Positions 1 to 64,000 of a DNA stretch of 64,000 nucleotides are shown one piece after another (position 1 is the first letter of the stretch; each line of letters starts with the position of its first letter). Below the pieces are notes generated by a model. That model was not told the origin of the DNA. It did not search any database and saw nothing but the letters and a program-made list of their open reading frames with translations. The stretch spans positions 1 to 64,000 of the forward strand of contig NZ_AFPB01000179.1 in the NCBI RefSeq assembly GCF_000218485.1, written 5' to 3'. The stretch comes from Aquimarina agarivorans. Its GTDB lineage: Bacteria; Bacteroidota; Bacteroidia; Flavobacteriales; Flavobacteriaceae. A program made the position numbers and the translations under genes.

Positions 1-106
1 TATAATTAAGTTAGTTTTTCTTGTTGAAGTATAAGGTTACCTTAACATTTGTTCGTTTTTTTTAATAAAAATGACGAAAAAATGTGACCTTTTTGCTTAG
101 GAAACT

Positions 107-114
107 TACTTTTG
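107..114 (+). promoter_or_regulatory. Predicted -7 promoter box for uppS-bamA
   Basis: The octamer TACTTTTG matches the Bacteroidota -7 consensus TAnnTTTG and lies 87 bases before the uppS start codon. No -33 TTG at the ideal spacing is obvious, so this rests on the -7 box and its position alone. No upstream gene end is visible in the first 100 bases. Confidence 0.4.
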
Positions 115-200
115 TAGTGTCATTCCAATACGTTTATTCGAATTAGAATGATAATATGTATAATCTTTCAGGAAAATGACCCAATGGAATTGATAATATA

Positions 201-938
201 ATGAGTATAAAAGAACAATTAAATACAAATATCCCAAAGCATGTAGCCATTATAATGGATGGTAACGGACGATGGGCAAAAAATAAAGGTCTTTTACGTG
301 TTTTAGGACATGAAAGTGGTACAAAAACAGTAAATAGAGTTGTGGATGCTTGTCGCGATCTAGGGATATCGTATTTAACTTTGTATGCATTTTCAACAGA
401 AAACTGGAACCGACCAAAATTGGAAGTGGATGCATTAATGCGTTTACTTGTTAAATCGTTAAAAAGAGAATTATCTAATTTTATTGAAGGTGGCATTCGT
501 TTAAATGTTATAGGTAATATAAATGCATTACCTAAAAAGGCGAAAGAAGAACTACTATCGGTAATGGAAAAAACAAAAAAGCTAGATACAGTAGTGTTAA
601 CATTGGCATTAAGTTATGGTTCTAGAGAAGAACTTGTAAATACTGTCCAAGAAATAGCTGAAAAAGCAAAAAATAATTTAATTTCGCCACATTTAATAAC
701 CGAGGACGTTATTAAGAAGCATTTATATACGTATGATATTCCTGATGTCGACTTATTAATTCGTACAAGCGGGGAGCAACGTATAAGTAATTTTTTATTG
801 TGGCAAATAGCTTACGCAGAATTGTATTTTACGCCAGTATTATGGCCTGATTTTAAAGAAGAAGATCTGTATAAAGCATTGTTAAATTATCAACAAAGAG
901 AACGACGATTTGGAAAAACGAGTGAGCAGCTTAGCTAA
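201..938 (+). CDS. uppS: Isoprenyl transferase (undecaprenyl diphosphate synthase)
   Basis: Cytosolic cis-prenyltransferase that condenses IPP onto farnesyl diphosphate to make the C55 lipid carrier for peptidoglycan and O-antigen. The 245-residue protein has the family signature HVAIIMDGNGRWA at residues 14-26, with catalytic Asp20. Near the C-terminus is the Arg-Thr-Ser-Gly-Glu-Gln-Arg-Ile-Ser-Asn block that binds the pyrophosphate and Mg. Length is normal for the family. The ATG at 201 gives the correct N-terminus. The 3' end overlaps the bamA start, implying translational coupling; uppS-bamA-skp is a common Bacteroidota gene order for envelope assembly. Confidence 0.96.
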   Translation: MSIKEQLNTNIPKHVAIIMDGNGRWAKNKGLLRVLGHESGTKTVNRVVDACRDLGISYLTLYAFSTENWNRPKLEVDALMRLLVKSLKRELSNFIEGGIRLNVIGNINALPKKAKEELLSVMEKTKKLDTVVLTLALSYGSREELVNTVQEIAEKAKNNLISPHLITEDVIKKHLYTYDIPDVDLLIRTSGEQRISNFLLWQIAYAELYFTPVLWPDFKEEDLYKALLNYQQRERRFGKTSEQLS

Positions 939-3567
939 AATAGTATTGAACTCAACCTCTATTCAGTATGTAATTACCTTATTTTTTATTTTAAGTTTCG
1001 GGCAGGCTTACAGTCAGGCTGACGCAGCATTTGAAACAAGTAAAAAATATATTCTAGGAAAAATTAAAGTTACAGGATCTACTACGTACAACGAGCAAAC
1101 TATTATTACATACACTGGTTTAAGAACAGGTCAGGAAATTTACTTGCCCGGTGACAAAATTAGTAAAACCATAAAAAAATTATGGGAATTGGGTTTATTT
1201 AAAAATATCAATTTTTATATTACTAAAGTAGAAGATGGAGTTGCTGATATTGAATTAAATATCCAACAAGTTCCCGTGTTAAAAGAAGTACGTATTGAGG
1301 GGGTTACTAAATCAAAAAATCAGGAGTTCATTAAAGATAATAACCTGAATAAAGGAGTAAAAGTAACTGATAATTTAACTACTACTACTAAAAACTATAT
1401 CCGTCGTAACTATCAGGAAAAAGGATTTTTAAACGCTAAAGTACTTGTAAATGTTACTGAGGTAAAAGATACTACAGAAACTAATGAAGTAAATATGTTG
1501 GTTCGCGTAGACAAAGGGGAACGTGTAAAAGTGAATGATATTTTGGTTGAGGGAAATGATAAATTTTCAGATGCTAAAATCAAAAAATTGTTGAAAAAGA
1601 CAAAAAAGAAAGTGCCATTTCGTTTTTGGAAACGTTCAAAATATATTGCCGAAGATTACAAGGAAGACAAAAAGAAAATCATTGAAAAATACAAAGAAAA
1701 AGGGTATCGTGATGCGCGTATTGTTGGCGATTCTATAATAAAAAAAGACGACAATACTATTGATTTGAAATTAACCGTTGAGGAAGGAAGACGTTATTAT
1801 TTTGGAGATATTAGTATTATAGGAAATAGTGTATTTACAGATGAACAAATAGCACGTAAATTAATACTTAAAAAAGGAGATGTGTATAACGGTGTTTTGC
1901 TTGATAAGCGTATAGCTGATAATACCAAGCCCGATGCTGATGATATTACTAATTTATATCAAAATAATGGATATTTCTTTTCAAGGATAAATCCAGTTGA
2001 GGTAAATGTTAAAAATGATACTATTGATTTTGAACTGCGTATTATTGAGGGTAAACTCACTCGTTTTGATAATATTACAGTAACTGGAAACGACAAAACA
2101 AATGACCATGTTGTTCATCGTAATTTGCGTACCAGACCAGGAGAAATTTTCAGTAAAGAAAAAATTATAAGAACATTAAGAGAGCTTGGGCAAACTACTT
2201 TTTTTGATACAGAACAGTTAACACCAAATATCAAAAACCCTGATCCAAATTCCGGGACTGTTGATGTTGAATATTCGGTAGTTGAAAAAGGAGCTAGTCA
2301 ATTTGAATTACAAGGAGGATTTGGAGCTACTGGTTTTATTGGAACTTTAGGACTTCGTTTTAATAATTTTTCTATTGGAAATATTTTTAATAAAGAATCG
2401 TATCGCCCACTACCTTCAGGAGACGGACAAAGTTTAGCTATTCGTGCGCAAGCAGCACAAAATTCAAGAAGATACAGTTTGTCGTTTGTAGAGCCATGGT
2501 TAGGAGGAAAACGACCATATCAATTGTCAGTATCATTTTCGCACATCAAGCAATTTCAGTTCAATTTTCAAACGCGTGAAGTGGATAAGAATCAAAGCTT
2601 TTTGTTAACTGGGGGTAGTATTGGTATAGCTAAACGTTTACGATGGCCAGATGATTATTTTACCCTATCGCAAGCTATTGGATTCAGGCATTATAATTTA
2701 AATAATTTCGGATTTCGTTCATTTTCTTTCGATAACGGGAACGCGAATGATCTGACTTACACGTTTGGTTTAAGTAGGGATAACACCAGTATTAGTCCAA
2801 TTTTTCCAGTAGCAGGTTCAAAATTTTCATTTACAGCTAAAGCCAGTTTACCATATTCATGGTTTGGCAACACTGATTGGAAGGCATTAAGAGATGAAAG
2901 AGGGCAGTTAATAGCATCTCAACAGCAATTAGCACAATCTGGTGCAGCATCTCAAGTTGTCAATAATCGTATTGCCGAAATTGATCAGGAACGTTTTAAG
3001 TTTTTAGAATATTATAAACTAAAGTTTGCTGGTGATTGGTATACAAGCCTACCAAAAAAATTAGTACTACGCTCAGCTTTTGAATTTGGTTTCCTTGGCG
3101 CCTATAATCAAGATAGGGGGGTAATACCATTTGAACGCTTTCAATTGGGAGGAAGTGGTCTTGGAGGAAACAACGGCTTAGCTTCAATTGAAAATGTAGC
3201 ACTTCGTGGATATCCTGATGGAAGAGTATTTTCGCAAGCCACAGTAATTGGAAACAACCAAACCACTGATGCACTGGCAGGTTCAACAATATTCAATAAA
3301 TATACCTTAGAGCTAAGGTATCCTGTAAGTTTAAAACCTGCAGCAACAATTTATGCGTTGGCTTTTATTGAAGGTGGAGCAGCTTATGACAATTTTAGAC
3401 AATTTAATCCGTTTGAATTAAACCGTTCGGCAGGAGCAGGTGTGCGTATATTTATGCCAGCATTTGGCTTGTTAGGTATTGATTTTGCTTGGGGATTTGA
3501 TTCTTTACCAGGCGAAACAAGGCCACACGGACAGGAAGTACATTTTATTTTAGGGCAACAATTTTAA
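910..3567 (+). CDS. bamA: Outer membrane protein assembly factor BamA (Omp85)
   Basis: Central component of the beta-barrel assembly machine in the outer membrane. The 885-residue product has a signal peptide with hydrophobic core around residues 16-30 ending near AYSQA. Several POTRA repeats follow (about residues 45-460, each with a GN or EGN turn), then a C-terminal surface-antigen barrel ending in a terminal Phe (HFILGQQF), the typical BAM recognition signature. No ATG is available: the most likely start is TTG at 910, with GTG at 922 as the alternative, both inside the 3' end of uppS. The overlap of 17-29 bases suggests coupled translation. An insertion of charged residues (KKTKKKVPFRFWKRSKY) lies in the second POTRA region. 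Confidence 0.95.
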   Translation: MEKRVSSLAKIVLNSTSIQYVITLFFILSFGQAYSQADAAFETSKKYILGKIKVTGSTTYNEQTIITYTGLRTGQEIYLPGDKISKTIKKLWELGLFKNINFYITKVEDGVADIELNIQQVPVLKEVRIEGVTKSKNQEFIKDNNLNKGVKVTDNLTTTTKNYIRRNYQEKGFLNAKVLVNVTEVKDTTETNEVNMLVRVDKGERVKVNDILVEGNDKFSDAKIKKLLKKTKKKVPFRFWKRSKYIAEDYKEDKKKIIEKYKEKGYRDARIVGDSIIKKDDNTIDLKLTVEEGRRYYFGDISIIGNSVFTDEQIARKLILKKGDVYNGVLLDKRIADNTKPDADDITNLYQNNGYFFSRINPVEVNVKNDTIDFELRIIEGKLTRFDNITVTGNDKTNDHVVHRNLRTRPGEIFSKEKIIRTLRELGQTTFFDTEQLTPNIKNPDPNSGTVDVEYSVVEKGASQFELQGGFGATGFIGTLGLRFNNFSIGNIFNKESYRPLPSGDGQSLAIRAQAAQNSRRYSLSFVEPWLGGKRPYQLSVSFSHIKQFQFNFQTREVDKNQSFLLTGGSIGIAKRLRWPDDYFTLSQAIGFRHYNLNNFGFRSFSFDNGNANDLTYTFGLSRDNTSISPIFPVAGSKFSFTAKASLPYSWFGNTDWKALRDERGQLIASQQQLAQSGAASQVVNNRIAEIDQERFKFLEYYKLKFAGDWYTSLPKKLVLRSAFEFGFLGAYNQDRGVIPFERFQLGGSGLGGNNGLASIENVALRGYPDGRVFSQATVIGNNQTTDALAGSTIFNKYTLELRYPVSLKPAATIYALAFIEGGAAYDNFRQFNPFELNRSAGAGVRIFMPAFGLLGIDFAWGFDSLPGETRPHGQEVHFILGQQF

Positions 3568-3608
3568 TTTGTGGCACGATTATTTCAATTAATAAAAGAG
3601 AGATACTG

Positions 3609-4397
3609 ATGCGTATAAAAATTTTATCAATAGTAGCATGTTTTTTAAGCGTTGCTACATTTGCACAAAAAGGAGTAAGAATTGGGTATATTGATATGGA
3701 TTACATTTTGGACAATGTAGCAGAATATGGAGAAGCCCAAGGCCAATTGGATAAAAAAGTTCAAGACTGGAAAACTGAAATAGAACTTAGACAAAGTGAA
3801 GTTGAAGATATGAAAGTAGCATTATCCAACGAAAAAGTATTACTAACAAAAGAATTGATTGAGGAGCGGGAAGAAGACATTCGTTTTAAGGAAAAAGAAA
3901 TAATTGATTATCAACAGCAGCATTTTGGACCTCAAGGATATTTAGTTCGTCAAAAAGAACGCTTGGTAAAGCCAATTCAGGATCAGGTTTTTAATGCGGT
4001 GCAAACTATTGCTGAAACAAAAAGATACGATTTTATTTTTGATAAATCAGCAGATGTTGTAATGTTGTACTCCGCTGATCGATATGACATAAGTGATTTA
4101 GTATTACGTAACATAACAAGAGCGGCAAAACGTACTCAAGCGCAGTCAAAAGCTGAAAAAAGAAAGATAGAAAATGATGAAGGAAATACTATTGCGCAGG
4201 ATAAAGAGCTACAAGCCCGTAAGCAAGAGCAAGAAGCAAAGCAGAAAGAAAGAGAGCGTTTGATTGCCGAGAAAAAAGCGGAAAGAGATAAATTAAGACA
4301 ACAAAAAATTAAGGAGTACGAGGAGCGTCGAAATAAATTGTTAGCAGTAAGAAAAAAGAAACGCGATTCGTTACAGGCCTTAAAAAAAAGTAAATAA
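3609..4397 (+). CDS. OmpH/Skp-family periplasmic chaperone, long form
   Basis: Skp-like holdase that protects unfolded outer-membrane proteins in the periplasm before delivery to BamA. The 262-residue protein starts with a signal peptide (residues 1-19, cleavage after TFAQ). The conserved IGYIDMDYIL segment follows, then long charged helices forming the tentacles. The last 90 residues are an extra Lys/Glu/Arg/Gln-rich predicted coiled coil (from about residue 170) absent from the shorter paralogue downstream. It sits 41 bases after bamA and 38 bases before the second copy, consistent with one operon. Family assignment is firm; the role of the C-terminal extension is unknown. Confidence 0.88.
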   Translation: MRIKILSIVACFLSVATFAQKGVRIGYIDMDYILDNVAEYGEAQGQLDKKVQDWKTEIELRQSEVEDMKVALSNEKVLLTKELIEEREEDIRFKEKEIIDYQQQHFGPQGYLVRQKERLVKPIQDQVFNAVQTIAETKRYDFIFDKSADVVMLYSADRYDISDLVLRNITRAAKRTQAQSKAEKRKIENDEGNTIAQDKELQARKQEQEAKQKERERLIAEKKAERDKLRQQKIKEYEERRNKLLAVRKKKRDSLQALKKSK

Positions 4398-4435
4398 ATT
4401 TAAAACAGAAACAAGTATTAATTCAAATTAGTAAA

Positions 4436-4948
4436 ATGAAACAAATAAAAACACTTTTAGTAGCAGTTGCTTTGATTTTTGGAATGAGTAATGTAGCAAG
4501 TGCACAATCTAAAGTTGCTCACATAGCATCTCAAGAATTAGTGAATATTATGCCAGAATATAAAGCTGCTATGGGCGAGCTTGAAAAATTACAAAAAACT
4601 TACGATGCCGAATTCAAAACCATGGCGACTGAGTTGCAAAATAAAGTAAAGCTTTATACCCAAGAAGAGAAAACAAAAACTCAGGAAGAAAATTTAAAAA
4701 GAGCGCAAGAAGTACAGGGAATTGAAAAGTCAGTTGCTGAATACCGTCAAAAAGCGTTAAAAGATTTGCAAACTAAAGAGGTTGAATTATTAAAACCAGT
4801 AATTGAAAAAGCAAGAACTACAGTGCAAAAAGTTGCACGTGAAAAAGGATATAACTATGTGTTAGATTCTACTACAGGTACTGGAGTAATTATGGCTGAC
4901 GGGTATGATTTAATGAATGATGTTAAAAGTGCATTAGGTATTCAGTAG
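4436..4948 (+). CDS. OmpH/Skp-family periplasmic chaperone, short form
   Basis: Second Skp-like chaperone of the operon, 170 residues, close to the usual family length. It has a clear signal peptide (residues 1-23, ending NVASAQ), the conserved start of the body domain (SKVAHIASQELVNIMPEYK), a Lys/Glu-rich helical hairpin, and the returning strand near residues 140-150 (GYNYVLDSTTGTGVI). As a tandem paralogue of the preceding gene it probably works with BamA in outer-membrane protein biogenesis. A strong intrinsic terminator follows 24 bases after the stop codon, closing the uppS-bamA-skp-skp unit. Confidence 0.9.
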   Translation: MKQIKTLLVAVALIFGMSNVASAQSKVAHIASQELVNIMPEYKAAMGELEKLQKTYDAEFKTMATELQNKVKLYTQEEKTKTQEENLKRAQEVQGIEKSVAEYRQKALKDLQTKEVELLKPVIEKARTTVQKVAREKGYNYVLDSTTGTGVIMADGYDLMNDVKSALGIQ

Positions 4949-4971
4949 CCAGTAATAAAAAAAATAAATTT

Positions 4972-5004
4972 AAAAGGTTGTTCTAATTGAACAACCTTTT
5001 TTTT
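4972..5004 (+). terminator. Intrinsic terminator of the uppS-bamA-skp operon
   Basis: The arms AAAGGTTGTTC and GAACAACCTTT form a perfect 11-bp stem around a five-base loop and are followed by a T run. It lies just after the second skp-like gene. Confidence 0.9.
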
Positions 5005-5649
5005 GTAATTTAAATTTAAAAATATTGTCAACAACTGGTTCCAATTTTAAATTTCTTAAATAAAAATTAGATCTTGTTAGGATGAGAAAGAAGCTATTAA
5101 AGTAAGCCCAGATATTAGTATTATTTAAAAGATCTACTCTAAATGGAAATTTAGTATTGATCATGGTTTTTTTTTATTTTCAGATGAAAATCAAACGCAA
5201 TATGAGTTTCGCTTTTTTTTCGATTTACTGAAAATTCGTATTGCGTAGTTATCAGCTTAGTTTAAATTAGGAATCGTCGAATATGCTAAGCTAGTATAGT
5301 TATGCTCTAAGCGTTGAAAGATAAATGGCTTTGGTTAAATTTTTTTGAAAGGAATAATGGGCATGTAAACGAGACAGATGTGAAATTTTATAGGTAAATG
5401 TCATATCATATAAGACGAAGTGGTAAATTACAAAGGATGTTTTGTTCCAGTAAATTCATGTGATCAATAATTTGAATATAACAGATCCTTATAAAAAACT
5501 AAAGTAAATAAACTGTTGGTAGTGTATAACTTGTAAAATTGGAAGTATAAAAGCTTTTAATTTTAATTGAAAAGGTAAGAATATATGGAATCAGATGATT
5601 TTGAAACAAGAGTAATTTTTGAGTATTAAAAATAAGATTAAATAATATA
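5005..5649. other. Intergenic region between skp and murI with a 14-bp stem
   Basis: This 645-base stretch shows no credible coding frame on either strand. The one clear structure is an inverted repeat: CGCAATATGAGTTT at 5196-5209 and AAATTCGTATTGCG at 5232-5245, which pair over 14 bp as RNA with two G-U pairs. No T run follows. The rest is AT-rich sequence with no tRNA-like fold that I could find. Confidence 0.5.
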
Positions 5650-6444
5650 ATGAAAGAACCTATTGGTGTTTTTGATTCAGGGATTGGCGGAACCTCTATA
5701 CTCAAAGAATTAGTAAAACTGTTGCCTAATGAAAATATCATTTATTTGGCTGATAGTGCCAATGCACCGTACGGGCAAAAAAACCCAGAACAAATTGTAG
5801 CCTTATGTAAAAAAAATGTGTCGTTTTTACTGAAAAAAGGATGCAAATTAATTGTGGTTGCTTGTAATACGGCTACTACTAATGCAATATCAGAGCTTAG
5901 GAGTAGTTACTCGGTACCTTTTGTAGGAATTGAGCCAGCAATAAAACCAGCTGCGCTAGGAACTAAAACTAAAGCTATTGGCATATTAGCCACAAAAGGA
6001 ACGTTGAGTAGCGCATTATTTGCAAAAGCGTCCGATAGTTACGGGCAAAATACCGAAATTATTGAAGTAATAGGAAAAGGCCTGGTAGAATATATTGAGG
6101 CAGGTGATTTTGATAATCCCAATTTAGAGATTTTGCTAAAAAAATACATTCAGCCTATGATACATAATCACGTGGACTATTTAGTGTTAGGTTGTAGTCA
6201 TTATCCTTTTTTAGTCCCATTACTGACTAAAATTTTACCTCAGAATGTTAAAATAATTGATTCAGGAGCTGCAGTGGCTAGACAAACACGTGTTGTTTTG
6301 AAGAAGAAGTGCATTGCGAATACTTCAAATAAAGTAGGTGAAATAATGTTTTATACTAACAGTAAGGCAAATACATTAGCGGAAATAGTTAAAAATCACT
6401 TTAAAAACTATAAAATTGAGGCTATTAAAACCTATACATCGTAG
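5650..6444 (+). CDS. murI: Glutamate racemase
   Basis: Cytosolic cofactor-independent enzyme interconverting L- and D-glutamate for peptidoglycan. The 264-residue protein has the N-terminal GVFDSGIGG motif (residues 6-14). Both catalytic cysteines are present: Cys72 in VVACNTATTN and Cys182 in VLGCSHYPF. These are the two-base catalytic thiols of the Asp/Glu racemase family. Length is typical. It follows the envelope-assembly operon but is separated by a terminator and 645 bases, so it is probably transcribed alone. The ATG at 5650 places the start exactly at the conserved N-terminus. Confidence 0.96.
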   Translation: MKEPIGVFDSGIGGTSILKELVKLLPNENIIYLADSANAPYGQKNPEQIVALCKKNVSFLLKKGCKLIVVACNTATTNAISELRSSYSVPFVGIEPAIKPAALGTKTKAIGILATKGTLSSALFAKASDSYGQNTEIIEVIGKGLVEYIEAGDFDNPNLEILLKKYIQPMIHNHVDYLVLGCSHYPFLVPLLTKILPQNVKIIDSGAAVARQTRVVLKKKCIANTSNKVGEIMFYTNSKANTLAEIVKNHFKNYKIEAIKTYTS

Positions 6445-6562
6445 TAAATTACTTACTATTATAAATTTTAACATTTTAAAATTCGTTTAAATGCAAAAAT
6501 AATCGCTATATTGCACCATGCTTAGTAAGGAACTGGGTGTTAGTAACTTAATATTTGTGATT

Positions 6563-6796
6563 ATGAAATCAATTTTATTTGTTTTGTTTTTAGGCTTTGG
6601 AATGTCAGCATTTGCAGCAAACACAGCTACTAAGAATCATTTGTCTCTTGAGTTGAATACGGTGATTTTGAAAGATGATTTTCTTCAAAAGGCAAATAAA
6701 TCAGATAAAAATGAAGTTACTTACCAATCTTACTATGCATTTGAATGGTTGTATAGAGATTCCCCCTTTATAAAAAAGCTAATCGTATTAGCTTAA
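6563..6796 (+). CDS. Small secreted protein of unknown function
   Basis: Unrecognised 77-residue product. I chose the ATG at 6563 rather than 6518 because it begins a textbook signal peptide (MKSILFVLFLGFGMSAFA, cleavage near residue 18); the upstream 15 codons look like leader. The mature part is about 59 residues, polar, with an aromatic cluster (YQSYYAFEWLYRDSP) near the C-terminus and no cysteines. A strong terminator follows 28 bases after the stop, so it is an independent small transcript. No homologue comes to mind and no function is offered. Confidence 0.65.
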   Translation: MKSILFVLFLGFGMSAFAANTATKNHLSLELNTVILKDDFLQKANKSDKNEVTYQSYYAFEWLYRDSPFIKKLIVLA

Positions 6797-6823
6797 GTTA
6801 AATTAGTGAAGTTAGTTTGTGAG

Positions 6824-6852
6824 TAAGCCCGTAAGTTTTACGGGCTTTTTTG
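6824..6852 (+). terminator. Intrinsic terminator of the small secreted-protein gene
   Basis: The arms AAGCCCGTAA and TTACGGGCTT form a stem of about 10 bp with a tiny loop, followed by a T run. Confidence 0.88.
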
Positions 6853-6896
6853 TACTATTAATTTACCAACGCAAAGATTTTAAAAAGTCTATTTAT

Positions 6897-6904
6897 TAAC
6901 TTTG
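6897..6904 (+). promoter_or_regulatory. Predicted -7 promoter box for the Nfu-type scaffold gene
   Basis: TAACTTTG is an exact match to TAnnTTTG, 18 bases before the ATG at 6923 and downstream of a terminator, so a new transcript is expected here. No clear -33 TTG is visible. Confidence 0.5.
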
Positions 6905-6922
6905 TATAAAGTTTAAATAACA

Positions 6923-7849
6923 ATGAAAAAATATAGCATAAAAGTTGTACCTACTTCACATGATAGCATTATCAAATTTGAGGCAAATTACTTTTTAACA
7001 CAACATATAAGTTACGAGTTTGAAAATATTGAAGAAGCTAAAATTTCTCCATTGGCGCAACAATTGTTTCATTTGCCTTTTGTTAAGCAAATTTTTATTG
7101 CACAAAACTTTGTAGCTATTAATAAATATGATATTGTTGAATGGGCTGATGTGCAAAGAGAGGTTGCAGCTCAAATAGAAGCGTATTTAAATGAAGGAAG
7201 GTCTGTTATTGAAGCTGCAGATGCGGCTCCAAAAAAAGTACCTGTTACCGTGTATGCGGAAAGTACACCAAATCCTTCGGTGCAAAAATTTGTAGCAAAT
7301 AAAAAATTAGTACTTCAAACTTTAGAATTCAAAAATATAGATGAAGCCATAAATGCACCCTTGCCTACAGCTTTGTTTAATTTTCCATTTGTTAAGGAGG
7401 TGTTTTTAGATGATAATTACGTTTCCATTACCAAATATGAACGAGTGGAGTGGAATGACATTTCAAATGAAATTCGTGAATTTTTACGAGACTACCTGGA
7501 GCAAGGAAAGGATGTGGTAGATGAAGCGTATTTTAAAAATTCAGCTTCTACAGAAGCTACATCGGTAGACAACAATGCATCACCTTCGGTAATGGATGAA
7601 AATCTGGATGAAGTTTCAAAGCAAATCATTACAATTATTGATGAGTATGTTAAGCCTGCGGTAGCCAGCGATGGTGGAAATATTCAATTTCAGGAGTACG
7701 ATCCTTCTACCCAAAAGGTAGCGGTTATATTACAAGGAGCATGCAGCGGATGCCCATCTTCTACTTTTACATTAAAAAATGGAATCGAAAATATGCTGAA
7801 AGAAATGTTGCCTGGAAAAATAGCTTCAGTAGAAGCTATAAATGGCTAA
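6923..7849 (+). CDS. NifU-family Fe-S scaffold with tandem Nfu N-terminal domains
   Basis: Likely cytosolic iron-sulfur carrier or scaffold delivering clusters to apo-proteins. The 308-residue protein has two consecutive Nfu_N-type domains (about residues 1-95 and 105-200). Both share the pattern in which a strand is followed by PxAxxLFxxPFVKxxFxxxxxVxIxKY. A linker leads to a C-terminal NifU domain (about 225-305) with the cluster-binding CSGCPSS motif (CxxC). Tandem Nfu_N domains are, as far as I recall, common in this lineage. The dodecin gene follows 113 bases downstream. Confidence 0.9.
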   Translation: MKKYSIKVVPTSHDSIIKFEANYFLTQHISYEFENIEEAKISPLAQQLFHLPFVKQIFIAQNFVAINKYDIVEWADVQREVAAQIEAYLNEGRSVIEAADAAPKKVPVTVYAESTPNPSVQKFVANKKLVLQTLEFKNIDEAINAPLPTALFNFPFVKEVFLDDNYVSITKYERVEWNDISNEIREFLRDYLEQGKDVVDEAYFKNSASTEATSVDNNASPSVMDENLDEVSKQIITIIDEYVKPAVASDGGNIQFQEYDPSTQKVAVILQGACSGCPSSTFTLKNGIENMLKEMLPGKIASVEAING

Positions 7850-7962
7850 ACTATTGTTGTGGTTAAAATTTTTGTGATATGAACTTGTTATAGCGTAATT
7901 ATTGTCATACTTTTAATTATTAATCAATTATTTTATTAATTCTTTTAAAAATATAAAAAATT

Positions 7963-8166
7963 ATGGCAGTATTAAAAGTTATTGAAGTTTTAGCAAACTC
8001 AGATAAAAGTTGGGAAGATGCAACACGTAAGGCAGTAAAACACGCCTCAAAATCAGTAAAAAATATTCGTTCAGTTTATGTGAATGAACAAAATGCCACA
8101 GTTGATGATGATGGTGAGGTTAAAGAATTCAGAGTAAATGTTAAAATTACTTTTGAAGTAAAATAA
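7963..8166 (+). CDS. Dodecin family flavin-binding protein
   Basis: A 67-residue protein with the full dodecin fold pattern: an N-terminal strand (VLKVIEVLANS), the SWEDATRKAVKHA helix, a central strand (IRSVYVNEQNATVDD) and a final strand (EFRVNVKITFEV). Dodecins assemble as hollow dodecamers that store or buffer flavins or related ligands. The aromatic residue usually stacking on the isoalloxazine is not obvious in the central strand, which carries Tyr instead of Trp, so ligand identity is open. A strong terminator follows. Confidence 0.9.
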   Translation: MAVLKVIEVLANSDKSWEDATRKAVKHASKSVKNIRSVYVNEQNATVDDDGEVKEFRVNVKITFEVK

Positions 8167-8296
8167 AGCCAAGGTCGTATTCAAGTGGTTAGTATCAAAA
8201 AAATTTTTACTAGCAAATTGAGTAAGTAAATGGTATATAACATTTCTTATTTGAAATAATATTTAGTTAACTTATAGTATTTTTCAAATAATATAA

Positions 8297-8335
8297 AAGC
8301 ATACTGACTATGTCAGTATGCTTTTATATTTTTAT
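8297..8335 (+). terminator. Intrinsic terminator after dodecin
   Basis: AAAAGCATACTGAC and GTCAGTATGCTTTT form a perfect 14-bp stem with a three-base loop, followed by T-rich sequence. Confidence 0.92.
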
Positions 8336-8359
8336 ATCTTATTCTAAATAAAGAAATCT

Positions 8360-10477
8360 ATGTTAGTACGATTTTTTTTAGCTGCTATTTGTTTAGGAAT
8401 ACTTGTTAGCTGCAATTCTCAAAAAGATACAACTATGGAAAAGCATGAGTTTACCAATGATTTAATTCATGAAACCAGCCCTTATTTATTACAACATGCT
8501 CATAATCCTGTCAATTGGAAAGCTTGGCATCCAGAAACGTTGAATGAAGCCAAAGAAAAGAAAAAACTACTACTAATAAGCGTTGGTTATGCTGCATGTC
8601 ATTGGTGCCATGTAATGGAACACGAAAGTTTTGAGGATTCTACCGTTGCTGCTGTAATGAATACTAATTTTGTTAACATAAAAATAGACCGCGAAGAGCG
8701 TCCAGATATTGATCAAGTATATATGAGCGCGGTACAATTAATGACTGGACGCGGTGGTTGGCCGCTCAATGTCATAGCGCTACCCGATGGTAGGCCTGTG
8801 TGGGGCGGTACTTATTTTCCTAAAGATGAATGGATGGGAGCATTAAAGCAAATTCAAAAAATTTACGAGGATAATCCAGCTAAATTGGAAGAATATGCTA
8901 CAAAATTGACCGAAGGTATCCAGTCCGTTAGTTTAGTAAAGCCAAATCCTAATACACTTATATTTGAAAAAGATACTATAGAAAATGCAGTAGCTAATTG
9001 GGCAAAAAAGTTTGATTATAAAAAAGGGGGGCTAGATTATGCGCCTAAATTTATGATGCCTAATAACTATCATTTTTTGCTGCGTTACGCGCATCAAAGT
9101 GCTAATGAGAAATTAAAAGAATACGTAATTACTACATTAAATCAAATATCCTACGGAGGAGTTTATGATCATGTTGGGGGGGGATTTGCAAGGTATTCTA
9201 CCGATGAAAAATGGCACGTACCTCATTTTGAAAAAATGTTATATGACAATGCGCAGTTAGTGAGCTTATATTCTGATGCTTATTTAATTACTAAAAACGA
9301 CTGGTATAAGCAAGTAGTTTATGAAACTTTAGATTTTGTAGCGCGGGAATTGACAAACGATGAGGGGGCATTTTATTCTTCACTTGATGCAGATAGTTTA
9401 ACCCCGTCAGGAAAACTAGAGGAAGGGGCTTTCTATGTATGGCAAAAGCCCGCATTGGAAACTGCTTTAGGGGAAGACTTTCCGCTTTTTAAAGACTATT
9501 ATAATATCAATACATACGGCTTATGGGAGCATAATAATTATGTGCTGATAAGGAAGGAAAGTGATGCTAATTTTGTTGAAAAGCATGAAATGGAAATGGA
9601 TGCCTTCTTGCAAAAGCAAAAAAAGTGGAAACAATTATTGCTAGGCATACGCTCAAAAAGAGAGCGCCCACGTTTGGATGATAAAACACTAACCTCATGG
9701 AACGCGCTAATGCTTAAAGGATATGCTGATGCCTATCGTGTTTTTGATAATGCTAAATTTTTGAAAGCAGCCTTAGCTAATGCTGAGTTTATTAAGACCA
9801 AGCAATTGAAAGGGAGTGGACAATTAATGCATAACTATAAAAACGGAAAAAGTACTATAAATGGTTACTTGGAAGATTATGCCGCTACTATTGAGGCATT
9901 TATTGCATTATATCAGGTAACTTTTGATCAACAATGGTTGGATTTATCCAAAAAAATGATCGATTACGTACATACTCACTTTTATGATAGTGCAAGCGAA
10001 ATGTACTTTTTTACCTCTGATGAAGACGCAGCGTTGGTTACTCGTAATATAGAATCATCGGATAATGTTATTCCGGCCTCAAATTCCATTATGGCTAAAA
10101 ATCTGTACCACTTGTCTCATTACTATTCTAATAAAGATTATTTAGTACGTTCACGTAAAATGCTGCACAATATCCAAACAAACATTACTGAATATCCAAG
10201 TGGTTATTCCAACTGGTTGGATTTAATGCTAAATTTTACTGATGATTTTTATGAAGTAGTTATTATTGGCGCTGCTGCAGAAGAAAAACGGGTGGCTGTA
10301 CAGCAAAAATATTATCCAAATAAAATTATGGCAGGTAGCGCTACAGCATCCACTCAGCCGTTGTTGCTTAATAGATTTAGTGATACTGACACGCATATTT
10401 TTATTTGTGTAAATAATGCGTGTAAATATCCAGTAACAGAGGTGTCGGAAGCTTTTAATTTGTTGAATGAAAAGTAG
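8360..10477 (+). CDS. DUF255 thioredoxin-fold lipoprotein (YyaL/SSP411 family)
   Basis: The 705-residue protein has an N-terminal DUF255 thioredoxin-like domain and a C-terminal (alpha/alpha)6-barrel region resembling N-acylglucosamine epimerases. The redox-like motif CHWCH (Cys80, Cys83) in CHWCHVMEHESFED is intact. A lipoprotein signal precedes it (lipobox LVSC at about residue 18), so this copy is predicted to be membrane anchored, whereas many family members are cytosolic. A second Met at residue 26 (MEKHEFTN) could give a cytosolic form of normal length. The molecular function of the family is not established. It is transcribed alone after the dodecin terminator. Confidence 0.85.
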   Translation: MLVRFFLAAICLGILVSCNSQKDTTMEKHEFTNDLIHETSPYLLQHAHNPVNWKAWHPETLNEAKEKKKLLLISVGYAACHWCHVMEHESFEDSTVAAVMNTNFVNIKIDREERPDIDQVYMSAVQLMTGRGGWPLNVIALPDGRPVWGGTYFPKDEWMGALKQIQKIYEDNPAKLEEYATKLTEGIQSVSLVKPNPNTLIFEKDTIENAVANWAKKFDYKKGGLDYAPKFMMPNNYHFLLRYAHQSANEKLKEYVITTLNQISYGGVYDHVGGGFARYSTDEKWHVPHFEKMLYDNAQLVSLYSDAYLITKNDWYKQVVYETLDFVARELTNDEGAFYSSLDADSLTPSGKLEEGAFYVWQKPALETALGEDFPLFKDYYNINTYGLWEHNNYVLIRKESDANFVEKHEMEMDAFLQKQKKWKQLLLGIRSKRERPRLDDKTLTSWNALMLKGYADAYRVFDNAKFLKAALANAEFIKTKQLKGSGQLMHNYKNGKSTINGYLEDYAATIEAFIALYQVTFDQQWLDLSKKMIDYVHTHFYDSASEMYFFTSDEDAALVTRNIESSDNVIPASNSIMAKNLYHLSHYYSNKDYLVRSRKMLHNIQTNITEYPSGYSNWLDLMLNFTDDFYEVVIIGAAAEEKRVAVQQKYYPNKIMAGSATASTQPLLLNRFSDTDTHIFICVNNACKYPVTEVSEAFNLLNEK

Positions 10478-10557
10478 TTGTTGAAAGATAAGAAAATCAT
10501 TAATTAAAAATTAATAGTATCGTAATATTAGCGTTAAATATTTTAGGATTTGAGTCG

Positions 10558-10586
10558 TTTGAAAGTTGTAATTAACTATATATTTG
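10558..10586 (+). promoter_or_regulatory. Predicted promoter of the first mscS-like gene
   Basis: A -33-like TTTG (10558-10561) is followed after 17 bases by TATATTTG (10579-10586), an exact -7 TAnnTTTG box. The start codon follows 17 bases later. Confidence 0.55.
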
Positions 10587-10602
10587 ACCTAAAAACTCAA
10601 TT

Positions 10603-11463
10603 ATGATACAAATGATGCCTTTTTCTAATTTTTCACTTTTTGGATATGAAATCAGTAAGGAAACAATTGACAAACTAGTAGTATCAACAATGAGTTATCT
10701 ACCAAAAATTGTAGCCGCATTGCTTATTTTAGTTTTAGGTTTATGGGTTATAAAATTTATAAATAAGGTAATCCGTAAGTTTTTTGCACGCAAGGACTAC
10801 GATATTACTTTGGAAAAGTTTATTGCCGACTTAATTAATTGGGGGCTTAAAGTAATGCTGTTTATAATGGTTATTACGCAACTTGGGGTGCAATCCAGTT
10901 CGTTATTAGCTATTTTAGGAGCCGCTGGTTTGGCAATAGGTTTGGCATTGCAAGGCTCGCTTTCCAATTTCGCAGGAGGTGTTTTGATATTACTGTTTAA
11001 GCCTTTTAAAGTGGGGGATTTTATTGAAGCTCAAGGGCAAATGGGAACGGTAAAATCAATTTCAATTTTTACCACAATTTTAAATACTCCAGGAAATCAA
11101 CAAGCCATTATTCCTAACGGAAAGCTTTCAAATGATACTATAAAAAACTTTAATGCTGAGCCTACACGTCGTAATTTTATGACCATTGGAGTTTCTTATG
11201 ATAGTGATATCAAAAAAGCAAAAGATATATTATTGGATATTGTAACATCGCATGAGTTTACCTTAAAAGAACCAGCTCCTGAGGTAGTAGTGGCTAATTT
11301 AGGTGATAGTTCGGTGGATTTATCGTTGCGATTTTCAGCAGAAAATACAAATTACTGGAAACTTAATTTTTACGTTTTGGAAGAAGCTAAAGCAAGGCTG
11401 GAGGCTAATGATATTTCTATTCCATTTCCTCAACGTGATATTCATGTGTACAACCAAGCATAA
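10603..11463 (+). CDS. MscS-family mechanosensitive channel (paralogue 1)
   Basis: Small-conductance mechanosensitive channel in the inner membrane, opening under hypo-osmotic stress. The 286-residue protein has three N-terminal membrane helices (about 30-50, 75-95, 100-125). The third carries the Gly/Ala-packed pore sequence GAAGLAIGLALQGSLSNFAGG that defines the family, followed by the beta domain (FKVGDFIEAQGQMGTV) and the alpha/beta C-terminal domain. Length matches E. coli MscS. A paralogue with the same layout lies at 34.7 kb. An adjacent lipoprotein gene begins three bases after the stop, suggesting co-transcription. Confidence 0.92.
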   Translation: MIQMMPFSNFSLFGYEISKETIDKLVVSTMSYLPKIVAALLILVLGLWVIKFINKVIRKFFARKDYDITLEKFIADLINWGLKVMLFIMVITQLGVQSSSLLAILGAAGLAIGLALQGSLSNFAGGVLILLFKPFKVGDFIEAQGQMGTVKSISIFTTILNTPGNQQAIIPNGKLSNDTIKNFNAEPTRRNFMTIGVSYDSDIKKAKDILLDIVTSHEFTLKEPAPEVVVANLGDSSVDLSLRFSAENTNYWKLNFYVLEEAKARLEANDISIPFPQRDIHVYNQA

Positions 11464-11465
11464 TC

Positions 11466-12185
11466 ATGGTATTACAACGTATTTTCAATTTTGGAGTAGC
11501 GTTTATTGTTGTTGTATTGCTTTTTTCGTGTAATACAAACAAGGATAAATTTTTACTTACTAAAGATATAACCCTATTAAAGCAAAATTTTTCTGAGAAA
11601 GTCACTTATGAGAATTTTGTAAAAGATACTATTGGTCAAATTAAAAATAATGGTAGTGAAGTTAAATTTATTGAAGTATCTAAATTTACGGATAGCCTTT
11701 CGATAAGTTATTTGAATAAGCAAAATAAAGCAGTGCATCATTTTTATAAAATTAATAATGATGCAGCTGCTATTTATAAGTCTACTACGTATATCGTTTT
11801 GAAACCAGAAAGAAAGTTGGGAGGGCATCAGCTCAATAAGTTGCTGTCACATATGGAATACCATTTGATTCAAACTGAGAAAAGTGCTGATTTTATGGGG
11901 AACTATATAACGAATACTAACTGTGTGGCGAATATTTACAATTTTAAAGGGTGCACGGAAAGTAAATTGACACTAAATAGTAACGTTCAGAAGAAATATG
12001 ATTTTACTACGGCTGATACAAGTTATTCTGTAAAATTGGTAGATTTTTTACTGCAAAATTATTCGTTTTCAAAATTTGAGAAATTATGGAGTCAGGATTT
12101 CAGTAATTTTGAGTCTATTTATAAAAAAACATTAAAACAAGTAAAAATGGACTATGATGCTTCCTTACTGCCGTGTAGTAGTTAG
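11466..12185 (+). CDS. Lipoprotein of unknown function
   Basis: Unrecognised 239-residue product. The N-terminus is a lipoprotein signal: hydrophobic residues 8-20 then the lipobox LFSC with Cys22. The rest is a soluble, Lys/Thr/Ser-rich domain with two further cysteines close together (around NCVANIYNFKGC) and one near the C-terminus (LLPCSS), so a disulfide is possible. It starts three bases after the MscS gene and is likely translated from the same mRNA; whether it acts with the channel is unknown. Confidence 0.7.
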   Translation: MVLQRIFNFGVAFIVVVLLFSCNTNKDKFLLTKDITLLKQNFSEKVTYENFVKDTIGQIKNNGSEVKFIEVSKFTDSLSISYLNKQNKAVHHFYKINNDAAAIYKSTTYIVLKPERKLGGHQLNKLLSHMEYHLIQTEKSADFMGNYITNTNCVANIYNFKGCTESKLTLNSNVQKKYDFTTADTSYSVKLVDFLLQNYSFSKFEKLWSQDFSNFESIYKKTLKQVKMDYDASLLPCSS

Positions 12186-12277
12186 ATGCTTGACTGGGCA
12201 TAAAAAAATACACGTCAGAAGTAGGTAATTGTTAATGCAATAAACGTTAAAAACAACTATCTTAGCGACTCTTATTT

Positions 12278-13258
12278 ATGAAGGTAGTAGAGCAAATAAA
12301 AGCCCCAATTTTAAATGAAATGGAAACTTTTGAACAAAAGTTTTCAAATTCAATGAGTTCCAAGGTGGCTTTGCTCAATCGAATTACACATTATATTGTT
12401 AACAGAAAAGGAAAGCAAATGCGACCTATGTTTGTTTTTTTAGTAGCAAAAATGCTTTCTGAAAACAAAATGGTTAACGAACGTACTTTTCGCGGAGCCT
12501 CTGTAATCGAATTAATACATACAGCTACGCTAGTGCATGATGATGTAGTGGATGATTCTAACATGCGGCGTGGTTTTTTTTCAATAAATGCTTTATGGAA
12601 AAATAAGATAGCTGTTTTAGTAGGAGACTACTTACTTTCAAAAGGATTACTGCTTTCTATTGATAATGAAGATTTTGACTTGCTTAAAATCATTTCAGTG
12701 GCCGTGCGTGAAATGAGCGAAGGTGAATTGTTGCAAATAGAAAAAGCAAGAAAGTTGGATATTTCAGAAGATGTATACTATGATATCATACGTCAAAAAA
12801 CAGCTACCTTAATTGCAGCATGTTGTAGTTTGGGGGCGGCATCAGTTCAACCAAATACTGAGCATGTTGAAAAAATGCGCAAGTTTGGGGAGCTGATAGG
12901 AATGGCATTCCAAATTAAAGATGATTTGTTTGATTATGGGGATACGGCTATTGGTAAACCGACGGGAATTGATATTAAGGAACAAAAAATGACTTTACCT
13001 TTAATACACGCCCTAAATAAAGCGGATAGTAAGGATAGGAATTGGCTTATTAATTCGGTTAAAAATCATAATAAAAATAAACTTCGCGTTAAGCAAGTGA
13101 TCCAAAAAGTAAAAGATTTGGGCGGGCTAGAATATGCGGAATCAAAGATGCTTTATTTTAAAAAAGAAGCATTGCAGATGCTGCAACAATATGCCAACTC
13201 AGATTATAGGGATGCACTTGAATTGATGGTTAATTACGTTATTGATCGTAAGAAATAA
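12278..13258 (+). CDS. Long-chain trans-polyprenyl diphosphate synthase
   Basis: Trans-isoprenyl diphosphate synthase (IspB/octaprenyl synthase type), making the side chain of menaquinone, the usual Bacteroidota quinone. The 326-residue protein has both aspartate-rich motifs: LVHDDVVDDSNMRRG (FARM, about residues 86-100) and DDLFDYGD (SARM, about 212-219). GKQMRP near residue 46 is the substrate-binding lysine-arginine segment. Residues before the first DDxxD are small or polar, consistent with a long-chain product; exact chain length cannot be read. dnaG starts ten bases downstream. Confidence 0.9.
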   Translation: MKVVEQIKAPILNEMETFEQKFSNSMSSKVALLNRITHYIVNRKGKQMRPMFVFLVAKMLSENKMVNERTFRGASVIELIHTATLVHDDVVDDSNMRRGFFSINALWKNKIAVLVGDYLLSKGLLLSIDNEDFDLLKIISVAVREMSEGELLQIEKARKLDISEDVYYDIIRQKTATLIAACCSLGAASVQPNTEHVEKMRKFGELIGMAFQIKDDLFDYGDTAIGKPTGIDIKEQKMTLPLIHALNKADSKDRNWLINSVKNHNKNKLRVKQVIQKVKDLGGLEYAESKMLYFKKEALQMLQQYANSDYRDALELMVNYVIDRKK

Positions 13259-13267
13259 TAGTACATT

Positions 13268-15307
13268 TTGATTGCAAAAGAAACCATAAATGCTGTTTAT
13301 GAAGCTGCTCGTTTGGAGGAAGTGATAGGGGATTATGTGCAGCTAAAAAAAGCAGGGAGTAACTTTAAGGGACTAAGTCCTTTTTCGGATGAAAAGTCTC
13401 CTTCATTTATGGTGTCTCCGGTAAAGCAAATTTGGAAAGACTTTAGTAGCGGGAAAGGAGGGAATGTAATTGCTTTTTTAATGGAGCATGAGCATTACAA
13501 TTATCCGGAGGCGATTAAACATTTGGCAAAACGTTACGGGATTGAAATTCAGGAAACGGAACAGTCGGATGAGCAAAAGCAACAAGCTAGCGAAAGAGAA
13601 AGCATGTATTTAGTGAGTGATTACGCTAATATTTACTTTCAGGAGCAATTACATAAAACGGAAACTGGAAAAGCAATTGCATTAACCTATTTTAAAGAGC
13701 GTGGCTTTACCATTGAAACTATAGAAAAATTTCAACTAGGATATTCCCCTGATGCCTGGGATGCATTTACCAAAACCGCAATTAGTAAAGGCTACTTGCT
13801 CAAATATTTAGAAAGTACGGGTTTAAGTATCGTAAAAGAACAAAAACAATTTGATCGATTTAAAGGTCGAGTCATGTTTCCGATTCATTCCATGTCGGGT
13901 AGGGTGCTTGGATTTGGAGGTCGTTTGTTGGTTAACAAAGCTAAAGCAGCAAAGTATTTAAACTCTCCTGAGAGTGATATTTACCACAAAAGCAAAGTGC
14001 TTTACGGTATTTATTTTGCTAAACAAGCCATTACAAAGAAGAATAATTGCTATTTAGTAGAGGGGTATACGGACGTTATTCAATTTCATCAAACAGGTAT
14101 CACTAACGTAGTTTCGTCATCAGGTACGGCATTAACTTCGGATCAAATCCGATTAATTAATCGATTATCACCTAATATTACAGTGTTATTTGACGGTGAT
14201 GCGGCAGGTATGCGCGCTGCTATACGGGGAATTGACCTTATTTTAGAGCAGGGCATGAATGTACGCGTGTGTACGTTTCCTGATGGAGAAGATCCAGATA
14301 GTTTTGCAAAAAAGCATACTAAAGAAAGTCTTCAAGCTTATTTAAACGAGCATCAGCAGGATTTTATACGTTTTAAGGCAAGTTTATTACAAGAAGAAGC
14401 AGCTAATGACCCAATTAAAAAGGCGGAACTGATCCGCAATATGGTTGCGAGTATAGCCAAAATTCCTGATGTAATAAAGCACGAGGTGTATGTAAGGGAG
14501 TGTGCATCGATAATGCAAATTTCGGAAGGAGTTTTGTTTACGACTCTGGCTCAACTTTTAGCAGCTGCGGAAAAAGAAAATATTAAAAAGGCAAAACAAC
14601 AAGCAGCAAGGGATGTAAGTAAGTTAGCTAAAGCCAAAACTCCTCCAGGGGTAGATCCCAATGAACCTCCAATGGAAGTGTTTTTAAATAATATGGAGTC
14701 TGCTGAAACTCAAACTAAAGTAAATGTGCTGTTTCGGTTAGAGCGTTCTATTATTGGGATTTTATTACTTTATGGGCAGGAAGAAGAGGTGTTTACGGAG
14801 TTAATTTACCAACGTAATGAAGATGAGGAGTTGGAAATTGTTCCAGTAGAGCAGACTAAAAAGGTGTACCAAAAAATATTTTTGGATTTGCAAATGGATG
14901 AAATTGAATTTACGCATCCTAGTTTTCAAAAAGTATATGGAATTTTAATTGAAAGCTTGAATTCCGAAGATCAGTTTAGGATCGATATGTTTTTGCAAAT
15001 GTTAACGCCAGAACTTTCCTCGGAAATTACTGATATTTTAATGGAAGAAGAAAAATACGCTTTAGATGATTGGGAGCGTAACGAAATATATGTAAAGCAA
15101 AAAAAGACAAGTATAGTTCAGTACGTAAACGATGTCATCTTAAATTTAAGAAGACAACTAGTCGATCTTAAAATTCTGGATTTAATGAATGGTATAAAAA
15201 ATAAAACACCCGATTCAAAATCTGATATTCAAGAGGACTTGTCAGAAGTCATTGAATATCAAAATTTAAAACGAGTGATTTCGGAAAAATTAAATCGAGT
15301 GATTTAA
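13268..15307 (+). CDS. dnaG: DNA primase DnaG lacking zinc ligands
   Basis: Replication primase synthesising RNA primers at the fork. The 679-residue protein has an N-terminal CHC2-like domain (1-100), the TOPRIM catalytic core (about 255-350, with YLVEGYTDV and the DGDAAG metal-binding motif) and a C-terminal helicase-interaction region. The start is TTG at 13268, giving MIAKETINAVYEAA, which aligns with the usual primase N-terminus. In the zinc-ribbon position the four Cys/His ligands are replaced by Ser37, Ser40, Asp58 and Ser61, although the surrounding fold residues (SPSFMVSP, KQIW, GGN) are kept. I recall this loss as typical of related Flavobacteriia rather than unique. Confidence 0.95.
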   Translation: MIAKETINAVYEAARLEEVIGDYVQLKKAGSNFKGLSPFSDEKSPSFMVSPVKQIWKDFSSGKGGNVIAFLMEHEHYNYPEAIKHLAKRYGIEIQETEQSDEQKQQASERESMYLVSDYANIYFQEQLHKTETGKAIALTYFKERGFTIETIEKFQLGYSPDAWDAFTKTAISKGYLLKYLESTGLSIVKEQKQFDRFKGRVMFPIHSMSGRVLGFGGRLLVNKAKAAKYLNSPESDIYHKSKVLYGIYFAKQAITKKNNCYLVEGYTDVIQFHQTGITNVVSSSGTALTSDQIRLINRLSPNITVLFDGDAAGMRAAIRGIDLILEQGMNVRVCTFPDGEDPDSFAKKHTKESLQAYLNEHQQDFIRFKASLLQEEAANDPIKKAELIRNMVASIAKIPDVIKHEVYVRECASIMQISEGVLFTTLAQLLAAAEKENIKKAKQQAARDVSKLAKAKTPPGVDPNEPPMEVFLNNMESAETQTKVNVLFRLERSIIGILLLYGQEEEVFTELIYQRNEDEELEIVPVEQTKKVYQKIFLDLQMDEIEFTHPSFQKVYGILIESLNSEDQFRIDMFLQMLTPELSSEITDILMEEEKYALDDWERNEIYVKQKKTSIVQYVNDVILNLRRQLVDLKILDLMNGIKNKTPDSKSDIQEDLSEVIEYQNLKRVISEKLNRVI

Positions 15308-15308
15308 T

Positions 15309-15938
15309 TTAGCAAATGTGTAAAATTCGTGATTGATGGATTAAGTCGGCAAGGTTGTCAACTTTTAATTTTTTTAACAGTCTAGTTTTGTAAGTACTTA
15401 CTGTTTTTTCGTTGATATCTAATTTATTAGCAATTTCTTTGTTTCTTCTGCCAGCTGATAGTAAGTTCAATACTTCCACCTCTCTTGTAGATAACTTTTT
15501 AAATGTGTTAAATTGTGAACCTCTATAACTTCTGTTATTTAATTGGTCACTTAATCTTTCGTTTAAGTAAATACCTCCACGAGCAACTCTATCAAAAGCA
15601 AATTTTAAAGTTTCAATAGATGCTGTTTTACACAAGTACGCTGAAGCCCCAGATTTAATTGTACTTAATGCATAAATTTCTTCAGGCTGATGACTAAAAA
15701 CAAAAACCTTAACCCCTTTAAATCTATTTTTTATTTCCTTGATGGTCTGGAGTCCATTTGAATTTGGTAAATCCAATTCCAAAAAAACAATATTCGGCAT
15801 TTCCTTCCTTATCACTTTAAACAAATTCTTTCCATCTATAAGTGCAGGTAATAATCGAACATCGTTTGCATTGTTGAATAATGCCTCTAAAATCCCTTTA
15901 CGAGTTATTGGGTGATGATCTGCTACTAATACTTTCAT
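15309..15938 (-). CDS. NarL/FixJ-type regulator with degenerate receiver domain
   Basis: A 209-residue transcription factor with a receiver domain (1-120) and a C-terminal LuxR-type helix-turn-helix (about 145-205; LSTREVEVLNLLSAGRRNKE then KTVSTYKTRLLKKL). The receiver keeps Asp7, the switch Ser82 and the conserved Lys104. The second acidic-pocket residue is His8 and the phosphoacceptor position is Glu54 (IVFLELDLPNSNG) instead of Asp. That suggests phosphorylation-independent or constitutively active-like behaviour; this is inference. No histidine kinase is adjacent. It is convergent with dnaG (one base between stops) and precedes nadE in tail orientation. Confidence 0.88.
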   Translation of the reverse strand: MKVLVADHHPITRKGILEALFNNANDVRLLPALIDGKNLFKVIRKEMPNIVFLELDLPNSNGLQTIKEIKNRFKGVKVFVFSHQPEEIYALSTIKSGASAYLCKTASIETLKFAFDRVARGGIYLNERLSDQLNNRSYRGSQFNTFKKLSTREVEVLNLLSAGRRNKEIANKLDINEKTVSTYKTRLLKKLKVDNLADLIHQSRILHIC

Positions 15939-16039
15939 AACAATTTTTATTGATGATTGTGACTGATTTTGTGTGATGTAAAACTATTGAGAAAAGCAAT
16001 TGAAAAAAGTTTTTACACCCAAGTTTCGATAAAAAGACA

Positions 16040-16828
16040 TTATTTTAGGTCAAGAGGTATATTACAGACAGGAATTGGCTGCATTTTATGCTGGTTTACC
16101 GTATTTAGTCGGTGGTAAATTTTAAAAACTTCCTGTTTTCTGCCAGAAAAATCGTCAAAATGCTTACCAGCATCTTGCTGGGTCATTGCCCATTCAAGTT
16201 CATCATAACTAGCGCCAATTTGATCCTCATCACTTCGGCTATCACCAAAAAGTCCATCAGTGGGAGCTGCATTTTGGATGGATTCAGGAACATTTAATGC
16301 TGCGGCAAGTTCATAAACTTCGCTTTTCATTAAATCGGCAATTGGGCTTAAATCTACACCACCATCTCCGTATTTTGTGTAAAATCCAACGCCAAAATCT
16401 TCTACTTTATTTCCAGTTCCAGCTACTAAGTAGCCGTACAAACCGGCAAAATAATATAGCGTAGTCATACGAATTCTTGCTCGGGTATTGGCTAATGAAA
16501 GGTCAAGTTGAGCACTTGGTGAAACATCCGGAACTTGTTTTTTAAGCCCTTCAAATACAGGTGTTAAGTCAACACGTTCGTTACTTACGTTAGCAAATCG
16601 CTGCTTTAACTGGGTGATATGTTCCTGAGCACGAGTAACTTGGATTTCGGCTTGGTGGATTGGCATTTCCACACAAATCGTACTCAGCCCAGTCTTTGCA
16701 CATAGTGTGGAGGTTAATGCACTGTCAATTCCACCGCTAACCCCAACAACAAACCCTTTAATGTTTGCGTTTGTAGCATAATCTTTTAACCAGTCTACAA
16801 TGTGATCAATTACTTTTTCAGTTTTCAT
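16040..16828 (-). CDS. nadE: NH3-dependent NAD+ synthetase
   Basis: Final step of NAD biosynthesis: amidation of deamido-NAD with ammonia and ATP. The 262-residue protein is the short, ammonia-dependent form without a glutaminase domain. The ATP-pyrophosphatase P-loop SGGIDS lies at residues 31-36. The deamido-NAD binding region YYFAGLYGYLVAGTGNKVED and the KYGDGGVDLSPIADLMKSEV segment follow. It is divergent from gldB across a 160-base region. Confidence 0.94.
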   Translation of the reverse strand: MKTEKVIDHIVDWLKDYATNANIKGFVVGVSGGIDSALTSTLCAKTGLSTICVEMPIHQAEIQVTRAQEHITQLKQRFANVSNERVDLTPVFEGLKKQVPDVSPSAQLDLSLANTRARIRMTTLYYFAGLYGYLVAGTGNKVEDFGVGFYTKYGDGGVDLSPIADLMKSEVYELAAALNVPESIQNAAPTDGLFGDSRSDEDQIGASYDELEWAMTQQDAGKHFDDFSGRKQEVFKIYHRLNTVNQHKMQPIPVCNIPLDLK

Positions 16829-16976
16829 TAGGTTATTATTTTATCAGGATATGTTATTGCAAAAATTACTTTATTGAATTTCGGTTTAAACTATAATTTT
16901 TTTCAAAAAGAAAAGTTCATTTTCATAAAAGTAACGAAAAAGAGACATTAAATAAAGTGTACTATTAATGTTTGTT

Positions 16977-16984
16977 TATTTTTG
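16977..16984 (+). promoter_or_regulatory. Predicted -7 promoter box for gldB-gldC
   Basis: TATTTTTG fits TAnnTTTG exactly. Its position decides the gldB start: an ATG at 16968 would lie upstream of the promoter, so the ATG at 16995 or 16998 is preferred. The predicted 5' leader is then very short. Confidence 0.55.
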
Positions 16985-16997
16985 TGAAATGTATATG

Positions 16998-17972
16998 ATG
17001 AAGTATCCAATTTTTTTCAAACTATTTCTATTAAGTTTAGGAAATCTGTTTTTTTTTAGCTGCAAAAATGGCTATCAAATACCTGCAGAAATTTCTTCAA
17101 TTGACGTTGAAGTTAGTATCGAGCGTTTTGATCAGGATTTTATGAATTTAAATGAAAATAAGCTAGTTACTCTAAAAAAAACTTACCCGTTTTTATTTCC
17201 TACAGGTTTTGAGGATAAATTCTGGTTAAAAAAATCTAAAGACACTTTACAGCAGGAATTAGTAAGAGAGGTAAAAAATGTATTTCCAGACCTTAACAAT
17301 TTAAAATCTGATTTAACTTTATTTTATAAACATTTAATCTATTATTATCCATCGATAAAAGTTCCAAGGATTGTTACTTTAATTTCAGATGTAGATTATA
17401 AAAACAACATTATACTCCGAAAAGAGTTGCTTTTACTATCGTTAGATACTTATTTAGGAAAGGAACATTACTTTTATGAGGATATTTCGAAATATATAAA
17501 AGATGATTTTGAGCCATCACAGCTTTTACCAAACATAGCCATGGCTTACGCCAGAAAAGTGATACCAAGAGCAGATGGACGCGATTTATTAAGTCAGATG
17601 ATTTTATTTGGGAAGCGAAGGTTGCTATTGCATAAACTACTACCAAAAGAAGATTTAAATACTATTTTGGGGTATACCGAAAATGAAATGAATTGGCTTA
17701 AAGAAAATGAAGCATTTATTTGGCGCTATTTTATAGAAAAAGAAATGCTTTTTAATACTGATAAGGATTTATTACCACGTTTCATATATCCTGCTCCATT
17801 TTCTAAATTTTATCTAACCATAGATCAACAAGCGCCAGATAGGGTTGGAGAATATATAGGTTACCAAATAGTTCTTGCATTCATGGAAGAGAACAATGTA
17901 TCTTTGCAGCAACTTATGGAAATAGACAGCAAAACTATTTTTGAAAAGTCCAGATACAAACCAAAAAAATAA
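16998..17972 (+). CDS. gldB: Gliding motility lipoprotein GldB
   Basis: GldB is an inner-membrane-associated lipoprotein required for gliding in Flavobacterium johnsoniae and conserved with gldC beside it. The product, about 324 residues, has a lipoprotein signal (MKYPIFFKLFLLSLGNLFFFSC, lipobox FFSC) and a zinc-protease-like fold region without a clear HExxH. Internal patterns such as SIERFDQDFMNL and the C-terminal DRVGEYIGYQIV are what I recall for the family. The start at 16998 (or 16995) is chosen because an upstream ATG at 16968 precedes the promoter box and would bury the signal peptide. gldC follows after 10 bases. Confidence 0.85.
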   Translation: MKYPIFFKLFLLSLGNLFFFSCKNGYQIPAEISSIDVEVSIERFDQDFMNLNENKLVTLKKTYPFLFPTGFEDKFWLKKSKDTLQQELVREVKNVFPDLNNLKSDLTLFYKHLIYYYPSIKVPRIVTLISDVDYKNNIILRKELLLLSLDTYLGKEHYFYEDISKYIKDDFEPSQLLPNIAMAYARKVIPRADGRDLLSQMILFGKRRLLLHKLLPKEDLNTILGYTENEMNWLKENEAFIWRYFIEKEMLFNTDKDLLPRFIYPAPFSKFYLTIDQQAPDRVGEYIGYQIVLAFMEENNVSLQQLMEIDSKTIFEKSRYKPKK

Positions 17973-17982
17973 TCAATTTACA

Positions 17983-18318
17983 ATGGCAGTTAAGCATACT
18001 TCTGAAATAAAAATTAAAGTAGGACTTGATGAAAATAAAGTGCCTGAAGCGCTTTCATGGACAGCTCAAGATGGTGGCGTTACTAATGAAAAGGCAAAAG
18101 CCTTTATGCTTTCAGTTTGGGATTCTAAAGCTAAGGAAAGCCTGCGAATTGATTTATGGACTAAAGATATGCCTGTCGATGAAATGAAACTTTTTTTTCA
18201 TCAAACACTAGTAGCAATGACGGATACTTATCAGCGTGCTACCCAAGATGTAAAAATGGCAGAAACCATGAAAGATTTTACAGATTATTTTGCGGATAAA
18301 TTGGACTTAAAAAAGTAA
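17983..18318 (+). CDS. gldC: Gliding motility protein GldC
   Basis: A 111-residue soluble protein matching GldC: start MAVKHTSEIKIKVGLDENKV, central TAQDGGVTNEKAKAF and C-terminal helical DYFADKLDLKK. GldC is a small accessory gliding protein found next to gldB; its biochemical role is unclear, and in F. johnsoniae its loss affects motility less than loss of gldB. The ATG at 17983 is chosen over an upstream in-frame ATG at 17941 that would overlap gldB. The next gene begins nine bases downstream. Confidence 0.9.
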   Translation: MAVKHTSEIKIKVGLDENKVPEALSWTAQDGGVTNEKAKAFMLSVWDSKAKESLRIDLWTKDMPVDEMKLFFHQTLVAMTDTYQRATQDVKMAETMKDFTDYFADKLDLKK

Positions 18319-18326
18319 ACTTACTT

Positions 18327-18680
18327 ATGGATAGTTTGCTGTTTGTATACAAAGCTTCTTCTGATTTTTGGAGTAAAAAAATAGATTTAGCGCATAAAAT
18401 TTTAAGTCCAAATACTTATGCATGTAGTCTTTGCGCATTAACTCACGGTAACTTTGGCGAAACGGATAATTGGAAATCATTTAGTGCATCAGCAAAATTA
18501 CCAATGGAATTTATTTACAAGGATGAATTTGAAAAACGTTTTCTAAATAAAAATATAACCTATCCAGTTATTTTTTCCATGAATAAAGGTAAAACTAAAT
18601 TAGTGGAGGTAATTTCTTCGGATGCATTAGCTAAATTAAACACTGTTGAAGAACTTATTTTTAAGCTTCAAAGTATATGA
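18327..18680 (+). CDS. Conserved-looking small protein with CxxC, downstream of gldBC
   Basis: A 117-residue cytosolic protein with no signal peptide. It contains CSLCALTHGNFGE (CxxC followed by a His) around residues 32-44, then a Glu/Lys-rich second half ending in a helix. I recall similar short Bacteroidota proteins beginning with a 'phosphate or GTPase-like' label, but no nucleotide-binding motif is visible here, so I would not use that name. It is nine bases after gldC and probably in the same transcript. Function unknown; metal or redox binding by the CxxC-H set is possible. Confidence 0.65.
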   Translation: MDSLLFVYKASSDFWSKKIDLAHKILSPNTYACSLCALTHGNFGETDNWKSFSASAKLPMEFIYKDEFEKRFLNKNITYPVIFSMNKGKTKLVEVISSDALAKLNTVEELIFKLQSI

Positions 18681-18756
18681 ATTCATTGCAATAGGTTATT
18701 TTTCTACTTCTTTCGGACGATCTTGGTTAGTATTTAATTTTATGTATTTGACTTAT

Positions 18757-18914
18757 TACCGTTTCTGAAGTTAAATTTCCCATTTATAACGGTTCTCTTT
18801 TGTTTGATATTTTAAATTGGACACCATATAGTAGCATAAGGTTATGCTTATGCTTTCTTGATTAAACAAAAAACGCCTAACTTTTATTTGAGTAATTTAA
18901 AATCAGAACCGTTA
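18757..18914 (+). repeat. Interspersed MITE-like repeat, copy A
   Basis: Begins ACCGTTTCTGAAGTTAAATT and ends GAGTAATTTAAAATCAGAAC followed by CGTT. The two ends are imperfect inverted repeats of about 24 bases. Inside is a central dyad (AGCATAAGGTTATGCT, 18832-18847). It lies in the 444-base gap between the gldC cluster and the GH16 gene; the rest of that gap shows no gene. Confidence 0.75.
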
Positions 18915-19124
18915 TAATCCAATTTTCAAGTGCGATACTTTTTTAATCTATAAAACGAATCTGTAATCAAGTTAAAAGATTGGCGTCTAATTAACTATTA
19001 ATAATATTCATTAATAATTCTTATTTAATTTCAAGTGGATTTTTGTTTATGTTACAAGCAAAATAATTAAATTCGAAAACGTTAAAGTAATTTTTTTAAT
19101 AACTAGTACACACAATTTAACTTT

Positions 19125-20150
19125 ATGAAAAAAATCGCAATATTATTTTTATGTATTTTTGGATATTCCTGTTCTAACGATGATAGTACGCCACCTCCTA
19201 GACAACCAAGCCCAGAGGTTATTGATTCTGGTGAGGAAAAATCAAACCCCGACCCTGAGGAAGAGGGTTCCATGACAGAACCAGAGGAAATACCTCAGCC
19301 AATACCAGAAACAGTTGAACCTATAGATGTTGTTTTTGATATTCCAACACCACCCGAGGGTAAAAAATGGGAAATTGTACCAGAACTTACAGATGAATTT
19401 AACGGCACTTTTGATACCGATAAATGGTTTAAACCTTTGTGGAATTATGGGGTTCCTGTTCAAATGGTGGCGCAAAATTCAGGAGTTTCTGATGGTAGAT
19501 TATGGATTATGGCTACATTAGATAATACAAATCCTGATGGAAGATGGTTTAGAACTTCTCGAGTGCAATCCAGAGCGCAAATAAATTATCCAATGTACAC
19601 GGAATCAAAAATAAAAACAGCACATATTTCTGCCTATAATACTTTTTGGTTAAATAATGGAAATATTGATGATCGTGATGAAATTGATGTCATTGAAAAT
19701 AATTCAAAACCCTCTTGTAACTGTCAACCAGATTTTCCGTGGCAAATGAATTCTCAATATTTCCAGGTAAATTCAGCTGCAAGTCCTAAAGAAGTAAGGA
19801 ATCATGGTAATTTTGATAATAGAGCTCTGTCAGATGCAAATCCATTAAAAGGAGTAAAGTGGAATGAGGAGTATCATGTGTTTGGTGTATGGTGGAAGGA
19901 TGCCAAAAATGCACAGTTTTATTTAAATGGAGAAGAAGCTGGTAGTGTTGTGTTTGGCGAGCAGCGTTTTGACAACGAACCGTTTATTGAAGGCAGGGCG
20001 TTTACGAGAAATTTAAATATTATATGGGATTTATGGACAGTTGATCAGCCTTGGCTTGGAGGATTGCCTCCAAAATCGGACTTATCTGATAAAACTATAA
20101 ATACTATGAGAGTTGATTGGATTCATACTTATAAATTAACTGATGAATAG
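19125..20150 (+). CDS. GH16 family glycoside hydrolase, lipoprotein
   Basis: Probable surface endo-acting beta-glycanase; the GH16 family contains agarases, porphyranases, carrageenases and laminarinases. The 341-residue protein has a lipoprotein signal (lipobox YSC, Cys16), a Pro/Glu/Asp-rich linker (about 20-68) that may promote surface exposure, and a single GH16 domain (about 75-340). The catalytic signature ExDxxE is complete: Glu186, Asp188, Glu191 in DEIDVIEN. The WxxxGxxxxRDEIDVIE arrangement resembles marine galactanases, but substrate cannot be read from sequence. No SusCD pair is adjacent, so it is outside a typical polysaccharide utilisation locus. Confidence 0.85.
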   Translation: MKKIAILFLCIFGYSCSNDDSTPPPRQPSPEVIDSGEEKSNPDPEEEGSMTEPEEIPQPIPETVEPIDVVFDIPTPPEGKKWEIVPELTDEFNGTFDTDKWFKPLWNYGVPVQMVAQNSGVSDGRLWIMATLDNTNPDGRWFRTSRVQSRAQINYPMYTESKIKTAHISAYNTFWLNNGNIDDRDEIDVIENNSKPSCNCQPDFPWQMNSQYFQVNSAASPKEVRNHGNFDNRALSDANPLKGVKWNEEYHVFGVWWKDAKNAQFYLNGEEAGSVVFGEQRFDNEPFIEGRAFTRNLNIIWDLWTVDQPWLGGLPPKSDLSDKTINTMRVDWIHTYKLTDE

Positions 20151-20175
20151 TAATTAACACACTAGAAAATTTATT

Positions 20176-20214
20176 AAGGTGGTTTGTATTTTAATACGAA
20201 TCACTTTTCTTTTG
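20176..20214 (+). terminator. Intrinsic terminator after the GH16 lipoprotein gene
   Basis: GTGGTTTGTATT (20179-20190) pairs with AATACGAATCAC (20193-20204), 12 bp with two G-U pairs, followed by TTTTCTTTT. Confidence 0.75.
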
Positions 20215-20265
20215 TGTTGTTTTTAAAATCTAAACAATACATTCGTCTCTTAAACTTCAAATTCC

Positions 20266-20273
20266 TAAATTTG
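20266..20273 (+). promoter_or_regulatory. Predicted -7 promoter box for ffh-folD
   Basis: TAAATTTG matches TAnnTTTG, 34 bases before the ffh ATG and downstream of a terminator. Confidence 0.5.
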
Positions 20274-20307
20274 TGTTTTAGAAATACCCTTAAAATATAC
20301 CATAAAA

Positions 20308-21636
20308 ATGTTTGATAATTTAAGCGATAAGCTGGATAAAGCACTTCATGTACTAAAAGGTCATGGTCAAATTACTGAGGTAAATGTTGCCGAAACTTTA
20401 AAAGAAGTCCGAAGAGCTTTAGTTGATGCTGATGTAAATTACAAAATAGCAAAAGAATTTACCAAACGAGTAAAAGAAAAAGCTATTGGCCAGGATGTGC
20501 TTAAAAGTTTAAAGCCAGGTCAATTAATGGTAAAATTGGTCAAGGATGAATTGACTGATTTAATGGGGGGAGATGCTGAAGGAATCAACCTTTCAGGCAC
20601 GCCATCAATAATTTTAATGTCCGGTTTACAAGGTTCAGGAAAAACTACTTTTTCAGGTAAATTAGCTCAATTTCTTAAAAATAAAAAGACAAAGAAACCT
20701 TTATTAGTAGCTTGTGATGTATATCGTCCGGCGGCTATTGATCAGTTACATGTGGTTGGTGATCAAATTGGGATTGAGGTATATAGTGATAAAGAAAACA
20801 ATGACCCTGTAGCATTAGCCAGAGCAGGGGTGGCGCATGCAAAAGCTAATGGTTGCAATGTGGTAATTGTTGATACCGCGGGTCGTTTAGCTGTTGATGA
20901 GCAAATGATGAATGAAATTTCTAACATTCATAAAGCCATCAATCCTTCAGAAACCTTGTTTGTGGTGGATTCCATGACAGGTCAGGATGCTGTAAATACC
21001 GCGAAAGCCTTTAACGATGTACTAAATTTTGATGGTGTCATTTTAACAAAACTAGACGGTGATACCCGAGGTGGTGCGGCACTTTCAATTAAATCCGTGG
21101 TTAATAAGCCAATTAAATTTATTGGTACGGGCGAAAAAATGGAAGCGATTGATATTTTTTATCCATCGCGTATGGCGGATCGTATTTTAGGAATGGGGGA
21201 TGTTGTGTCCCTTGTTGAAAAAGCACAGGAGCAGTTTGACGAAGAGGAAGCCAGAAAACTTCAGAAAAAAATAGCCAAAAACCAGTTCGGTTTTGATGAT
21301 TTTTTAAGTCAGATACAGCAGATCAAGAAAATGGGGAACATCAAGGATTTGATGGGAATGATTCCTGGTATGGGAAAAATGGTGAAGGACGTTGATGTAG
21401 ATGATGATGCTTTTAAACATATTGAAGCTATTATACACTCCATGACGCCAGAAGAACGAGCAAATCCACAATTGATAAATGCCAGCAGAAAAAAACGTAT
21501 TGGAAAAGGGTCCGGAACATCAATTCAGCAAGTAAACCAATTATTGAAGCAGTTTAACCAAATGGGTAAAATGATGAAAATGATGCAAGGTGGAGGCGGT
21601 AAACGCATGATGCAGATGATGCAGGGAATGAAGTAA
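20308..21636 (+). CDS. ffh: Signal recognition particle protein Ffh
   Basis: SRP54 GTPase that binds 4.5S RNA and hydrophobic signal sequences of nascent proteins and docks at FtsY. The 442-residue protein has the N domain (1-85), the G domain with P-loop GLQGSGKTT (about 108-116), DTAGR (G3) and TKLDGDTRGG (G4 and the insertion box). The methionine-rich M domain has the RNA-binding ...RKKRIGKGSG segment and a Met-rich tail ending RMMQMMQGMK. Length and motif order are standard. folD follows after 40 bases. Confidence 0.97.
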   Translation: MFDNLSDKLDKALHVLKGHGQITEVNVAETLKEVRRALVDADVNYKIAKEFTKRVKEKAIGQDVLKSLKPGQLMVKLVKDELTDLMGGDAEGINLSGTPSIILMSGLQGSGKTTFSGKLAQFLKNKKTKKPLLVACDVYRPAAIDQLHVVGDQIGIEVYSDKENNDPVALARAGVAHAKANGCNVVIVDTAGRLAVDEQMMNEISNIHKAINPSETLFVVDSMTGQDAVNTAKAFNDVLNFDGVILTKLDGDTRGGAALSIKSVVNKPIKFIGTGEKMEAIDIFYPSRMADRILGMGDVVSLVEKAQEQFDEEEARKLQKKIAKNQFGFDDFLSQIQQIKKMGNIKDLMGMIPGMGKMVKDVDVDDDAFKHIEAIIHSMTPEERANPQLINASRKKRIGKGSGTSIQQVNQLLKQFNQMGKMMKMMQGGGGKRMMQMMQGMK

Positions 21637-21676
21637 GGATTAACTTTTTAAATAGAATATAAATAAAACTACATTA

Positions 21677-22564
21677 ATGGAAATACTAGACGGGAAGAAA
21701 ATAAGTAGTGATATTAAAGATGAAATTGCTGTTGAAGTAGCCCAATTAAAAGCAAAAGGAGAAAAAGTGCCTCATTTAGCTGCTGTAATTGTGGGTAACG
21801 ATGGTGCTAGTAAAACCTATGTTGGAGCTAAAGTTAAGGCATGTAATTTCGTAGGTTTTGAGTCTACTTTAATAGAGTTCCCTGAAGATACAACAGAAGC
21901 TGAATTGTTAGCCAAAATAGAGGAGTTAAATACTAATGATGTAATTGATGGTTATATAGTGCAGTTACCATTACCTAAACATATTGACGAGCATAAAGTT
22001 TTGCTAGCTGTGGATGCTACTAAGGATGTGGATGGTTTTCATCCTGTTAATGTTGGTAGAATGGCTTTGGAATTACCCACTTTTTTGCCAGCTACTCCTT
22101 ATGGAATAATGGAGTTGTTAGAGCGTTATAATGTGCCCACCCTTGGTAAAAATGTAGTGGTTATAGGAAGATCACATATCGTAGGGCGACCTATGAGTAT
22201 TTTAATGAGTCAGCGAAGAGCTGCTGGGGATGCTACGGTTACTGTTGCGCATTCTAAAACAGAAAATTTAAAAGAACTTACTCTAAATGCTGATATTATT
22301 GTAGTTGCTTTGGGAGTTGCTGAATTCTTAAAAGGAGATATGATTAAGGAAGGGGTTACCATTATTGATGTTGGAATCACGCGTATAGAAGATGCTTCTA
22401 AGAAAAGAGGTTTTCGTTTAGCAGGTGATGTGGATTACGAATCTGTAGCACCTAAGTCGTCGTTTATAACACCTGTTCCTGGTGGAGTAGGGCCAATGAC
22501 CATTGCCATGTTGTTAAAAAATACCTTGTTGGCAAGATCGCGTCATATGGAAAACGAAAAGTAA
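21677..22564 (+). CDS. folD: Methylenetetrahydrofolate dehydrogenase/cyclohydrolase
   Basis: Bifunctional cytosolic enzyme interconverting 5,10-methylene-THF and 10-formyl-THF. The 295-residue protein contains the catalytic [12 protein letters not shown] region (Tyr and Lys of the active site), QLPLPKHID, the [14 protein letters not shown] motif and the NADP-binding [14 protein letters not shown] loop, ending with [15 protein letters not shown]. Length is normal. It is co-directional with ffh and convergent with gyrB; a shared bidirectional terminator lies between them. Confidence 0.97.
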
Positions 22565-22588
22565 AGCTTCTGTATAAATATAAAGTAT

Positions 22589-22627
22589 AAAAAATGCGCT
22601 CAACTTTTAAAGCTTAACGCATTTTTT
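22589..22627. terminator. Bidirectional terminator between folD and gyrB
   Basis: AAAAATGCG and CGCATTTTT form the outer stem, with an inner CTTT/AAAG pairing. A-run and T-run flank both sides, so it can serve folD on plus and gyrB on minus. Confidence 0.75.
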
Positions 22628-22642
22628 TGTGAGAATGAGCTA

Positions 22643-24622
<1,980 letters not shown>

Positions 24623-24806
24623 CTAAGACAGGAGTTTTAAGAGGGGTGGGTCTAAGTTATTAACACTATTAAGGTTAATAATTAAAAGTTGCTAAAAAGA
24701 GGTTTAAATGGTCTTAAAAGGTGTTTTGTTCCTTTTTTGAAGTGAATAAAAATGAGTGATAAGAGGAAAGTCCTTAAAAAAGGCTTAAAACATGTAATCG
24801 ATTAAT

Positions 24807-24852
24807 AAAAAATCAAAACCTGTAATTAAATTACAGGTTTTGATTTTTTTTA
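24807..24852. terminator. Intrinsic terminator, downstream of the CBM-like gene
   Basis: AAAATCAAAACCTGTAA and TTACAGGTTTTGATTTT form an approximately 18-bp stem with A and T runs on either side. It sits four bases after the stop of the minus-strand CBM-like gene, which it is positioned to terminate. Confidence 0.88.
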
Positions 24853-24855
24853 TTA

Positions 24856-25431
24856 TTAGTTTCTGATGACTTCAATACTGTCAATATAAAAATCACCGAT
24901 TCTATGGCCAAAACCAATTTGAAGAATAGTGTTTTTTAAATCTAATTTATTTTTGTTCTTTGATCTAGTCTCGAATTCAAAATTAGCTTGTTGCCATATA
25001 CCATTACATTTATATTTTAATTCTGTAGATGCAATAGTAGTTTGTGGTAATTTAGATCCAGTGTTAGTAGGGGCAGAAATAATATTTAAAGTTAATTTGT
25101 CGTTATTTCTAGATCTACTTCTTATCCAGACTGAAAAATTATATCTCTTATTTTTTTTTAAGCCTTCGACTTTTTGTTGTAAAATCACATTTGAATGCTT
25201 GGTTGTTTTGCCAATAGATATTACTTCAATTTTAGCATGTTTTTTAAACCTCTCTGCTTTACGTTCATAGTTGCTTTTAAAATTAGCTTCAAGAGCGATG
25301 TCATCTTGATTGTTGTTTTTAACAATAAATTGCCAGTTTTTAGTGCCATTATCAAAACTAGAATTTTCTATAAGGTTTTGAGCTTTAGTTGTTAATAATG
25401 GTAAGATTAAAAAGAATAGTGTAGTTTTCAT
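24856..25431 (-). CDS. Secreted protein with carbohydrate-binding-like jelly-roll domain
   Basis: A 191-residue protein with a signal peptide (MKTTLFFLILPLLTTKAQ, cleavage near residue 18) and a single predicted beta-sandwich. The opening NLIENSSFDNGTKNWQF and the late FYIDSIEVIRN are characteristic of CBM4/9 or similar galactose-binding-like domains, where Asp and the final 'fyIDdi' strand close the fold. No catalytic domain is present, so it may be a stand-alone glycan binder. Basic residues are unusually frequent (NKNKLDLK, RSRSRNNDK). Assignment to a specific CBM family is not possible by eye. Confidence 0.7.
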   Translation of the reverse strand: MKTTLFFLILPLLTTKAQNLIENSSFDNGTKNWQFIVKNNNQDDIALEANFKSNYERKAERFKKHAKIEVISIGKTTKHSNVILQQKVEGLKKNKRYNFSVWIRSRSRNNDKLTLNIISAPTNTGSKLPQTTIASTELKYKCNGIWQQANFEFETRSKNKNKLDLKNTILQIGFGHRIGDFYIDSIEVIRN

Positions 25432-25577
25432 TTATTATGTTTTAATCAAAAATAAGTCAATAATCACACCAAAAAAGGTATTCTTTTAAAAAATCTTTTT
25501 TTGGTGTTTGATAAGTTTGGTATTTAGAAAATATTGATACTTAAAAATTTATCAATTAATAAAAATGATATAACAGG

Positions 25578-25895
25578 TTAATCTTCCACAATATCACCTG
25601 TCCAGTTCATAAAACCACCTTCTAAGTTATAAGTGGTGTCAAAACCGAGTTGTTCCATAATATCACAAGCTTGACCACTTCTGTTGCCTGAACGACAATA
25701 GATATAATAATTTTTAGATTTATCTAGTTTAGCTACTTCTTCTAAAAAATTCTGACCTTCTAAAAAATCAATTTGTTTCATATTGGCAATATAGCCTTCT
25801 TCAATTTCGCCATCCGTACGTACATCTAAAATGACAGCATTTTCATCATTTTCTAAAAGTTCAATCCATTCGTCTTGATCTATATCTTGTCTCAT
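25578..25895 (-). CDS. Single-domain rhodanese-like sulfurtransferase
   Basis: A 105-residue rhodanese domain with the substrate loop CRSGNRSGQA and catalytic Cys67 and the conserved ILDVRTDGEIEEGYI block near the N-terminus. No signal peptide is present, so a cytosolic thiosulfate or polysulfide transferase role is likely, possibly in sulfur relay. It is divergent from the trp operon across 60 bases that include the trp promoter. Confidence 0.9.
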   Translation of the reverse strand: MRQDIDQDEWIELLENDENAVILDVRTDGEIEEGYIANMKQIDFLEGQNFLEEVAKLDKSKNYYIYCRSGNRSGQACDIMEQLGFDTTYNLEGGFMNWTGDIVED

Positions 25896-25943
25896 AATTT
25901 TAAATTTTATTATACAATGTTATCGAAAAAAATAAAAAATAAT

Positions 25944-25951
25944 TACATTTG
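25944..25951 (+). promoter_or_regulatory. Predicted -7 promoter box of the trp operon
   Basis: TACATTTG fits TAnnTTTG exactly. The trpL ATG at 25956 begins only four bases after this box, so the transcript may start at or next to the leader start codon. No TTG at -33 is clear, which is a weakness. Confidence 0.5.
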
Positions 25952-25955
25952 CCTG

Positions 25956-26006
25956 ATGAAAAATTTAAAATTTAATATTTGGTGGTGGATATCTCTAGTT
26001 AACTAG
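25956..26006 (+). CDS. trpL: trp leader peptide
   Basis: A 16-codon open frame encoding MKNLKFNIWWWISLVN, with three consecutive Trp codons (25980-25988), ends at TAG 26004-26006. Chance occurrence of TGG-TGG-TGG is unlikely in such AT-rich DNA, and it lies just after a promoter box, before an intrinsic terminator and immediately upstream of trpE. These are the parts of ribosome-mediated attenuation: stalling at Trp codons when charged tRNA-Trp is scarce would prevent terminator formation. The palindrome CTAGTTAACTAG covers the last codons and stop. Confidence 0.88.
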   Translation: MKNLKFNIWWWISLVN

Positions 26007-26053
26007 CTGTGATATTATGCATTTTATATAAATTTTTGTTCAAAATTTCATTC

Positions 26054-26088
26054 AAAAAAGGCTTGTCAATCACGACAAGCCTTTTTTT
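26054..26088 (+). terminator. trp attenuator terminator
   Basis: AAAAAAGGCTTGTC (26054-26067) pairs perfectly with GACAAGCCTTTTTT (26074-26087) around the six-base loop AATCAC and runs into a T tract. It is 48 bases after the trpL stop and 54 before trpE. A competing antiterminator is not obvious by eye; a 7-bp hairpin AAATTTT/AAAATTT (about 26030-26049) and an ATATC/GATAT pairing around the trpL stop are candidates for the alternative folds. Confidence 0.9.
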
Positions 26089-26141
26089 ATTTTATATTTT
26101 TACATCGCTCTTTAATAAAGATTCGAAAATACAGAACCAAT

Positions 26142-27539
26142 ATGAGTTACCAACTTAAAACGAATTTTAAAAAAATAATAGCAGATACCATTACGCCTGT
26201 AAGTGTGTACTTAAAAATTAGAGATCGTTTTCCAAACAGTTTATTGTTGGAAAGTAGTGATTATCACGGATCGGACAATAGTTTTTCATACATATGCTGT
26301 AATCCTATAGCGAGCATTACAGTAAAGGATGAGAAGATTACTCAAATTTGTCCTGAAGGTCACGTGCAAGTTGCTGATATTACTACCAAAACAGATATTC
26401 CTGAGGCTATTGAAGCTTTTGGAAGCATTTTTGAAACCGATGATAGTAACTTTAAATTCATAAATAACGGATTGTTTGGTTACATTTCATACGATGCTGT
26501 TCGCTATTTTGAAGACGTGGACATTAGTCAAAAGCCCAATAAGCTTGATATTCCAGATGTATACTATGCCGTTTATCAAAATATTATAGCAATTAACCAT
26601 TTTAATAATGAGGCTTATATTTTTGCACATACTTACAAAAAGGAGAGTAATATTGACGAAATAGAATCATTAATAAAAGTGAAAAATTTTGCTTCCTATT
26701 CATTTGAATCGGTAGGTGAAACTACAAGTAATATTGATGATGAAACGTTTAAAAAAAATGTAGCTATTGCTAAAAAACATTGTCAACGCGGCGATGTATT
26801 TCAGCTAGTGCTTTCCAAACGGTTTTCGCAAAAGTTTAAGGGTGATGAATTTAACGTATACCGTGCTTTGCGTAGCGTAAATCCTTCGCCTTATTTGTTT
26901 TATTTTGATTACGGAGATTTTAAAATTTTTGGAAGCTCACCCGAGGCACAATTAGTAGTGGACGAAGGGATTGCAGAAATTCATCCCATTGCCGGGACAT
27001 TTAAGCGTACGGGGGATGATGAAAAAGATGCTGTTTTGGCCAAAAAGTTGGCGCTAGATCCTAAAGAAAATAGTGAGCATGTTATGTTAGTTGACTTGGC
27101 GCGAAATGATTTGAGTCGTAACGGGAGTGATGTAAATGTAGAGCGTTACCGCGAAGTGCAATTTTACAGCCATGTAATCCATTTGGTAAGTAAAGTTACG
27201 GGGAAAAAGCGCGAAAGCAGCTCAACAATGCAAGTAGTAGCCGATACATTTCCAGCCGGAACATTAAGTGGGGCTCCAAAGCATATGGCAATGCAGCTGA
27301 TTGAAAAGTATGAAACGATAAACAGGGAATTTTATGGTGGAGCTATTGGTTTTATGGATTTTAAAGGTAATTTTAATCACGCCATTATGATCCGAACGTT
27401 TCTAAGTAAAAATCATAGTTTGCATTGGCAAGCTGGTGCGGGTTTAGTAACAGCAAGTAAAGAAGAAAGTGAGTTACAAGAAGTATATAATAAATTAGGT
27501 GCCTTAACTAAAGCGTTAAAATTAGCTGAAGATATTTAA
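26142..27539 (+). CDS. trpE: Anthranilate synthase component I
   Basis: Converts chorismate to anthranilate using ammonia supplied by TrpG. The 465-residue protein has the N-terminal LLESSD motif (about residues 35-40), the site of tryptophan feedback binding in this family, and the C-terminal chorismate-binding domain with AKKHCQRGDVFQLVLSKRF, SPYLFYFDYGDF, IHPIAGTFKRTG and DLARNDLSR. The LLES motif argues for TrpE over PabB, as does its place at the head of the trp operon. Expression is expected to be controlled by the upstream attenuator and the enzyme by tryptophan. Confidence 0.96.
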   Translation: MSYQLKTNFKKIIADTITPVSVYLKIRDRFPNSLLLESSDYHGSDNSFSYICCNPIASITVKDEKITQICPEGHVQVADITTKTDIPEAIEAFGSIFETDDSNFKFINNGLFGYISYDAVRYFEDVDISQKPNKLDIPDVYYAVYQNIIAINHFNNEAYIFAHTYKKESNIDEIESLIKVKNFASYSFESVGETTSNIDDETFKKNVAIAKKHCQRGDVFQLVLSKRFSQKFKGDEFNVYRALRSVNPSPYLFYFDYGDFKIFGSSPEAQLVVDEGIAEIHPIAGTFKRTGDDEKDAVLAKKLALDPKENSEHVMLVDLARNDLSRNGSDVNVERYREVQFYSHVIHLVSKVTGKKRESSSTMQVVADTFPAGTLSGAPKHMAMQLIEKYETINREFYGGAIGFMDFKGNFNHAIMIRTFLSKNHSLHWQAGAGLVTASKEESELQEVYNKLGALTKALKLAEDI

Positions 27540-27554
27540 TAGAAACAGTCTTAA

Positions 27555-27574
27555 TTTCTCCCGTAAGGGCGAAA
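27555..27574 (+). repeat. Intercistronic palindrome, trpE-trpG
   Basis: TTTCTCCCGTAAGGGCGAAA, an inverted repeat with one mismatched pair and loop GTAA, in the 91-base gap between trpE and trpG. One of a series of similar small hairpins in this operon. Confidence 0.6.
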
Positions 27575-27630
27575 GTTTCCCAGGAATAGAATTAATTAAA
27601 TAAGATTCCTTTATTTAAGGAGTAGTACTT

Positions 27631-28200
27631 ATGAAAAAGATATTAGTTATAGATAATTACGATTCGTTTGTTTACAATCTGGTTCATTATTTAGAGGACT
27701 TAGGTTGTGAAGTTGTAGTAAAACGAAATGACCAATTGCATATTGATGAGGTAGCGGATTTTGACAAAATATTACTTTCGCCAGGACCTGGAATACCAGA
27801 TGAAGCAGGCTTACTCAAACCAATAATTGAAAAATATGCGGCTACAAAAAGTATTTTTGGAGTATGCTTAGGGCAGCAAGCTATTGGTGAGGTTTTTGGC
27901 GGAACGCTAAGGAATTTAGATGATGTATACCATGGAGTAGCTACAAAAATAACCACAGTAGTGGATAATGATTTAGTGTTTGAAGGATTAAAAAGATCCT
28001 TTGAAGTTGGGCGTTATCATTCATGGGTGGTAGCTAAAGAAAGCTTTCCTGATAGTTTGGAGATTACCTCTTTGGACGAAAACGGACAGGTAATGTCCTT
28101 GCGTCATAAAGAATTTGATGTTAGGGGGGTTCAATTTCATCCAGAATCAGTATTAACACCTGATGGAATGAAAATGTTAGAGAATTGGGTAAATAATTAA
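27631..28200 (+). CDS. trpG: Anthranilate synthase component II (glutamine amidotransferase)
   Basis: Class I glutamine amidotransferase that hydrolyses glutamine and channels ammonia to TrpE. The 189-residue protein has the oxyanion loop SPGPGIPDEAG, the nucleophile Cys in GVCLGQQAIGE (about residue 78) and the His-Glu pair in GVQFHPES. Length is standard for stand-alone TrpG/PabA; such proteins often serve both anthranilate and 4-aminodeoxychorismate synthesis. A 5' AAGGAG-like stretch (27617-27622) resembles a Shine-Dalgarno, which is unusual in this AT-rich Bacteroidota sequence. Confidence 0.95.
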   Translation: MKKILVIDNYDSFVYNLVHYLEDLGCEVVVKRNDQLHIDEVADFDKILLSPGPGIPDEAGLLKPIIEKYAATKSIFGVCLGQQAIGEVFGGTLRNLDDVYHGVATKITTVVDNDLVFEGLKRSFEVGRYHSWVVAKESFPDSLEITSLDENGQVMSLRHKEFDVRGVQFHPESVLTPDGMKMLENWVNN

Positions 28201-28220
28201 ATTAATAGTTATTTATCAAT

Positions 28221-28236
28221 TCCCTCGTAGGAGGGA
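28221..28236 (+). repeat. Intercistronic palindrome, trpG-trpD (first)
   Basis: TCCCTC and GAGGGA form a perfect 6-bp stem with loop GTAG, 20 bases after trpG. Confidence 0.65.
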
Positions 28237-28388
28237 GTCTCATAATGAGAAGAGTTTTAAGATGAAATGATCCAAAATACTGAAGTTTAAAGATAAAAAA
28301 GGATTTATAAAATCATAATAAATTAGTGACCCTAAATTGCTAAATCAATTATAAAAGTAAATTGCCTCTAGTGAATTAGCTGGTAGCA

Positions 28389-28403
28389 ATTCGCAAAGCG
28401 AAT
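28389..28403 (+). repeat. Intercistronic palindrome, trpG-trpD (second)
   Basis: ATTCGC and GCGAAT form a perfect 6-bp stem with loop AAA, ending five bases before the trpD start codon at 28409, where it could affect initiation. Confidence 0.6.
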
Positions 28404-28408
28404 GAAAA

Positions 28409-29398
28409 ATGAAAAATATACTAAACAGATTAATAAGTCACGAAGTACTGAGTAAGCAAGAGGCTAAAGATATTTTGGTGAATATTTCAAACGGAAGTTA
28501 TAACAACAGCCAAATAGCATCATTCCTTACCGTGTATATGATGCGTAGCATTACCGTAGCGGAGTTGGAAGGTTTTCGAGATGCGTTGTTGGAACTTTGT
28601 GTGGCAGTTGATTTAAGTGAATATAACCCAATTGATTTGTGTGGTACGGGAGGTGATGGTAAGGATACATTTAACATTTCAACACTATCCTCATTTGTTG
28701 CCGCTGGGGCGGGAATAAAAGTGACCAAACATGGAAATTACGGGGTGTCTTCAACCTGCGGAAGTTCAAACGTAATGGAGCATTTGGGGATTAAGTTTAG
28801 TAACAACAAAGACTTTTTAACCAAAAGTATTGATGAAACGGGTATTTGTGTATTACACGCACCTTTGTTTCATCCAGCAATGAAAAATGTAGCGCCTATA
28901 CGCAGGGAGTTGGCAGTAAAAACATTTTTCAACATGTTGGGTCCTATGGTTAATCCAGCCTTTCCAACTAACCAAATGGTAGGAGTTTTTAATTTGGAAT
29001 TAGCGCGTATGTATGGGTATTTATACCAAAATGGAACTAAAAACTTTACCATTTTGCATGCCTTGGATGGGTATGATGAAATATCCTTAACAGGAAAAAC
29101 CAAAACAATCACTAGACAAACTGAAGCCATGTTAACACCAGATGATTTTGGAGTAACTCAGTTAAAACAATCGGATATTTATGGAGGGAATTCTATTGAA
29201 TCATCTGCTAAAATATTTGTCGATGTATTGAGCGGAAAAGGTACCGAAGCACAAAATAATGTAGTTTGTGCTAATTCTGGAATGGCGATTGCAACGGTAT
29301 TGAACTTAACACCAAAAGAAGGTTTTGAAAAAGCCAAAGAAAGTTTACTAAGCGGAAAAGGCTTGGAAGTTTTAAAGAAAGTGCAAAATTTATCGTAG
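28409..29398 (+). CDS. trpD: Anthranilate phosphoribosyltransferase
   Basis: Transfers phosphoribosyl from PRPP to anthranilate. The 329-residue protein has the PRPP-binding GTGGDGKDTFNIST loop (about residues 77-90), KHGNYGVSSTCGSSNVMEHLG and the metal-binding region further on. Length is typical for a monofunctional TrpD, separate from TrpG. The ATG at 28409 is chosen; another ATG seven bases upstream is out of frame and immediately follows the small palindrome. The upstream 208-base gap contains two hairpins but no gene. Confidence 0.95.
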   Translation: MKNILNRLISHEVLSKQEAKDILVNISNGSYNNSQIASFLTVYMMRSITVAELEGFRDALLELCVAVDLSEYNPIDLCGTGGDGKDTFNISTLSSFVAAGAGIKVTKHGNYGVSSTCGSSNVMEHLGIKFSNNKDFLTKSIDETGICVLHAPLFHPAMKNVAPIRRELAVKTFFNMLGPMVNPAFPTNQMVGVFNLELARMYGYLYQNGTKNFTILHALDGYDEISLTGKTKTITRQTEAMLTPDDFGVTQLKQSDIYGGNSIESSAKIFVDVLSGKGTEAQNNVVCANSGMAIATVLNLTPKEGFEKAKESLLSGKGLEVLKKVQNLS

Positions 29399-29449
29399 AT
29401 AAATTGGGTTAAAGGTACAGGACTGAAGGTTAAAGGTAGAAGGTAAAAG

Positions 29450-29634
29450 AGAGGTTAAAGTATTTTTAGAATACCCCTCAACCTTCAGATTTCAACCCTC
29501 AACCCAAGTAAGAATAAAAATATTAGATAGGATAGAAGGACAAAAGCAAGAGGTTAAAGTATTTTCAGAATACCCCTCAACTACCAACCTTCAACCCTTA
29601 ACCTAAGCAAAAATGAATATATTAGATAAAATAG
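29450..29634 (+). repeat. Imperfect tandem duplication of the trpC start region
   Basis: Two units of about 85 bases with a period near 99 (29450-29535 and 29549-29634) both begin AGAGGTTAAAGTATTTT. Both contain AGAATACCCCTCAAC and a CAACCCT-type block and end in TATTAGATA...ATAG. The second includes the true trpC ATG at 29613; in the first the ATG is lost (AAGAATAAAAATATTAGATA). Each unit can form a GAGG...GTATT/AATAC...CCTC hairpin. The segment just upstream (29405-29447) is purine-rich with repeated GGTTAAAGGT that can pair with the CAACCCTTAACC blocks. Confidence 0.75.
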
Positions 29635-30392
29635 TAGCAGATAAACGCATTGAAGTTGACTTCAGAAAGGAACTGATTCCAGTAAAACAGCTGGAGCAGT
29701 CAGTACTTTTTGAACGCGCTACTGTGTCATTAGCAAAAGCACTTCGCGAAAGCGATACGGGAATAATTGCAGAGCATAAACGCCGGTCTCCTTCAAAGGC
29801 AATAATCAATCAAAAAAGTAGCGTTTGGGATGTAGCAAAAGGCTATGAAAAGGCAGGAGCTTGTGGAATGTCAGTACTCACTGATGGGAAGTATTTTGGA
29901 GGTTCATTAGATGATTTGCTAACGGCGAGAGCTAGTGTAAAAATGCCTTTGCTACGCAAGGAATTTATTATTGATCCTTATCAGTTATTGGAGGCAAAAG
30001 CCTACGGAGCAGATGTTTGTTTATTAATCGCTGCATGTTTGACCAGGGATGAAATAAAACACCTTTCTGAATTTGCAAAAAGTTTAGATTTGGATGTGTT
30101 GTTGGAAGTGCACAATCAGGAAGAATTGGAAAAATCCCTAATGCCTTCGTTGGATATGTTGGGAGTAAACAACAGAAACTTAAAAACTTTTGAAGTGAGT
30201 TTAGAAACTAGTAAAAGTTTAAGTAGGCAGATTCCTGATGATTTTGTAAAGGTTTCGGAAAGTGGAATTAGTTCAGTAAAAGCTATTAAAGAATTGAAAC
30301 CTTATGGTTATCAAGGGTTTTTAATTGGGGAAAACTTTATGAAAACTGATAATCCAGCTCAAAGTGCTATTGAATTTATAGGGCAGTTATAA
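29613..30392 (+). CDS. trpC: Indole-3-glycerol phosphate synthase
   Basis: Closes the indole ring from CdRP. The 259-residue TIM barrel has IIAEHKRRSPSKA (substrate-binding Lys and Ser), SVLTDGKYFGGS, PLLRKEFIIDPYQL (catalytic Lys), DVLLEVHNQEEL, GVNNRNLKTF and KVSESGI. Monofunctional: trpF is a separate gene downstream. Its start codon lies in the second unit of a tandem duplication, so the leader has a decoy copy of the start region about 99 bases upstream. The stop is ten bases before the next (SDR) frame. Confidence 0.95.
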   Translation: MNILDKIVADKRIEVDFRKELIPVKQLEQSVLFERATVSLAKALRESDTGIIAEHKRRSPSKAIINQKSSVWDVAKGYEKAGACGMSVLTDGKYFGGSLDDLLTARASVKMPLLRKEFIIDPYQLLEAKAYGADVCLLIAACLTRDEIKHLSEFAKSLDLDVLLEVHNQEELEKSLMPSLDMLGVNNRNLKTFEVSLETSKSLSRQIPDDFVKVSESGISSVKAIKELKPYGYQGFLIGENFMKTDNPAQSAIEFIGQL

Positions 30393-30402
30393 ATTAATAA
30401 TT

Positions 30403-31540
30403 ATGAAAGAAGCAATTTTAATTACTGGGGTTACAGGAAACGTAGGTTCGCATGTGTTGTTTGAGTTGCTTTTTGACCTTCATAATCAGCAAAAGGATAC
30501 GCCAATCTATTTAGTTATTCGTAGTAGTAATGGAAAAACAGGATGGGAGCGTTTACACTCGGAAGTATTTACACCTAGTTTAATTCCTCAAAAGATTGCC
30601 CCCTTTTTTAAAACTTACATAAAAAAAAATGTGCAGGTTTTAGAAGGAGACATCAGTAATTTTATAATTCCTAATGATGCAGGAAATAAATTAACCGTTT
30701 TTCATTTGGCGGCATCTGTAAACTTGGGAAAAGGGTTAAAAGCTAAAAAAGAAATTGCGGCAACTAACTACAAAAGCACTAAAACTTTTTTTTGAATTGA
30801 TAAAAAAGCGTACCAAAAAACTAGTGTTTGTAAGTACGGCTTTTTCTCGTGGAGATATTGAGGGAGTTATTACAGATGATTATCATGCTGAAGATGATTT
30901 TAAATTCAGAAATTTTTACGAAGAATTTAAAATGAAGATTGAAAAAGAGGTGCTGCAACTTGCAGCAGCTAATGATTTTGAATGTACTATAGCGCGACCG
31001 AGTGTTATTTCCGGACGTTTATTGGACACCCCTAAATATGTGACTAATAGTTACATTGTGTTTTATGCAATTGGAGCTTTTTTTAGTAAAATGAAATCCA
31101 TTTATAAAGATATTGGTAAGATACGTATTGTATTAAATCCTGAAGGGGGACTGAATATTGTTCCAGTGGATTATGTAGCAAAAGCCATTGTAAGGTCGGC
31201 AGATTTAAAAGAAAAACAATTAAATATTACCTTAACAAAAAACGTAGGAATTCAGTATTTATTGACCATGATGTTTAATAAATGTGGGATTGATGGTTTG
31301 GAATTTGTTACGGAAGAACCTAAGGATAAAAGCATTATAGAAGCGTTATTTTATAAAACGGTAGGCGGGCAATTGGCAAGTTATTCCACCTCCAAAAAAC
31401 ACCAATTTGAATCAAAATTAGTGCGTAAATTATTGAAGGATATTGAGGAGCCAGACATGACATTGGTATTTAAAGAAATGTATGATTTTGCACACAACAT
31501 CAATTTTGATAATAACAACATAACGCCTGTTATTGGATAA
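30403..31540 (+). pseudogene. NAD(P)-dependent SDR/thioester-reductase-like protein, frameshifted
   Basis: Extended short-chain dehydrogenase resembling male-sterility or thioester-reductase domains, inside the trp operon between trpC and trpF. The first frame (30403-30795, 130 residues) has the Rossmann motif TGVTGNVGSHV and ends VFHLAASVNLG...TNYKSTKTFF. The second frame (from about 30755, stop at 31540) continues with FFELIKKRTKKLVFVSTAF and keeps YEEFK, matching the catalytic YxxxK. Continuity is lost at a run of eight T (30786-30793); nine T would join the frames into about 378 residues. It could be a mutation, a slippery or phase-variable tract, or a sequencing error. Substrate unknown; not part of the tryptophan pathway. 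Confidence 0.8.
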
Positions 31541-32190
31541 TGGAACAAAAGAAATTGAAAATAAAAGTATGCGGAATGAAGTATGCAACTAACATTCAAG
31601 AAGTTGCTGCTTTGCAACCTGATTATTTAGGGTTTATTTTTTATCCAAAATCTCCAAGGAATTTTGAAGGCGCTATTCCTGAAATAGATCATACTATAAA
31701 AAAAACTGGAGTATTTGTAGATGCTGAGATTGATTTTATTTTCGAAAAAGTTAAAAAATATGATTTTAAAGCGGTTCAACTTCACGGAAGTGAATCCCCT
31801 GAATATTGTAAAAATTTGAGGGAAAAGCTTACTAATATTGAAATATTTAAAGTATTTGGAATTAAAGATGCATTTGATTTTTCAATACTAGCGTCCTATG
31901 AATGGTATGTTAATTATTTTTTATTTGATACTAAAGGAAAGCAAAAAGGAGGAAACGGATATGCGTTTGATTGGAGTGTTTTAAAAAATTACACTAGCAA
32001 AGTTCCCATTATTTTAAGTGGCGGAATTGGAATTGAAGAATTATCAAAAATTGAACAAATCCTAAAAACGGATTTACCCATTTATGCCTTGGATTTAAAT
32101 AGTAAATTTGAAATAACACCTGGTGTTAAAGACGCCAAAAGAGTAAAAGAATTTTTAGAAAAAGTAGAACAGCTAACAGCTAATAGCTGA
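31540..32190 (+). CDS. trpF: Phosphoribosylanthranilate isomerase
   Basis: Amadori isomerisation of PRA to CdRP. The 216-residue barrel starts with KIKVCGMKYATN (catalytic Cys in the KxCG motif) and has DYLGFIFYPKSPR, GVFVD, VQLHGSESPEYC, a catalytic Asp in YFLFDTKGKQKGGNG and ILSGGIG. Its ATG at 31540 overlaps the last base of the SDR frame, so it may be translationally coupled to it. The final codons (QLTANS) and stop are written by heptameric repeats of AGCTAAT type, so the C-terminus is probably not under tight constraint. Confidence 0.94.
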   Translation: MEQKKLKIKVCGMKYATNIQEVAALQPDYLGFIFYPKSPRNFEGAIPEIDHTIKKTGVFVDAEIDFIFEKVKKYDFKAVQLHGSESPEYCKNLREKLTNIEIFKVFGIKDAFDFSILASYEWYVNYFLFDTKGKQKGGNGYAFDWSVLKNYTSKVPIILSGGIGIEELSKIEQILKTDLPIYALDLNSKFEITPGVKDAKRVKEFLEKVEQLTANS

Positions 32191-32205
32191 TAGCCAATAG
32201 CTATA
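32171..32205 (+). repeat. Five heptamer repeats across the trpF stop
   Basis: Five consecutive heptamers (AGCTAAC, AGCTAAT, AGCTGAT, AGCCAAT, AGCTATA) span the trpF stop codon and reach to within five bases of the trpB ATG at 32210. Because the unit is seven bases, slippage would change both the trpF C-terminus and the trpF-trpB spacing. Confidence 0.75.
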
Positions 32206-32209
32206 AATT

Positions 32210-33391
32210 ATGAAATATCATGTTAATGAAAAAGGATATTACGGTGATTTTGGGGGAGCATACATTCCTGAAATGTTATATCCAAATGTAGAAGAGTTAC
32301 GCACAACGTATTTGGAAATAATGGATCAACCCGATTTTAAAGCTGAATTTGATCAACTTTTAAAAGATTACGTAGGCAGGCCAAGTCCATTGTATTTTGC
32401 TAAACGTCTTTCCGAAAAATACAATACTAAAGTATATTTAAAAAGGGAGGATTTAAACCATACAGGAGCTCACAAGATTAACAATACCATTGGTCAAATT
32501 TTAGTGGCTAAAAAATTGGGTAAAAATCGAATTATAGCGGAAACAGGTGCAGGGCAACATGGCGTTGCAACAGCTACAGTTTGCGCTTTAATGGGGATTC
32601 AGTGTATTGTATACATGGGGGAAATTGATATCAAACGACAGGCACCCAATGTAGCACGTATGAAAATGCTTGGCGCAGAAGTTAGACCTGCAAAATCGGG
32701 GAGTAGAACATTAAAAGACGCCACAAATGAAGCAATCCGAGATTGGATAAATAATCCGGTTGATACGCATTACATTATTGGCTCAGCCATAGGGCCACAC
32801 CCATATCCAGATATGGTAACGCGTTTTCAGAGCGTAATTTCCGAAGAAATCAAATGGCAGCTTAAAGAAAAAGAAGGTAAAGAAGATCCTGATTATGTAG
32901 TGGCTTGTATTGGAGGTGGGAGTAATGCTGCGGGAACATATTACCATTTTTTAGAAAATACGAACGTTGGTATTATTGCCGTGGAAGCTGCAGGTAAAGG
33001 AGTTGATAGTGGAGAAAGCGCTGCTACTAGTAAATTAGGAAAGGAAGGGATTATTCATGGATGTAAAACATTGCTAATGCAATCCCCCGATGGTCAAATA
33101 ACTGAACCGTACTCAATATCGGCTGGACTAGACTATCCGGGAGTGGGTCCAATGCATTCGCATTTGGCAAGAACGGGTAGGGCCGAATTCTATTCGGTTA
33201 CAGATGATGATGCTATGACAGCAGGTCTTGAGCTTTCGCAATTGGAAGGAATTATCCCTGCAATTGAAACCTCCCACGCTTTAGCCATTTTTAATGACAA
33301 AAAATTTAAGCCTGATGATGTCGTGGTAATTAGCCTTTCGGGAAGAGGAGATAAAGATTTGAATACCTATATCGACTATTTTAAATTATAG
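32210..33391 (+). CDS. trpB: Tryptophan synthase beta chain
   Basis: PLP enzyme condensing indole with serine. The 393-residue protein is a TrpB1-type chain with [16 protein letters not shown] at the N-terminus, the PLP lysine in [26 protein letters not shown], the phosphate-binding GGGSNAAG loop and ETSHALA. Length is normal. It partners with TrpA, which here is separated by an inserted GIY-YIG gene. Confidence 0.97.
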
Positions 33392-33403
33392 ATGCGTAAG
33401 TCC

Positions 33404-33423
33404 ACTTCCGAGAAGTCGGAAGT
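33404..33423 (+). repeat. Intercistronic palindrome after trpB
   Basis: ACTTCCGA and TCGGAAGT form a perfect 8-bp stem with loop GAAG, 12 bases after the trpB stop. No T run follows, so it is not an intrinsic terminator on plus. Confidence 0.7.
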
Positions 33424-33515
33424 CTTAAGTCACTAATTCTAAGGTTGAAATTATATTGCTAATTAAGCTTTATTCAATAAGAATTAATGAAAATTAAAAG
33501 CATTAAAATTAGTTA

Positions 33516-33827
33516 ATGTATATAAAAGAGCAACAAGATTTATTTTTTGTTTACATATTAACAAATATGAATCATACAGTTCTATATATAGGTTTTACTG
33601 GTAATATTAAGCAGAGACTTAAACAGCATAGAAGTAAAAGTAATAAAGGTTTTTCTAATAGATGTAACATTCATAAGTTAGTTTATTTTGAGACGTTTAT
33701 ATATCCAAATGAAGGAATAAAAAGAGAAAAGCAATTAAAAAAATGGAATCGCGAATGGAAGAACAATTTGATTAATGCTAATAATCCTGATTGGGAAGAT
33801 TGGAATTGGAGAATTGACTCATTTTAG
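33516..33827 (+). CDS. GIY-YIG nuclease family protein
   Basis: A 103-residue single-domain protein of the UvrC-like (YhbQ/URI-type) GIY-YIG superfamily. The GIY-like strand is FVYILTNMNHTVLY, the YIG strand is LYIGFTGNIKQRLKQH (with the conserved Arg), and GFSNRCNIHKLVYFE and EGIKREKQLKKW follow, the latter carrying the catalytic Glu-type region. Such genes are abundant in Flavobacteriaceae and often sit between housekeeping genes. Here it splits trpB from trpA and is framed by two perfect palindromes (33404-33423 and 33841-33860). Role unknown; structure-specific endonuclease activity is plausible. Confidence 0.88.
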   Translation: MYIKEQQDLFFVYILTNMNHTVLYIGFTGNIKQRLKQHRSKSNKGFSNRCNIHKLVYFETFIYPNEGIKREKQLKKWNREWKNNLINANNPDWEDWNWRIDSF

Positions 33828-33840
33828 CAGATAATATTAG

Positions 33841-33860
33841 ATTTCCACCTTCGTGGAAAT
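33841..33860 (+). repeat. Palindrome between GIY-YIG gene and trpA
   Basis: ATTTCCAC and GTGGAAAT form a perfect 8-bp stem with loop CTTC, 16 bases before the preferred trpA ATG. Confidence 0.7.
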
Positions 33861-33876
33861 GAAAGTTATATTTTTT

Positions 33877-34638
33877 ATGAACAGAATAAACAAAAAACTA
33901 AACGAAGACAAAAAATTACTGTCTATATATTTTACCGCAGGGTATCCATCGTTAAACGATACCGTTGGGATAATAAAAAAGCTAGAGGATTCAGGAGTGG
34001 ATATGATTGAAATTGGTTTACCCTTTAGTGACCCTTTAGCGGATGGGCCAACCATTCAAGATAGTTCCACTGCGGCTTTAAAAAATGGAATGACAACCCA
34101 AAAATTATTTAAACAATTAGCAGGGATACGTGACACAGTAAGCATTCCGTTAATTATTATGGGCTATTTTAATCCTATGATGCAGTATGGAGTAGAGGCA
34201 TTTTGTGAAAAATGCCAAGAATTGGGCATTGATGGTTTAATTATTCCGGATTTACCAGTTGCAGAATACGATGAGCATTTCAGAGAAACTTTTGAAAAAT
34301 ACGGATTAATTAATGTGTTTTTAATTACACCGCAAACTAGCGAAGCGCGTATTCGCTTTATTGATAGCGTTTCTAGTGGATTTATATATATGGTAAGTTC
34401 CGCAAGTGTTACTGGATCAACTTCTGGTTTTGGGAATACGCAAGAAAGCTATTTTGACCGCATTGGAGCAATGAATTTAAAGAATCCACAAATTGTAGGC
34501 TTTGGAATCAACAATGCCGAAACATTTGCTCAAGCTACAACAAAAGCTAAAGGAGCAATAATAGGTTCGGCCTTTATTAAAATGATAACTAAGGATGGTG
34601 TTAATGGTATTCCTCCCTTTATTAATAACATTAGATAG
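33877..34638 (+). CDS. trpA: Tryptophan synthase alpha chain
   Basis: Cleaves indole-3-glycerol phosphate to indole, which is tunnelled to TrpB. The 253-residue barrel has the catalytic Glu in IEIGLPFSDPLADGPTIQ (with catalytic Asp nearby), GYFNPMMQYG, GLIIPDLP and the phosphate-binding GFGI and GSAFIKM segments. I prefer the ATG at 33877 (MNRINKKL), which fits the family N-terminus; an upstream in-frame ATG at 33853 lies in the palindrome and would add eight unrelated residues. It is the last gene of the operon; no clear terminator follows. Confidence 0.96.
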   Translation: MNRINKKLNEDKKLLSIYFTAGYPSLNDTVGIIKKLEDSGVDMIEIGLPFSDPLADGPTIQDSSTAALKNGMTTQKLFKQLAGIRDTVSIPLIIMGYFNPMMQYGVEAFCEKCQELGIDGLIIPDLPVAEYDEHFRETFEKYGLINVFLITPQTSEARIRFIDSVSSGFIYMVSSASVTGSTSGFGNTQESYFDRIGAMNLKNPQIVGFGINNAETFAQATTKAKGAIIGSAFIKMITKDGVNGIPPFINNIR

Positions 34639-34726
34639 TTTATGATAGCAAAAAAACTCCAATCTATATTGTTTGTGATTAAGATAGTTATGTTTAAATT
34701 TATCTAAACTTTAACAACATACAATT

Positions 34727-35548
34727 ATGGACATGGATGCATTGAAATCAATAGATGTTTCTAAATTTATTGGAATAGCAACTGAGTACGGTTTAAAAAT
34801 AGCTCAGGCAATCTTAGTATTATTTATTGGTCTTTGGATCATTAAATTATTGGTAAAAGGGATTAAGAAAGCCCTCAATAGAACAGAAATTGATGAATCT
34901 TTAAAAGGCTTTTTATTAAATTTACTTACTTGGGCTTTAAAAGCACTATTAGTTATTACCGTTTTGGGGCAGCTTGGAGTAAAAACCACTTCATTTGTTG
35001 CTATTATTGGTGCCGCAGGTTTGGCAGTTGGTTTGGCTTTACAGGGTTCATTAGCAAATTTTGCAGGTGGCGCATTAATTTTATTGTTTAAACCATTTAA
35101 AGTAGGTGATTTAATTGAAGCACAGTCCGCAATTGGTGTGGTTAAAGAAATTCAAATTTTTGTTACAAAAATTATTACACCTGATAACAAAGAAGTCATT
35201 ATACCAAATGGAGCTTTATCCAACGGGAATATTACTAATTTTTCAAGTACAGGACACTTACGAGTGGATTTAGTAGTTGGTATTAGTTATTCCGACGATA
35301 TTGAAAAGGCTAAAACGGTGATTATGGATACACTTATAAATGATCCTAAAGTATTAAAAACACCTTCGCCTACGGTTGCAGTAGGGGAATTGGGAGATAG
35401 TTCAGTAAATATAAATGTTCGCCCGCATGCTACTGTGGCAGATTATTGGGATGTTTATTTTAATTCATTACAAAATGTAAAAGTAGCACTTGACAAAGCA
35501 GGTATTGAAATACCATTCCCACAACGAGTAAATCATACGGCTAAATAG
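34727..35548 (+). CDS. MscS-family mechanosensitive channel (paralogue 2)
   Basis: The 273-residue protein closely resembles the channel at 10.6 kb: three membrane helices with the third carrying IIGAAGLAVGLALQGSLANF, the beta domain (FKVGDLIEAQ), and the C-terminal domain ending IEIPFPQRV. It is expected to be an inner-membrane osmotic-release channel. The two paralogues share the same N-terminal length and differ mainly in the cytosolic domain, suggesting lineage duplication. It starts 88 bases after trpA and ends with its own terminator, so it could be partly read through from the trp operon. Confidence 0.92.
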   Translation: MDMDALKSIDVSKFIGIATEYGLKIAQAILVLFIGLWIIKLLVKGIKKALNRTEIDESLKGFLLNLLTWALKALLVITVLGQLGVKTTSFVAIIGAAGLAVGLALQGSLANFAGGALILLFKPFKVGDLIEAQSAIGVVKEIQIFVTKIITPDNKEVIIPNGALSNGNITNFSSTGHLRVDLVVGISYSDDIEKAKTVIMDTLINDPKVLKTPSPTVAVGELGDSSVNINVRPHATVADYWDVYFNSLQNVKVALDKAGIEIPFPQRVNHTAK

Positions 35549-35577
35549 TTAAAATAAAGCTAAAGCTAGAAGTAAAA

Positions 35578-35611
35578 AGAGCAATTATTGTAGCAATAAT
35601 TGCTCTTTTGC
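35578..35611 (+). terminator. Intrinsic terminator of the second mscS gene
   Basis: AGAGCAATTATTG and CAATAATTGCTCT form a perfect 13-bp stem with loop TAG, followed by TTT. Confidence 0.88.
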
Positions 35612-35621
35612 GTGTAGCAAC

Positions 35622-35782
35622 ACCAGTAATGGTGTTAAAATTTTTCGTTCAAAAAAAGGTCTTTTTTACTTGATACTTTAAAATAAAATATCACTTTAGC
35701 TAAAGGTATATTTATATATTCTTTTTTTGCTAAATATAAAAAAAGCTAATTTTTTATTTAAATAGTTTAAAATCAGAATCAG
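35622..35782 (+). repeat. Interspersed MITE-like repeat, copy B
   Basis: A diverged copy: left end CACCAGTAATGGTGTTAAAA, middle CTTGATACTTTAAAATAAAA and TTTAGCTAAAGG, right end TTTAAAATCAGAATCAGT. It ends 15 bases before the start codon of the acetyltransferase gene, so it forms most of that gene's upstream leader. Confidence 0.65.
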
Positions 35783-35797
35783 TAAAAAATAATAAAA

Positions 35798-36244
35798 ATG
35801 CTAGATATTACCATTAAAAGTTTTGAAACACTTACCAAAGCTGAGCTGTATGCTATTTTACGTATCCGGAGTGAAGTTTTTGTAGTAGAACAACTCATTG
35901 CCTACCAAGATTTGGATCAAAAGGATCAAAAAGCTATGCATATAATTGGTAGGATTGATTCCGAAATAGTGGCTTACACTCGTATTTTTAAACCTAACGA
36001 CTATTTTAAGTATGCCAGTATTGGGAGGGTTTTGGTAGCAAAAAAATACCGCCGATTCAATTACGGAAGGGATATTGTGAAGGCATCTATATCGGCTATT
36101 GAAGCACAATATGGAGAAACAACAATAAAGATTTCGGCACAATTGTATTTAAAACGTTTTTATACAGAATTAGGTTTTGAATCCTATGGAGATGTTTATT
36201 TGGAAGATGAAATTCCGCATACTGCCATGTTGAAACAAAATTGA
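35798..36244 (+). CDS. ElaA-like GNAT acetyltransferase
   Basis: A 148-residue single GNAT domain of the ElaA type: the opening LRIRSEVFVVEQLIAYQDLDQKD matches the ElaA-specific strand-helix, followed by the acetyl-CoA loop (GRVLVAKKYRRFNYGRDIV) and the terminal strand region LYLKRFYTELGFESYG. Acceptor substrate unknown. Its upstream region is copy B of the interspersed repeat, an unusual promoter context. The gene is convergent with the downstream hydrolase. Confidence 0.88.
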   Translation: MLDITIKSFETLTKAELYAILRIRSEVFVVEQLIAYQDLDQKDQKAMHIIGRIDSEIVAYTRIFKPNDYFKYASIGRVLVAKKYRRFNYGRDIVKASISAIEAQYGETTIKISAQLYLKRFYTELGFESYGDVYLEDEIPHTAMLKQN

Positions 36245-36292
36245 AATAGTTTTTGCTTGCTTTAAACCTAGAATTTTTATCAGTCAAACTTA

Positions 36293-37171
36293 TTACGGAT
36301 GTTTAGGAACTGCATTATGTTGCAATCCGTCAATCATTTGGTAAATGTATAGCAAAATTAATTCAGGATGTTTCCAGGCAATTTCATGTCCTTTGTTTGG
36401 TATAGTTACTATTTGTATTGATGAAAATTTTTCTGAGCTATAATTTACATTAGTATAAGGCACTAAATCGTCAGCATTACCATGAATATGAATAATAGGA
36501 ATTTGCACGCGGTTCCATTCATTAGTAATTTTTTTCATTTCTGCCGCATGAATTGTTTTTTCATCCCCAGCAACCCGATACCCTCTGGGAACCAGCCAAC
36601 GTGTTAACCACCATTGGGTTAAGTGCGCTCCCCATACATCTTTTTCCTGATCAGGATCTATAGCGGGCGAAATCATAATAACTCCTTTTACATTATTATT
36701 TATTGCTGCAACTCGTGCGGCTAATGGACCGCCATAACTGGATCCAATAGTAATCACGTTTTTTAATTGATAGTAATCAATCAGTTGATTCATTGCTTCA
36801 GCCTGAGGTTCAATTTCGGGCAATTCCTTACCAAAATTTGAATACCCGTATCCAGGTCGATCAATCGCATGCAAATTCGCCTTTTTTATAAGTAAACTAT
36901 CTTTTAAATACCCATTCCAAGCTGAAAGTGAACTAGGAGATCCATGAAAAAAGATAATGTTTAGGTTATTACTTGATTGCGTTATATGTTGGGTGCGTAT
37001 TTTTAAATTTAAGCTGTCAATTTCAAAATAGTCAATATTTGTGGGAATTTTATAATTGCTAAACCGTTCGTTGATTTCATCATCATTTTCTCGCCACTGC
37101 AATACTGCGCATGAATTCAATAAAAGTATAAGGGAAGTGATGCCGAAAAAAGTGAGTGATTTTAATTTCAA
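36293..37171 (-). CDS. Alpha/beta hydrolase lipoprotein
   Basis: A 292-residue alpha/beta-hydrolase with a lipoprotein signal (ILLLNSC, Cys at about residue 21). The nucleophile elbow GSSYGG is around residue 139-144, the oxyanion segment HGSPSS lies near residue 75, and the catalytic His is probably in IPNKGHEIAWKHPE near the C-terminus; the Asp is likely in IHGNADDLVPY. Substrate not predictable. It begins eight bases downstream of the broken DUF3179 gene on the same strand, so the two were likely co-transcribed. Confidence 0.82.
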   Translation of the reverse strand: MKLKSLTFFGITSLILLLNSCAVLQWRENDDEINERFSNYKIPTNIDYFEIDSLNLKIRTQHITQSSNNLNIIFFHGSPSSLSAWNGYLKDSLLIKKANLHAIDRPGYGYSNFGKELPEIEPQAEAMNQLIDYYQLKNVITIGSSYGGPLAARVAAINNNVKGVIMISPAIDPDQEKDVWGAHLTQWWLTRWLVPRGYRVAGDEKTIHAAEMKKITNEWNRVQIPIIHIHGNADDLVPYTNVNYSSEKFSSIQIVTIPNKGHEIAWKHPELILLYIYQMIDGLQHNAVPKHP

Positions 37172-37178
37172 TATAGTA

Positions 37179-38580
37179 TCATTTTATAAGTCTCACATTA
37201 GGGTATTGGCTTTGTAATCCAAACCAAAAAGCATTGTAGCTATGCAGGCGTTTAAGCGTTTTTTCTGTATTTTTAAGTTTTAAAAAGTTTTCTTGTAATT
37301 CCCAAAGTCTTCCACTAATATCTACAGCTTCATTAGTAGTAAAGTTGAATTTTTTAAACTTTATGTTTTGATTATAATAGGCCCTATGTCCTCCTTTTTT
37401 ATCCGTAAATATAACAAAAGGGGTTTGATTAATGCTGTCATGATAAATTGTTTTACGCTGTAAAAACTTTGAATGAATAGCTATAATTTTATCTGTTTCA
37501 GTGGGTGTTTTAATGACTAAAACTTCATCTTTTTTTTGTAATCTTTTGTCTAGCTTAGGTACAGGAAACATTAACTCATCAGTTGCAAAATAATTTTTGT
37601 AAGCAATTCCATCATTATAATTTCTTTTATAACCAGTGTTTAATGAAAGTACTTTTGTGTCTGGATGTGTTTTTTTTCATTCGCTCCAGGTAGTGTAGTG
37701 GTCACTACGCTGAGGTATGCTAACTGAATATTTTTGTTCACTAATGATCCAATGACTGGTTTACCTAAGGTAGTGCTCCAAAGCGATTGTGTTTTTTTTG
37801 ATCATACATTAATTTATTAGAACGGTATAAAAAGTCGCTGGTTCCAAGTTGATACTGTACGCCTTTGTGTAGTGTTTTGTACAAAATAACAGTTCCACAC
37901 AAGGTGCAGTATACGCCAGCAACGGGAGTGTTGCCAATAGTGTCTGTAAAAAGTTCGTGCCAAGCTAAAATTCGTTTTGGGTATGCATTTGCTTTTCCAT
38001 TTATTTCAATACCAAAAACAATATCATTATTATTTAAATAAGTGGCTTTTTCGGCAGATATCATCTTAGGATTTCTCAGCGGAGGAATGCCGTCCTGTTT
38101 TACGCCACCCCAACGTACTTCATCTAGCCTAATTTTAGTAAGTTGTGCCCTGTTATAAAAGTATTTTGAAAATTTGGGGTCAATAAGGCTATGTAATTTT
38201 GCTTTGAATGTAAAATAATTTGAATTGTAACACTCTGGTCTGTTCCAAATATCAATATACCAATCATTGTAAGAGGCTTTTGCGTTTAAATTTGTGTGCT
38301 CTTTCAAGATTTGCAATAGTTGTTGTCTAATCCTATTATTATCTATAAAGTATAACGTTTCCACAAGTAAAATTTCATCGCTACTCTGCCAGTTATGTCT
38401 GATTTGTTTAAAAGTATTCGTACGTGCAAATGTATTTGCAGGCTTAAATAAATCTAAAAAGTATTCGAATTTGGCTTTTTTTGTTAGGTTAAAGTTCCTT
38501 TCTAAATTTTGGTGTTGAATTTCACTTCCATATAGTGACAAAGAAATAACGAAAAGAAAAGTAATTACTGCATTTTTCAT
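37179..38580 (-). pseudogene. DUF3179-domain protein, inactivated by three lesions
   Basis: Read on the minus strand, the first frame (38580 down to 37765) has a signal peptide and the DUF3179 hallmarks AYPKRILAWHEL and VAGVYCTLCGTVILY. The last frame (37571 down to 37179) carries FPVPKLDKRLQKKDEVLVIK. Between them, translation in shifting frames recovers the missing family sequence (SLWSTTLGKPVIGSLV, then THPDTKVLSLNTGYKRNY), so I can place the lesions. They are a run of eight T on plus (37792-37799) that shifts frame, a 5-bp tandem duplication (GTAGT at 37690-37694 and 37695-37699), and a TGA at 37677-37679 where TGG is expected. The intact protein would be about 465 residues. Family function unknown. 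Confidence 0.85.
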
Positions 38581-38764
38581 AACCTTATTTTATTAAAATA
38601 AGTCGGCAATTAAAAAGAATAATTACTTAGCTACTATGTTGCTCAAGCAAATGATTTAAATTTTTGTTTGAATACAAATCATTTAATAAAAAAATTTCAG
38701 CCATTATAACAATAATGATTTAGAGCTTACATCAAAAATAATACAGCTATTGGTGTTAAATTAA

Positions 38765-38902
38765 ACTGGTTCTGATTATAAATTACTTGAATAATAATTA
38801 GATATTTTTTTGATGATAAAGAAAATATAAGCCTAGCTTCAGGTACAATAAAATATCAAGTGAGAACAAACTATTTATATGAGAAATTTAACGCCTAACA
38901 GT
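38765..38902 (-). repeat. Interspersed MITE-like repeat, copy C (inverted)
   Basis: Reverse-oriented copy. On plus it begins ACTGGTTCTGATTATAAATT and ends GAGAAATTTAACGCCTAACA; its minus-strand reading has CACTTGATATTTTATTG, GAAGCTAGGCTTATATTTTC and CAAGTAATTTATAATCAGAA, all shared with the other copies. It lies in the 583-base gap between the DUF3179 pseudogene and the spondin-domain gene. Confidence 0.7.
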
Positions 38903-39004
38903 TATTAATAGTAAAAATAGTACTGTACCTTTTAAAGGAGTACTCATTTTGAACTGCAACACAGTAAAACTTAAGTGTAGGTTTTGTTTTAGGGTGTTTT
39001 TTTG

Positions 39005-39035
39005 ATTCACTTTTAAGTGCTTAAATTCACTTTTA
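39005..39035 (+). promoter_or_regulatory. Two direct repeats upstream of the spondin-domain gene
   Basis: The 11-mer ATTCACTTTTA occurs at 39005-39015 and again at 39025-39035, a 20-base period that would place both on the same face of the helix. It is about 130 bases before the start codon. It is a candidate binding site for a dimeric regulator; the protein is unknown. Confidence 0.4.
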
Positions 39036-39163
39036 GGCGGATATACTCATTATAGTATTTGTGATTTTCATTTTTAAAGTTCAAATTTCCAATTTCAGTT
39101 TATTTCATTTTATCAAGCTTGAGCTGTACACTAAAATTGTACCATTAATCAGAAAAATTAAAT

Positions 39164-40597
39164 ATGAAAAATTTAGTAAAAAAGGTATTAGTTTTAGCGG
39201 GTATGCTAGCAATACTATCTTGCCAGGATGACGATATTGCTGTTGCAGAAAATCCAGAAGCACCTTCTGGAGAAGTAATGGATGATGTGGCAGAGATAGC
39301 AACCACCACATTTGATGTTACTATTCGTAACACAGTAAATATTTTAAACACTAAAGTATTTAACACGCCAGTTGGAGCAGCTGAACCAGGTCCGGCAGCG
39401 GCTAAAGATGCGTATTATGAAATTGATTTTAAAGCGGCGCCAGGGACTTATTTAAGCTTTGCAACAATGCAAGCTGCCACCAACGATTGGTTTTTTGCTC
39501 CAAAAGAATCAGGGATTAAATTATTTGATGATTCAGGAGCTCCTGTAACTGGTGATGTAACAAGCCAGATTTATTTGTGGGATTCAGGAACTGAAAATGA
39601 AGATCCAGAGTTTATTGCCACTGCTCCTAATGGTCAAACTGAGGGCGAGCCTGATGCAGATACTAGCGTAAGAGTAGTTAAAGAAGATGTGACTCCTTAT
39701 TTAAAAGTAGATTTAGCTTGGAATTCAACAACAAAAACTTTTACTCTTAAATTAATTAATGTAGTGGGTAATGAAGCTGCAAAGCCAATTATATTAACTC
39801 CTGGATTAATAGTTTTACACGCTCAAAAAGCTGCTTTATTTAGTGTAGGAGAACCAGATAGAGGGTTCGGTTTAAAGGAAATAGCTGAAGGCGGAATGCC
39901 AAAAAAATTATACGACTGGTTTAAAGAAGAAGGTACTACAGAAGGTGCTTTTTTAAGAATGTCAGCTTCTTTAGTAAAATTTTCACCTGCATTAATTTAT
40001 GCTTTTGATGGGAAAGAGGGAGCTAAGGATCCATTTTTTACTCAAGGTGAAGCTGCTGTAGTAAATAGTGGTCTTGAAGAATTGGCAGAAGATGGAAACA
40101 GAAGTGTGGCTTATAATTACATTAAAGATGAACTTAACATTCCTGTGGCAGCTAGTAATGAAGAAATGCCAATAGGACCAGGACAAGAATTTACATTTAC
40201 AATCGAAGTGCCTACAAATAAAGATTATAAGTTTAGTTTATTGACGATGTTAGTGCCATCAAATGATTGGTTTATTAGTCATAATACGGCTGGTTTGGCT
40301 TTATTTGACGAGGAAGGAAATCCAATGACTTATAGCAATGCAGGTACCAAAACGTATTTATATGATGCAGGTACTGAAGCTGATCAACCTATTGGTGCTG
40401 GAAATTATCAGGCATCTATTCAAATGGGACCAAATGAAGGTCCAGCCGATGCAGATACAACGGTAAGACGTGTACCAATGATTATGGACGGTCAGTTTGG
40501 TAAAGATGTAGTAATTGGCGGAGGAGCCGGAGTAACATGGAATGGCGACCCAAGAGGAGGATATAACTTTATTGAAGTTGATATTACGCCAAGGTAA
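39164..40597 (+). CDS. Spondin-domain lipoprotein
   Basis: A 477-residue secreted lipoprotein (signal with lipobox ILSC, about Cys20, followed by DDD). The body contains spondin_N-like features twice. The N-terminal half has SFATMQAATNDWFFAPKESG and YLWDSGTENEDP. The middle has GLIVLHAQKAALFSVGEPDR and GLKEIAEGG, and the C-terminal half repeats SLLTMLVPSNDWFISHN and YLYDAGTEADQP. Thus it is one complete spondin unit plus a partial duplicate. In marine Flavobacteriia such proteins are common but uncharacterised; binding of a surface or extracellular ligand is a reasonable guess. Its terminator follows closely. Confidence 0.82.
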   Translation: MKNLVKKVLVLAGMLAILSCQDDDIAVAENPEAPSGEVMDDVAEIATTTFDVTIRNTVNILNTKVFNTPVGAAEPGPAAAKDAYYEIDFKAAPGTYLSFATMQAATNDWFFAPKESGIKLFDDSGAPVTGDVTSQIYLWDSGTENEDPEFIATAPNGQTEGEPDADTSVRVVKEDVTPYLKVDLAWNSTTKTFTLKLINVVGNEAAKPIILTPGLIVLHAQKAALFSVGEPDRGFGLKEIAEGGMPKKLYDWFKEEGTTEGAFLRMSASLVKFSPALIYAFDGKEGAKDPFFTQGEAAVVNSGLEELAEDGNRSVAYNYIKDELNIPVAASNEEMPIGPGQEFTFTIEVPTNKDYKFSLLTMLVPSNDWFISHNTAGLALFDEEGNPMTYSNAGTKTYLYDAGTEADQPIGAGNYQASIQMGPNEGPADADTTVRRVPMIMDGQFGKDVVIGGGAGVTWNGDPRGGYNFIEVDITPR

Positions 40598-40628
40598 TAT
40601 AATTTTAAGTTACTAGTTTGAATAAATA

Positions 40629-40661
40629 AGAGGCTACCAAAAAGGTAGCCTTTTTTATTTT
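40629..40661 (+). terminator. Intrinsic terminator of the spondin-domain gene
   Basis: AGGCTACC and GGTAGCCT form a perfect 8-bp stem with loop AAAAA, followed by TTTTT. Confidence 0.88.
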
Positions 40662-40688
40662 TGTAAGTATGACGCTTCTTATATTAAT

Positions 40689-40892
40689 ATCGTTTCCGAC
40701 ATTAAATTTAACCATTCAGATTTGTTCTTTTTCATTTGATACTTAGAAATAAAAAAGTACCGAAGCTAAACCTACCTTTTTTTTATTCATATTTACGTCA
40801 TAACAACACAAAGCTATGCCTATTTTTTCCTTCTAGTGCAAACAAATAAAACCGAAGCTTAATTTGAGCAATTTAAAAGCAGAACGGGTGCG
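40689..40892 (+). repeat. Interspersed MITE-like repeat, copy D (long form)
   Basis: Starts ATCGTTTCCGACATTAAATT and ends GAGCAATTTAAAAGCAGAAC. About 45 bases longer than the other copies because the central AAGCTA-CCTA block occurs twice (40763-40775 and 40810-40823). It lies in the 337-base gap between the convergent spondin and katG genes. Confidence 0.7.
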
Positions 40893-40934
40893 TTTTGTAT
40901 TAATTTTTTTAGTTTGCATAAACGGTTTGTTCTA

Positions 40935-43241
<2,307 letters not shown>

Positions 43242-43258
43242 TTAGTAATTGTTATATG

Positions 43259-43266
43259 CAAATCTA
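43259..43266 (-). promoter_or_regulatory. Predicted -7 promoter box for katG
   Basis: The minus strand reads TAGATTTG (plus CAAATCTA), an exact TAnnTTTG match 30 bases before the katG ATG. No OxyR-like or Fur/PerR-like palindrome was recognised in the flanking sequence. Confidence 0.45.
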
Positions 43267-43507
43267 TGCAGATTACTTATTAATTTTATTGAAAGTAATC
43301 GATATGTCTTATAGTTAAATAAAAAGTGCTAATGAAGTTAGTAAATTTATTCAACACTTTTTTGCTTTAACTTATTTGTTTTTAGAGTGTAGCGTTTATA
43401 GAAATGTGATTGTTTCACAATTAGCATCTAATGGTTTACATTTCATTTATAATTTAAAAAGGCACTTATATATTCTTTTTGAGAACGTTTTAAATAAATT
43501 CATACAA

Positions 43508-43515
43508 TACATTTG
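43508..43515 (+). promoter_or_regulatory. Predicted -7 promoter box upstream of topoisomerase IB
   Basis: TACATTTG matches TAnnTTTG. A transcript starting just after it would read a 15-codon frame, then the terminator at 43586-43622, then topoisomerase IB. Confidence 0.45.
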
Positions 43516-43535
43516 AACCAAGATTGTATTAGGTT

Positions 43536-43583
43536 ATGAATAGCATAGTTTTAACTATAACATTTGTAAACATTGTTAGTTAG
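43536..43583 (+). other. 15-codon mini-ORF in the topoisomerase IB leader
   Basis: ATG at 43536 opens MNSIVLTITFVNIVS, ending in TAG (43581-43583) three bases before the terminator stem. Its composition (Ile, Val, Thr, Leu) resembles regulatory leader peptides, but there is no amino-acid operon downstream, so coding status is speculative. Confidence 0.3.
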
Positions 43584-43585
43584 GT

Positions 43586-43622
43586 TTTAATCTCGCTGGT
43601 TTTCTGGCGAGATTATTTTTTA
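43586..43622 (+). terminator. Intrinsic terminator in the 5' region of topoisomerase IB
   Basis: TAATCTCGC and GCGAGATTA form a perfect 9-bp stem followed by a long T run. It ends 22 bases before the topoisomerase ATG, and no annotated plus-strand gene precedes it: katG upstream is divergent. It is therefore either an attenuator or the end of a short RNA. Confidence 0.85.
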
Positions 43623-43643
43623 TAACCCCATAGGCTTATAATT

Positions 43644-44735
43644 ATGGAAAAATTCACTGCAGCATTTTGGAAATCTTTATATAGCACCCCTGAACTTGTT
43701 ATTGATAAGCTAGACTTGTTTTATGTATCTGATAAACAACTTAGTATAAAAAGGGTGAAAAAAGGTGCTAATTTTTGCTATTACAATAACAGTCACCTAA
43801 TAAAATCAAAAAAAACTGTTGATCGTATTACTAAATTGGTCATTCCACCTGCGTGGAAGAATGTGTTAATTTCTGAAATTGAAAATGGACATTTACAAGC
43901 GGTTGGTCGTGATGCTAAAAACCGAAAACAATACCGTTATCATCCATTGTGGAGCAAAGTTCGAAATCAAGGCAAGTTTTACAGAATGACGGAATTTGGT
44001 AAAGACTTACCAAAAATTAGAGCCAAAGTTGATCGTGATTTAGAGCAGAAAAAGTGGACCAAAACTAAAGTTTTGGCTTTGATTATAAGATTGCTTGAAG
44101 AAACCCATATTAGAATTGGAAATGACCAATATGCAAAAAGAAATAAAACTTACGGACTTTCTACCTTAAGGAATAGGCACTTGGAATTGTATAACGATAA
44201 GCTAAAATTTAATTTTGTTGGAAAAAAAGGTAAAAAACACGCAGTAACTCTAAAAAATAAAAAGTTAATTAAATTAGTACTAAAATGTGAAGAAATACCT
44301 GGTTGGGAATTATTTCAGTATTACGATGCAAACGGAGCTAAACATTCAATAGATAGTGGTTTGGTGAATGAATATTTACAAGAAATTACGGGAAACTCAT
44401 TTACAGCAAAGGATTTTAGAACATGGTCAGCTACTCAATTGTTTTTTGAATCTTTAGCTACATTTAAAGTTACAGATAAGAAAAAAAAGCTTCATAAGAA
44501 TATTTTGGAAGCTTATGATAAAACGGCAAAGGAACTAGGGAATACTCGGAATGTATGTAAAAAATATTATGTACACCCTATTTTGCCTTCGTTATACGAG
44601 GATGGAAAATTGCAAAAACATGTTAATAAACTAAATGAGGAGTCCTTGAGCAAAAAATACATGTCACCTTCGGAAGTAATAGTTTTGAACATTTTGAAGG
44701 ATTATCAACCCAAATTTAGTAGTACATCGTTTTAG
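43644..44735 (+). CDS. DNA topoisomerase IB (poxvirus-like)
   Basis: A 363-residue type IB topoisomerase that relaxes supercoils through a 3'-phosphotyrosyl intermediate. It has the N-terminal binding domain and the catalytic domain with Arg in THIRIGNDQYAK (Arg157), the Lys loop FVGKKGKKH, Arg259 in KDFRTW and the nucleophile Tyr309 in NVCKKYYVHP. The usual bacterial signature GNTPAVCRKSYIHP is recognisable here as GNTRNVCKKYYVHP. Length is normal. The upstream terminator and mini-ORF suggest its expression may be conditional. Confidence 0.93.
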   Translation: MEKFTAAFWKSLYSTPELVIDKLDLFYVSDKQLSIKRVKKGANFCYYNNSHLIKSKKTVDRITKLVIPPAWKNVLISEIENGHLQAVGRDAKNRKQYRYHPLWSKVRNQGKFYRMTEFGKDLPKIRAKVDRDLEQKKWTKTKVLALIIRLLEETHIRIGNDQYAKRNKTYGLSTLRNRHLELYNDKLKFNFVGKKGKKHAVTLKNKKLIKLVLKCEEIPGWELFQYYDANGAKHSIDSGLVNEYLQEITGNSFTAKDFRTWSATQLFFESLATFKVTDKKKKLHKNILEAYDKTAKELGNTRNVCKKYYVHPILPSLYEDGKLQKHVNKLNEESLSKKYMSPSEVIVLNILKDYQPKFSSTSF

Positions 44736-44870
44736 TGTAGCTCTCATACTTATTTTAAGCCTAACGCGTTGTTATTTAAAAAGTTTGGGTTTTTTTAAGA
44801 TTGTATATTATTTGCTATCAGACAATTCCTTTTTTTTTACTAAATTCTACCCTAGTAATTGGTAAATACC

Positions 44871-44916
44871 AGTATCCAAAAGATGATTTCGTCCCCAAAA
44901 TCATCTTTTGGATACT
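44871..44916 (+). promoter_or_regulatory. 19-bp perfect palindrome upstream of the GH3 gene
   Basis: AGTATCCAAAAGATGATTT (44871-44889) and its exact reverse complement (44898-44916) flank an eight-base loop CGTCCCCA. It ends 14 bases before the preferred ATG at 44930. No T run follows, so it is not a standard terminator; it may be an operator or a leader hairpin. Confidence 0.75.
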
Positions 44917-44929
44917 AATCATTAATACT

Positions 44930-47269
44930 ATGCAACAATTATATGTACCTCGGGTACACTCAATATTCAAATTTATTAGGAATAAAGTAAATTACATTTC
45001 ATCAGATTATTTTACAGTTTTTGTATATCCATTTTTTTATAAAAATGCAATCATCTTTTTTTTAATTTTAGGGGCGTATAGTATTCAAGCTCAAGATAAC
45101 AGGGCTATTGATTTAAAAATTGAAGCCTTAATTGCAAAAATGACTTTGGATCAAAAAGTTGGTCAACTTTCGTTAAGAGGAACTTCGAGTAGAACAAAAT
45201 TATTGCCAGAAGCATTAAAAAAAGAGGTAAAACAAGGAAAAATAGGTGCCTTTTTAAACGTAATGAATAGGGCGTATGTAGATGAATTACAACGGATCGC
45301 GGTAGAGGAAAGTCCTTTGGGGATTCCATTGATTTTTGCACGCGATGTGATCCATGGTTTTAAAACGATATTCCCCATTCCTTTGGGACTAGCAGCATCT
45401 TGGGATGCTGAAACTGCCAAAGCAGCAGCAAGAGTTTCTGCTATTGAAGCTTCTTCATACGGTATCCGTTGGACTTTTGCTCCTATGCTGGATATTACGC
45501 AAGATAGCCGTTGGGGGCGTATTGCGGAATCTCCAGGAGAGGATCCTTACTTAGCCTCGGTATTAGCAAAAGCCTATGTAGAAGGTTTTCAGGATAATGA
45601 TTTAAGTAAGTCTACCAGTTTAGCAGCCTGTGCCAAACATTTTATAGGCTATGGAGCTGCCATTGGCGGGCGGGATTACAATACAGCAATTATCCACGAG
45701 CCGTTATTGCGTAACACTTATTTAAAACCTTTTGAAGCGGCAATTGATGCAGGCGCCGCTACAGTAATGACTTCGTTTAATGAACTTAATGGAGTGCCTG
45801 CCTCAGGAAATAAGTGGTTGCTTAATGAAGTATTACGTAAGGAGCTTGGATTTCATGGTTTTGTAGTAAGCGATTGGAATTCTATTACTGAAATGATAGC
45901 CCACAGCTATGCTGAAAATGAAAAGCACGCGGCAGCATTGGGGATAAATGCAGGATTGGATATGGAAATGACCAGTAAATCCTATGAAAATTATATCAAA
46001 CAGTTGCTGAAAGAGAAAAAAATAACAGAAACTCAGCTAGACTTTTTGGTAAGTAATATTCTTAGAGTAAAATTTCGGCTAAATTTATTTGAAAAACCTT
46101 ACCGTTTAAAAAAACATACGGGGAATTTTTACAGTCAGGAGCATATGGATTTGGCTAAAAATGCAGCTATCCGGAGTAGTGTCTTACTTAAAAATAATCA
46201 GGGATTACTTCCCTTAAATAAACTAACTAAAGTAGCTGTAATCGGTCCGTTAGCAAATGCACCGCATGAGCAATTGGGGACTTGGACTTTTGATGGTGAC
46301 CAGGCCTATTCAGTAACACCATTACAGGCTTTTAAAAACAATAAAGTTAATTTTAATTTTGCAGAAACACTCACTTACAGCAGAGACCAGTCAACCAAAG
46401 CTTTTGATAAAGCTTTAAGAACTGCTCAATCTTCCGATGTTATTTTATTTTTTGGAGGAGAAGAAGCTATCTTGTCAGGGGAAGCACATAGTAGGGCGCA
46501 TATTAATTTACCAGGTCAGCAGGAAGCATTAATCAAAGCATTAGCAAAAACGGGGAAGCCAATAGTATTTGTTATTATGGCTGGACGCCCAATTACACTT
46601 ACAAAAGTTATTGATCAGGTGGACGCTATATTAATGACTTGGCATCCAGGAACCATGGGGGGCGAAGCTATTTATGAAATGCTTTGGGGAAAAAATGAAC
46701 CAGGCGGAAGGTTGCCTATTACCTGGCCCAAAACTTCAGGACAACTACCCTTATTTTACAATCATAAAAATACAGGAAGACCACCAAGTATAAAAAGCTT
46801 TGTGCAAATGGATAGTATTCCCGTAGGTGCTTGGCAAAGTTCCTTAGGTAATACGTCCCATTATTTAGACGTTGGTTTTACTCCTCAATTTCCTTTTGGT
46901 TACGGATTGGGATATACTACATTTAAATATTCTGATGTTAAAATTTCAACCACAAGTATTACCAAAAATGAAAGTTTAGAGGTTTCCGTAACCTTAACAA
47001 ATACTGGTGATAGGGCAGGAGCGGAGCTTGTTCAATTGTATGTACAAGATGTAGTGGGTAGTTTAACGCGACCAGTTAAAGAATTGAAAGGTTTTAAACA
47101 TATTCATTTGGATAAAGGAGCATCAACCATTGTAAAATTTACTTTGAACGCTAATGATTTAATGTTTGTAAACAATACGCTTAAGCCCGTATTGGAAAAG
47201 GGTGAATTCAATATATTTGTTGGGAGTAGTTCGCAATCTTGTATAAAAAAATCTTTTGTCCAAAAATAA
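44930..47269 (+). CDS. GH3 family beta-glucosidase (BglX-like)
   Basis: Exported exo-acting beta-glucosidase. The domain order is typical: GH3 N-terminal barrel with KHFIGYGAAIGGRDYN and the nucleophile Asp in VVSDWNS, GH3 C-terminal domain, and a fibronectin-III-like C-terminal domain (from about LEVSVTLTNTGDRAGAELV). A hydrophobic signal-like stretch (NAIIFFLILGAYSIQAQ) precedes the mature protein. The start is uncertain: the ATG at 44930 gives 779 residues with about 38 residues before the signal. An out-of-frame ATG at 45045 would give a compact signal if the T8 run at 45056-45063 were nine. gntK starts five bases after the stop, suggesting an operon. Confidence 0.9.
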   Translation: MQQLYVPRVHSIFKFIRNKVNYISSDYFTVFVYPFFYKNAIIFFLILGAYSIQAQDNRAIDLKIEALIAKMTLDQKVGQLSLRGTSSRTKLLPEALKKEVKQGKIGAFLNVMNRAYVDELQRIAVEESPLGIPLIFARDVIHGFKTIFPIPLGLAASWDAETAKAAARVSAIEASSYGIRWTFAPMLDITQDSRWGRIAESPGEDPYLASVLAKAYVEGFQDNDLSKSTSLAACAKHFIGYGAAIGGRDYNTAIIHEPLLRNTYLKPFEAAIDAGAATVMTSFNELNGVPASGNKWLLNEVLRKELGFHGFVVSDWNSITEMIAHSYAENEKHAAALGINAGLDMEMTSKSYENYIKQLLKEKKITETQLDFLVSNILRVKFRLNLFEKPYRLKKHTGNFYSQEHMDLAKNAAIRSSVLLKNNQGLLPLNKLTKVAVIGPLANAPHEQLGTWTFDGDQAYSVTPLQAFKNNKVNFNFAETLTYSRDQSTKAFDKALRTAQSSDVILFFGGEEAILSGEAHSRAHINLPGQQEALIKALAKTGKPIVFVIMAGRPITLTKVIDQVDAILMTWHPGTMGGEAIYEMLWGKNEPGGRLPITWPKTSGQLPLFYNHKNTGRPPSIKSFVQMDSIPVGAWQSSLGNTSHYLDVGFTPQFPFGYGLGYTTFKYSDVKISTTSITKNESLEVSVTLTNTGDRAGAELVQLYVQDVVGSLTRPVKELKGFKHIHLDKGASTIVKFTLNANDLMFVNNTLKPVLEKGEFNIFVGSSSQSCIKKSFVQK

Positions 47270-47274
47270 CTAAT

Positions 47275-47757
47275 ATGCTAATTATTGTAATTGGTGTTAG
47301 CGGAAGTGGAAAATCAACCATAGCTAAACTATTGGCTGAAAAGCTAAAAATTAATTATTACGATGCTGATGATTTTCATCCGCAATCCAATATTGATAAA
47401 ATGAAGGGTGGCAATGCATTAAATGATACTGATAGGTTGCCATGGTTACAATTACTGGCTAAAAAGTTGAAAACGTGGGGCGAAAAAGATGGCGCAGTTT
47501 TAGCTTGTTCGGCTTTAAAAGAAAGCTACCGAAATATATTAAGTGAGCAAACAGACCAAATTCATTGGGTATACTTAAAAGGAAGTATTGAAACTATAAA
47601 GGATAGGATACAAAACCGAAAAGGACATTTTATGGATGCTGAATTATTGCAATCGCAGTTTGATGCATTAGAGCCACCGATGTATGGTATTCATGTGGAT
47701 GTCAGGGACACTCCTAAACAAATTGTAGGTTTGCTGCTGCAAGAACTTAAAAACTAA
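47275..47757 (+). CDS. gntK: Gluconokinase
   Basis: Small thermoresistant-type gluconokinase phosphorylating gluconate to 6-phosphogluconate. The 160-residue protein has the P-loop GVSGSGKST (residues 7-15), YYDADDFHPQSNIDKMKGGNAL (substrate-binding) and LKGSIETIKDRIQNRKGHFMD, with the DTPKQIV end of the family. The ATG at 47275 starts exactly at the P-loop strand; the upstream in-frame ATG at 47239 overlaps the GH3 gene. It is between a GH3 glucosidase and a gluconate permease (two bases downstream), a sensible gluconate-use cluster. Confidence 0.94.
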   Translation: MLIIVIGVSGSGKSTIAKLLAEKLKINYYDADDFHPQSNIDKMKGGNALNDTDRLPWLQLLAKKLKTWGEKDGAVLACSALKESYRNILSEQTDQIHWVYLKGSIETIKDRIQNRKGHFMDAELLQSQFDALEPPMYGIHVDVRDTPKQIVGLLLQELKN

Positions 47758-47759
47758 GC

Positions 47760-49103
47760 ATGCTAGATTATCATTTACTATTTGCTGTATTTATAGGAAT
47801 CATCATTTTATTAGTGCTGATTTTAAAATTCAAAATACAAGCATTTATTGGGTTGTTAATTACTAGTATCGTTGTTGGTATAGTTTCAGGAATGGAGCCT
47901 TTAATTATTATAGAAACCATTCAAACTGGAATGGGCAGCACCTTAGGCTTTGTAGCAATAGTGGTAGGACTCGGAGCCATGTTTGGTGCAATATTAGAGC
48001 ATTCTGGCGGCGCGGAAGCTTTAGCAAACTATCTTTTAAATAAATTTGGAGCTAAAAATGCATCTTGGGCATTAATGCTGACTGGTTTTTTTGTAGCTAT
48101 TCCTGTATTTTTTGACGTTGCCTTTATAATTCTTGTGCCTTTGGTGTATTCATTACAACGAAAAACAAAAAAATCACTATTATTATATGCTATCCCATTA
48201 TTGGCAGGTTTAGCGATTACCCATTCTTTCATTCCACCTACACCTGGACCCGTGGCTGTGGCCGATATTTTAAAGGCAGATTTGGGTTGGGTTATTTTAT
48301 TTGGATTTATAGCAGGTATTCCATCGGCTGTTTTAAGCGGTCCAGTGTTTGCTAGATTTATAAGTGCTAAAATTCATGTTAAAGCTCCTAAATTAACGGC
48401 ACCACCATTGAATACTACATCTTACCCAGCGGTGGGATTAATTTTGGCTATCATAGGTGTTCCTATAGTACTCATTGTGTTAAATACCGTGCTGAACAGT
48501 AGCTTAGTTGCAGCATCGGCTATATCTGAAAATGCAAAAAAATGGTTGCAAATGATTGGGCATCCGTTTTTGGCATTACTGTTGGCTAATATAATTGCGC
48601 TGTATTTATTAGGAATCAGACGTGGTGTAGCTAAAGAAACGTTACTAAAAATTACTACAAAATCAATGTCTACAGCGGGTATTATAATTTTACTTACGGG
48701 TGCTGGAGGTGTCTTTAAGCAAATGTTAGTAAATACAGGTGCTGGCGAAATGCTAGCAAATTATTTTGCTAGTGCAGGAATTAGTATGATTGTTATTGCA
48801 TTTATTGCAGCTGCATTGGTGCGTATCCTTCAAGGTTCAGCTACTGTTGCTATGATAACTGCTGCGGGCATTACAGCACCCTTGCTTACTGCTCACGTAA
48901 GCGAAATTGATAAAGCACTTTTGGTAATAGCCATTGCATCGGGAGCGTCAATTTTATCTCATGTGAATGATAGTGGTTTTTGGTTGGTAAGCAACTATTT
49001 GGGATTAAATGAAAAGGAAACTTTTAAGAGCTGGACAGTAATGACTACAATTTTGAGTTTAGTAGGTTTTATTACTGTGGGAATAATTTCTCTTGTTTCG
49101 TAA
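47760..49103 (+). CDS. Gluconate:H+ symporter (GntP family)
   Basis: A 447-residue inner-membrane permease with about 12-14 hydrophobic segments over its whole length. It carries family features: GLGAMFGAILEHSGGAEALA, FFDVAFIILVPLVYSL, HSFIPPTPGPVAVADIL and GSATVAMITAAGI. The GntP/GntT family imports gluconate and related sugar acids. Placed two bases after gntK, it most likely feeds that kinase. No gnd or edd gene is in the window to show the downstream route. Confidence 0.92.
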   Translation: MLDYHLLFAVFIGIIILLVLILKFKIQAFIGLLITSIVVGIVSGMEPLIIIETIQTGMGSTLGFVAIVVGLGAMFGAILEHSGGAEALANYLLNKFGAKNASWALMLTGFFVAIPVFFDVAFIILVPLVYSLQRKTKKSLLLYAIPLLAGLAITHSFIPPTPGPVAVADILKADLGWVILFGFIAGIPSAVLSGPVFARFISAKIHVKAPKLTAPPLNTTSYPAVGLILAIIGVPIVLIVLNTVLNSSLVAASAISENAKKWLQMIGHPFLALLLANIIALYLLGIRRGVAKETLLKITTKSMSTAGIIILLTGAGGVFKQMLVNTGAGEMLANYFASAGISMIVIAFIAAALVRILQGSATVAMITAAGITAPLLTAHVSEIDKALLVIAIASGASILSHVNDSGFWLVSNYLGLNEKETFKSWTVMTTILSLVGFITVGIISLVS

Positions 49104-49380
49104 TACCCTATTCATTTATTAAAATCAAAAAATCAAGCCTCTTATAAGTAAAAATATGAATGAAAAAATAGTTTTGATTTTTTCAAATGACAGCAGTCTT
49201 TACTTTTATATTAATATTATTTGCCTTCAAAATTAATTAGTTGTCTGATTTAAGTATGATATTTTATGAAGCTAACAATTCAAGTGGTTTAACTTAAAAT
49301 AAGTTGTAAATTTTAATTTTTTTAACACTAAATAGTTTTAAATTTATTTTTATTTATGGGTTAAAAGTTAAATTGACTTT

Positions 49381-50541
49381 ATGGAGTTGAATTTTAATAA
49401 CACTGAGGTTACTTTTCAATCAAAAAGCAATACCGAATTACAAAGGGCTTACTGGCTTTTTAAACTTATTGGATGGAAATGGTTGACTGGCATTAGTCCA
49501 ATATTGTTAAAAGTATTTTTGCCATTGAAGTTTCCTATTCCTATAGTAAAACATACTATTTTTAAGCATTTTTGCGGAGGAGAAACAATGCAGGATTGTA
49601 ACGTTACTATTGAAAAGCTTGCACAGCATAATGTAAAAACAATACTTGATTACTCTGTAGAGCACCAATCCGAAAATTATCAAAATACGTTTGACGAGGC
49701 TTTTTTATTAATAGAAAAAGCGAAAAATGACATAAATATTCCTTTTGTAGTCTTTAAAATGACTGGCTTTATAAGTGTTCCTATTTTAGTTAAGATGAAT
49801 ACCAATGATAAGTTGACCGAAGAAGAGGAAGTAGATTATACAAATGCCATTCAACAAATTAAAAAATTATGCCAAGCAGCAAATGAAGCAGGTATTCCTA
49901 TATTTTTTGATGCAGAAGAGAGTTGGATTCAAAATGCCATTGATGTTATAGTATTGGAAATGATGAAACTGTTTAATACAAAAAATGCAACAGTATATAA
50001 CACGATACAATTATATCGAAAGGATATGCTACAAAATTTAAAAACGCTTATTGAAATAGGGACTGTTGAAAACTTTTGTGTAGGTGTAAAACTTGTAAGG
50101 GGAGCTTATGTTGAAAAAGAAAATGACCGTGCTGATTTGTTGGGATACGCATCGCCAATTCATTATAATAAAACCAATTGTGATGCTGATTTTAATAAAG
50201 CATTAGCTTATTGCATTGCGCATATTGATCATGTTGCTGTTTGCTGCGGTACCCATAATGAGTACAGTACTATATTACTTACTGAACTTATGAACGATGC
50301 TCACATTTTGCCGAATGATCCTCGTATTTATTTTGCACAACTGTTAGGAATGAGTGATCATATTAGTTTTAATCTAGCGGCTAAGGGGTACAATGTAGTT
50401 AAGTACGTGCCTTATGGTCCTGTAAAAGATGTGTTGCCCTATTTAATTCGTCGTGCTCAGGAAAATACTTCAATTTCAGGACAGACAAGTAGGGAGTTAC
50501 GATTGATAACACAGGAATTAAAGCGCAGAAAAACCAAATAA
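49381..50541 (+). CDS. Proline dehydrogenase
   Basis: FAD-dependent first step of proline catabolism to pyrroline-5-carboxylate, associated with the inner membrane in other bacteria. The 386-residue protein is the monofunctional TIM-barrel form, with the flavin- and substrate-binding features VKLVRGAYVEKEND, FDAEESWIQ, CCGTHNEYS, FAQLLGMSDHISFNLA and YVPYGPVKDVLPYLIRRAQEN with the conserved YLxRRxxEN near the end. No P5C dehydrogenase gene is adjacent. It is preceded by a 277-base gap with no gene and followed by its own terminator. Confidence 0.93.
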   Translation: MELNFNNTEVTFQSKSNTELQRAYWLFKLIGWKWLTGISPILLKVFLPLKFPIPIVKHTIFKHFCGGETMQDCNVTIEKLAQHNVKTILDYSVEHQSENYQNTFDEAFLLIEKAKNDINIPFVVFKMTGFISVPILVKMNTNDKLTEEEEVDYTNAIQQIKKLCQAANEAGIPIFFDAEESWIQNAIDVIVLEMMKLFNTKNATVYNTIQLYRKDMLQNLKTLIEIGTVENFCVGVKLVRGAYVEKENDRADLLGYASPIHYNKTNCDADFNKALAYCIAHIDHVAVCCGTHNEYSTILLTELMNDAHILPNDPRIYFAQLLGMSDHISFNLAAKGYNVVKYVPYGPVKDVLPYLIRRAQENTSISGQTSRELRLITQELKRRKTK

Positions 50542-50549
50542 AATAAAGC

Positions 50550-50582
50550 AAAGGATCTTAATATAATCAAGATCCTTTTAGG
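50550..50582 (+). terminator. Intrinsic terminator of the proline dehydrogenase gene
   Basis: AAAGGATCTT and AAGATCCTTT form a 10-bp stem with loop AATATAATC, followed by T-rich sequence. Confidence 0.85.
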
Positions 50583-50649
50583 TTGAAAATTGAAAAGTAT
50601 CAACACTATACTATCTTCAACTTTATACTCTTTCAAGTATATCAGTATG

Positions 50650-51180
50650 TTATATTTCCTGTGCTACAGGGAAGTCAATAGCAACATCAGTCAAATTGTG
50701 GAAAAAATTAGTAGTACTAATAATTCCAACAGCTAATACTAAATCTACTAAATTTTCTTTTGTGTAACCAGCTTCGTAAAATGAATCAACTTCAGCGTCA
50801 GTAGCTTTGCCTCGGTTGATAGCTATGGATTGAGCTAGTTTAGCTAAAGCGTTATATTTTGAATTCTCAGCAGTTCCTTGTCTAAAATCCTTGATCTCAG
50901 TATCATTAAAACCATTCATTTTACCCATAGCCGTATGTGCAGCTAAACAATATTGGCATCCGTTTACCTGACTAACAGCTAAATCAACAACTTCTTTTTC
51001 TTTGTTTGACAATGAAGTTTTACCTCCAGAATATTGCAAGTAATTACCCAAACCATTTTCGGAATGAGCCATGGCAGCATAAATATTTGGAACAAAACCA
51101 ACGGCTTTTTCTAAATTATCGAAAATAGCTTGATTTGCTGTAGAAACTTCTCCTTTTTTTGGGATTATTAATTTTGACAT
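50650..51180 (-). CDS. AhpD-like alkylhydroperoxidase/carboxymuconolactone decarboxylase family protein
   Basis: A 176-residue CMD-fold protein. The motif CQYCLAAH (Cys75, Cys78, His82) is the AhpD-type redox centre, preceded by the conserved Glu in NKEKEVVDLAVSQVNGC. This supports peroxidase or disulfide-relay activity rather than decarboxylation. The partner and electron donor are unknown. It is convergent with proline dehydrogenase. Confidence 0.87.
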   Translation of the reverse strand: MSKLIIPKKGEVSTANQAIFDNLEKAVGFVPNIYAAMAHSENGLGNYLQYSGGKTSLSNKEKEVVDLAVSQVNGCQYCLAAHTAMGKMNGFNDTEIKDFRQGTAENSKYNALAKLAQSIAINRGKATDAEVDSFYEAGYTKENLVDLVLAVGIISTTNFFHNLTDVAIDFPVAQEI

Positions 51181-51418
51181 TTTTTTTTTAAGTTATGATC
51201 TATAAGTCTGTAAATAGGTTAAATAATTTCAAAGCATTGATGTTAAAATTTTGTTAACTTGAATAATACGCTGCATGTAGAACAAACTGTTGGTTTCAAA
51301 AATGCAATTAGTATCGTAAAAATCTGATAATGTATTTGAGTACATCTCAATTTTCAAGCTGAAAAGTCGTTTTATGTTTTTGGGCGTTTTGCATAAAAAT
51401 GGTATACATACCATTGAT

Positions 51419-51575
51419 ACCGTTTCCGACATTAAAATACTCATTCAAAATGGTTCTTTCTCATTTTATTTTTTTCAAAATGAAACAATATTGTAGCTAA
51501 GGCTACACGTATGTTTTCTTTATTGTCTAAAAAAAATTCAAATTTTTATTTGAGTAATTTAAAATTAGAACGGGT
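51419..51575 (+). repeat. Interspersed MITE-like repeat, copy E
   Basis: Starts ACCGTTTCCGACATTAAAAT and ends GAGTAATTTAAAATTAGAAC followed by GGGT. The core TAGCTAAGGCTA is a short palindrome (51494-51505). It lies in the 522-base gap between the AhpD-like and GH16 genes; this copy best matches the sequence into which the IS630 element was inserted at 61.8 kb. Confidence 0.78.
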
Positions 51576-51614
51576 ATAAATTGATTAGATTTTGTCCTAT
51601 TCAAATATTTTTAA

Positions 51615-51652
51615 AACAAAATTAAAATAGCAAAGGCTATTTTAATTTTGTT
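51615..51652 (-). terminator. 17-bp hairpin downstream of the GH16-fascin gene
   Basis: AACAAAATTAAAATAGC and GCTATTTTAATTTTGTT pair perfectly over 17 bp with loop AAAG on plus. It lies 50 bases downstream of the minus-strand GH16 stop; the T run on that strand is weak, so it is a probable rather than strong terminator. Confidence 0.6.
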
Positions 51653-51702
51653 AAATTTTACCCTAGGTTAGTATCCAATAATAGTAATTTAATTATAAAG
51701 TG

Positions 51703-53199
51703 TTATTCCTTTACAAATTTTAAAGTTTGGCCTTGAGAAGTTACTGCAAAATAGATACCTGAAGGCAAACTTTGATCTAAATTTAAGGAAATTGAATTTT
51801 CAGAATTTTTATTAACACTGAATCCAACATCTGCCCCAGTGCTATCAAAAACCTGCATATTTACGTTAGAAGTTCCTTCAATAATTACCCGATCTTGTAC
51901 TGGGTTGATTGCTATTTTCACCAATTGATCGTTCTGATCAAGAATTTTTTGTCCGCTTTCAATTTTCCACTCAAAGGTTTCCCAGCGGCGATCCGCGTTG
52001 CCTCGGGCTCTAACTACTCCGTTGTTTTGATTCCATGCGGATTGTAACCATTTTCCTGAATGTATGCTTTTAAAAGCAACCCTACCATTTCCTTTGGATT
52101 TCCATTCAAACTGTTCCCAATCCCCTTTAAATGTGCCTCTATTTCTAACTGAGGCAGTGGTGCTTTTATCAGGCACTTGTACATACTTGTTGTTTGAAAG
52201 TGCTTTTAAAGCAATGCCACCTTTAGGGTGATTCTCTATTCTGAATTTTTCCCATCCACGAACAGATGATGCTCGTGCAAGTAATTGACTTCCATTTCCT
52301 TCCCCAGTAACAAATTTGCGATCACCTCCGGTTTTTCGTAATGAAATAATTTTGTTTAAAGGAATACCATCACTAGCATTGTTCCCAGAATCACCTCCAG
52401 AGCCACCTCCGCCAGACGAGTTTCCAGTTTTTCTCCAAGTACGGACATAATCAACCAGCATATCGCGTTTAGAGCCGTCATTTACTTGACTTTGAGTGGG
52501 TGGTGACATCCAATTGTAAGTTTCGGAATTGATAATCATCCATAAAGGTTCAATAGTGCTGTTAGTGGTTACCTGTTTTTTAAATACGCCATCTAAATAG
52601 AAGCGAAGTGTTCTGTTATTAACAATCCAAACACCATATCTGTGAAATCCTTTGTCAATATCAGGACCGTTTATGCTAAACTTATTGGGTTGAGGTTGGT
52701 CATTAGTAAAATTTGGTTGTGGATTATGTACGTTGGTATTCATTGTTCTTGGAGCCTGTGTGGCAAAAGCCTCTTGTACATCAATTTCATCTTCCCTGTT
52801 TTGGTTGTCCCTTTCATTGTGAGCAAACCAAAAGTTGGACCCCATATTTAAGCTATTTGCTTTATAGGAACATTCGGAATACATGCCAACGGCCATTGTT
52901 CTATTTTTACTGCGGATAGCACCAGATCGCATATAATCACGATTCCCACCTACCCAAGTGGCTCTAATTACCAATCGATTATTACTTACAAAAGCATTAG
53001 CACCTTGCCCAAAAATGGCAGGGGATCTTCCACGCCACCAAGGGTGACCATAAGTCCATTTGTTCTGATTAAGGGAATTACCTGAAAATTCATCGGATAA
53101 AGAATTTACCCGCGTCCAATTAGCTGGGTTTTCACCAGCGGGCTGCGTCCACATGTTCAAGCAAAACATGAAGCACAACGCCGAAATTAAAAATTTCAT
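51703..53199 (-). CDS. GH16 glycoside hydrolase with fascin-like domain and T9SS tail
   Basis: A 498-residue secreted enzyme with a signal peptide (residues 1-18) and a GH16 domain (about 25-260) with catalytic ExDxxE intact (Glu138, Asp140, Glu143 in EDEIDVQE). A Gly/Ser linker (about 262-275) leads to a beta-trefoil fascin-like module (about 280-418) with repeated GxxxVRxRG and WExFxW units, and then a C-terminal T9SS type A sorting domain (about 425-498; INPVQDRVIIEG, GIYFAVTSQGQTLKFVKE). GH16 members with agarase or porphyranase activity share the WWRGRSPAIF-type N-terminal loop, but substrate is not certain. The fascin module may bind carbohydrate. Confidence 0.88.
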   Translation of the reverse strand: MKFLISALCFMFCLNMWTQPAGENPANWTRVNSLSDEFSGNSLNQNKWTYGHPWWRGRSPAIFGQGANAFVSNNRLVIRATWVGGNRDYMRSGAIRSKNRTMAVGMYSECSYKANSLNMGSNFWFAHNERDNQNREDEIDVQEAFATQAPRTMNTNVHNPQPNFTNDQPQPNKFSINGPDIDKGFHRYGVWIVNNRTLRFYLDGVFKKQVTTNSTIEPLWMIINSETYNWMSPPTQSQVNDGSKRDMLVDYVRTWRKTGNSSGGGGSGGDSGNNASDGIPLNKIISLRKTGGDRKFVTGEGNGSQLLARASSVRGWEKFRIENHPKGGIALKALSNNKYVQVPDKSTTASVRNRGTFKGDWEQFEWKSKGNGRVAFKSIHSGKWLQSAWNQNNGVVRARGNADRRWETFEWKIESGQKILDQNDQLVKIAINPVQDRVIIEGTSNVNMQVFDSTGADVGFSVNKNSENSISLNLDQSLPSGIYFAVTSQGQTLKFVKE

Positions 53200-53350
53200 A
53201 AAGTTGATTTAAATTAGTTGCATGTAGCAAGATAATGAAAATCAACACTTTTTAATGTTAAATTATTAGACAAACAATATAAAAACGATGAATGATTTAA
53301 AAAATTAGTTTAAAAACCAAAAATAGTTAATTGTATTTTTGTATGAAGTA

Positions 53351-56026
53351 TTATTTCTTTTTAAACAACCCATTTAATAACTTTCCTGCTGCATCTTTCA
53401 CTTTATCTTCAGTTTTTTTCGTTTCTTTTTTTGTGTTTGAAGAATCTACCGCTTTAGTATCCTTTTTCTCGCCCAATAAACCACCTAAAACATCTTTAGC
53501 TTTCCCTGAAACTTTTTTGGATAATTGTTTAGAAACTTCTTCCTTGACCTTAGTCGTTGCTTTTTCCTTTAATTGCTGCTTTTGGTTGGCTACCACCTGT
53601 TGCGTTAAATTGGAAATTGCTCCTTTCATGTCCAGACCAATTTTAGGACTTGTAAAGGTGCCTCCTAATGAAATAGGAACAGGGACTTTCATATTTTCTT
53701 GATCCGAAGCTGTCAATTTGGACAACAAACCAGAGGCAGAAGCGCCTAAATACTTGGCAGGTAAGTCCATTGTTAAGTTATAGTCCAAACCAGCATCAAA
53801 ACTATGGGCTCCGGCGGCAGTTACTTTAATATCTTTGGTCAAATTAAAATCGAAGGGCTTAACGTTTACTTTACCATCCTCAAAATTAAAATTGGCCTTT
53901 AAGTCTTTTACATTCAACTTATCCAAATTAATAAAATCAGTACGCTGATTTAGTTGACTCAACAATTTATTTTTTTCAGGATCCACCTTGGCATCTAATA
54001 TATTGGCTAGTGCGTTACCTTTTAAAGAGGATAATACAGGCGAAAAATCATCTTTTAGTTTTCCGTTGAGTTTCAGTTTTGTTGAAAATACTCCGTTAAG
54101 CGCAGAAGCAATAGGGGTCATTTTTTTTAGCATTTCCAAACTTTTAAATGATTCTGCCAAACTTAGTTTTTTCATATCTAGCTCCATGTCAAACACAGGT
54201 GCTTTTTCGGCAGTGGAAACGTAGCCTGAAAAACCAATGCTTCCTCCAAAAATATCAGTATTAATATCTTTAAGAATGGCTTTTTGGTCTTTTATAGCAA
54301 GTAGTCCTGTAGTATTTTTTAATTCCAAATTATCGTAAAAAACAGTAGCTGCTTTAAAACGAGAAGTAATATCTAAAAAAGGAGGTATTGCACCCTGAGC
54401 TTGGGTATCTTCGTTAGTTTCAGGCGTGTTTTCTTGATCTTTTTTGGTGTCCGTTGTTTCAGCAACCATAAAATCACTCACTTTAAAAGTGTTGGAATTT
54501 AATTCAAAATCACCTTTCAGTACTTTGTCTGAAAACACAAAAGGGATTACATTTTCAAGTGTACCAGTAGCACTTAAATCAGAATCGCCAGTATTCATTG
54601 TAAACTGCTTAAGTTTTACAATTGTAGGTTGAAAGTCAACTTTTGCAGTACCTATTTTTATCGGGTGTGGCATTTCTGCAGAAGCGAATAAAAAATCAGA
54701 TAAACTTACTGTACCCGTACTTTTAATATTGTCGTATTTTTCCTTTTCAATAGAAGCCATATCAAAATTAGTAGTCACATTAGCATTTATAATTCCAGCC
54801 AAATCAGTATCCAACTGAACAGGATAAGCTTTATTTAAATTGGCTAAATTGACAATACCGTTCGCTTTTAAGTATACTTTTAAATTTTCAGCCACGTTAC
54901 TTAGTTTTCCATTGGCTGAGAATTTATCTTCATCAATTTTCATTTTAAAACTATGAATATCAATATGGGTGTCTTTGGATAATCCAGTATCATTTTTGAT
55001 GTCCGCAATCAGAGTAATGGCGTCAATGCCTTTAGGTAAGTCAGGGTATTTGAAGTTTGCGTTTTCAGTACGGAGTGTAATATCTAGTTTTGGGATAAGG
55101 TTATCGGTACTTTGTCCTTTTATGGTGCCATGTAAATCAAATTTACCGTTTGCTTTTACTCCTTTAATATCTTTTTTGTAAGCACTAGGAATTGAAGCCA
55201 ATAAATCCTTAAATGAGGCTTTTTTTGAAGTAAAAGAAATGTCAATGTCCGTTGCTTTTTCCAACAGTTGCACATGTCCATTAAATTCCAAAGGGATTTG
55301 GTTAATTAAAGCTTCGTTTTCTTTAAAAGCGTATTTGTTTTGATTTTGATCCACAGCAATTAATGCATTTAAGTGTATTGGCATTTCCTTGGTGTAAGTC
55401 ATACCGCCCATGGCAAATGACATTTTCATGTCCGTTTTAGTATCCAAATCCGTTATTATTTCGGAAACGTCTCCCTTACCAGTGTGGGTTAAATGAAGGA
55501 TGTCTACATATGTTTTTGAGGTTTCATCCTTGTAGGTAATATGGCTATCATTAATTTCGTAATTCAAATTCAATTTAAAATTTGAAGCTGTTTCGCTAGT
55601 TTTTTCATTATCGGTGGTTTCTTTATCAATGGTAATGTCGTAATTAGCTTTACCATCTTTATTAATCAGCACATTAACTCGCGCCTCATCAATAGCAATT
55701 TTATCAATACTAACCCCTTTGTCCAATCCTTTAATTAATTGAATAATTGATAGTTTACCCACAATTTTTTTAGCGTATACTAAAGTGTCATTTTCAAAAG
55801 GAGCGCTGTTTATAATTTTAAAATTTTCAAGCTGAAGTTGAGCGCTAGGAAAACTTTTAATTAAACTTAAATCAATGTCCGAGTAATCAATAGTTGCATT
55901 TACTTGATTTTGAGTAAAATTACGGACTAGTTTATCAATATTTTTTTCCAGTAAAAAAGGAATAGCAACCAGAGTGGCAATAATTAAAATGACTAAGGCT
56001 CCAACTATTTTAAAAAAGATTTTCAT
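53351..56026 (-). CDS. AsmA-family inner-membrane-anchored protein
   Basis: An approximately 891-residue protein with an N-terminal membrane helix (MKIFFKIVGALVILIIATLV) followed by a long beta-rich periplasmic body typical of AsmA/AsmA-like proteins, which bridge the inner and outer membranes and are implicated in phospholipid transport. Features include the LDITSRFKAATVFYDNLELKN and GGSIGFSGYV blocks and the C-terminal KIGLDMKGAISNLTQQV. The tail is Lys-rich (KDTKAVDSSNTKKETKKTEDK). The start at 56026 is preferred; an in-frame ATG at 56071 would add 15 residues before the helix. Exact substrate unknown. Confidence 0.85.
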   Translation of the reverse strand: MKIFFKIVGALVILIIATLVAIPFLLEKNIDKLVRNFTQNQVNATIDYSDIDLSLIKSFPSAQLQLENFKIINSAPFENDTLVYAKKIVGKLSIIQLIKGLDKGVSIDKIAIDEARVNVLINKDGKANYDITIDKETTDNEKTSETASNFKLNLNYEINDSHITYKDETSKTYVDILHLTHTGKGDVSEIITDLDTKTDMKMSFAMGGMTYTKEMPIHLNALIAVDQNQNKYAFKENEALINQIPLEFNGHVQLLEKATDIDISFTSKKASFKDLLASIPSAYKKDIKGVKANGKFDLHGTIKGQSTDNLIPKLDITLRTENANFKYPDLPKGIDAITLIADIKNDTGLSKDTHIDIHSFKMKIDEDKFSANGKLSNVAENLKVYLKANGIVNLANLNKAYPVQLDTDLAGIINANVTTNFDMASIEKEKYDNIKSTGTVSLSDFLFASAEMPHPIKIGTAKVDFQPTIVKLKQFTMNTGDSDLSATGTLENVIPFVFSDKVLKGDFELNSNTFKVSDFMVAETTDTKKDQENTPETNEDTQAQGAIPPFLDITSRFKAATVFYDNLELKNTTGLLAIKDQKAILKDINTDIFGGSIGFSGYVSTAEKAPVFDMELDMKKLSLAESFKSLEMLKKMTPIASALNGVFSTKLKLNGKLKDDFSPVLSSLKGNALANILDAKVDPEKNKLLSQLNQRTDFINLDKLNVKDLKANFNFEDGKVNVKPFDFNLTKDIKVTAAGAHSFDAGLDYNLTMDLPAKYLGASASGLLSKLTASDQENMKVPVPISLGGTFTSPKIGLDMKGAISNLTQQVVANQKQQLKEKATTKVKEEVSKQLSKKVSGKAKDVLGGLLGEKKDTKAVDSSNTKKETKKTEDKVKDAAGKLLNGLFKKK

Positions 56027-56182
56027 TATAAAAGGGTAGTTAAATATTACATAAAGACGGTTTAAAAACACAAAAATTTCTCAAACCATAAAAAAAAGTA
56101 ACATTCATTAATAAGCGTTAAATTTACAATGTATTCCAGAAACATCACTTATTTGAGTGTTATTGTTCTATAAATTTTAGCT

Positions 56183-56698
56183 TTGAAGACAAAAAAAACG
56201 ATAACCGAACTTTTAATTTCGTTAGGAAGCAATATTGAACCTCGGGATTTTTATTTGCAACAAGCCGTAAGTCTAATAAAACAACATTTAGGTAAGGTAG
56301 TCAATTATTCTTCCGTATATCAAACGCCTGCATGGGGATTTGTCAGTACAACGTTTTTAAATGCATGTGTAACAATACAAACTGATAAGGATACAAAATC
56401 AGCGTTAAATATATTGCAACATATTGAAATAGATCTGGGTCGAAAGCAAAAAGAGGGGGCAGCTTATGAAGCCCGACCTATTGATTTGGACATTATATAT
56501 TCCAGCGAGGGAATTTTTTGTTACCGCAAGTTAACAGTGCCGCATCCCTTGATGCAGCAGCGTAAGTTTGTGTTGATACCCATGTTAGATATTGCTGCAC
56601 ACCAAAGGCATCCATTATTGCATAAAACTACTCAGGAATTACTTAAAAATTGTACAGATTCTTCCGAGATTAGGCTGACGAAATACCAACTCACTTAG
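56183..56698 (+). CDS. folK: 2-amino-4-hydroxy-6-hydroxymethyldihydropteridine pyrophosphokinase
   Basis: HPPK: transfers pyrophosphate from ATP to 6-hydroxymethyl-7,8-dihydropterin in folate synthesis. The 171-residue protein has LISLGSNIEPRDFYLQQAV, VYQTPAWGFVSTTFLNACV and the signature RPIDLDIIYS, followed by LTVPHPLMQQRKFVLIPM. The only initiator at the correct place is TTG (56183); no ATG lies between it and the conserved LISLGSN. The gene is divergent from asmA and its last eight bases overlap the convergent esterase gene. Confidence 0.95.
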   Translation: MKTKKTITELLISLGSNIEPRDFYLQQAVSLIKQHLGKVVNYSSVYQTPAWGFVSTTFLNACVTIQTDKDTKSALNILQHIEIDLGRKQKEGAAYEARPIDLDIIYSSEGIFCYRKLTVPHPLMQQRKFVLIPMLDIAAHQRHPLLHKTTQELLKNCTDSSEIRLTKYQLT

Positions 56699-57665
56699 TA
56701 GTATTTTGGGCTAAAAATTGTTGTAAATCTTTACGGCACTCCGTACAGAGCCACAAAATATCATGTCCTTTGTTAGGAACAGCATTGAGTTTGTGGGTTA
56801 ATCCTAAAGCTTCTGCTTTTTCATGAATTATTTTTGATCCTTGTAAACCTGATGCACTTCCTTCAATAGGAACAATTTTATCATCGGTACCGTGTAGGCT
56901 ATAAAGTATGGAAGTTTTATTATCTAACAAATTTGAATTTACAATAGCTCCAGAAATATTTACCACACCTTTAACGGTAGATGCATAATCAGGATTGCCA
57001 CTAGCTCCTTCAATACCATTATGATTATTTATATAAGGTGTTAAAAATGGTACGTATGCTGTTGCTTTTTCAAGAGTGTTTAAATAGGCCGCATGCAATG
57101 CTGTAATTGCTCCTGCTGAGTAGCCACCAATAAAAATTTGATTGGTATCAATTTTAAATTGATTAGCCGTAGCAGCATCTTTACGAAAATAACGAATTGC
57201 TGCCCGCATATCTTCAACTGCGTTTAAAATACCAATGGATGTGCTTTGCATGTTGGAGGGAACATCCAACAACCTATAACTAATGGAAGCCACAACGTAT
57301 CCTGATTTGGTTAAGGTTTGTAAAAAGCCTGAAGGTTTAATTACATCGCGTGCGCCTTGCGTAAACCCGCCGCCATGAGCAAAAATAAATAAAGGTCTTT
57401 GTTTAATAGTATCACCCTTTGGTTGATACAGGTCTAGTTTTAACGCTATTTTTTTCCCTCCTTGAGTGGTATTGGAACCATAAGTGTAGGTGGCCTCCGT
57501 AATTTCATCAAAAACTTCAGTAAAATAGCGCGTTGAGTTTGCGGCATTGGAAGTATTTATGAATTCATTTTCGGAATGTGGAGGGGTTTCCTGTCCAAAG
57601 CTATCCGATGCAGAACAACTAAATAATGAGCCAATAATAATACTTATTATTCCTTTTAAAAGCAT
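56691..57665 (-). CDS. Alpha/beta-hydrolase (esterase/lipase-like) lipoprotein
   Basis: A 324-residue lipoprotein (lipobox LFSC at about residue 17) with a hormone-sensitive-lipase-like or carboxylesterase fold. The oxyanion motif AHGGGFTQGARD is around residue 95-106. The nucleophile is in GGYSAGAI (about residue 175), the acid is likely Asp in LHGTDDKIVPIEG, and the His is in NKGHDILW near the C-terminus. The arrangement is that of secreted esterases acting on acylated glycans or similar, but the substrate is unknown. It overlaps folK tail to tail by eight bases. Confidence 0.85.
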   Translation of the reverse strand: MLLKGIISIIIGSLFSCSASDSFGQETPPHSENEFINTSNAANSTRYFTEVFDEITEATYTYGSNTTQGGKKIALKLDLYQPKGDTIKQRPLFIFAHGGGFTQGARDVIKPSGFLQTLTKSGYVVASISYRLLDVPSNMQSTSIGILNAVEDMRAAIRYFRKDAATANQFKIDTNQIFIGGYSAGAITALHAAYLNTLEKATAYVPFLTPYINNHNGIEGASGNPDYASTVKGVVNISGAIVNSNLLDNKTSILYSLHGTDDKIVPIEGSASGLQGSKIIHEKAEALGLTHKLNAVPNKGHDILWLCTECRKDLQQFLAQNTTK

Positions 57666-57706
57666 TCGATTTAGGATTTAAAATTTGAACATAAATTAAC
57701 CAATAA

Positions 57707-58243
57707 TTATACCAACTTGCAAAACAAATCCCAAAGTACTACACCACAACTAACTGAAATATTTAAGGAGTGTTTTGTGCCAAATTGAGGAATTTCAATG
57801 GTATGCGTGCTGGCAGTTACTACGGATTGTTGTACACCTTTTACTTCATTACCAAAAACAACTGCGTATTTTTTTTCCTTTTCAGGAAGAAATTTATTTA
57901 AAAACACGGCATTTTCAGCCTGCTCAATAGCTAATATTTGCACATTATCAGCTTTCAATTTTTCTACCAGAGCTAAAGTATCATCTACATGTTTCCAATC
58001 TACGGTTTCGGTAGCACCTAATGCTGTTTTTTGAATATCCTTATGTGGTGGTGTAGCAGTTATACCGCACAAGTAAATTTTTTCAATTAAAAAAGCATCA
58101 GCAGATCGGAAGACGGCACCAACATTATTTAGGCTGCGAATATTATCCAAAATGACAATCAATGGCGTTTTATCAGCCTTTTTAAAAGCATCAATATCTA
58201 ATCGTTCAAGTTCGCTATTTTTTAATTTTCGATTGTGTTTCAA
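57707..58243 (-). CDS. TrmH/SpoU-family RNA 2'-O-methyltransferase
   Basis: A 178-residue SPOUT methyltransferase with a trefoil knot. The family motifs are present in order: NIRSLNNVGAVFRSADAF (motif 1), VVFGNEVKGVQ (motif 2) and IPQFGTKHSLNISVSCGVVLWDL (motif 3), which bind S-adenosylmethionine. It is short, without the extra N-terminal domain of RlmB or TsnR, and could modify tRNA or rRNA; the target is not decided by sequence. Confidence 0.92.
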   Translation of the reverse strand: MKHNRKLKNSELERLDIDAFKKADKTPLIVILDNIRSLNNVGAVFRSADAFLIEKIYLCGITATPPHKDIQKTALGATETVDWKHVDDTLALVEKLKADNVQILAIEQAENAVFLNKFLPEKEKKYAVVFGNEVKGVQQSVVTASTHTIEIPQFGTKHSLNISVSCGVVLWDLFCKLV

Positions 58244-58688
58244 AATTGTTTTTTGTTTTACAAATTTAAAATTAGTTTTTTTTAATTTCTGAAGACATGT
58301 TTTTCAAACAAAAGTTCCTGTAACGATTTCATTAACGACTAATAATTTTGATAGTTGACTTTATAGGTTTGTTTTTCTTAAAAAAAATCCAAATTCTTTA
58401 AAAATAAAAATTACAACTCTTTATAAAATATAGATTGTGACATAAGATTTAGTAATAATTAAACTGATAAATAAGAAAAATTTAAAAATGGAAGCCTTCT
58501 TCTAAATAAGAGATTTAAGATCTAAATATCTAAGTATAGTTACGTAGTTTTAATGGTGAGTTTACTATAAATAAACAATAAGCTAATATCAGTCAAAATA
58601 TGTGTAACTTTAGTTATCATGTTATCAGTATATTAAAAGTGATAATAGCAATATAAAATATATCTCATAAAAACTTAAAAAATTACTT
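58244..58688. other. Non-coding gap before the TonB-dependent receptor
   Basis: About 445 bases of AT-rich sequence with no credible coding frame. A weak -7-like TAACTTTA (58605-58612) is the only promoter candidate, 77 bases before the receptor ATG. No Fur-like palindrome or riboswitch structure was recognised. Confidence 0.4.
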
Positions 58689-61600
58689 ATGGAAAAGAAT
58701 GACTTTTTTCGGAATACTACCAACGTATTACAAAATGATTATCGGTTAAAACAACTAATAATGCTATGCATTTTTATAGTTTTTACAGGAATGCAAATTT
58801 TTGCAACAAATTATAGTGCTCATTTAGTTTATAATTTCAATAATGATAAAATTAAGGTAGATAAGGAAATTACGGGAACCGTTGTGGATGAAAGTGGCAT
58901 TCCGATTCCTGGGGTAAGCGTTTATGTAAAAGGAGATACCACTAGGGGAACAGTAACGGATTTTGATGGAAATTATACGTTAACTGTTCCTGATGACGCC
59001 GCAATATTAGTTTTTGCCAGTATTGGATTTACTACACAAGAAATTCCGATAAGCGAAAGCACAGCAATAAACGTGACTTTAATTACCTCCATTGCGCAAA
59101 TTAATGAGGTAGTAATTACAGGGTCAAGAAATCCAAATAGGACAGTTACCGAGTCACCCGTTCCAATTGATGTTATTGATTTGAAAGAAATCAATAGCAA
59201 ATCGCCACAAACCTCCGTGAATGAAATTTTAAATTATGTTGCTCCTTCATTTACATCAACAACACAAACAGTGTCCGATGGTACGGATCATGTGGATCCT
59301 GCATCGTTAAGAGGATTAGGTCCAGATCAGGTATTGGTATTAATTAATGGTAAACGAAGACATAATAGTGCCTTAATCAATATTAATGGAACAGTTGGGG
59401 CAGGTTCAGTAGGAACGGATATGAACGCTATTCCCACCGCAGCTATTGAAAAAATTGAAATTTTACGTGATGGTGCTGCTGCACAATACGGATCTGATGC
59501 CATTGCAGGTGTTATTAATATCATTTTAAAAAAAGCAACAAACAAATTAAACATTGCAGTGACCACTGGGGCAAATGCTAGTAAAAATTCTAATCAATTT
59601 GAAGGAGGGATTGACGGAGAAAAAGTTAAAATTGAAGCTAACTACGGAATTCCAATTTCGGATAACGGAGGTTACGTGAACTTTACCGGAACGGTTTCAA
59701 CCCGAAATCCAGCTTTGCGAAACCGAGATTATTCAGGTGATATTTTTAACAGATTTCATGGAGCAGAACGTGTTTTTGCAGCTAGCAATAGTAATACTGG
59801 TCGCACCGTGGCAGATATGACATTGGCAGATTACCAGCAAGCCGCTGCTGATATTGAGTATTTGGACGCTACCACCAAGGCAAATATAGCAGCCTTGGAC
59901 GTGTCAACTGAAGCGGGTATTACTGATTTAAGAAGTATTTTAGGAGAAGAATCAAGTGATTTAGAACTTTCGCAACGAGGTTTGGACCGGAGTGACTTTA
60001 GATTTAAGGTAGGAACATCCAAACTAAGAGAAGGGAAATTTTTCACCAACTTGTTAATTCCTATTTCTGATGAAGCTTCATTTTATTCGTTTGGAGGATT
60101 AAGTTTTAGAAATGGTTTGGCAGCAGGTTTTTATCGTAGGCCGGCTCAAGCCGATGGGCGTGCCAATACGCCTGCTTTTCCGAATGGTTTTTTACCTGAA
60201 ATAGCTACCGACATCTTAGATGTATCTGTTGCTTTTGGAATTAAAGGCTTGATTAATGATTGGAAAGTAGATTTTTCAAACACTTACGGAGGGAATATTA
60301 TTGATTATACGGTAGAAAATTCTAGTAATGGAACCTTAGGAGTAGCTACGCCAAGGAGTTTTGATGCTGGTAGCAATGCTTTTTTTCAGAACACTACTAA
60401 CTTAGATTTTAGTCGTTTTTATGATGCTATTTTTGAAGGATTGAGTGTAGCTTCAGGTGCAGAATTTAAAGTGGAACGTTTTGCTATTGGTGAAGGTGAA
60501 GAAGATTCATATACATCATATGATATCAATGGAGAACCAGTTACTGCCACAACACCTGATAATTCATTGGTACGAAATAATTTTACGGGAAGACCATTAG
60601 GGGGTAGCGCTCAGGTTTTTAGAGGGTTTGATTCAAATAACGAAACTGAAAAAAGGCGTAATAGTATTGCTGCTTATGTAGATATTGAAGCTGATGTAAC
60701 CGAATACTTGCTTTTAAGTACTGCATTACGCTATGAAAATTTTTCTGATTTTGGAGATACCTTTAATTATAAAATTGCGGGACAATTAAAAATAATTCCT
60801 GGCTTGTCAGCAAGAGGAGCGCACAGTACGGGATTTAGAGCTCCATCATTACATCAGCAATTTTTTAGCAGAACAAGTACTATTTTTAATGCAGGAATAC
60901 CGGAAGAGCAGGGTATTTTTACTAATGATAGTCGTTTAGCTAAATTGATTGGTATTGAACAATTGAAAGAAGAAACTTCGAAAAGTTACAGCTTGGGATT
61001 AACGGCTAAATTCGGAAAATTTTCAGTTACCGTAGATGGTTATGTAATTGATATTGATGATCGCGTTTCATTAAGTGGAAGTTTTAATTTAGCGCAGGGT
61101 AGCAATGAGTTACGACGAATAGCTACGGCAGCTGGTGCGGGAAGTGCCCGTTTTTTTACAAACGCGCTTAAAACAAGATCTTTAGGGTTGGACATCGTAG
61201 TTTCGCATAAAGCACGTTTCGGAGGTGATTGGCGATTACGATCCGATTTATCGGCATCTTTTTTTGAAACAAAAGTCAGAAATATTTCTTTTCCTAGGTT
61301 AATTGTAGAATCAGGTTTAAATGGTAGTTTTTTTGATGCGCAGGAAGAAGCTTTTTTAACCGTAGCACAACCCCGAACGAAACTTAGTTTGACAAACAAC
61401 TTGAGCTATAAAAAACATAATATTTTGTTAAGAAATACATTTTTCGGAGAAGTAATTGATCCTGATGATTTTGCAGGAACTGCTCGCTTTGACTTAAAAG
61501 ACCCTAGTCCCGTAGCAGTTTATACCGCAAGAATTATTACCGATTTAACTTATTCAACGTCTCTAGCTAATGGAGTTAATATAGCTGTTGGTGCTAACAA

Positions 61601-61733
61601 TCTTTTTGATGTATATCCATCGGAAAATATTCCGACAAATACTGCTGGTGATCAGTTTGTGTATTCGCGAAGGGTATCACAATTCGGTTACACAGGAAGG
61701 TTTATTTTTGCACGTATGAATTTTGATTTATAA
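58689..61733 (+). CDS. TonB-dependent outer-membrane receptor with carboxypeptidase-like domain
   Basis: A 1014-residue TonB-dependent transporter. Order: an N-terminal region with a hydrophobic stretch (about 23-38) that may act as a signal; an approximately 75-residue CarboxypepD-like domain (ITGTVVDESGIPIPGVSVYVKG...VPD); the plug domain (VVITGSRNPNRTVTESPVPIDVID, PASLRGLGPDQVLVLINGKRRHNS, EILRDGAAAQYGSDAIAGVINIIL); and a 22-strand barrel ending in FIFARMNFDL. The RRHNSALININGTVG insertion is typical of one subgroup of such receptors. No SusD partner follows, so it may import a small ligand such as a siderophore, vitamin or glycan fragment; the substrate cannot be read. Confidence 0.93.
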   Translation: MEKNDFFRNTTNVLQNDYRLKQLIMLCIFIVFTGMQIFATNYSAHLVYNFNNDKIKVDKEITGTVVDESGIPIPGVSVYVKGDTTRGTVTDFDGNYTLTVPDDAAILVFASIGFTTQEIPISESTAINVTLITSIAQINEVVITGSRNPNRTVTESPVPIDVIDLKEINSKSPQTSVNEILNYVAPSFTSTTQTVSDGTDHVDPASLRGLGPDQVLVLINGKRRHNSALININGTVGAGSVGTDMNAIPTAAIEKIEILRDGAAAQYGSDAIAGVINIILKKATNKLNIAVTTGANASKNSNQFEGGIDGEKVKIEANYGIPISDNGGYVNFTGTVSTRNPALRNRDYSGDIFNRFHGAERVFAASNSNTGRTVADMTLADYQQAAADIEYLDATTKANIAALDVSTEAGITDLRSILGEESSDLELSQRGLDRSDFRFKVGTSKLREGKFFTNLLIPISDEASFYSFGGLSFRNGLAAGFYRRPAQADGRANTPAFPNGFLPEIATDILDVSVAFGIKGLINDWKVDFSNTYGGNIIDYTVENSSNGTLGVATPRSFDAGSNAFFQNTTNLDFSRFYDAIFEGLSVASGAEFKVERFAIGEGEEDSYTSYDINGEPVTATTPDNSLVRNNFTGRPLGGSAQVFRGFDSNNETEKRRNSIAAYVDIEADVTEYLLLSTALRYENFSDFGDTFNYKIAGQLKIIPGLSARGAHSTGFRAPSLHQQFFSRTSTIFNAGIPEEQGIFTNDSRLAKLIGIEQLKEETSKSYSLGLTAKFGKFSVTVDGYVIDIDDRVSLSGSFNLAQGSNELRRIATAAGAGSARFFTNALKTRSLGLDIVVSHKARFGGDWRLRSDLSASFFETKVRNISFPRLIVESGLNGSFFDAQEEAFLTVAQPRTKLSLTNNLSYKKHNILLRNTFFGEVIDPDDFAGTARFDLKDPSPVAVYTARIITDLTYSTSLANGVNIAVGANNLFDVYPSENIPTNTAGDQFVYSRRVSQFGYTGRFIFARMNFDL

Positions 61734-61750
61734 AAGTATAGCATAGTAAT

Positions 61751-61826
61751 ACTATTTCTGATGTTGAATTACCCTTTAAAATGGTTGTTTTTGCTTGATG
61801 TTTTAAAATAAAACATGGCTATATTA
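61751..61826 (+). repeat. MITE-like repeat, copy F, left part (split by IS630)
   Basis: Starts ACTATTTCTGATGTTGAATT and continues through GCTTGATGTTTTAAAATAAA. It stops at TA 61825-61826, which is the left target TA of the IS630 element. The repeat resumes at 62940. Confidence 0.75.
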
Positions 61827-62939
61827 ACCCGACGGCAATAAATAGAGATTTTATGCTGCGTATTTTATATCCTTATGGTTAAAATATTTAGCTACTCTTT
61901 GGCTATTTTCAGTTAGCATTTTCATATGATTCTTGACATTTTCTTCAAGCTGTTTTTCGTTTTTAGGAGCAGGTTTTTCAGATAAAGCATATTTTAAATC
62001 ACAGTTTAGATACTCATCAGGGTTTTTCTCTGGAGAATAAGAAGGCAAGAAGAATAACTCAATATGTTCCAGTTTTTCTTCAATCCATTTCTTTACTATT
62101 TTACTGTGATGAACACTTAAATTATCTAGGATTAAAAATATTTTTTGTGTTTTATCTTTGATAAGCTGTTCTAGAAATTCAATGAATCTATCAGCATTCA
62201 TAGTTCCTGAGTAAATCATAAATTGAACACTTCCTTGATTAGTTACTGTACAAATCATGTTTACAGAAAAACGTTTAGACATACTTTTCTTTACAGGCGT
62301 TTTTCCTTTGGTAGCATAAGAACGACCATGTTGATTAGCGTTTCTTACTCCTGTTTCATCACCCCATTGTATTTCTGCATTTTCCTCTTTAGCGCGTTTC
62401 TTAATGGCTGGATATTGTTCATCTAACCATAATTGCACTTTTTTAGAACATTGTTCGTGAGCTTGTTTCTTGGGTTTTTGAGGACTAAATCCCCAAGACC
62501 GTAGATGATCCCCCATTGTATTTATCGCTAATTTTACACCAAATTCACGTTCCACTAATTCCTTTACAGCTTTGCGTGTCCATAAAGCAAAATCCAATTT
62601 TAGTTGATCTGGCATAACATCTGTAATCATGCGTTGGATCTCTAACTCTTGAGTGCTACTAAGTAATTTTTTATCCTCAGAGCTAACACCGCGCTTATTA
62701 TCTGTCAACCCTTTAATCCCTTCTTTTTTATGTTTTTTAAGGCAATTAGTAATTGTGTTTGGGTTAACTCCGTACATCATAGCTACTTTTTTCTTTTGAA
62801 CACCTGAATTAATTTGCTTAGAGCGCTCGTTTGCGTATTTCCTTTCTGCTTGCAGAATCTTTAAGGGGAAAATCCATATCCTTCATAAGGAAAAGATACG
62901 AATAATATCGCATTTAATCTAATTATATTACCGCTATGT
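61827..62939 (-). mobile_element. IS630-family insertion sequence
   Basis: About 1113 bases, bordered on both sides by TA (61825-61826 and 62940-62941), the usual IS630 target duplication. The ends are imperfect inverted repeats: ACCCGACGGCAATA on the left and, reversed, ACATAGCGGTAATA on the right, then similar AATAGAGATT/AATTAGATT. Removing the element and one TA restores a continuous copy of the interspersed repeat aligning with copy E, which independently supports the boundaries. It encodes a single transposase on the minus strand. Confidence 0.85.
61851..62780 (-). CDS. IS630-family transposase (N-terminus in another frame)
   Basis: DDE transposase with an N-terminal helix-turn-helix (VAMMYGVNPNTITNCLKKHK) and the catalytic triad Asp141 (WGDETG), Asp219 (ILDNLSVHH) and Glu256 (SPEKNPDEYL) counted from the ATG at 62780. 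The frame stays open for about 35 further codons upstream without an ATG. An ATG at 62886 (MKDMDFPLK...) is one frame away and would join this frame if the TTTTCCCC tract (minus strand, 62872-62865) were one base shorter. So the gene is either damaged by a one-base change, uses frameshifting or starts at a rare codon. Confidence 0.9.
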   Translation of the reverse strand: MMYGVNPNTITNCLKKHKKEGIKGLTDNKRGVSSEDKKLLSSTQELEIQRMITDVMPDQLKLDFALWTRKAVKELVEREFGVKLAINTMGDHLRSWGFSPQKPKKQAHEQCSKKVQLWLDEQYPAIKKRAKEENAEIQWGDETGVRNANQHGRSYATKGKTPVKKSMSKRFSVNMICTVTNQGSVQFMIYSGTMNADRFIEFLEQLIKDKTQKIFLILDNLSVHHSKIVKKWIEEKLEHIELFFLPSYSPEKNPDEYLNCDLKYALSEKPAPKNEKQLEENVKNHMKMLTENSQRVAKYFNHKDIKYAA

Positions 62940-63023
62940 TAATAGTTTAGGTTACAACTATATTTCCTTTGCCGATTCAAAAAAATAATTTTTTATTTGA
63001 GTAATTTATCATCAGAAACGGTG
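62940..63023 (+). repeat. MITE-like repeat, copy F, right part
   Basis: Begins at the right target TA, continues AGTTTAGGTTACAACTATAT (cf. TAGCTAAGGCTACACGTATG of copy E) and ends GAGTAATTTATCATCAGAAA then CGG. It is the rest of copy F after the IS630 interruption. Confidence 0.75.
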
Positions 63024-63190
63024 TAACGCTATACCTCAATAATGAGATAAGTATTAAAATTATAAAGTGATAATTGTGTTGTTAACCTAAGGGTTATTCT
63101 TTTTAAAGGTATTAATTACATCTTTTTTATGAAAAAAAGCGAATTAAAATTTAGAGCATACTATTTTTTAATTTAAACCATCAACCATAT

Positions 63191-63415
63191 CTAAGGAACA
63201 GGATCATATCCACTACCGCCCCATGGGTGACAGCTTAAAATACGTTTAAGACCTAGCCAACTGCCTTTAAAGATGCCATGTTTTATTAAAGCATCTTTAG
63301 TGTATTGCGAGCAGGTGGGCTGATACCTACAAGTAGCTGGGGTAAAGGGTGATATTAGATTTTTGTAAATAAAAATCAAGAATAGAAACGGTGCTATTAA
63401 AATTTTTTTTAGCAT
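63191..63415 (-). CDS. yidD: Membrane protein insertion efficiency factor YidD
   Basis: A 74-residue small protein with an N-terminal amphipathic/hydrophobic segment ([20 protein letters not shown]) and the family pattern [19 protein letters not shown] followed by [17 protein letters not shown] (three Cys). YidD associates with YidC and helps insertion of membrane proteins; it is normally near rpmH-rnpA-yidC, but here it is tied to cysS. Its ATG overlaps the cysS stop by one base (TAATG), so it is probably translationally coupled. Confidence 0.94.
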
Positions 63416-64000
63416 TAATAGGTGTATGTAGTGCCTTCGCGGCCGTCTTTTAGTTGAATTCCTTTTTCAACCAGTTCATCTCTAATTTTATCGCTTAATG
63501 CAAAATCTTTGTTCAAACGGGCTTCCTTGCGTAATTCAATTAACAATTCAATTGCGCCATCCAGTTTTGATGTGATATCATTTGTCGCTTCTGCTGAAGC
63601 TTGCAAGCCTAACACATCAAATGTAAAATTATGCATAGTTTTTTTCAGCAGTGCCAAATCGGATTTTGATATTTTGGACTTACCCTCTTTAACTTGGTTA
63701 ATAAATTTTACTGTTTCAAATAGGTGAGCTATTAAAATTGGGCTATTGAAATCGTCATTCATGGCGTCATAACAACGTTGTTTCCATGTGGTAATGTCAA
63801 AATTGGTGGTTTGTTTTTCTCCCGTAAGGGTATCTAAATGCTGAATAGCCTCTAGTAATTTTAAGAATCCTTTTTCTGAAGCCTCCAAAGCATCATTGGA
63901 AAAATCCATGATGCTACGATAATGTGCTTGTAAGATAAAAAAGCGCACTACCGATGGTTTAAAAGGTTTGTTTAAAATGGTATTGTCACCAGAAAATATT
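63415..64000 (-). CDS. cysS: Cysteinyl-tRNA synthetase, C-terminal part (runs off the window)
   Basis: About 195 residues of the C-terminal part of CysRS; the frame remains open to the right edge of the window, so the gene continues beyond 64000. Visible: ...[35 protein letters not shown] (the helix-bundle start), and the DALR-like domain with [20 protein letters not shown], ending [31 protein letters not shown]. The KMSKS and HIGH motifs lie outside the window. It is followed by yidD with a one-base stop/start overlap. Confidence 0.95.

Follow-up and report, generated by a model that had tools for sequence, protein, structure and literature searches.

Organization of the trp leader region

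The DNA stretch analysed here (hereafter the window; 64,000 nucleotides from Aquimarina agarivorans) carries a trp operon preceded by a short leader reading frame (Table 1). The first gene, trpE, encodes a protein with the Pfam domains Anth_synt_I_N and Chorismate_bind. It is followed by trpG, trpD, trpC, trpF, trpB and trpA, which were named from the translations of their open reading frames, the domain search having been made on TrpE alone. The first-pass annotation of this DNA took it to be from a flavobacterium, which is right in the loose sense, the closest named relatives of the TrpE being Aquimarina.

The leader frame contains three consecutive Trp codons and lies between a promoter-like box and a terminator directly before trpE. 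These parts had been noticed in the first-pass annotation, and each was confirmed at its position: the frame has 16 codons, the box is a perfect Bacteroidota -7 element, and the terminator has 14 pairs and a loop of 6, is followed by T-rich sequence and ends 54 nt upstream of trpE. One terminator was found in the leader region, compared with 0.2 expected. The fold of the 143-nt leader had a z score of -5.7, which was equalled by none of 200 shuffles. Further, in the ribosome-free model of the 1:2 hairpin, the fraction of region 2 that was paired upstream was 0.81.

The pattern GGCTTGTC-N1-10-CACGACAAGCC had a single occurrence in the genome, at the trp leader. A second terminator-like copy in the genome (L002) was considered and set aside; it is situated between two long opposite-strand ORFs and resembles an ordinary terminator. 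When the whole window was compared with known RNA families, there was no match at gathering score.

Table 1. Features of the trp leader region and their positions in the window
Feature	Position	Strand	Remark
Divergent rhodanese-like ORF upstream	25578-25895	-	Named from reading its translation
-7 promoter element TACATTTG	25944..25951	+	Perfect match to the Bacteroidota consensus TAHHTTTG
Leader peptide ORF MKNLKFNIWWWISLVN, 16 codons (ATG 25956, stop TAG 26004-26006)	25956..26006	+	
Three tandem Trp codons (TGG), predicted ribosome stall site UGGUGGUGG	25980..25988	+	
1:2 protector hairpin, GAUAUC/GAUAUU plus inner CUAG/CUAG	25988..26016	+	Minimum free energy fold; would sequester region 2 unless a ribosome is stalled
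Region 2, candidate antiterminator element UGUGAU (family consensus UCGUGA)	26008..26013	+	Position equivalent to the UCGUGA of relatives
Terminator 5' arm AAAAAAGGCUUGUC	26054..26067	+	
Region 4', AUCACG (terminator loop, 3' part, with the first 3'-arm base), putative target of region 2	26069..26074	+	
Terminator 3' arm GACAAGCCUUUUUU, then U-rich sequence	26074..26087	+	
trpE, anthranilate synthase component I	26142..27539	+	First gene of the operon regulated in this reading

Conservation of the leader and terminator in relatives

We collected trpE loci from relatives by means of TrpE searches. The search within the genus covered 33 genomes, including that of the window; the poor or partial matches of G021 and G031 were left out, and 30 loci were fetched. 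In the family, TrpE was detected at E<=1e-100 in 181 of 199 genomes, from which 100 loci were taken with a weighting toward the better matches (99 from other genera and one more from the same genus). With eight loci from other families of the order and the window itself, the pooled set comprised 139 loci.

A Trp-rich leader preceded trpE in every locus: 30/30 within the genus (31/31 with the window), 8/8 in the other families of the order and 100/100 in the family. The Trp run was WWW in 133 of the 139 leaders and WW in six, and the first Trp was residue 9 in 123. Terminators were detected automatically in 132/139 loci and, after a looser pattern was applied, in 138, those of L043 and L044 being set by hand; the sole exception, L012, has a run of N there. 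Of the 138 terminators, 120 contained UCACGAC, a sequence that takes in the 3' half of the loop, and 118 had GGCUUGUC in their 5' arm; the other half of the loop, on the 5' side, was variable among loci. Changes in the terminator stem were compensated in L092, L133, L139, L141, L143 and L147. The outer stem, GGCUU/AAGCC, was near-invariant over about 100 genera, which exceeds the needs of antiterminator pairing.

Codon -2 before WWW was mostly AAT or CAT, and codon -1 was mostly ACT. The conserved Asn/His-Thr that precedes WWW was considered as a possible signal of the nascent peptide, but with codons this uniform a constraint on the RNA and a constraint on the peptide are inseparable.

Promoter and predicted start of the leader transcript

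The -7 element of Bacteroidota has been described as TAHHTTTG (PMC6847099). When the G of TACATTTG is placed at -5, the predicted +1 is the A of the leader ATG (25956), so that the leader mRNA of the window is predicted to be leaderless. TAHHTTTG was no more than 40 nt from the leader start codon in 131/139 loci, compared with 5.7 expected from shuffles, and within 120 nt in 133/139. The predicted 5' UTRs were 0-18 nt long in 130 of the 133 loci with the box, with modes at 0-1 and 12-14, and were 3 nt or shorter in 35 loci, among them the window, L011 and L012. A sigma-70 promoter was rejected as the wrong promoter type; the scan returned 10 sites against a mean of 5.4 in shuffles and was uninformative. 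In F. psychrophilum, 5.5% of mRNAs are described as leaderless (PMC9723704). If the leader mRNA is truly leaderless, it may provide a simple system for the study of transcription-coupled leaderless initiation in Bacteroidota.

A candidate antiterminator opposite the terminator loop and 3' arm

The first-pass annotation could not identify a competing antiterminator by eye; comparison of the loci revealed one, UCGUGA, which can pair with UCACGA in the loop and 3' arm of the terminator. UCGUGA occurred exactly, 26-28 nt past the first TGG, in 124 of the 139 loci, and in most loci no contiguous helix of the spacer with the terminator scored better than its pairing with UCACGA. The helix of the spacer with the loop plus 3' arm had a mean score of 17.0 compared with 11.5 for dinucleotide shuffles (p<=0.05 in 104/138 loci). 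When the whole terminator was offered, the best helix fell within the loop plus 3' arm in 128/138 loci by strict recount, and it began 24-28 nt past the first TGG in 133/138. The tandem TGG codons, the terminator and the mutually exclusive stems, for which a conservation check in relatives had been proposed, all held in the fetched loci.

Several helices kept their pairing through changes on both sides. Within the family these were UCGCAA/UUGCGA in L146 and UGUGU/ACACG in L194. In other families, helices with the loop plus 3' arm were built from different sequences, such as UGCGGGA/UUCCGCA in L043 and UGUGGG/CCCACA in L044, with further examples in L150, L162, L166, L170, L172, L173 and L177; the helices of these nine loci lay 24-37 nt past the first TGG. 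We gave this covariation more weight than the counts, because the loci share ancestry and the counts are not independent trials.

The pattern UCGUGA-N25-55-GGCUUGUC-N1-8-CACGACA was found once per genome in 121 of the 199 family genomes, and there were 0 matches in the reversed control. The matches that were compared by eye with the TrpE coordinates (G247 was left out and G205 was checked separately) lay directly before trpE; the exceptions found were those of G077 and G144. In G205 (L324, 1476-2819), the TrpE frame that follows the attenuator apparently ends in an unrelated tail.

An alternative is the classical geometry of E. coli, in which the terminator 5' arm is the partner of region 2. 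Pairing of this kind is seen in E. coli trp, in most his and phe leaders of the relatives and in several other trp leaders of Bacteroidota (e.g. L153, L154 and L160, and L042 and L046 with the end of the 5' arm plus loop). In the pooled loci, however, the spacer was no more complementary to the 5' arm than its shuffles were, with a mean score of 9.7 compared with 10.7 and p<=0.05 in 0/138 loci; these values refer to ungapped helices, a bulged 5'-arm helix being outside the test. We consider the classical geometry distinctly unlikely here.

The same code was applied to control leaders. For the trp leader of E. coli K-12 (L188) it chose the 5' arm (score 15 vs 9.5). All 20 his loci had a leader and a terminator, and the 5' arm was favoured in 17, the opposite in two, with one tie; among the phe loci, 18 of 21 had both leader and terminator, and the 5' arm was favoured in 17 with one tie (both comparisons use scores only, without shuffles). 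The controls included 16 his and 16 phe loci from the genus, and 4/20 his and 5/21 phe loci came from other families. Since the controls favour the 5' arm, the preference for the loop and 3' arm is a property of trp here and not of the method. The his leader of the window's own genome (L282, on C21) reads MNNSCLHHHHYYLIAQAG. His leaders with HHHH were seen in L269-L288, and phe leaders resembling FTWNRFYFFFF were seen in most of L290-L309, including L301, in Aquimarina and other families; the phe leaders of L302 and L303 were doubtful by eye.

We also considered whether the invariant terminator is mainly a protein-binding site, or whether the terminated RNA acts in trans as does rnTrpL of Sinorhizobium, the Trp leader being secondary in either case. 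The conservation of UCACGAC and GGCUUGUC goes beyond the demand of simple pairing; the published precedents are a protein-binding argument for rimP leaders (PMC2965389) and a leaderless trpL RNA of S. meliloti that acts in trans (PMC7298713). However, the leader UCGUGA complements the conserved loop base for base, it changes along with the loop in L146 and L194, it is held at a fixed distance from the Trp codons, and the changes in the terminator stem are compensated. A main role in protein binding or in trans is accordingly rated as very improbable. The comparisons point instead to an antiterminator whose partner in this family appears to be the terminator loop and 3' arm rather than the 5' arm.

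The weak helix of the window

In the window, the helix between region 2 and region 4' (2:4' helix) is UGUGAU/AUCACG, with six pairs, one of them G-U, and its score was reached by 27% of shuffles (p 0.27). Because this helix is weak, the assignment of the antiterminator in the window leans on the relatives. For that reason, too, the exact UCGUGA pattern was absent from the window's own genome; it was also absent from 77 others of the 199. The sister locus L011 (GUCGUGAU) has an 8-pair helix, from which the window differs by two bases in UCGUGA (26007-26013). This two-base change has possibly weakened the attenuator.

The same difference from L011 and the p value of the window's own helix would also suit a decayed element, in which the parts are inherited and the 6-pair helix antiterminates poorly. 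Against such decay, the leader, the WWW run, the terminator and the 1:2 hairpin are intact, and the helix reached a probability of 0.78 in the folding model with a stalled ribosome. We judge decay in the species of the window to be unlikely.

Folding model and proposed switch

In many loci the UGA of UCGUGA is the stop codon itself, and region 1, directly after WWW, can pair with UCGUGAG to give the 1:2 protector hairpin. A ribosome that is stalled on the Trp codons leaves UCGUGA beyond its footprint, and one that has reached the stop codon, or nearly so, covers it. The folding of 130 loci was modelled for transcripts that extended to the third base of the 3' arm. The median probability of the 2:4' helix, preselected as the best in each locus, was 0.047 in free RNA and rose to 1.0 when a ribosome occupied the Trp codons. 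The pairs that close the terminator had a median probability of 0.47 when the ribosome was placed at the stop codon. In the window, the 2:4' helix had a probability of 0.00 in free RNA and the value given above with a ribosome at the Trp codons, and terminator closing was 0.64 with a ribosome at the stop codon. In L029, L102 and L146 the model formed the antiterminator even in free RNA.

From these results we propose the following switch. RNA polymerase would start at about position 25956, and a ribosome would load at once on the leader AUG, the predicted first base of the transcript. When charged tRNA-Trp is ample, the ribosome would reach the stop codon at 26004 and cover region 2, so that the terminator forms and the RNA ends before trpE. 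When Trp-tRNA is scarce, the ribosome would stall on UGGUGGUGG, open the 1:2 hairpin and free region 2. As the 3' half of the terminator loop and the base that opens the 3' arm emerge from the polymerase, the freed region 2 would capture them by pairing. The terminator hairpin would then be kept from nucleating, and transcription would continue into trpE. This target may be an effective one because it is the part of the terminator that has to nucleate before the polymerase has released the remainder of the 3' arm.

The leader region of the window has two of the parts expected of a ribosome-mediated trp attenuator, namely an ORF with the regulatory codons and an intrinsic terminator before the first structural gene. 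The third part, a mutually exclusive antiterminator, is supported by the comparisons and the model, and is weak in the window alone. The parts, their conservation, spacing and mutual exclusion, and the preference for the loop and 3' arm within the family, are shown by the sequence and its comparison with relatives. The leaderless start, the stalling of the ribosome, the termination and the order of folding, as well as the actual use of the attenuator in cells, we infer from them. Taken together, it is highly probable that the leader region is a ribosome-mediated transcription attenuator of the trp operon, in which region 2 captures the terminator loop and 3' arm.

Comparison with known leaders

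The attenuator is of a kind already known, and the locus is ordinary as a kind. The first-pass annotation had compared it with the architecture of ribosome-mediated attenuation in Proteobacteria. The architecture was supported by our analysis; it is not confined to Proteobacteria, as RF01692 (Bacteroid-trp), a trp leader RNA of Bacteroidetes, was already listed in 2010 (Weinberg et al., 2010, PMC2864571). The element was also noted before the trp operon of F. psychrophilum (PMC6414381), and for flavobacteria there are reported to be strong indications that leader peptides ahead of amino-acid operons act by attenuation (PMC9723704, section 19).

The window resembles RF01692 in having a trp gene downstream, a tandem-UGG leader and a stem after the Trp codons, and it fits the description of that family, in which trp genes of Bacteroidetes are preceded by a leader ORF that carries tandem Trp codons. 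Its score against the RF01692 model was 36.5 bits (E 0.0067, full length 1-131), compared with a gathering score of 49. The gathering score was passed by four of five loci of the same genus (L013, L016, L029 and L030, with L011 below it at 36.8) and by 0 of 8 other loci. Thus, the window is a close relative of RF01692 and not a formal member. Further, the RF01692 model covers 131 positions and stops within the terminator 5' arm, so that it cannot hold the proposed pairing with the loop and 3' arm.

The trp attenuator of E. coli is a stall-dependent switch. The window shares with it (RF00513, Trp_leader) a short leader ORF with tandem Trp codons and a terminator before trpE. However, the partner of region 2 is the terminator 5' arm in E. 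coli and the loop plus 3' arm in the family of the window, which thus departs from the E. coli type. When 13 loci of relatives were scanned with RF00513, only L042 matched, and this match was sub-threshold.

Similar to the trpL of S. meliloti (rnTrpL/peTrpL), whose RNA starts at its own ATG and encodes a WWW leader peptide (PMC7298713), the window has a WWW leader and a start at the ATG, which in the window is only predicted. In contrast, S. meliloti belongs to a different phylum, and the roles in trans that were shown there (PMC7298713) have no known counterpart for the leader of the window. The flavobacterial his and phe leaders of the same genus resemble the trp leader in combining codons for the amino acid of the pathway with a terminator (PMC9723704). 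Unlike the trp leader, their best helix is mostly with the 5' arm (17/20 and 17/18, respectively).

What is new here is the antiterminator, its unusual target, the contrast with his and phe within the genus, and the likely change of amino-acid sensor described below. We found no description of the loop/3'-arm geometry of the antiterminator or of the Lys re-coding in the open-access literature that we searched, which is weak evidence of absence. For a large phylum whose mRNAs lack Shine-Dalgarno sequences, these results turn a one-line database entry into a testable mechanism of trp regulation.

A Lys-coded version before aspartokinase

In G077 (L340) and G144 (L341), the two exceptions found among the genomes with the UCGUGA pattern, the trp-type chassis of terminator and antiterminator preceded an aspartokinase-like gene. 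The products of these genes have AA_kinase and ACT domains, and we named the genes lysC from reading. The leaders are LKLINILNKKDKKVHLRRTS (TTG start) and VLNIFKQKDKKIYLRRMS (GTG start), in which KKDKK and KDKK replace WWW, and their tails resemble those of Trp leaders such as WWWKNLRRMS of L139. These findings indicate a likely natural change of the sensed amino acid, from Trp to Lys, in two genera.

A good TrpE was not found in G077 or G144, where the best matches had 21-26% identity. A trpE may have been missed, because the completeness of these genomes is 88 and 82%, respectively; a TrpB-like match was present in G144. A Lys attenuator of lysC throughout the family was considered and rejected, as only two of the 30 lysC loci examined had it (76 of the 199 genomes had a lysC match). 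The two genera represent a natural experiment: the RNA switch has been kept, and the amino acid that it senses has seemingly been changed.

trp leaders of other Bacteroidota

In a sample of the phylum, TrpE was detected at E<=1e-90 in 47 of 148 genomes, nine of which were already included and 38 of which were new. A short Trp-rich ORF (WW or W.W) was found before trpE in 37 of the 38 new loci, L180 being without it. The comparison of each spacer with its own and with foreign terminators was made for 30 of the 38 (L168, L179, L180 and L183-L187 were left out), with the terminators of the phylum set by hand, including those of L152 and L181, in which the program found none.

Terminators without UCACGAC were present in 49 of 171 loci. 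The best helix of these lay in the loop plus 3' arm in 24 loci, and in 21 it used the 5' arm, with or without the loop; of the remaining loci, two had helices that spanned all three parts and two had helices in the 3' arm alone. The own terminator was matched better than 95% of foreign terminators in only 18 of the 49. Helices were weak in L041, L045, L047, L155, L169, L171 and L181. Pairing with the 5' arm was observed in the trp leaders of L153, L154, L160, L161, L174, L175 and L178, and in L042 and L046 the helix took in the loop together with the end of the 5' arm. Since the targets of the best helix are mixed among the 49 loci, both topologies occur in the phylum, which suggests that the pairing target of an attenuator is not fixed.

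For the combined statement, we lean slightly toward the view that Flavobacteriaceae, and some loci of several other Bacteroidota families, have a distinct trp topology in which the loop and 3' arm are seized and the hairpin is thereby kept from nucleating, that his and phe in the genus are classical, and that the chassis has been re-coded from Trp to Lys before aspartokinase in two genera.

The arrangement of leaders and of Trp codons also varied. L044 has two tandem WWW leaders, about 300 and 160 nt before trpE, each of which is followed by a terminator-like hairpin and a T run. Tandem WWW leaders, each with a terminator-like hairpin and a T run, were likewise seen in L043/L343 (family f2). 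In L169-L173 (family f28), the Trp codons were interleaved with others, as in WAWFWF, WAWWW and WLWWW, in place of a plain WWW.
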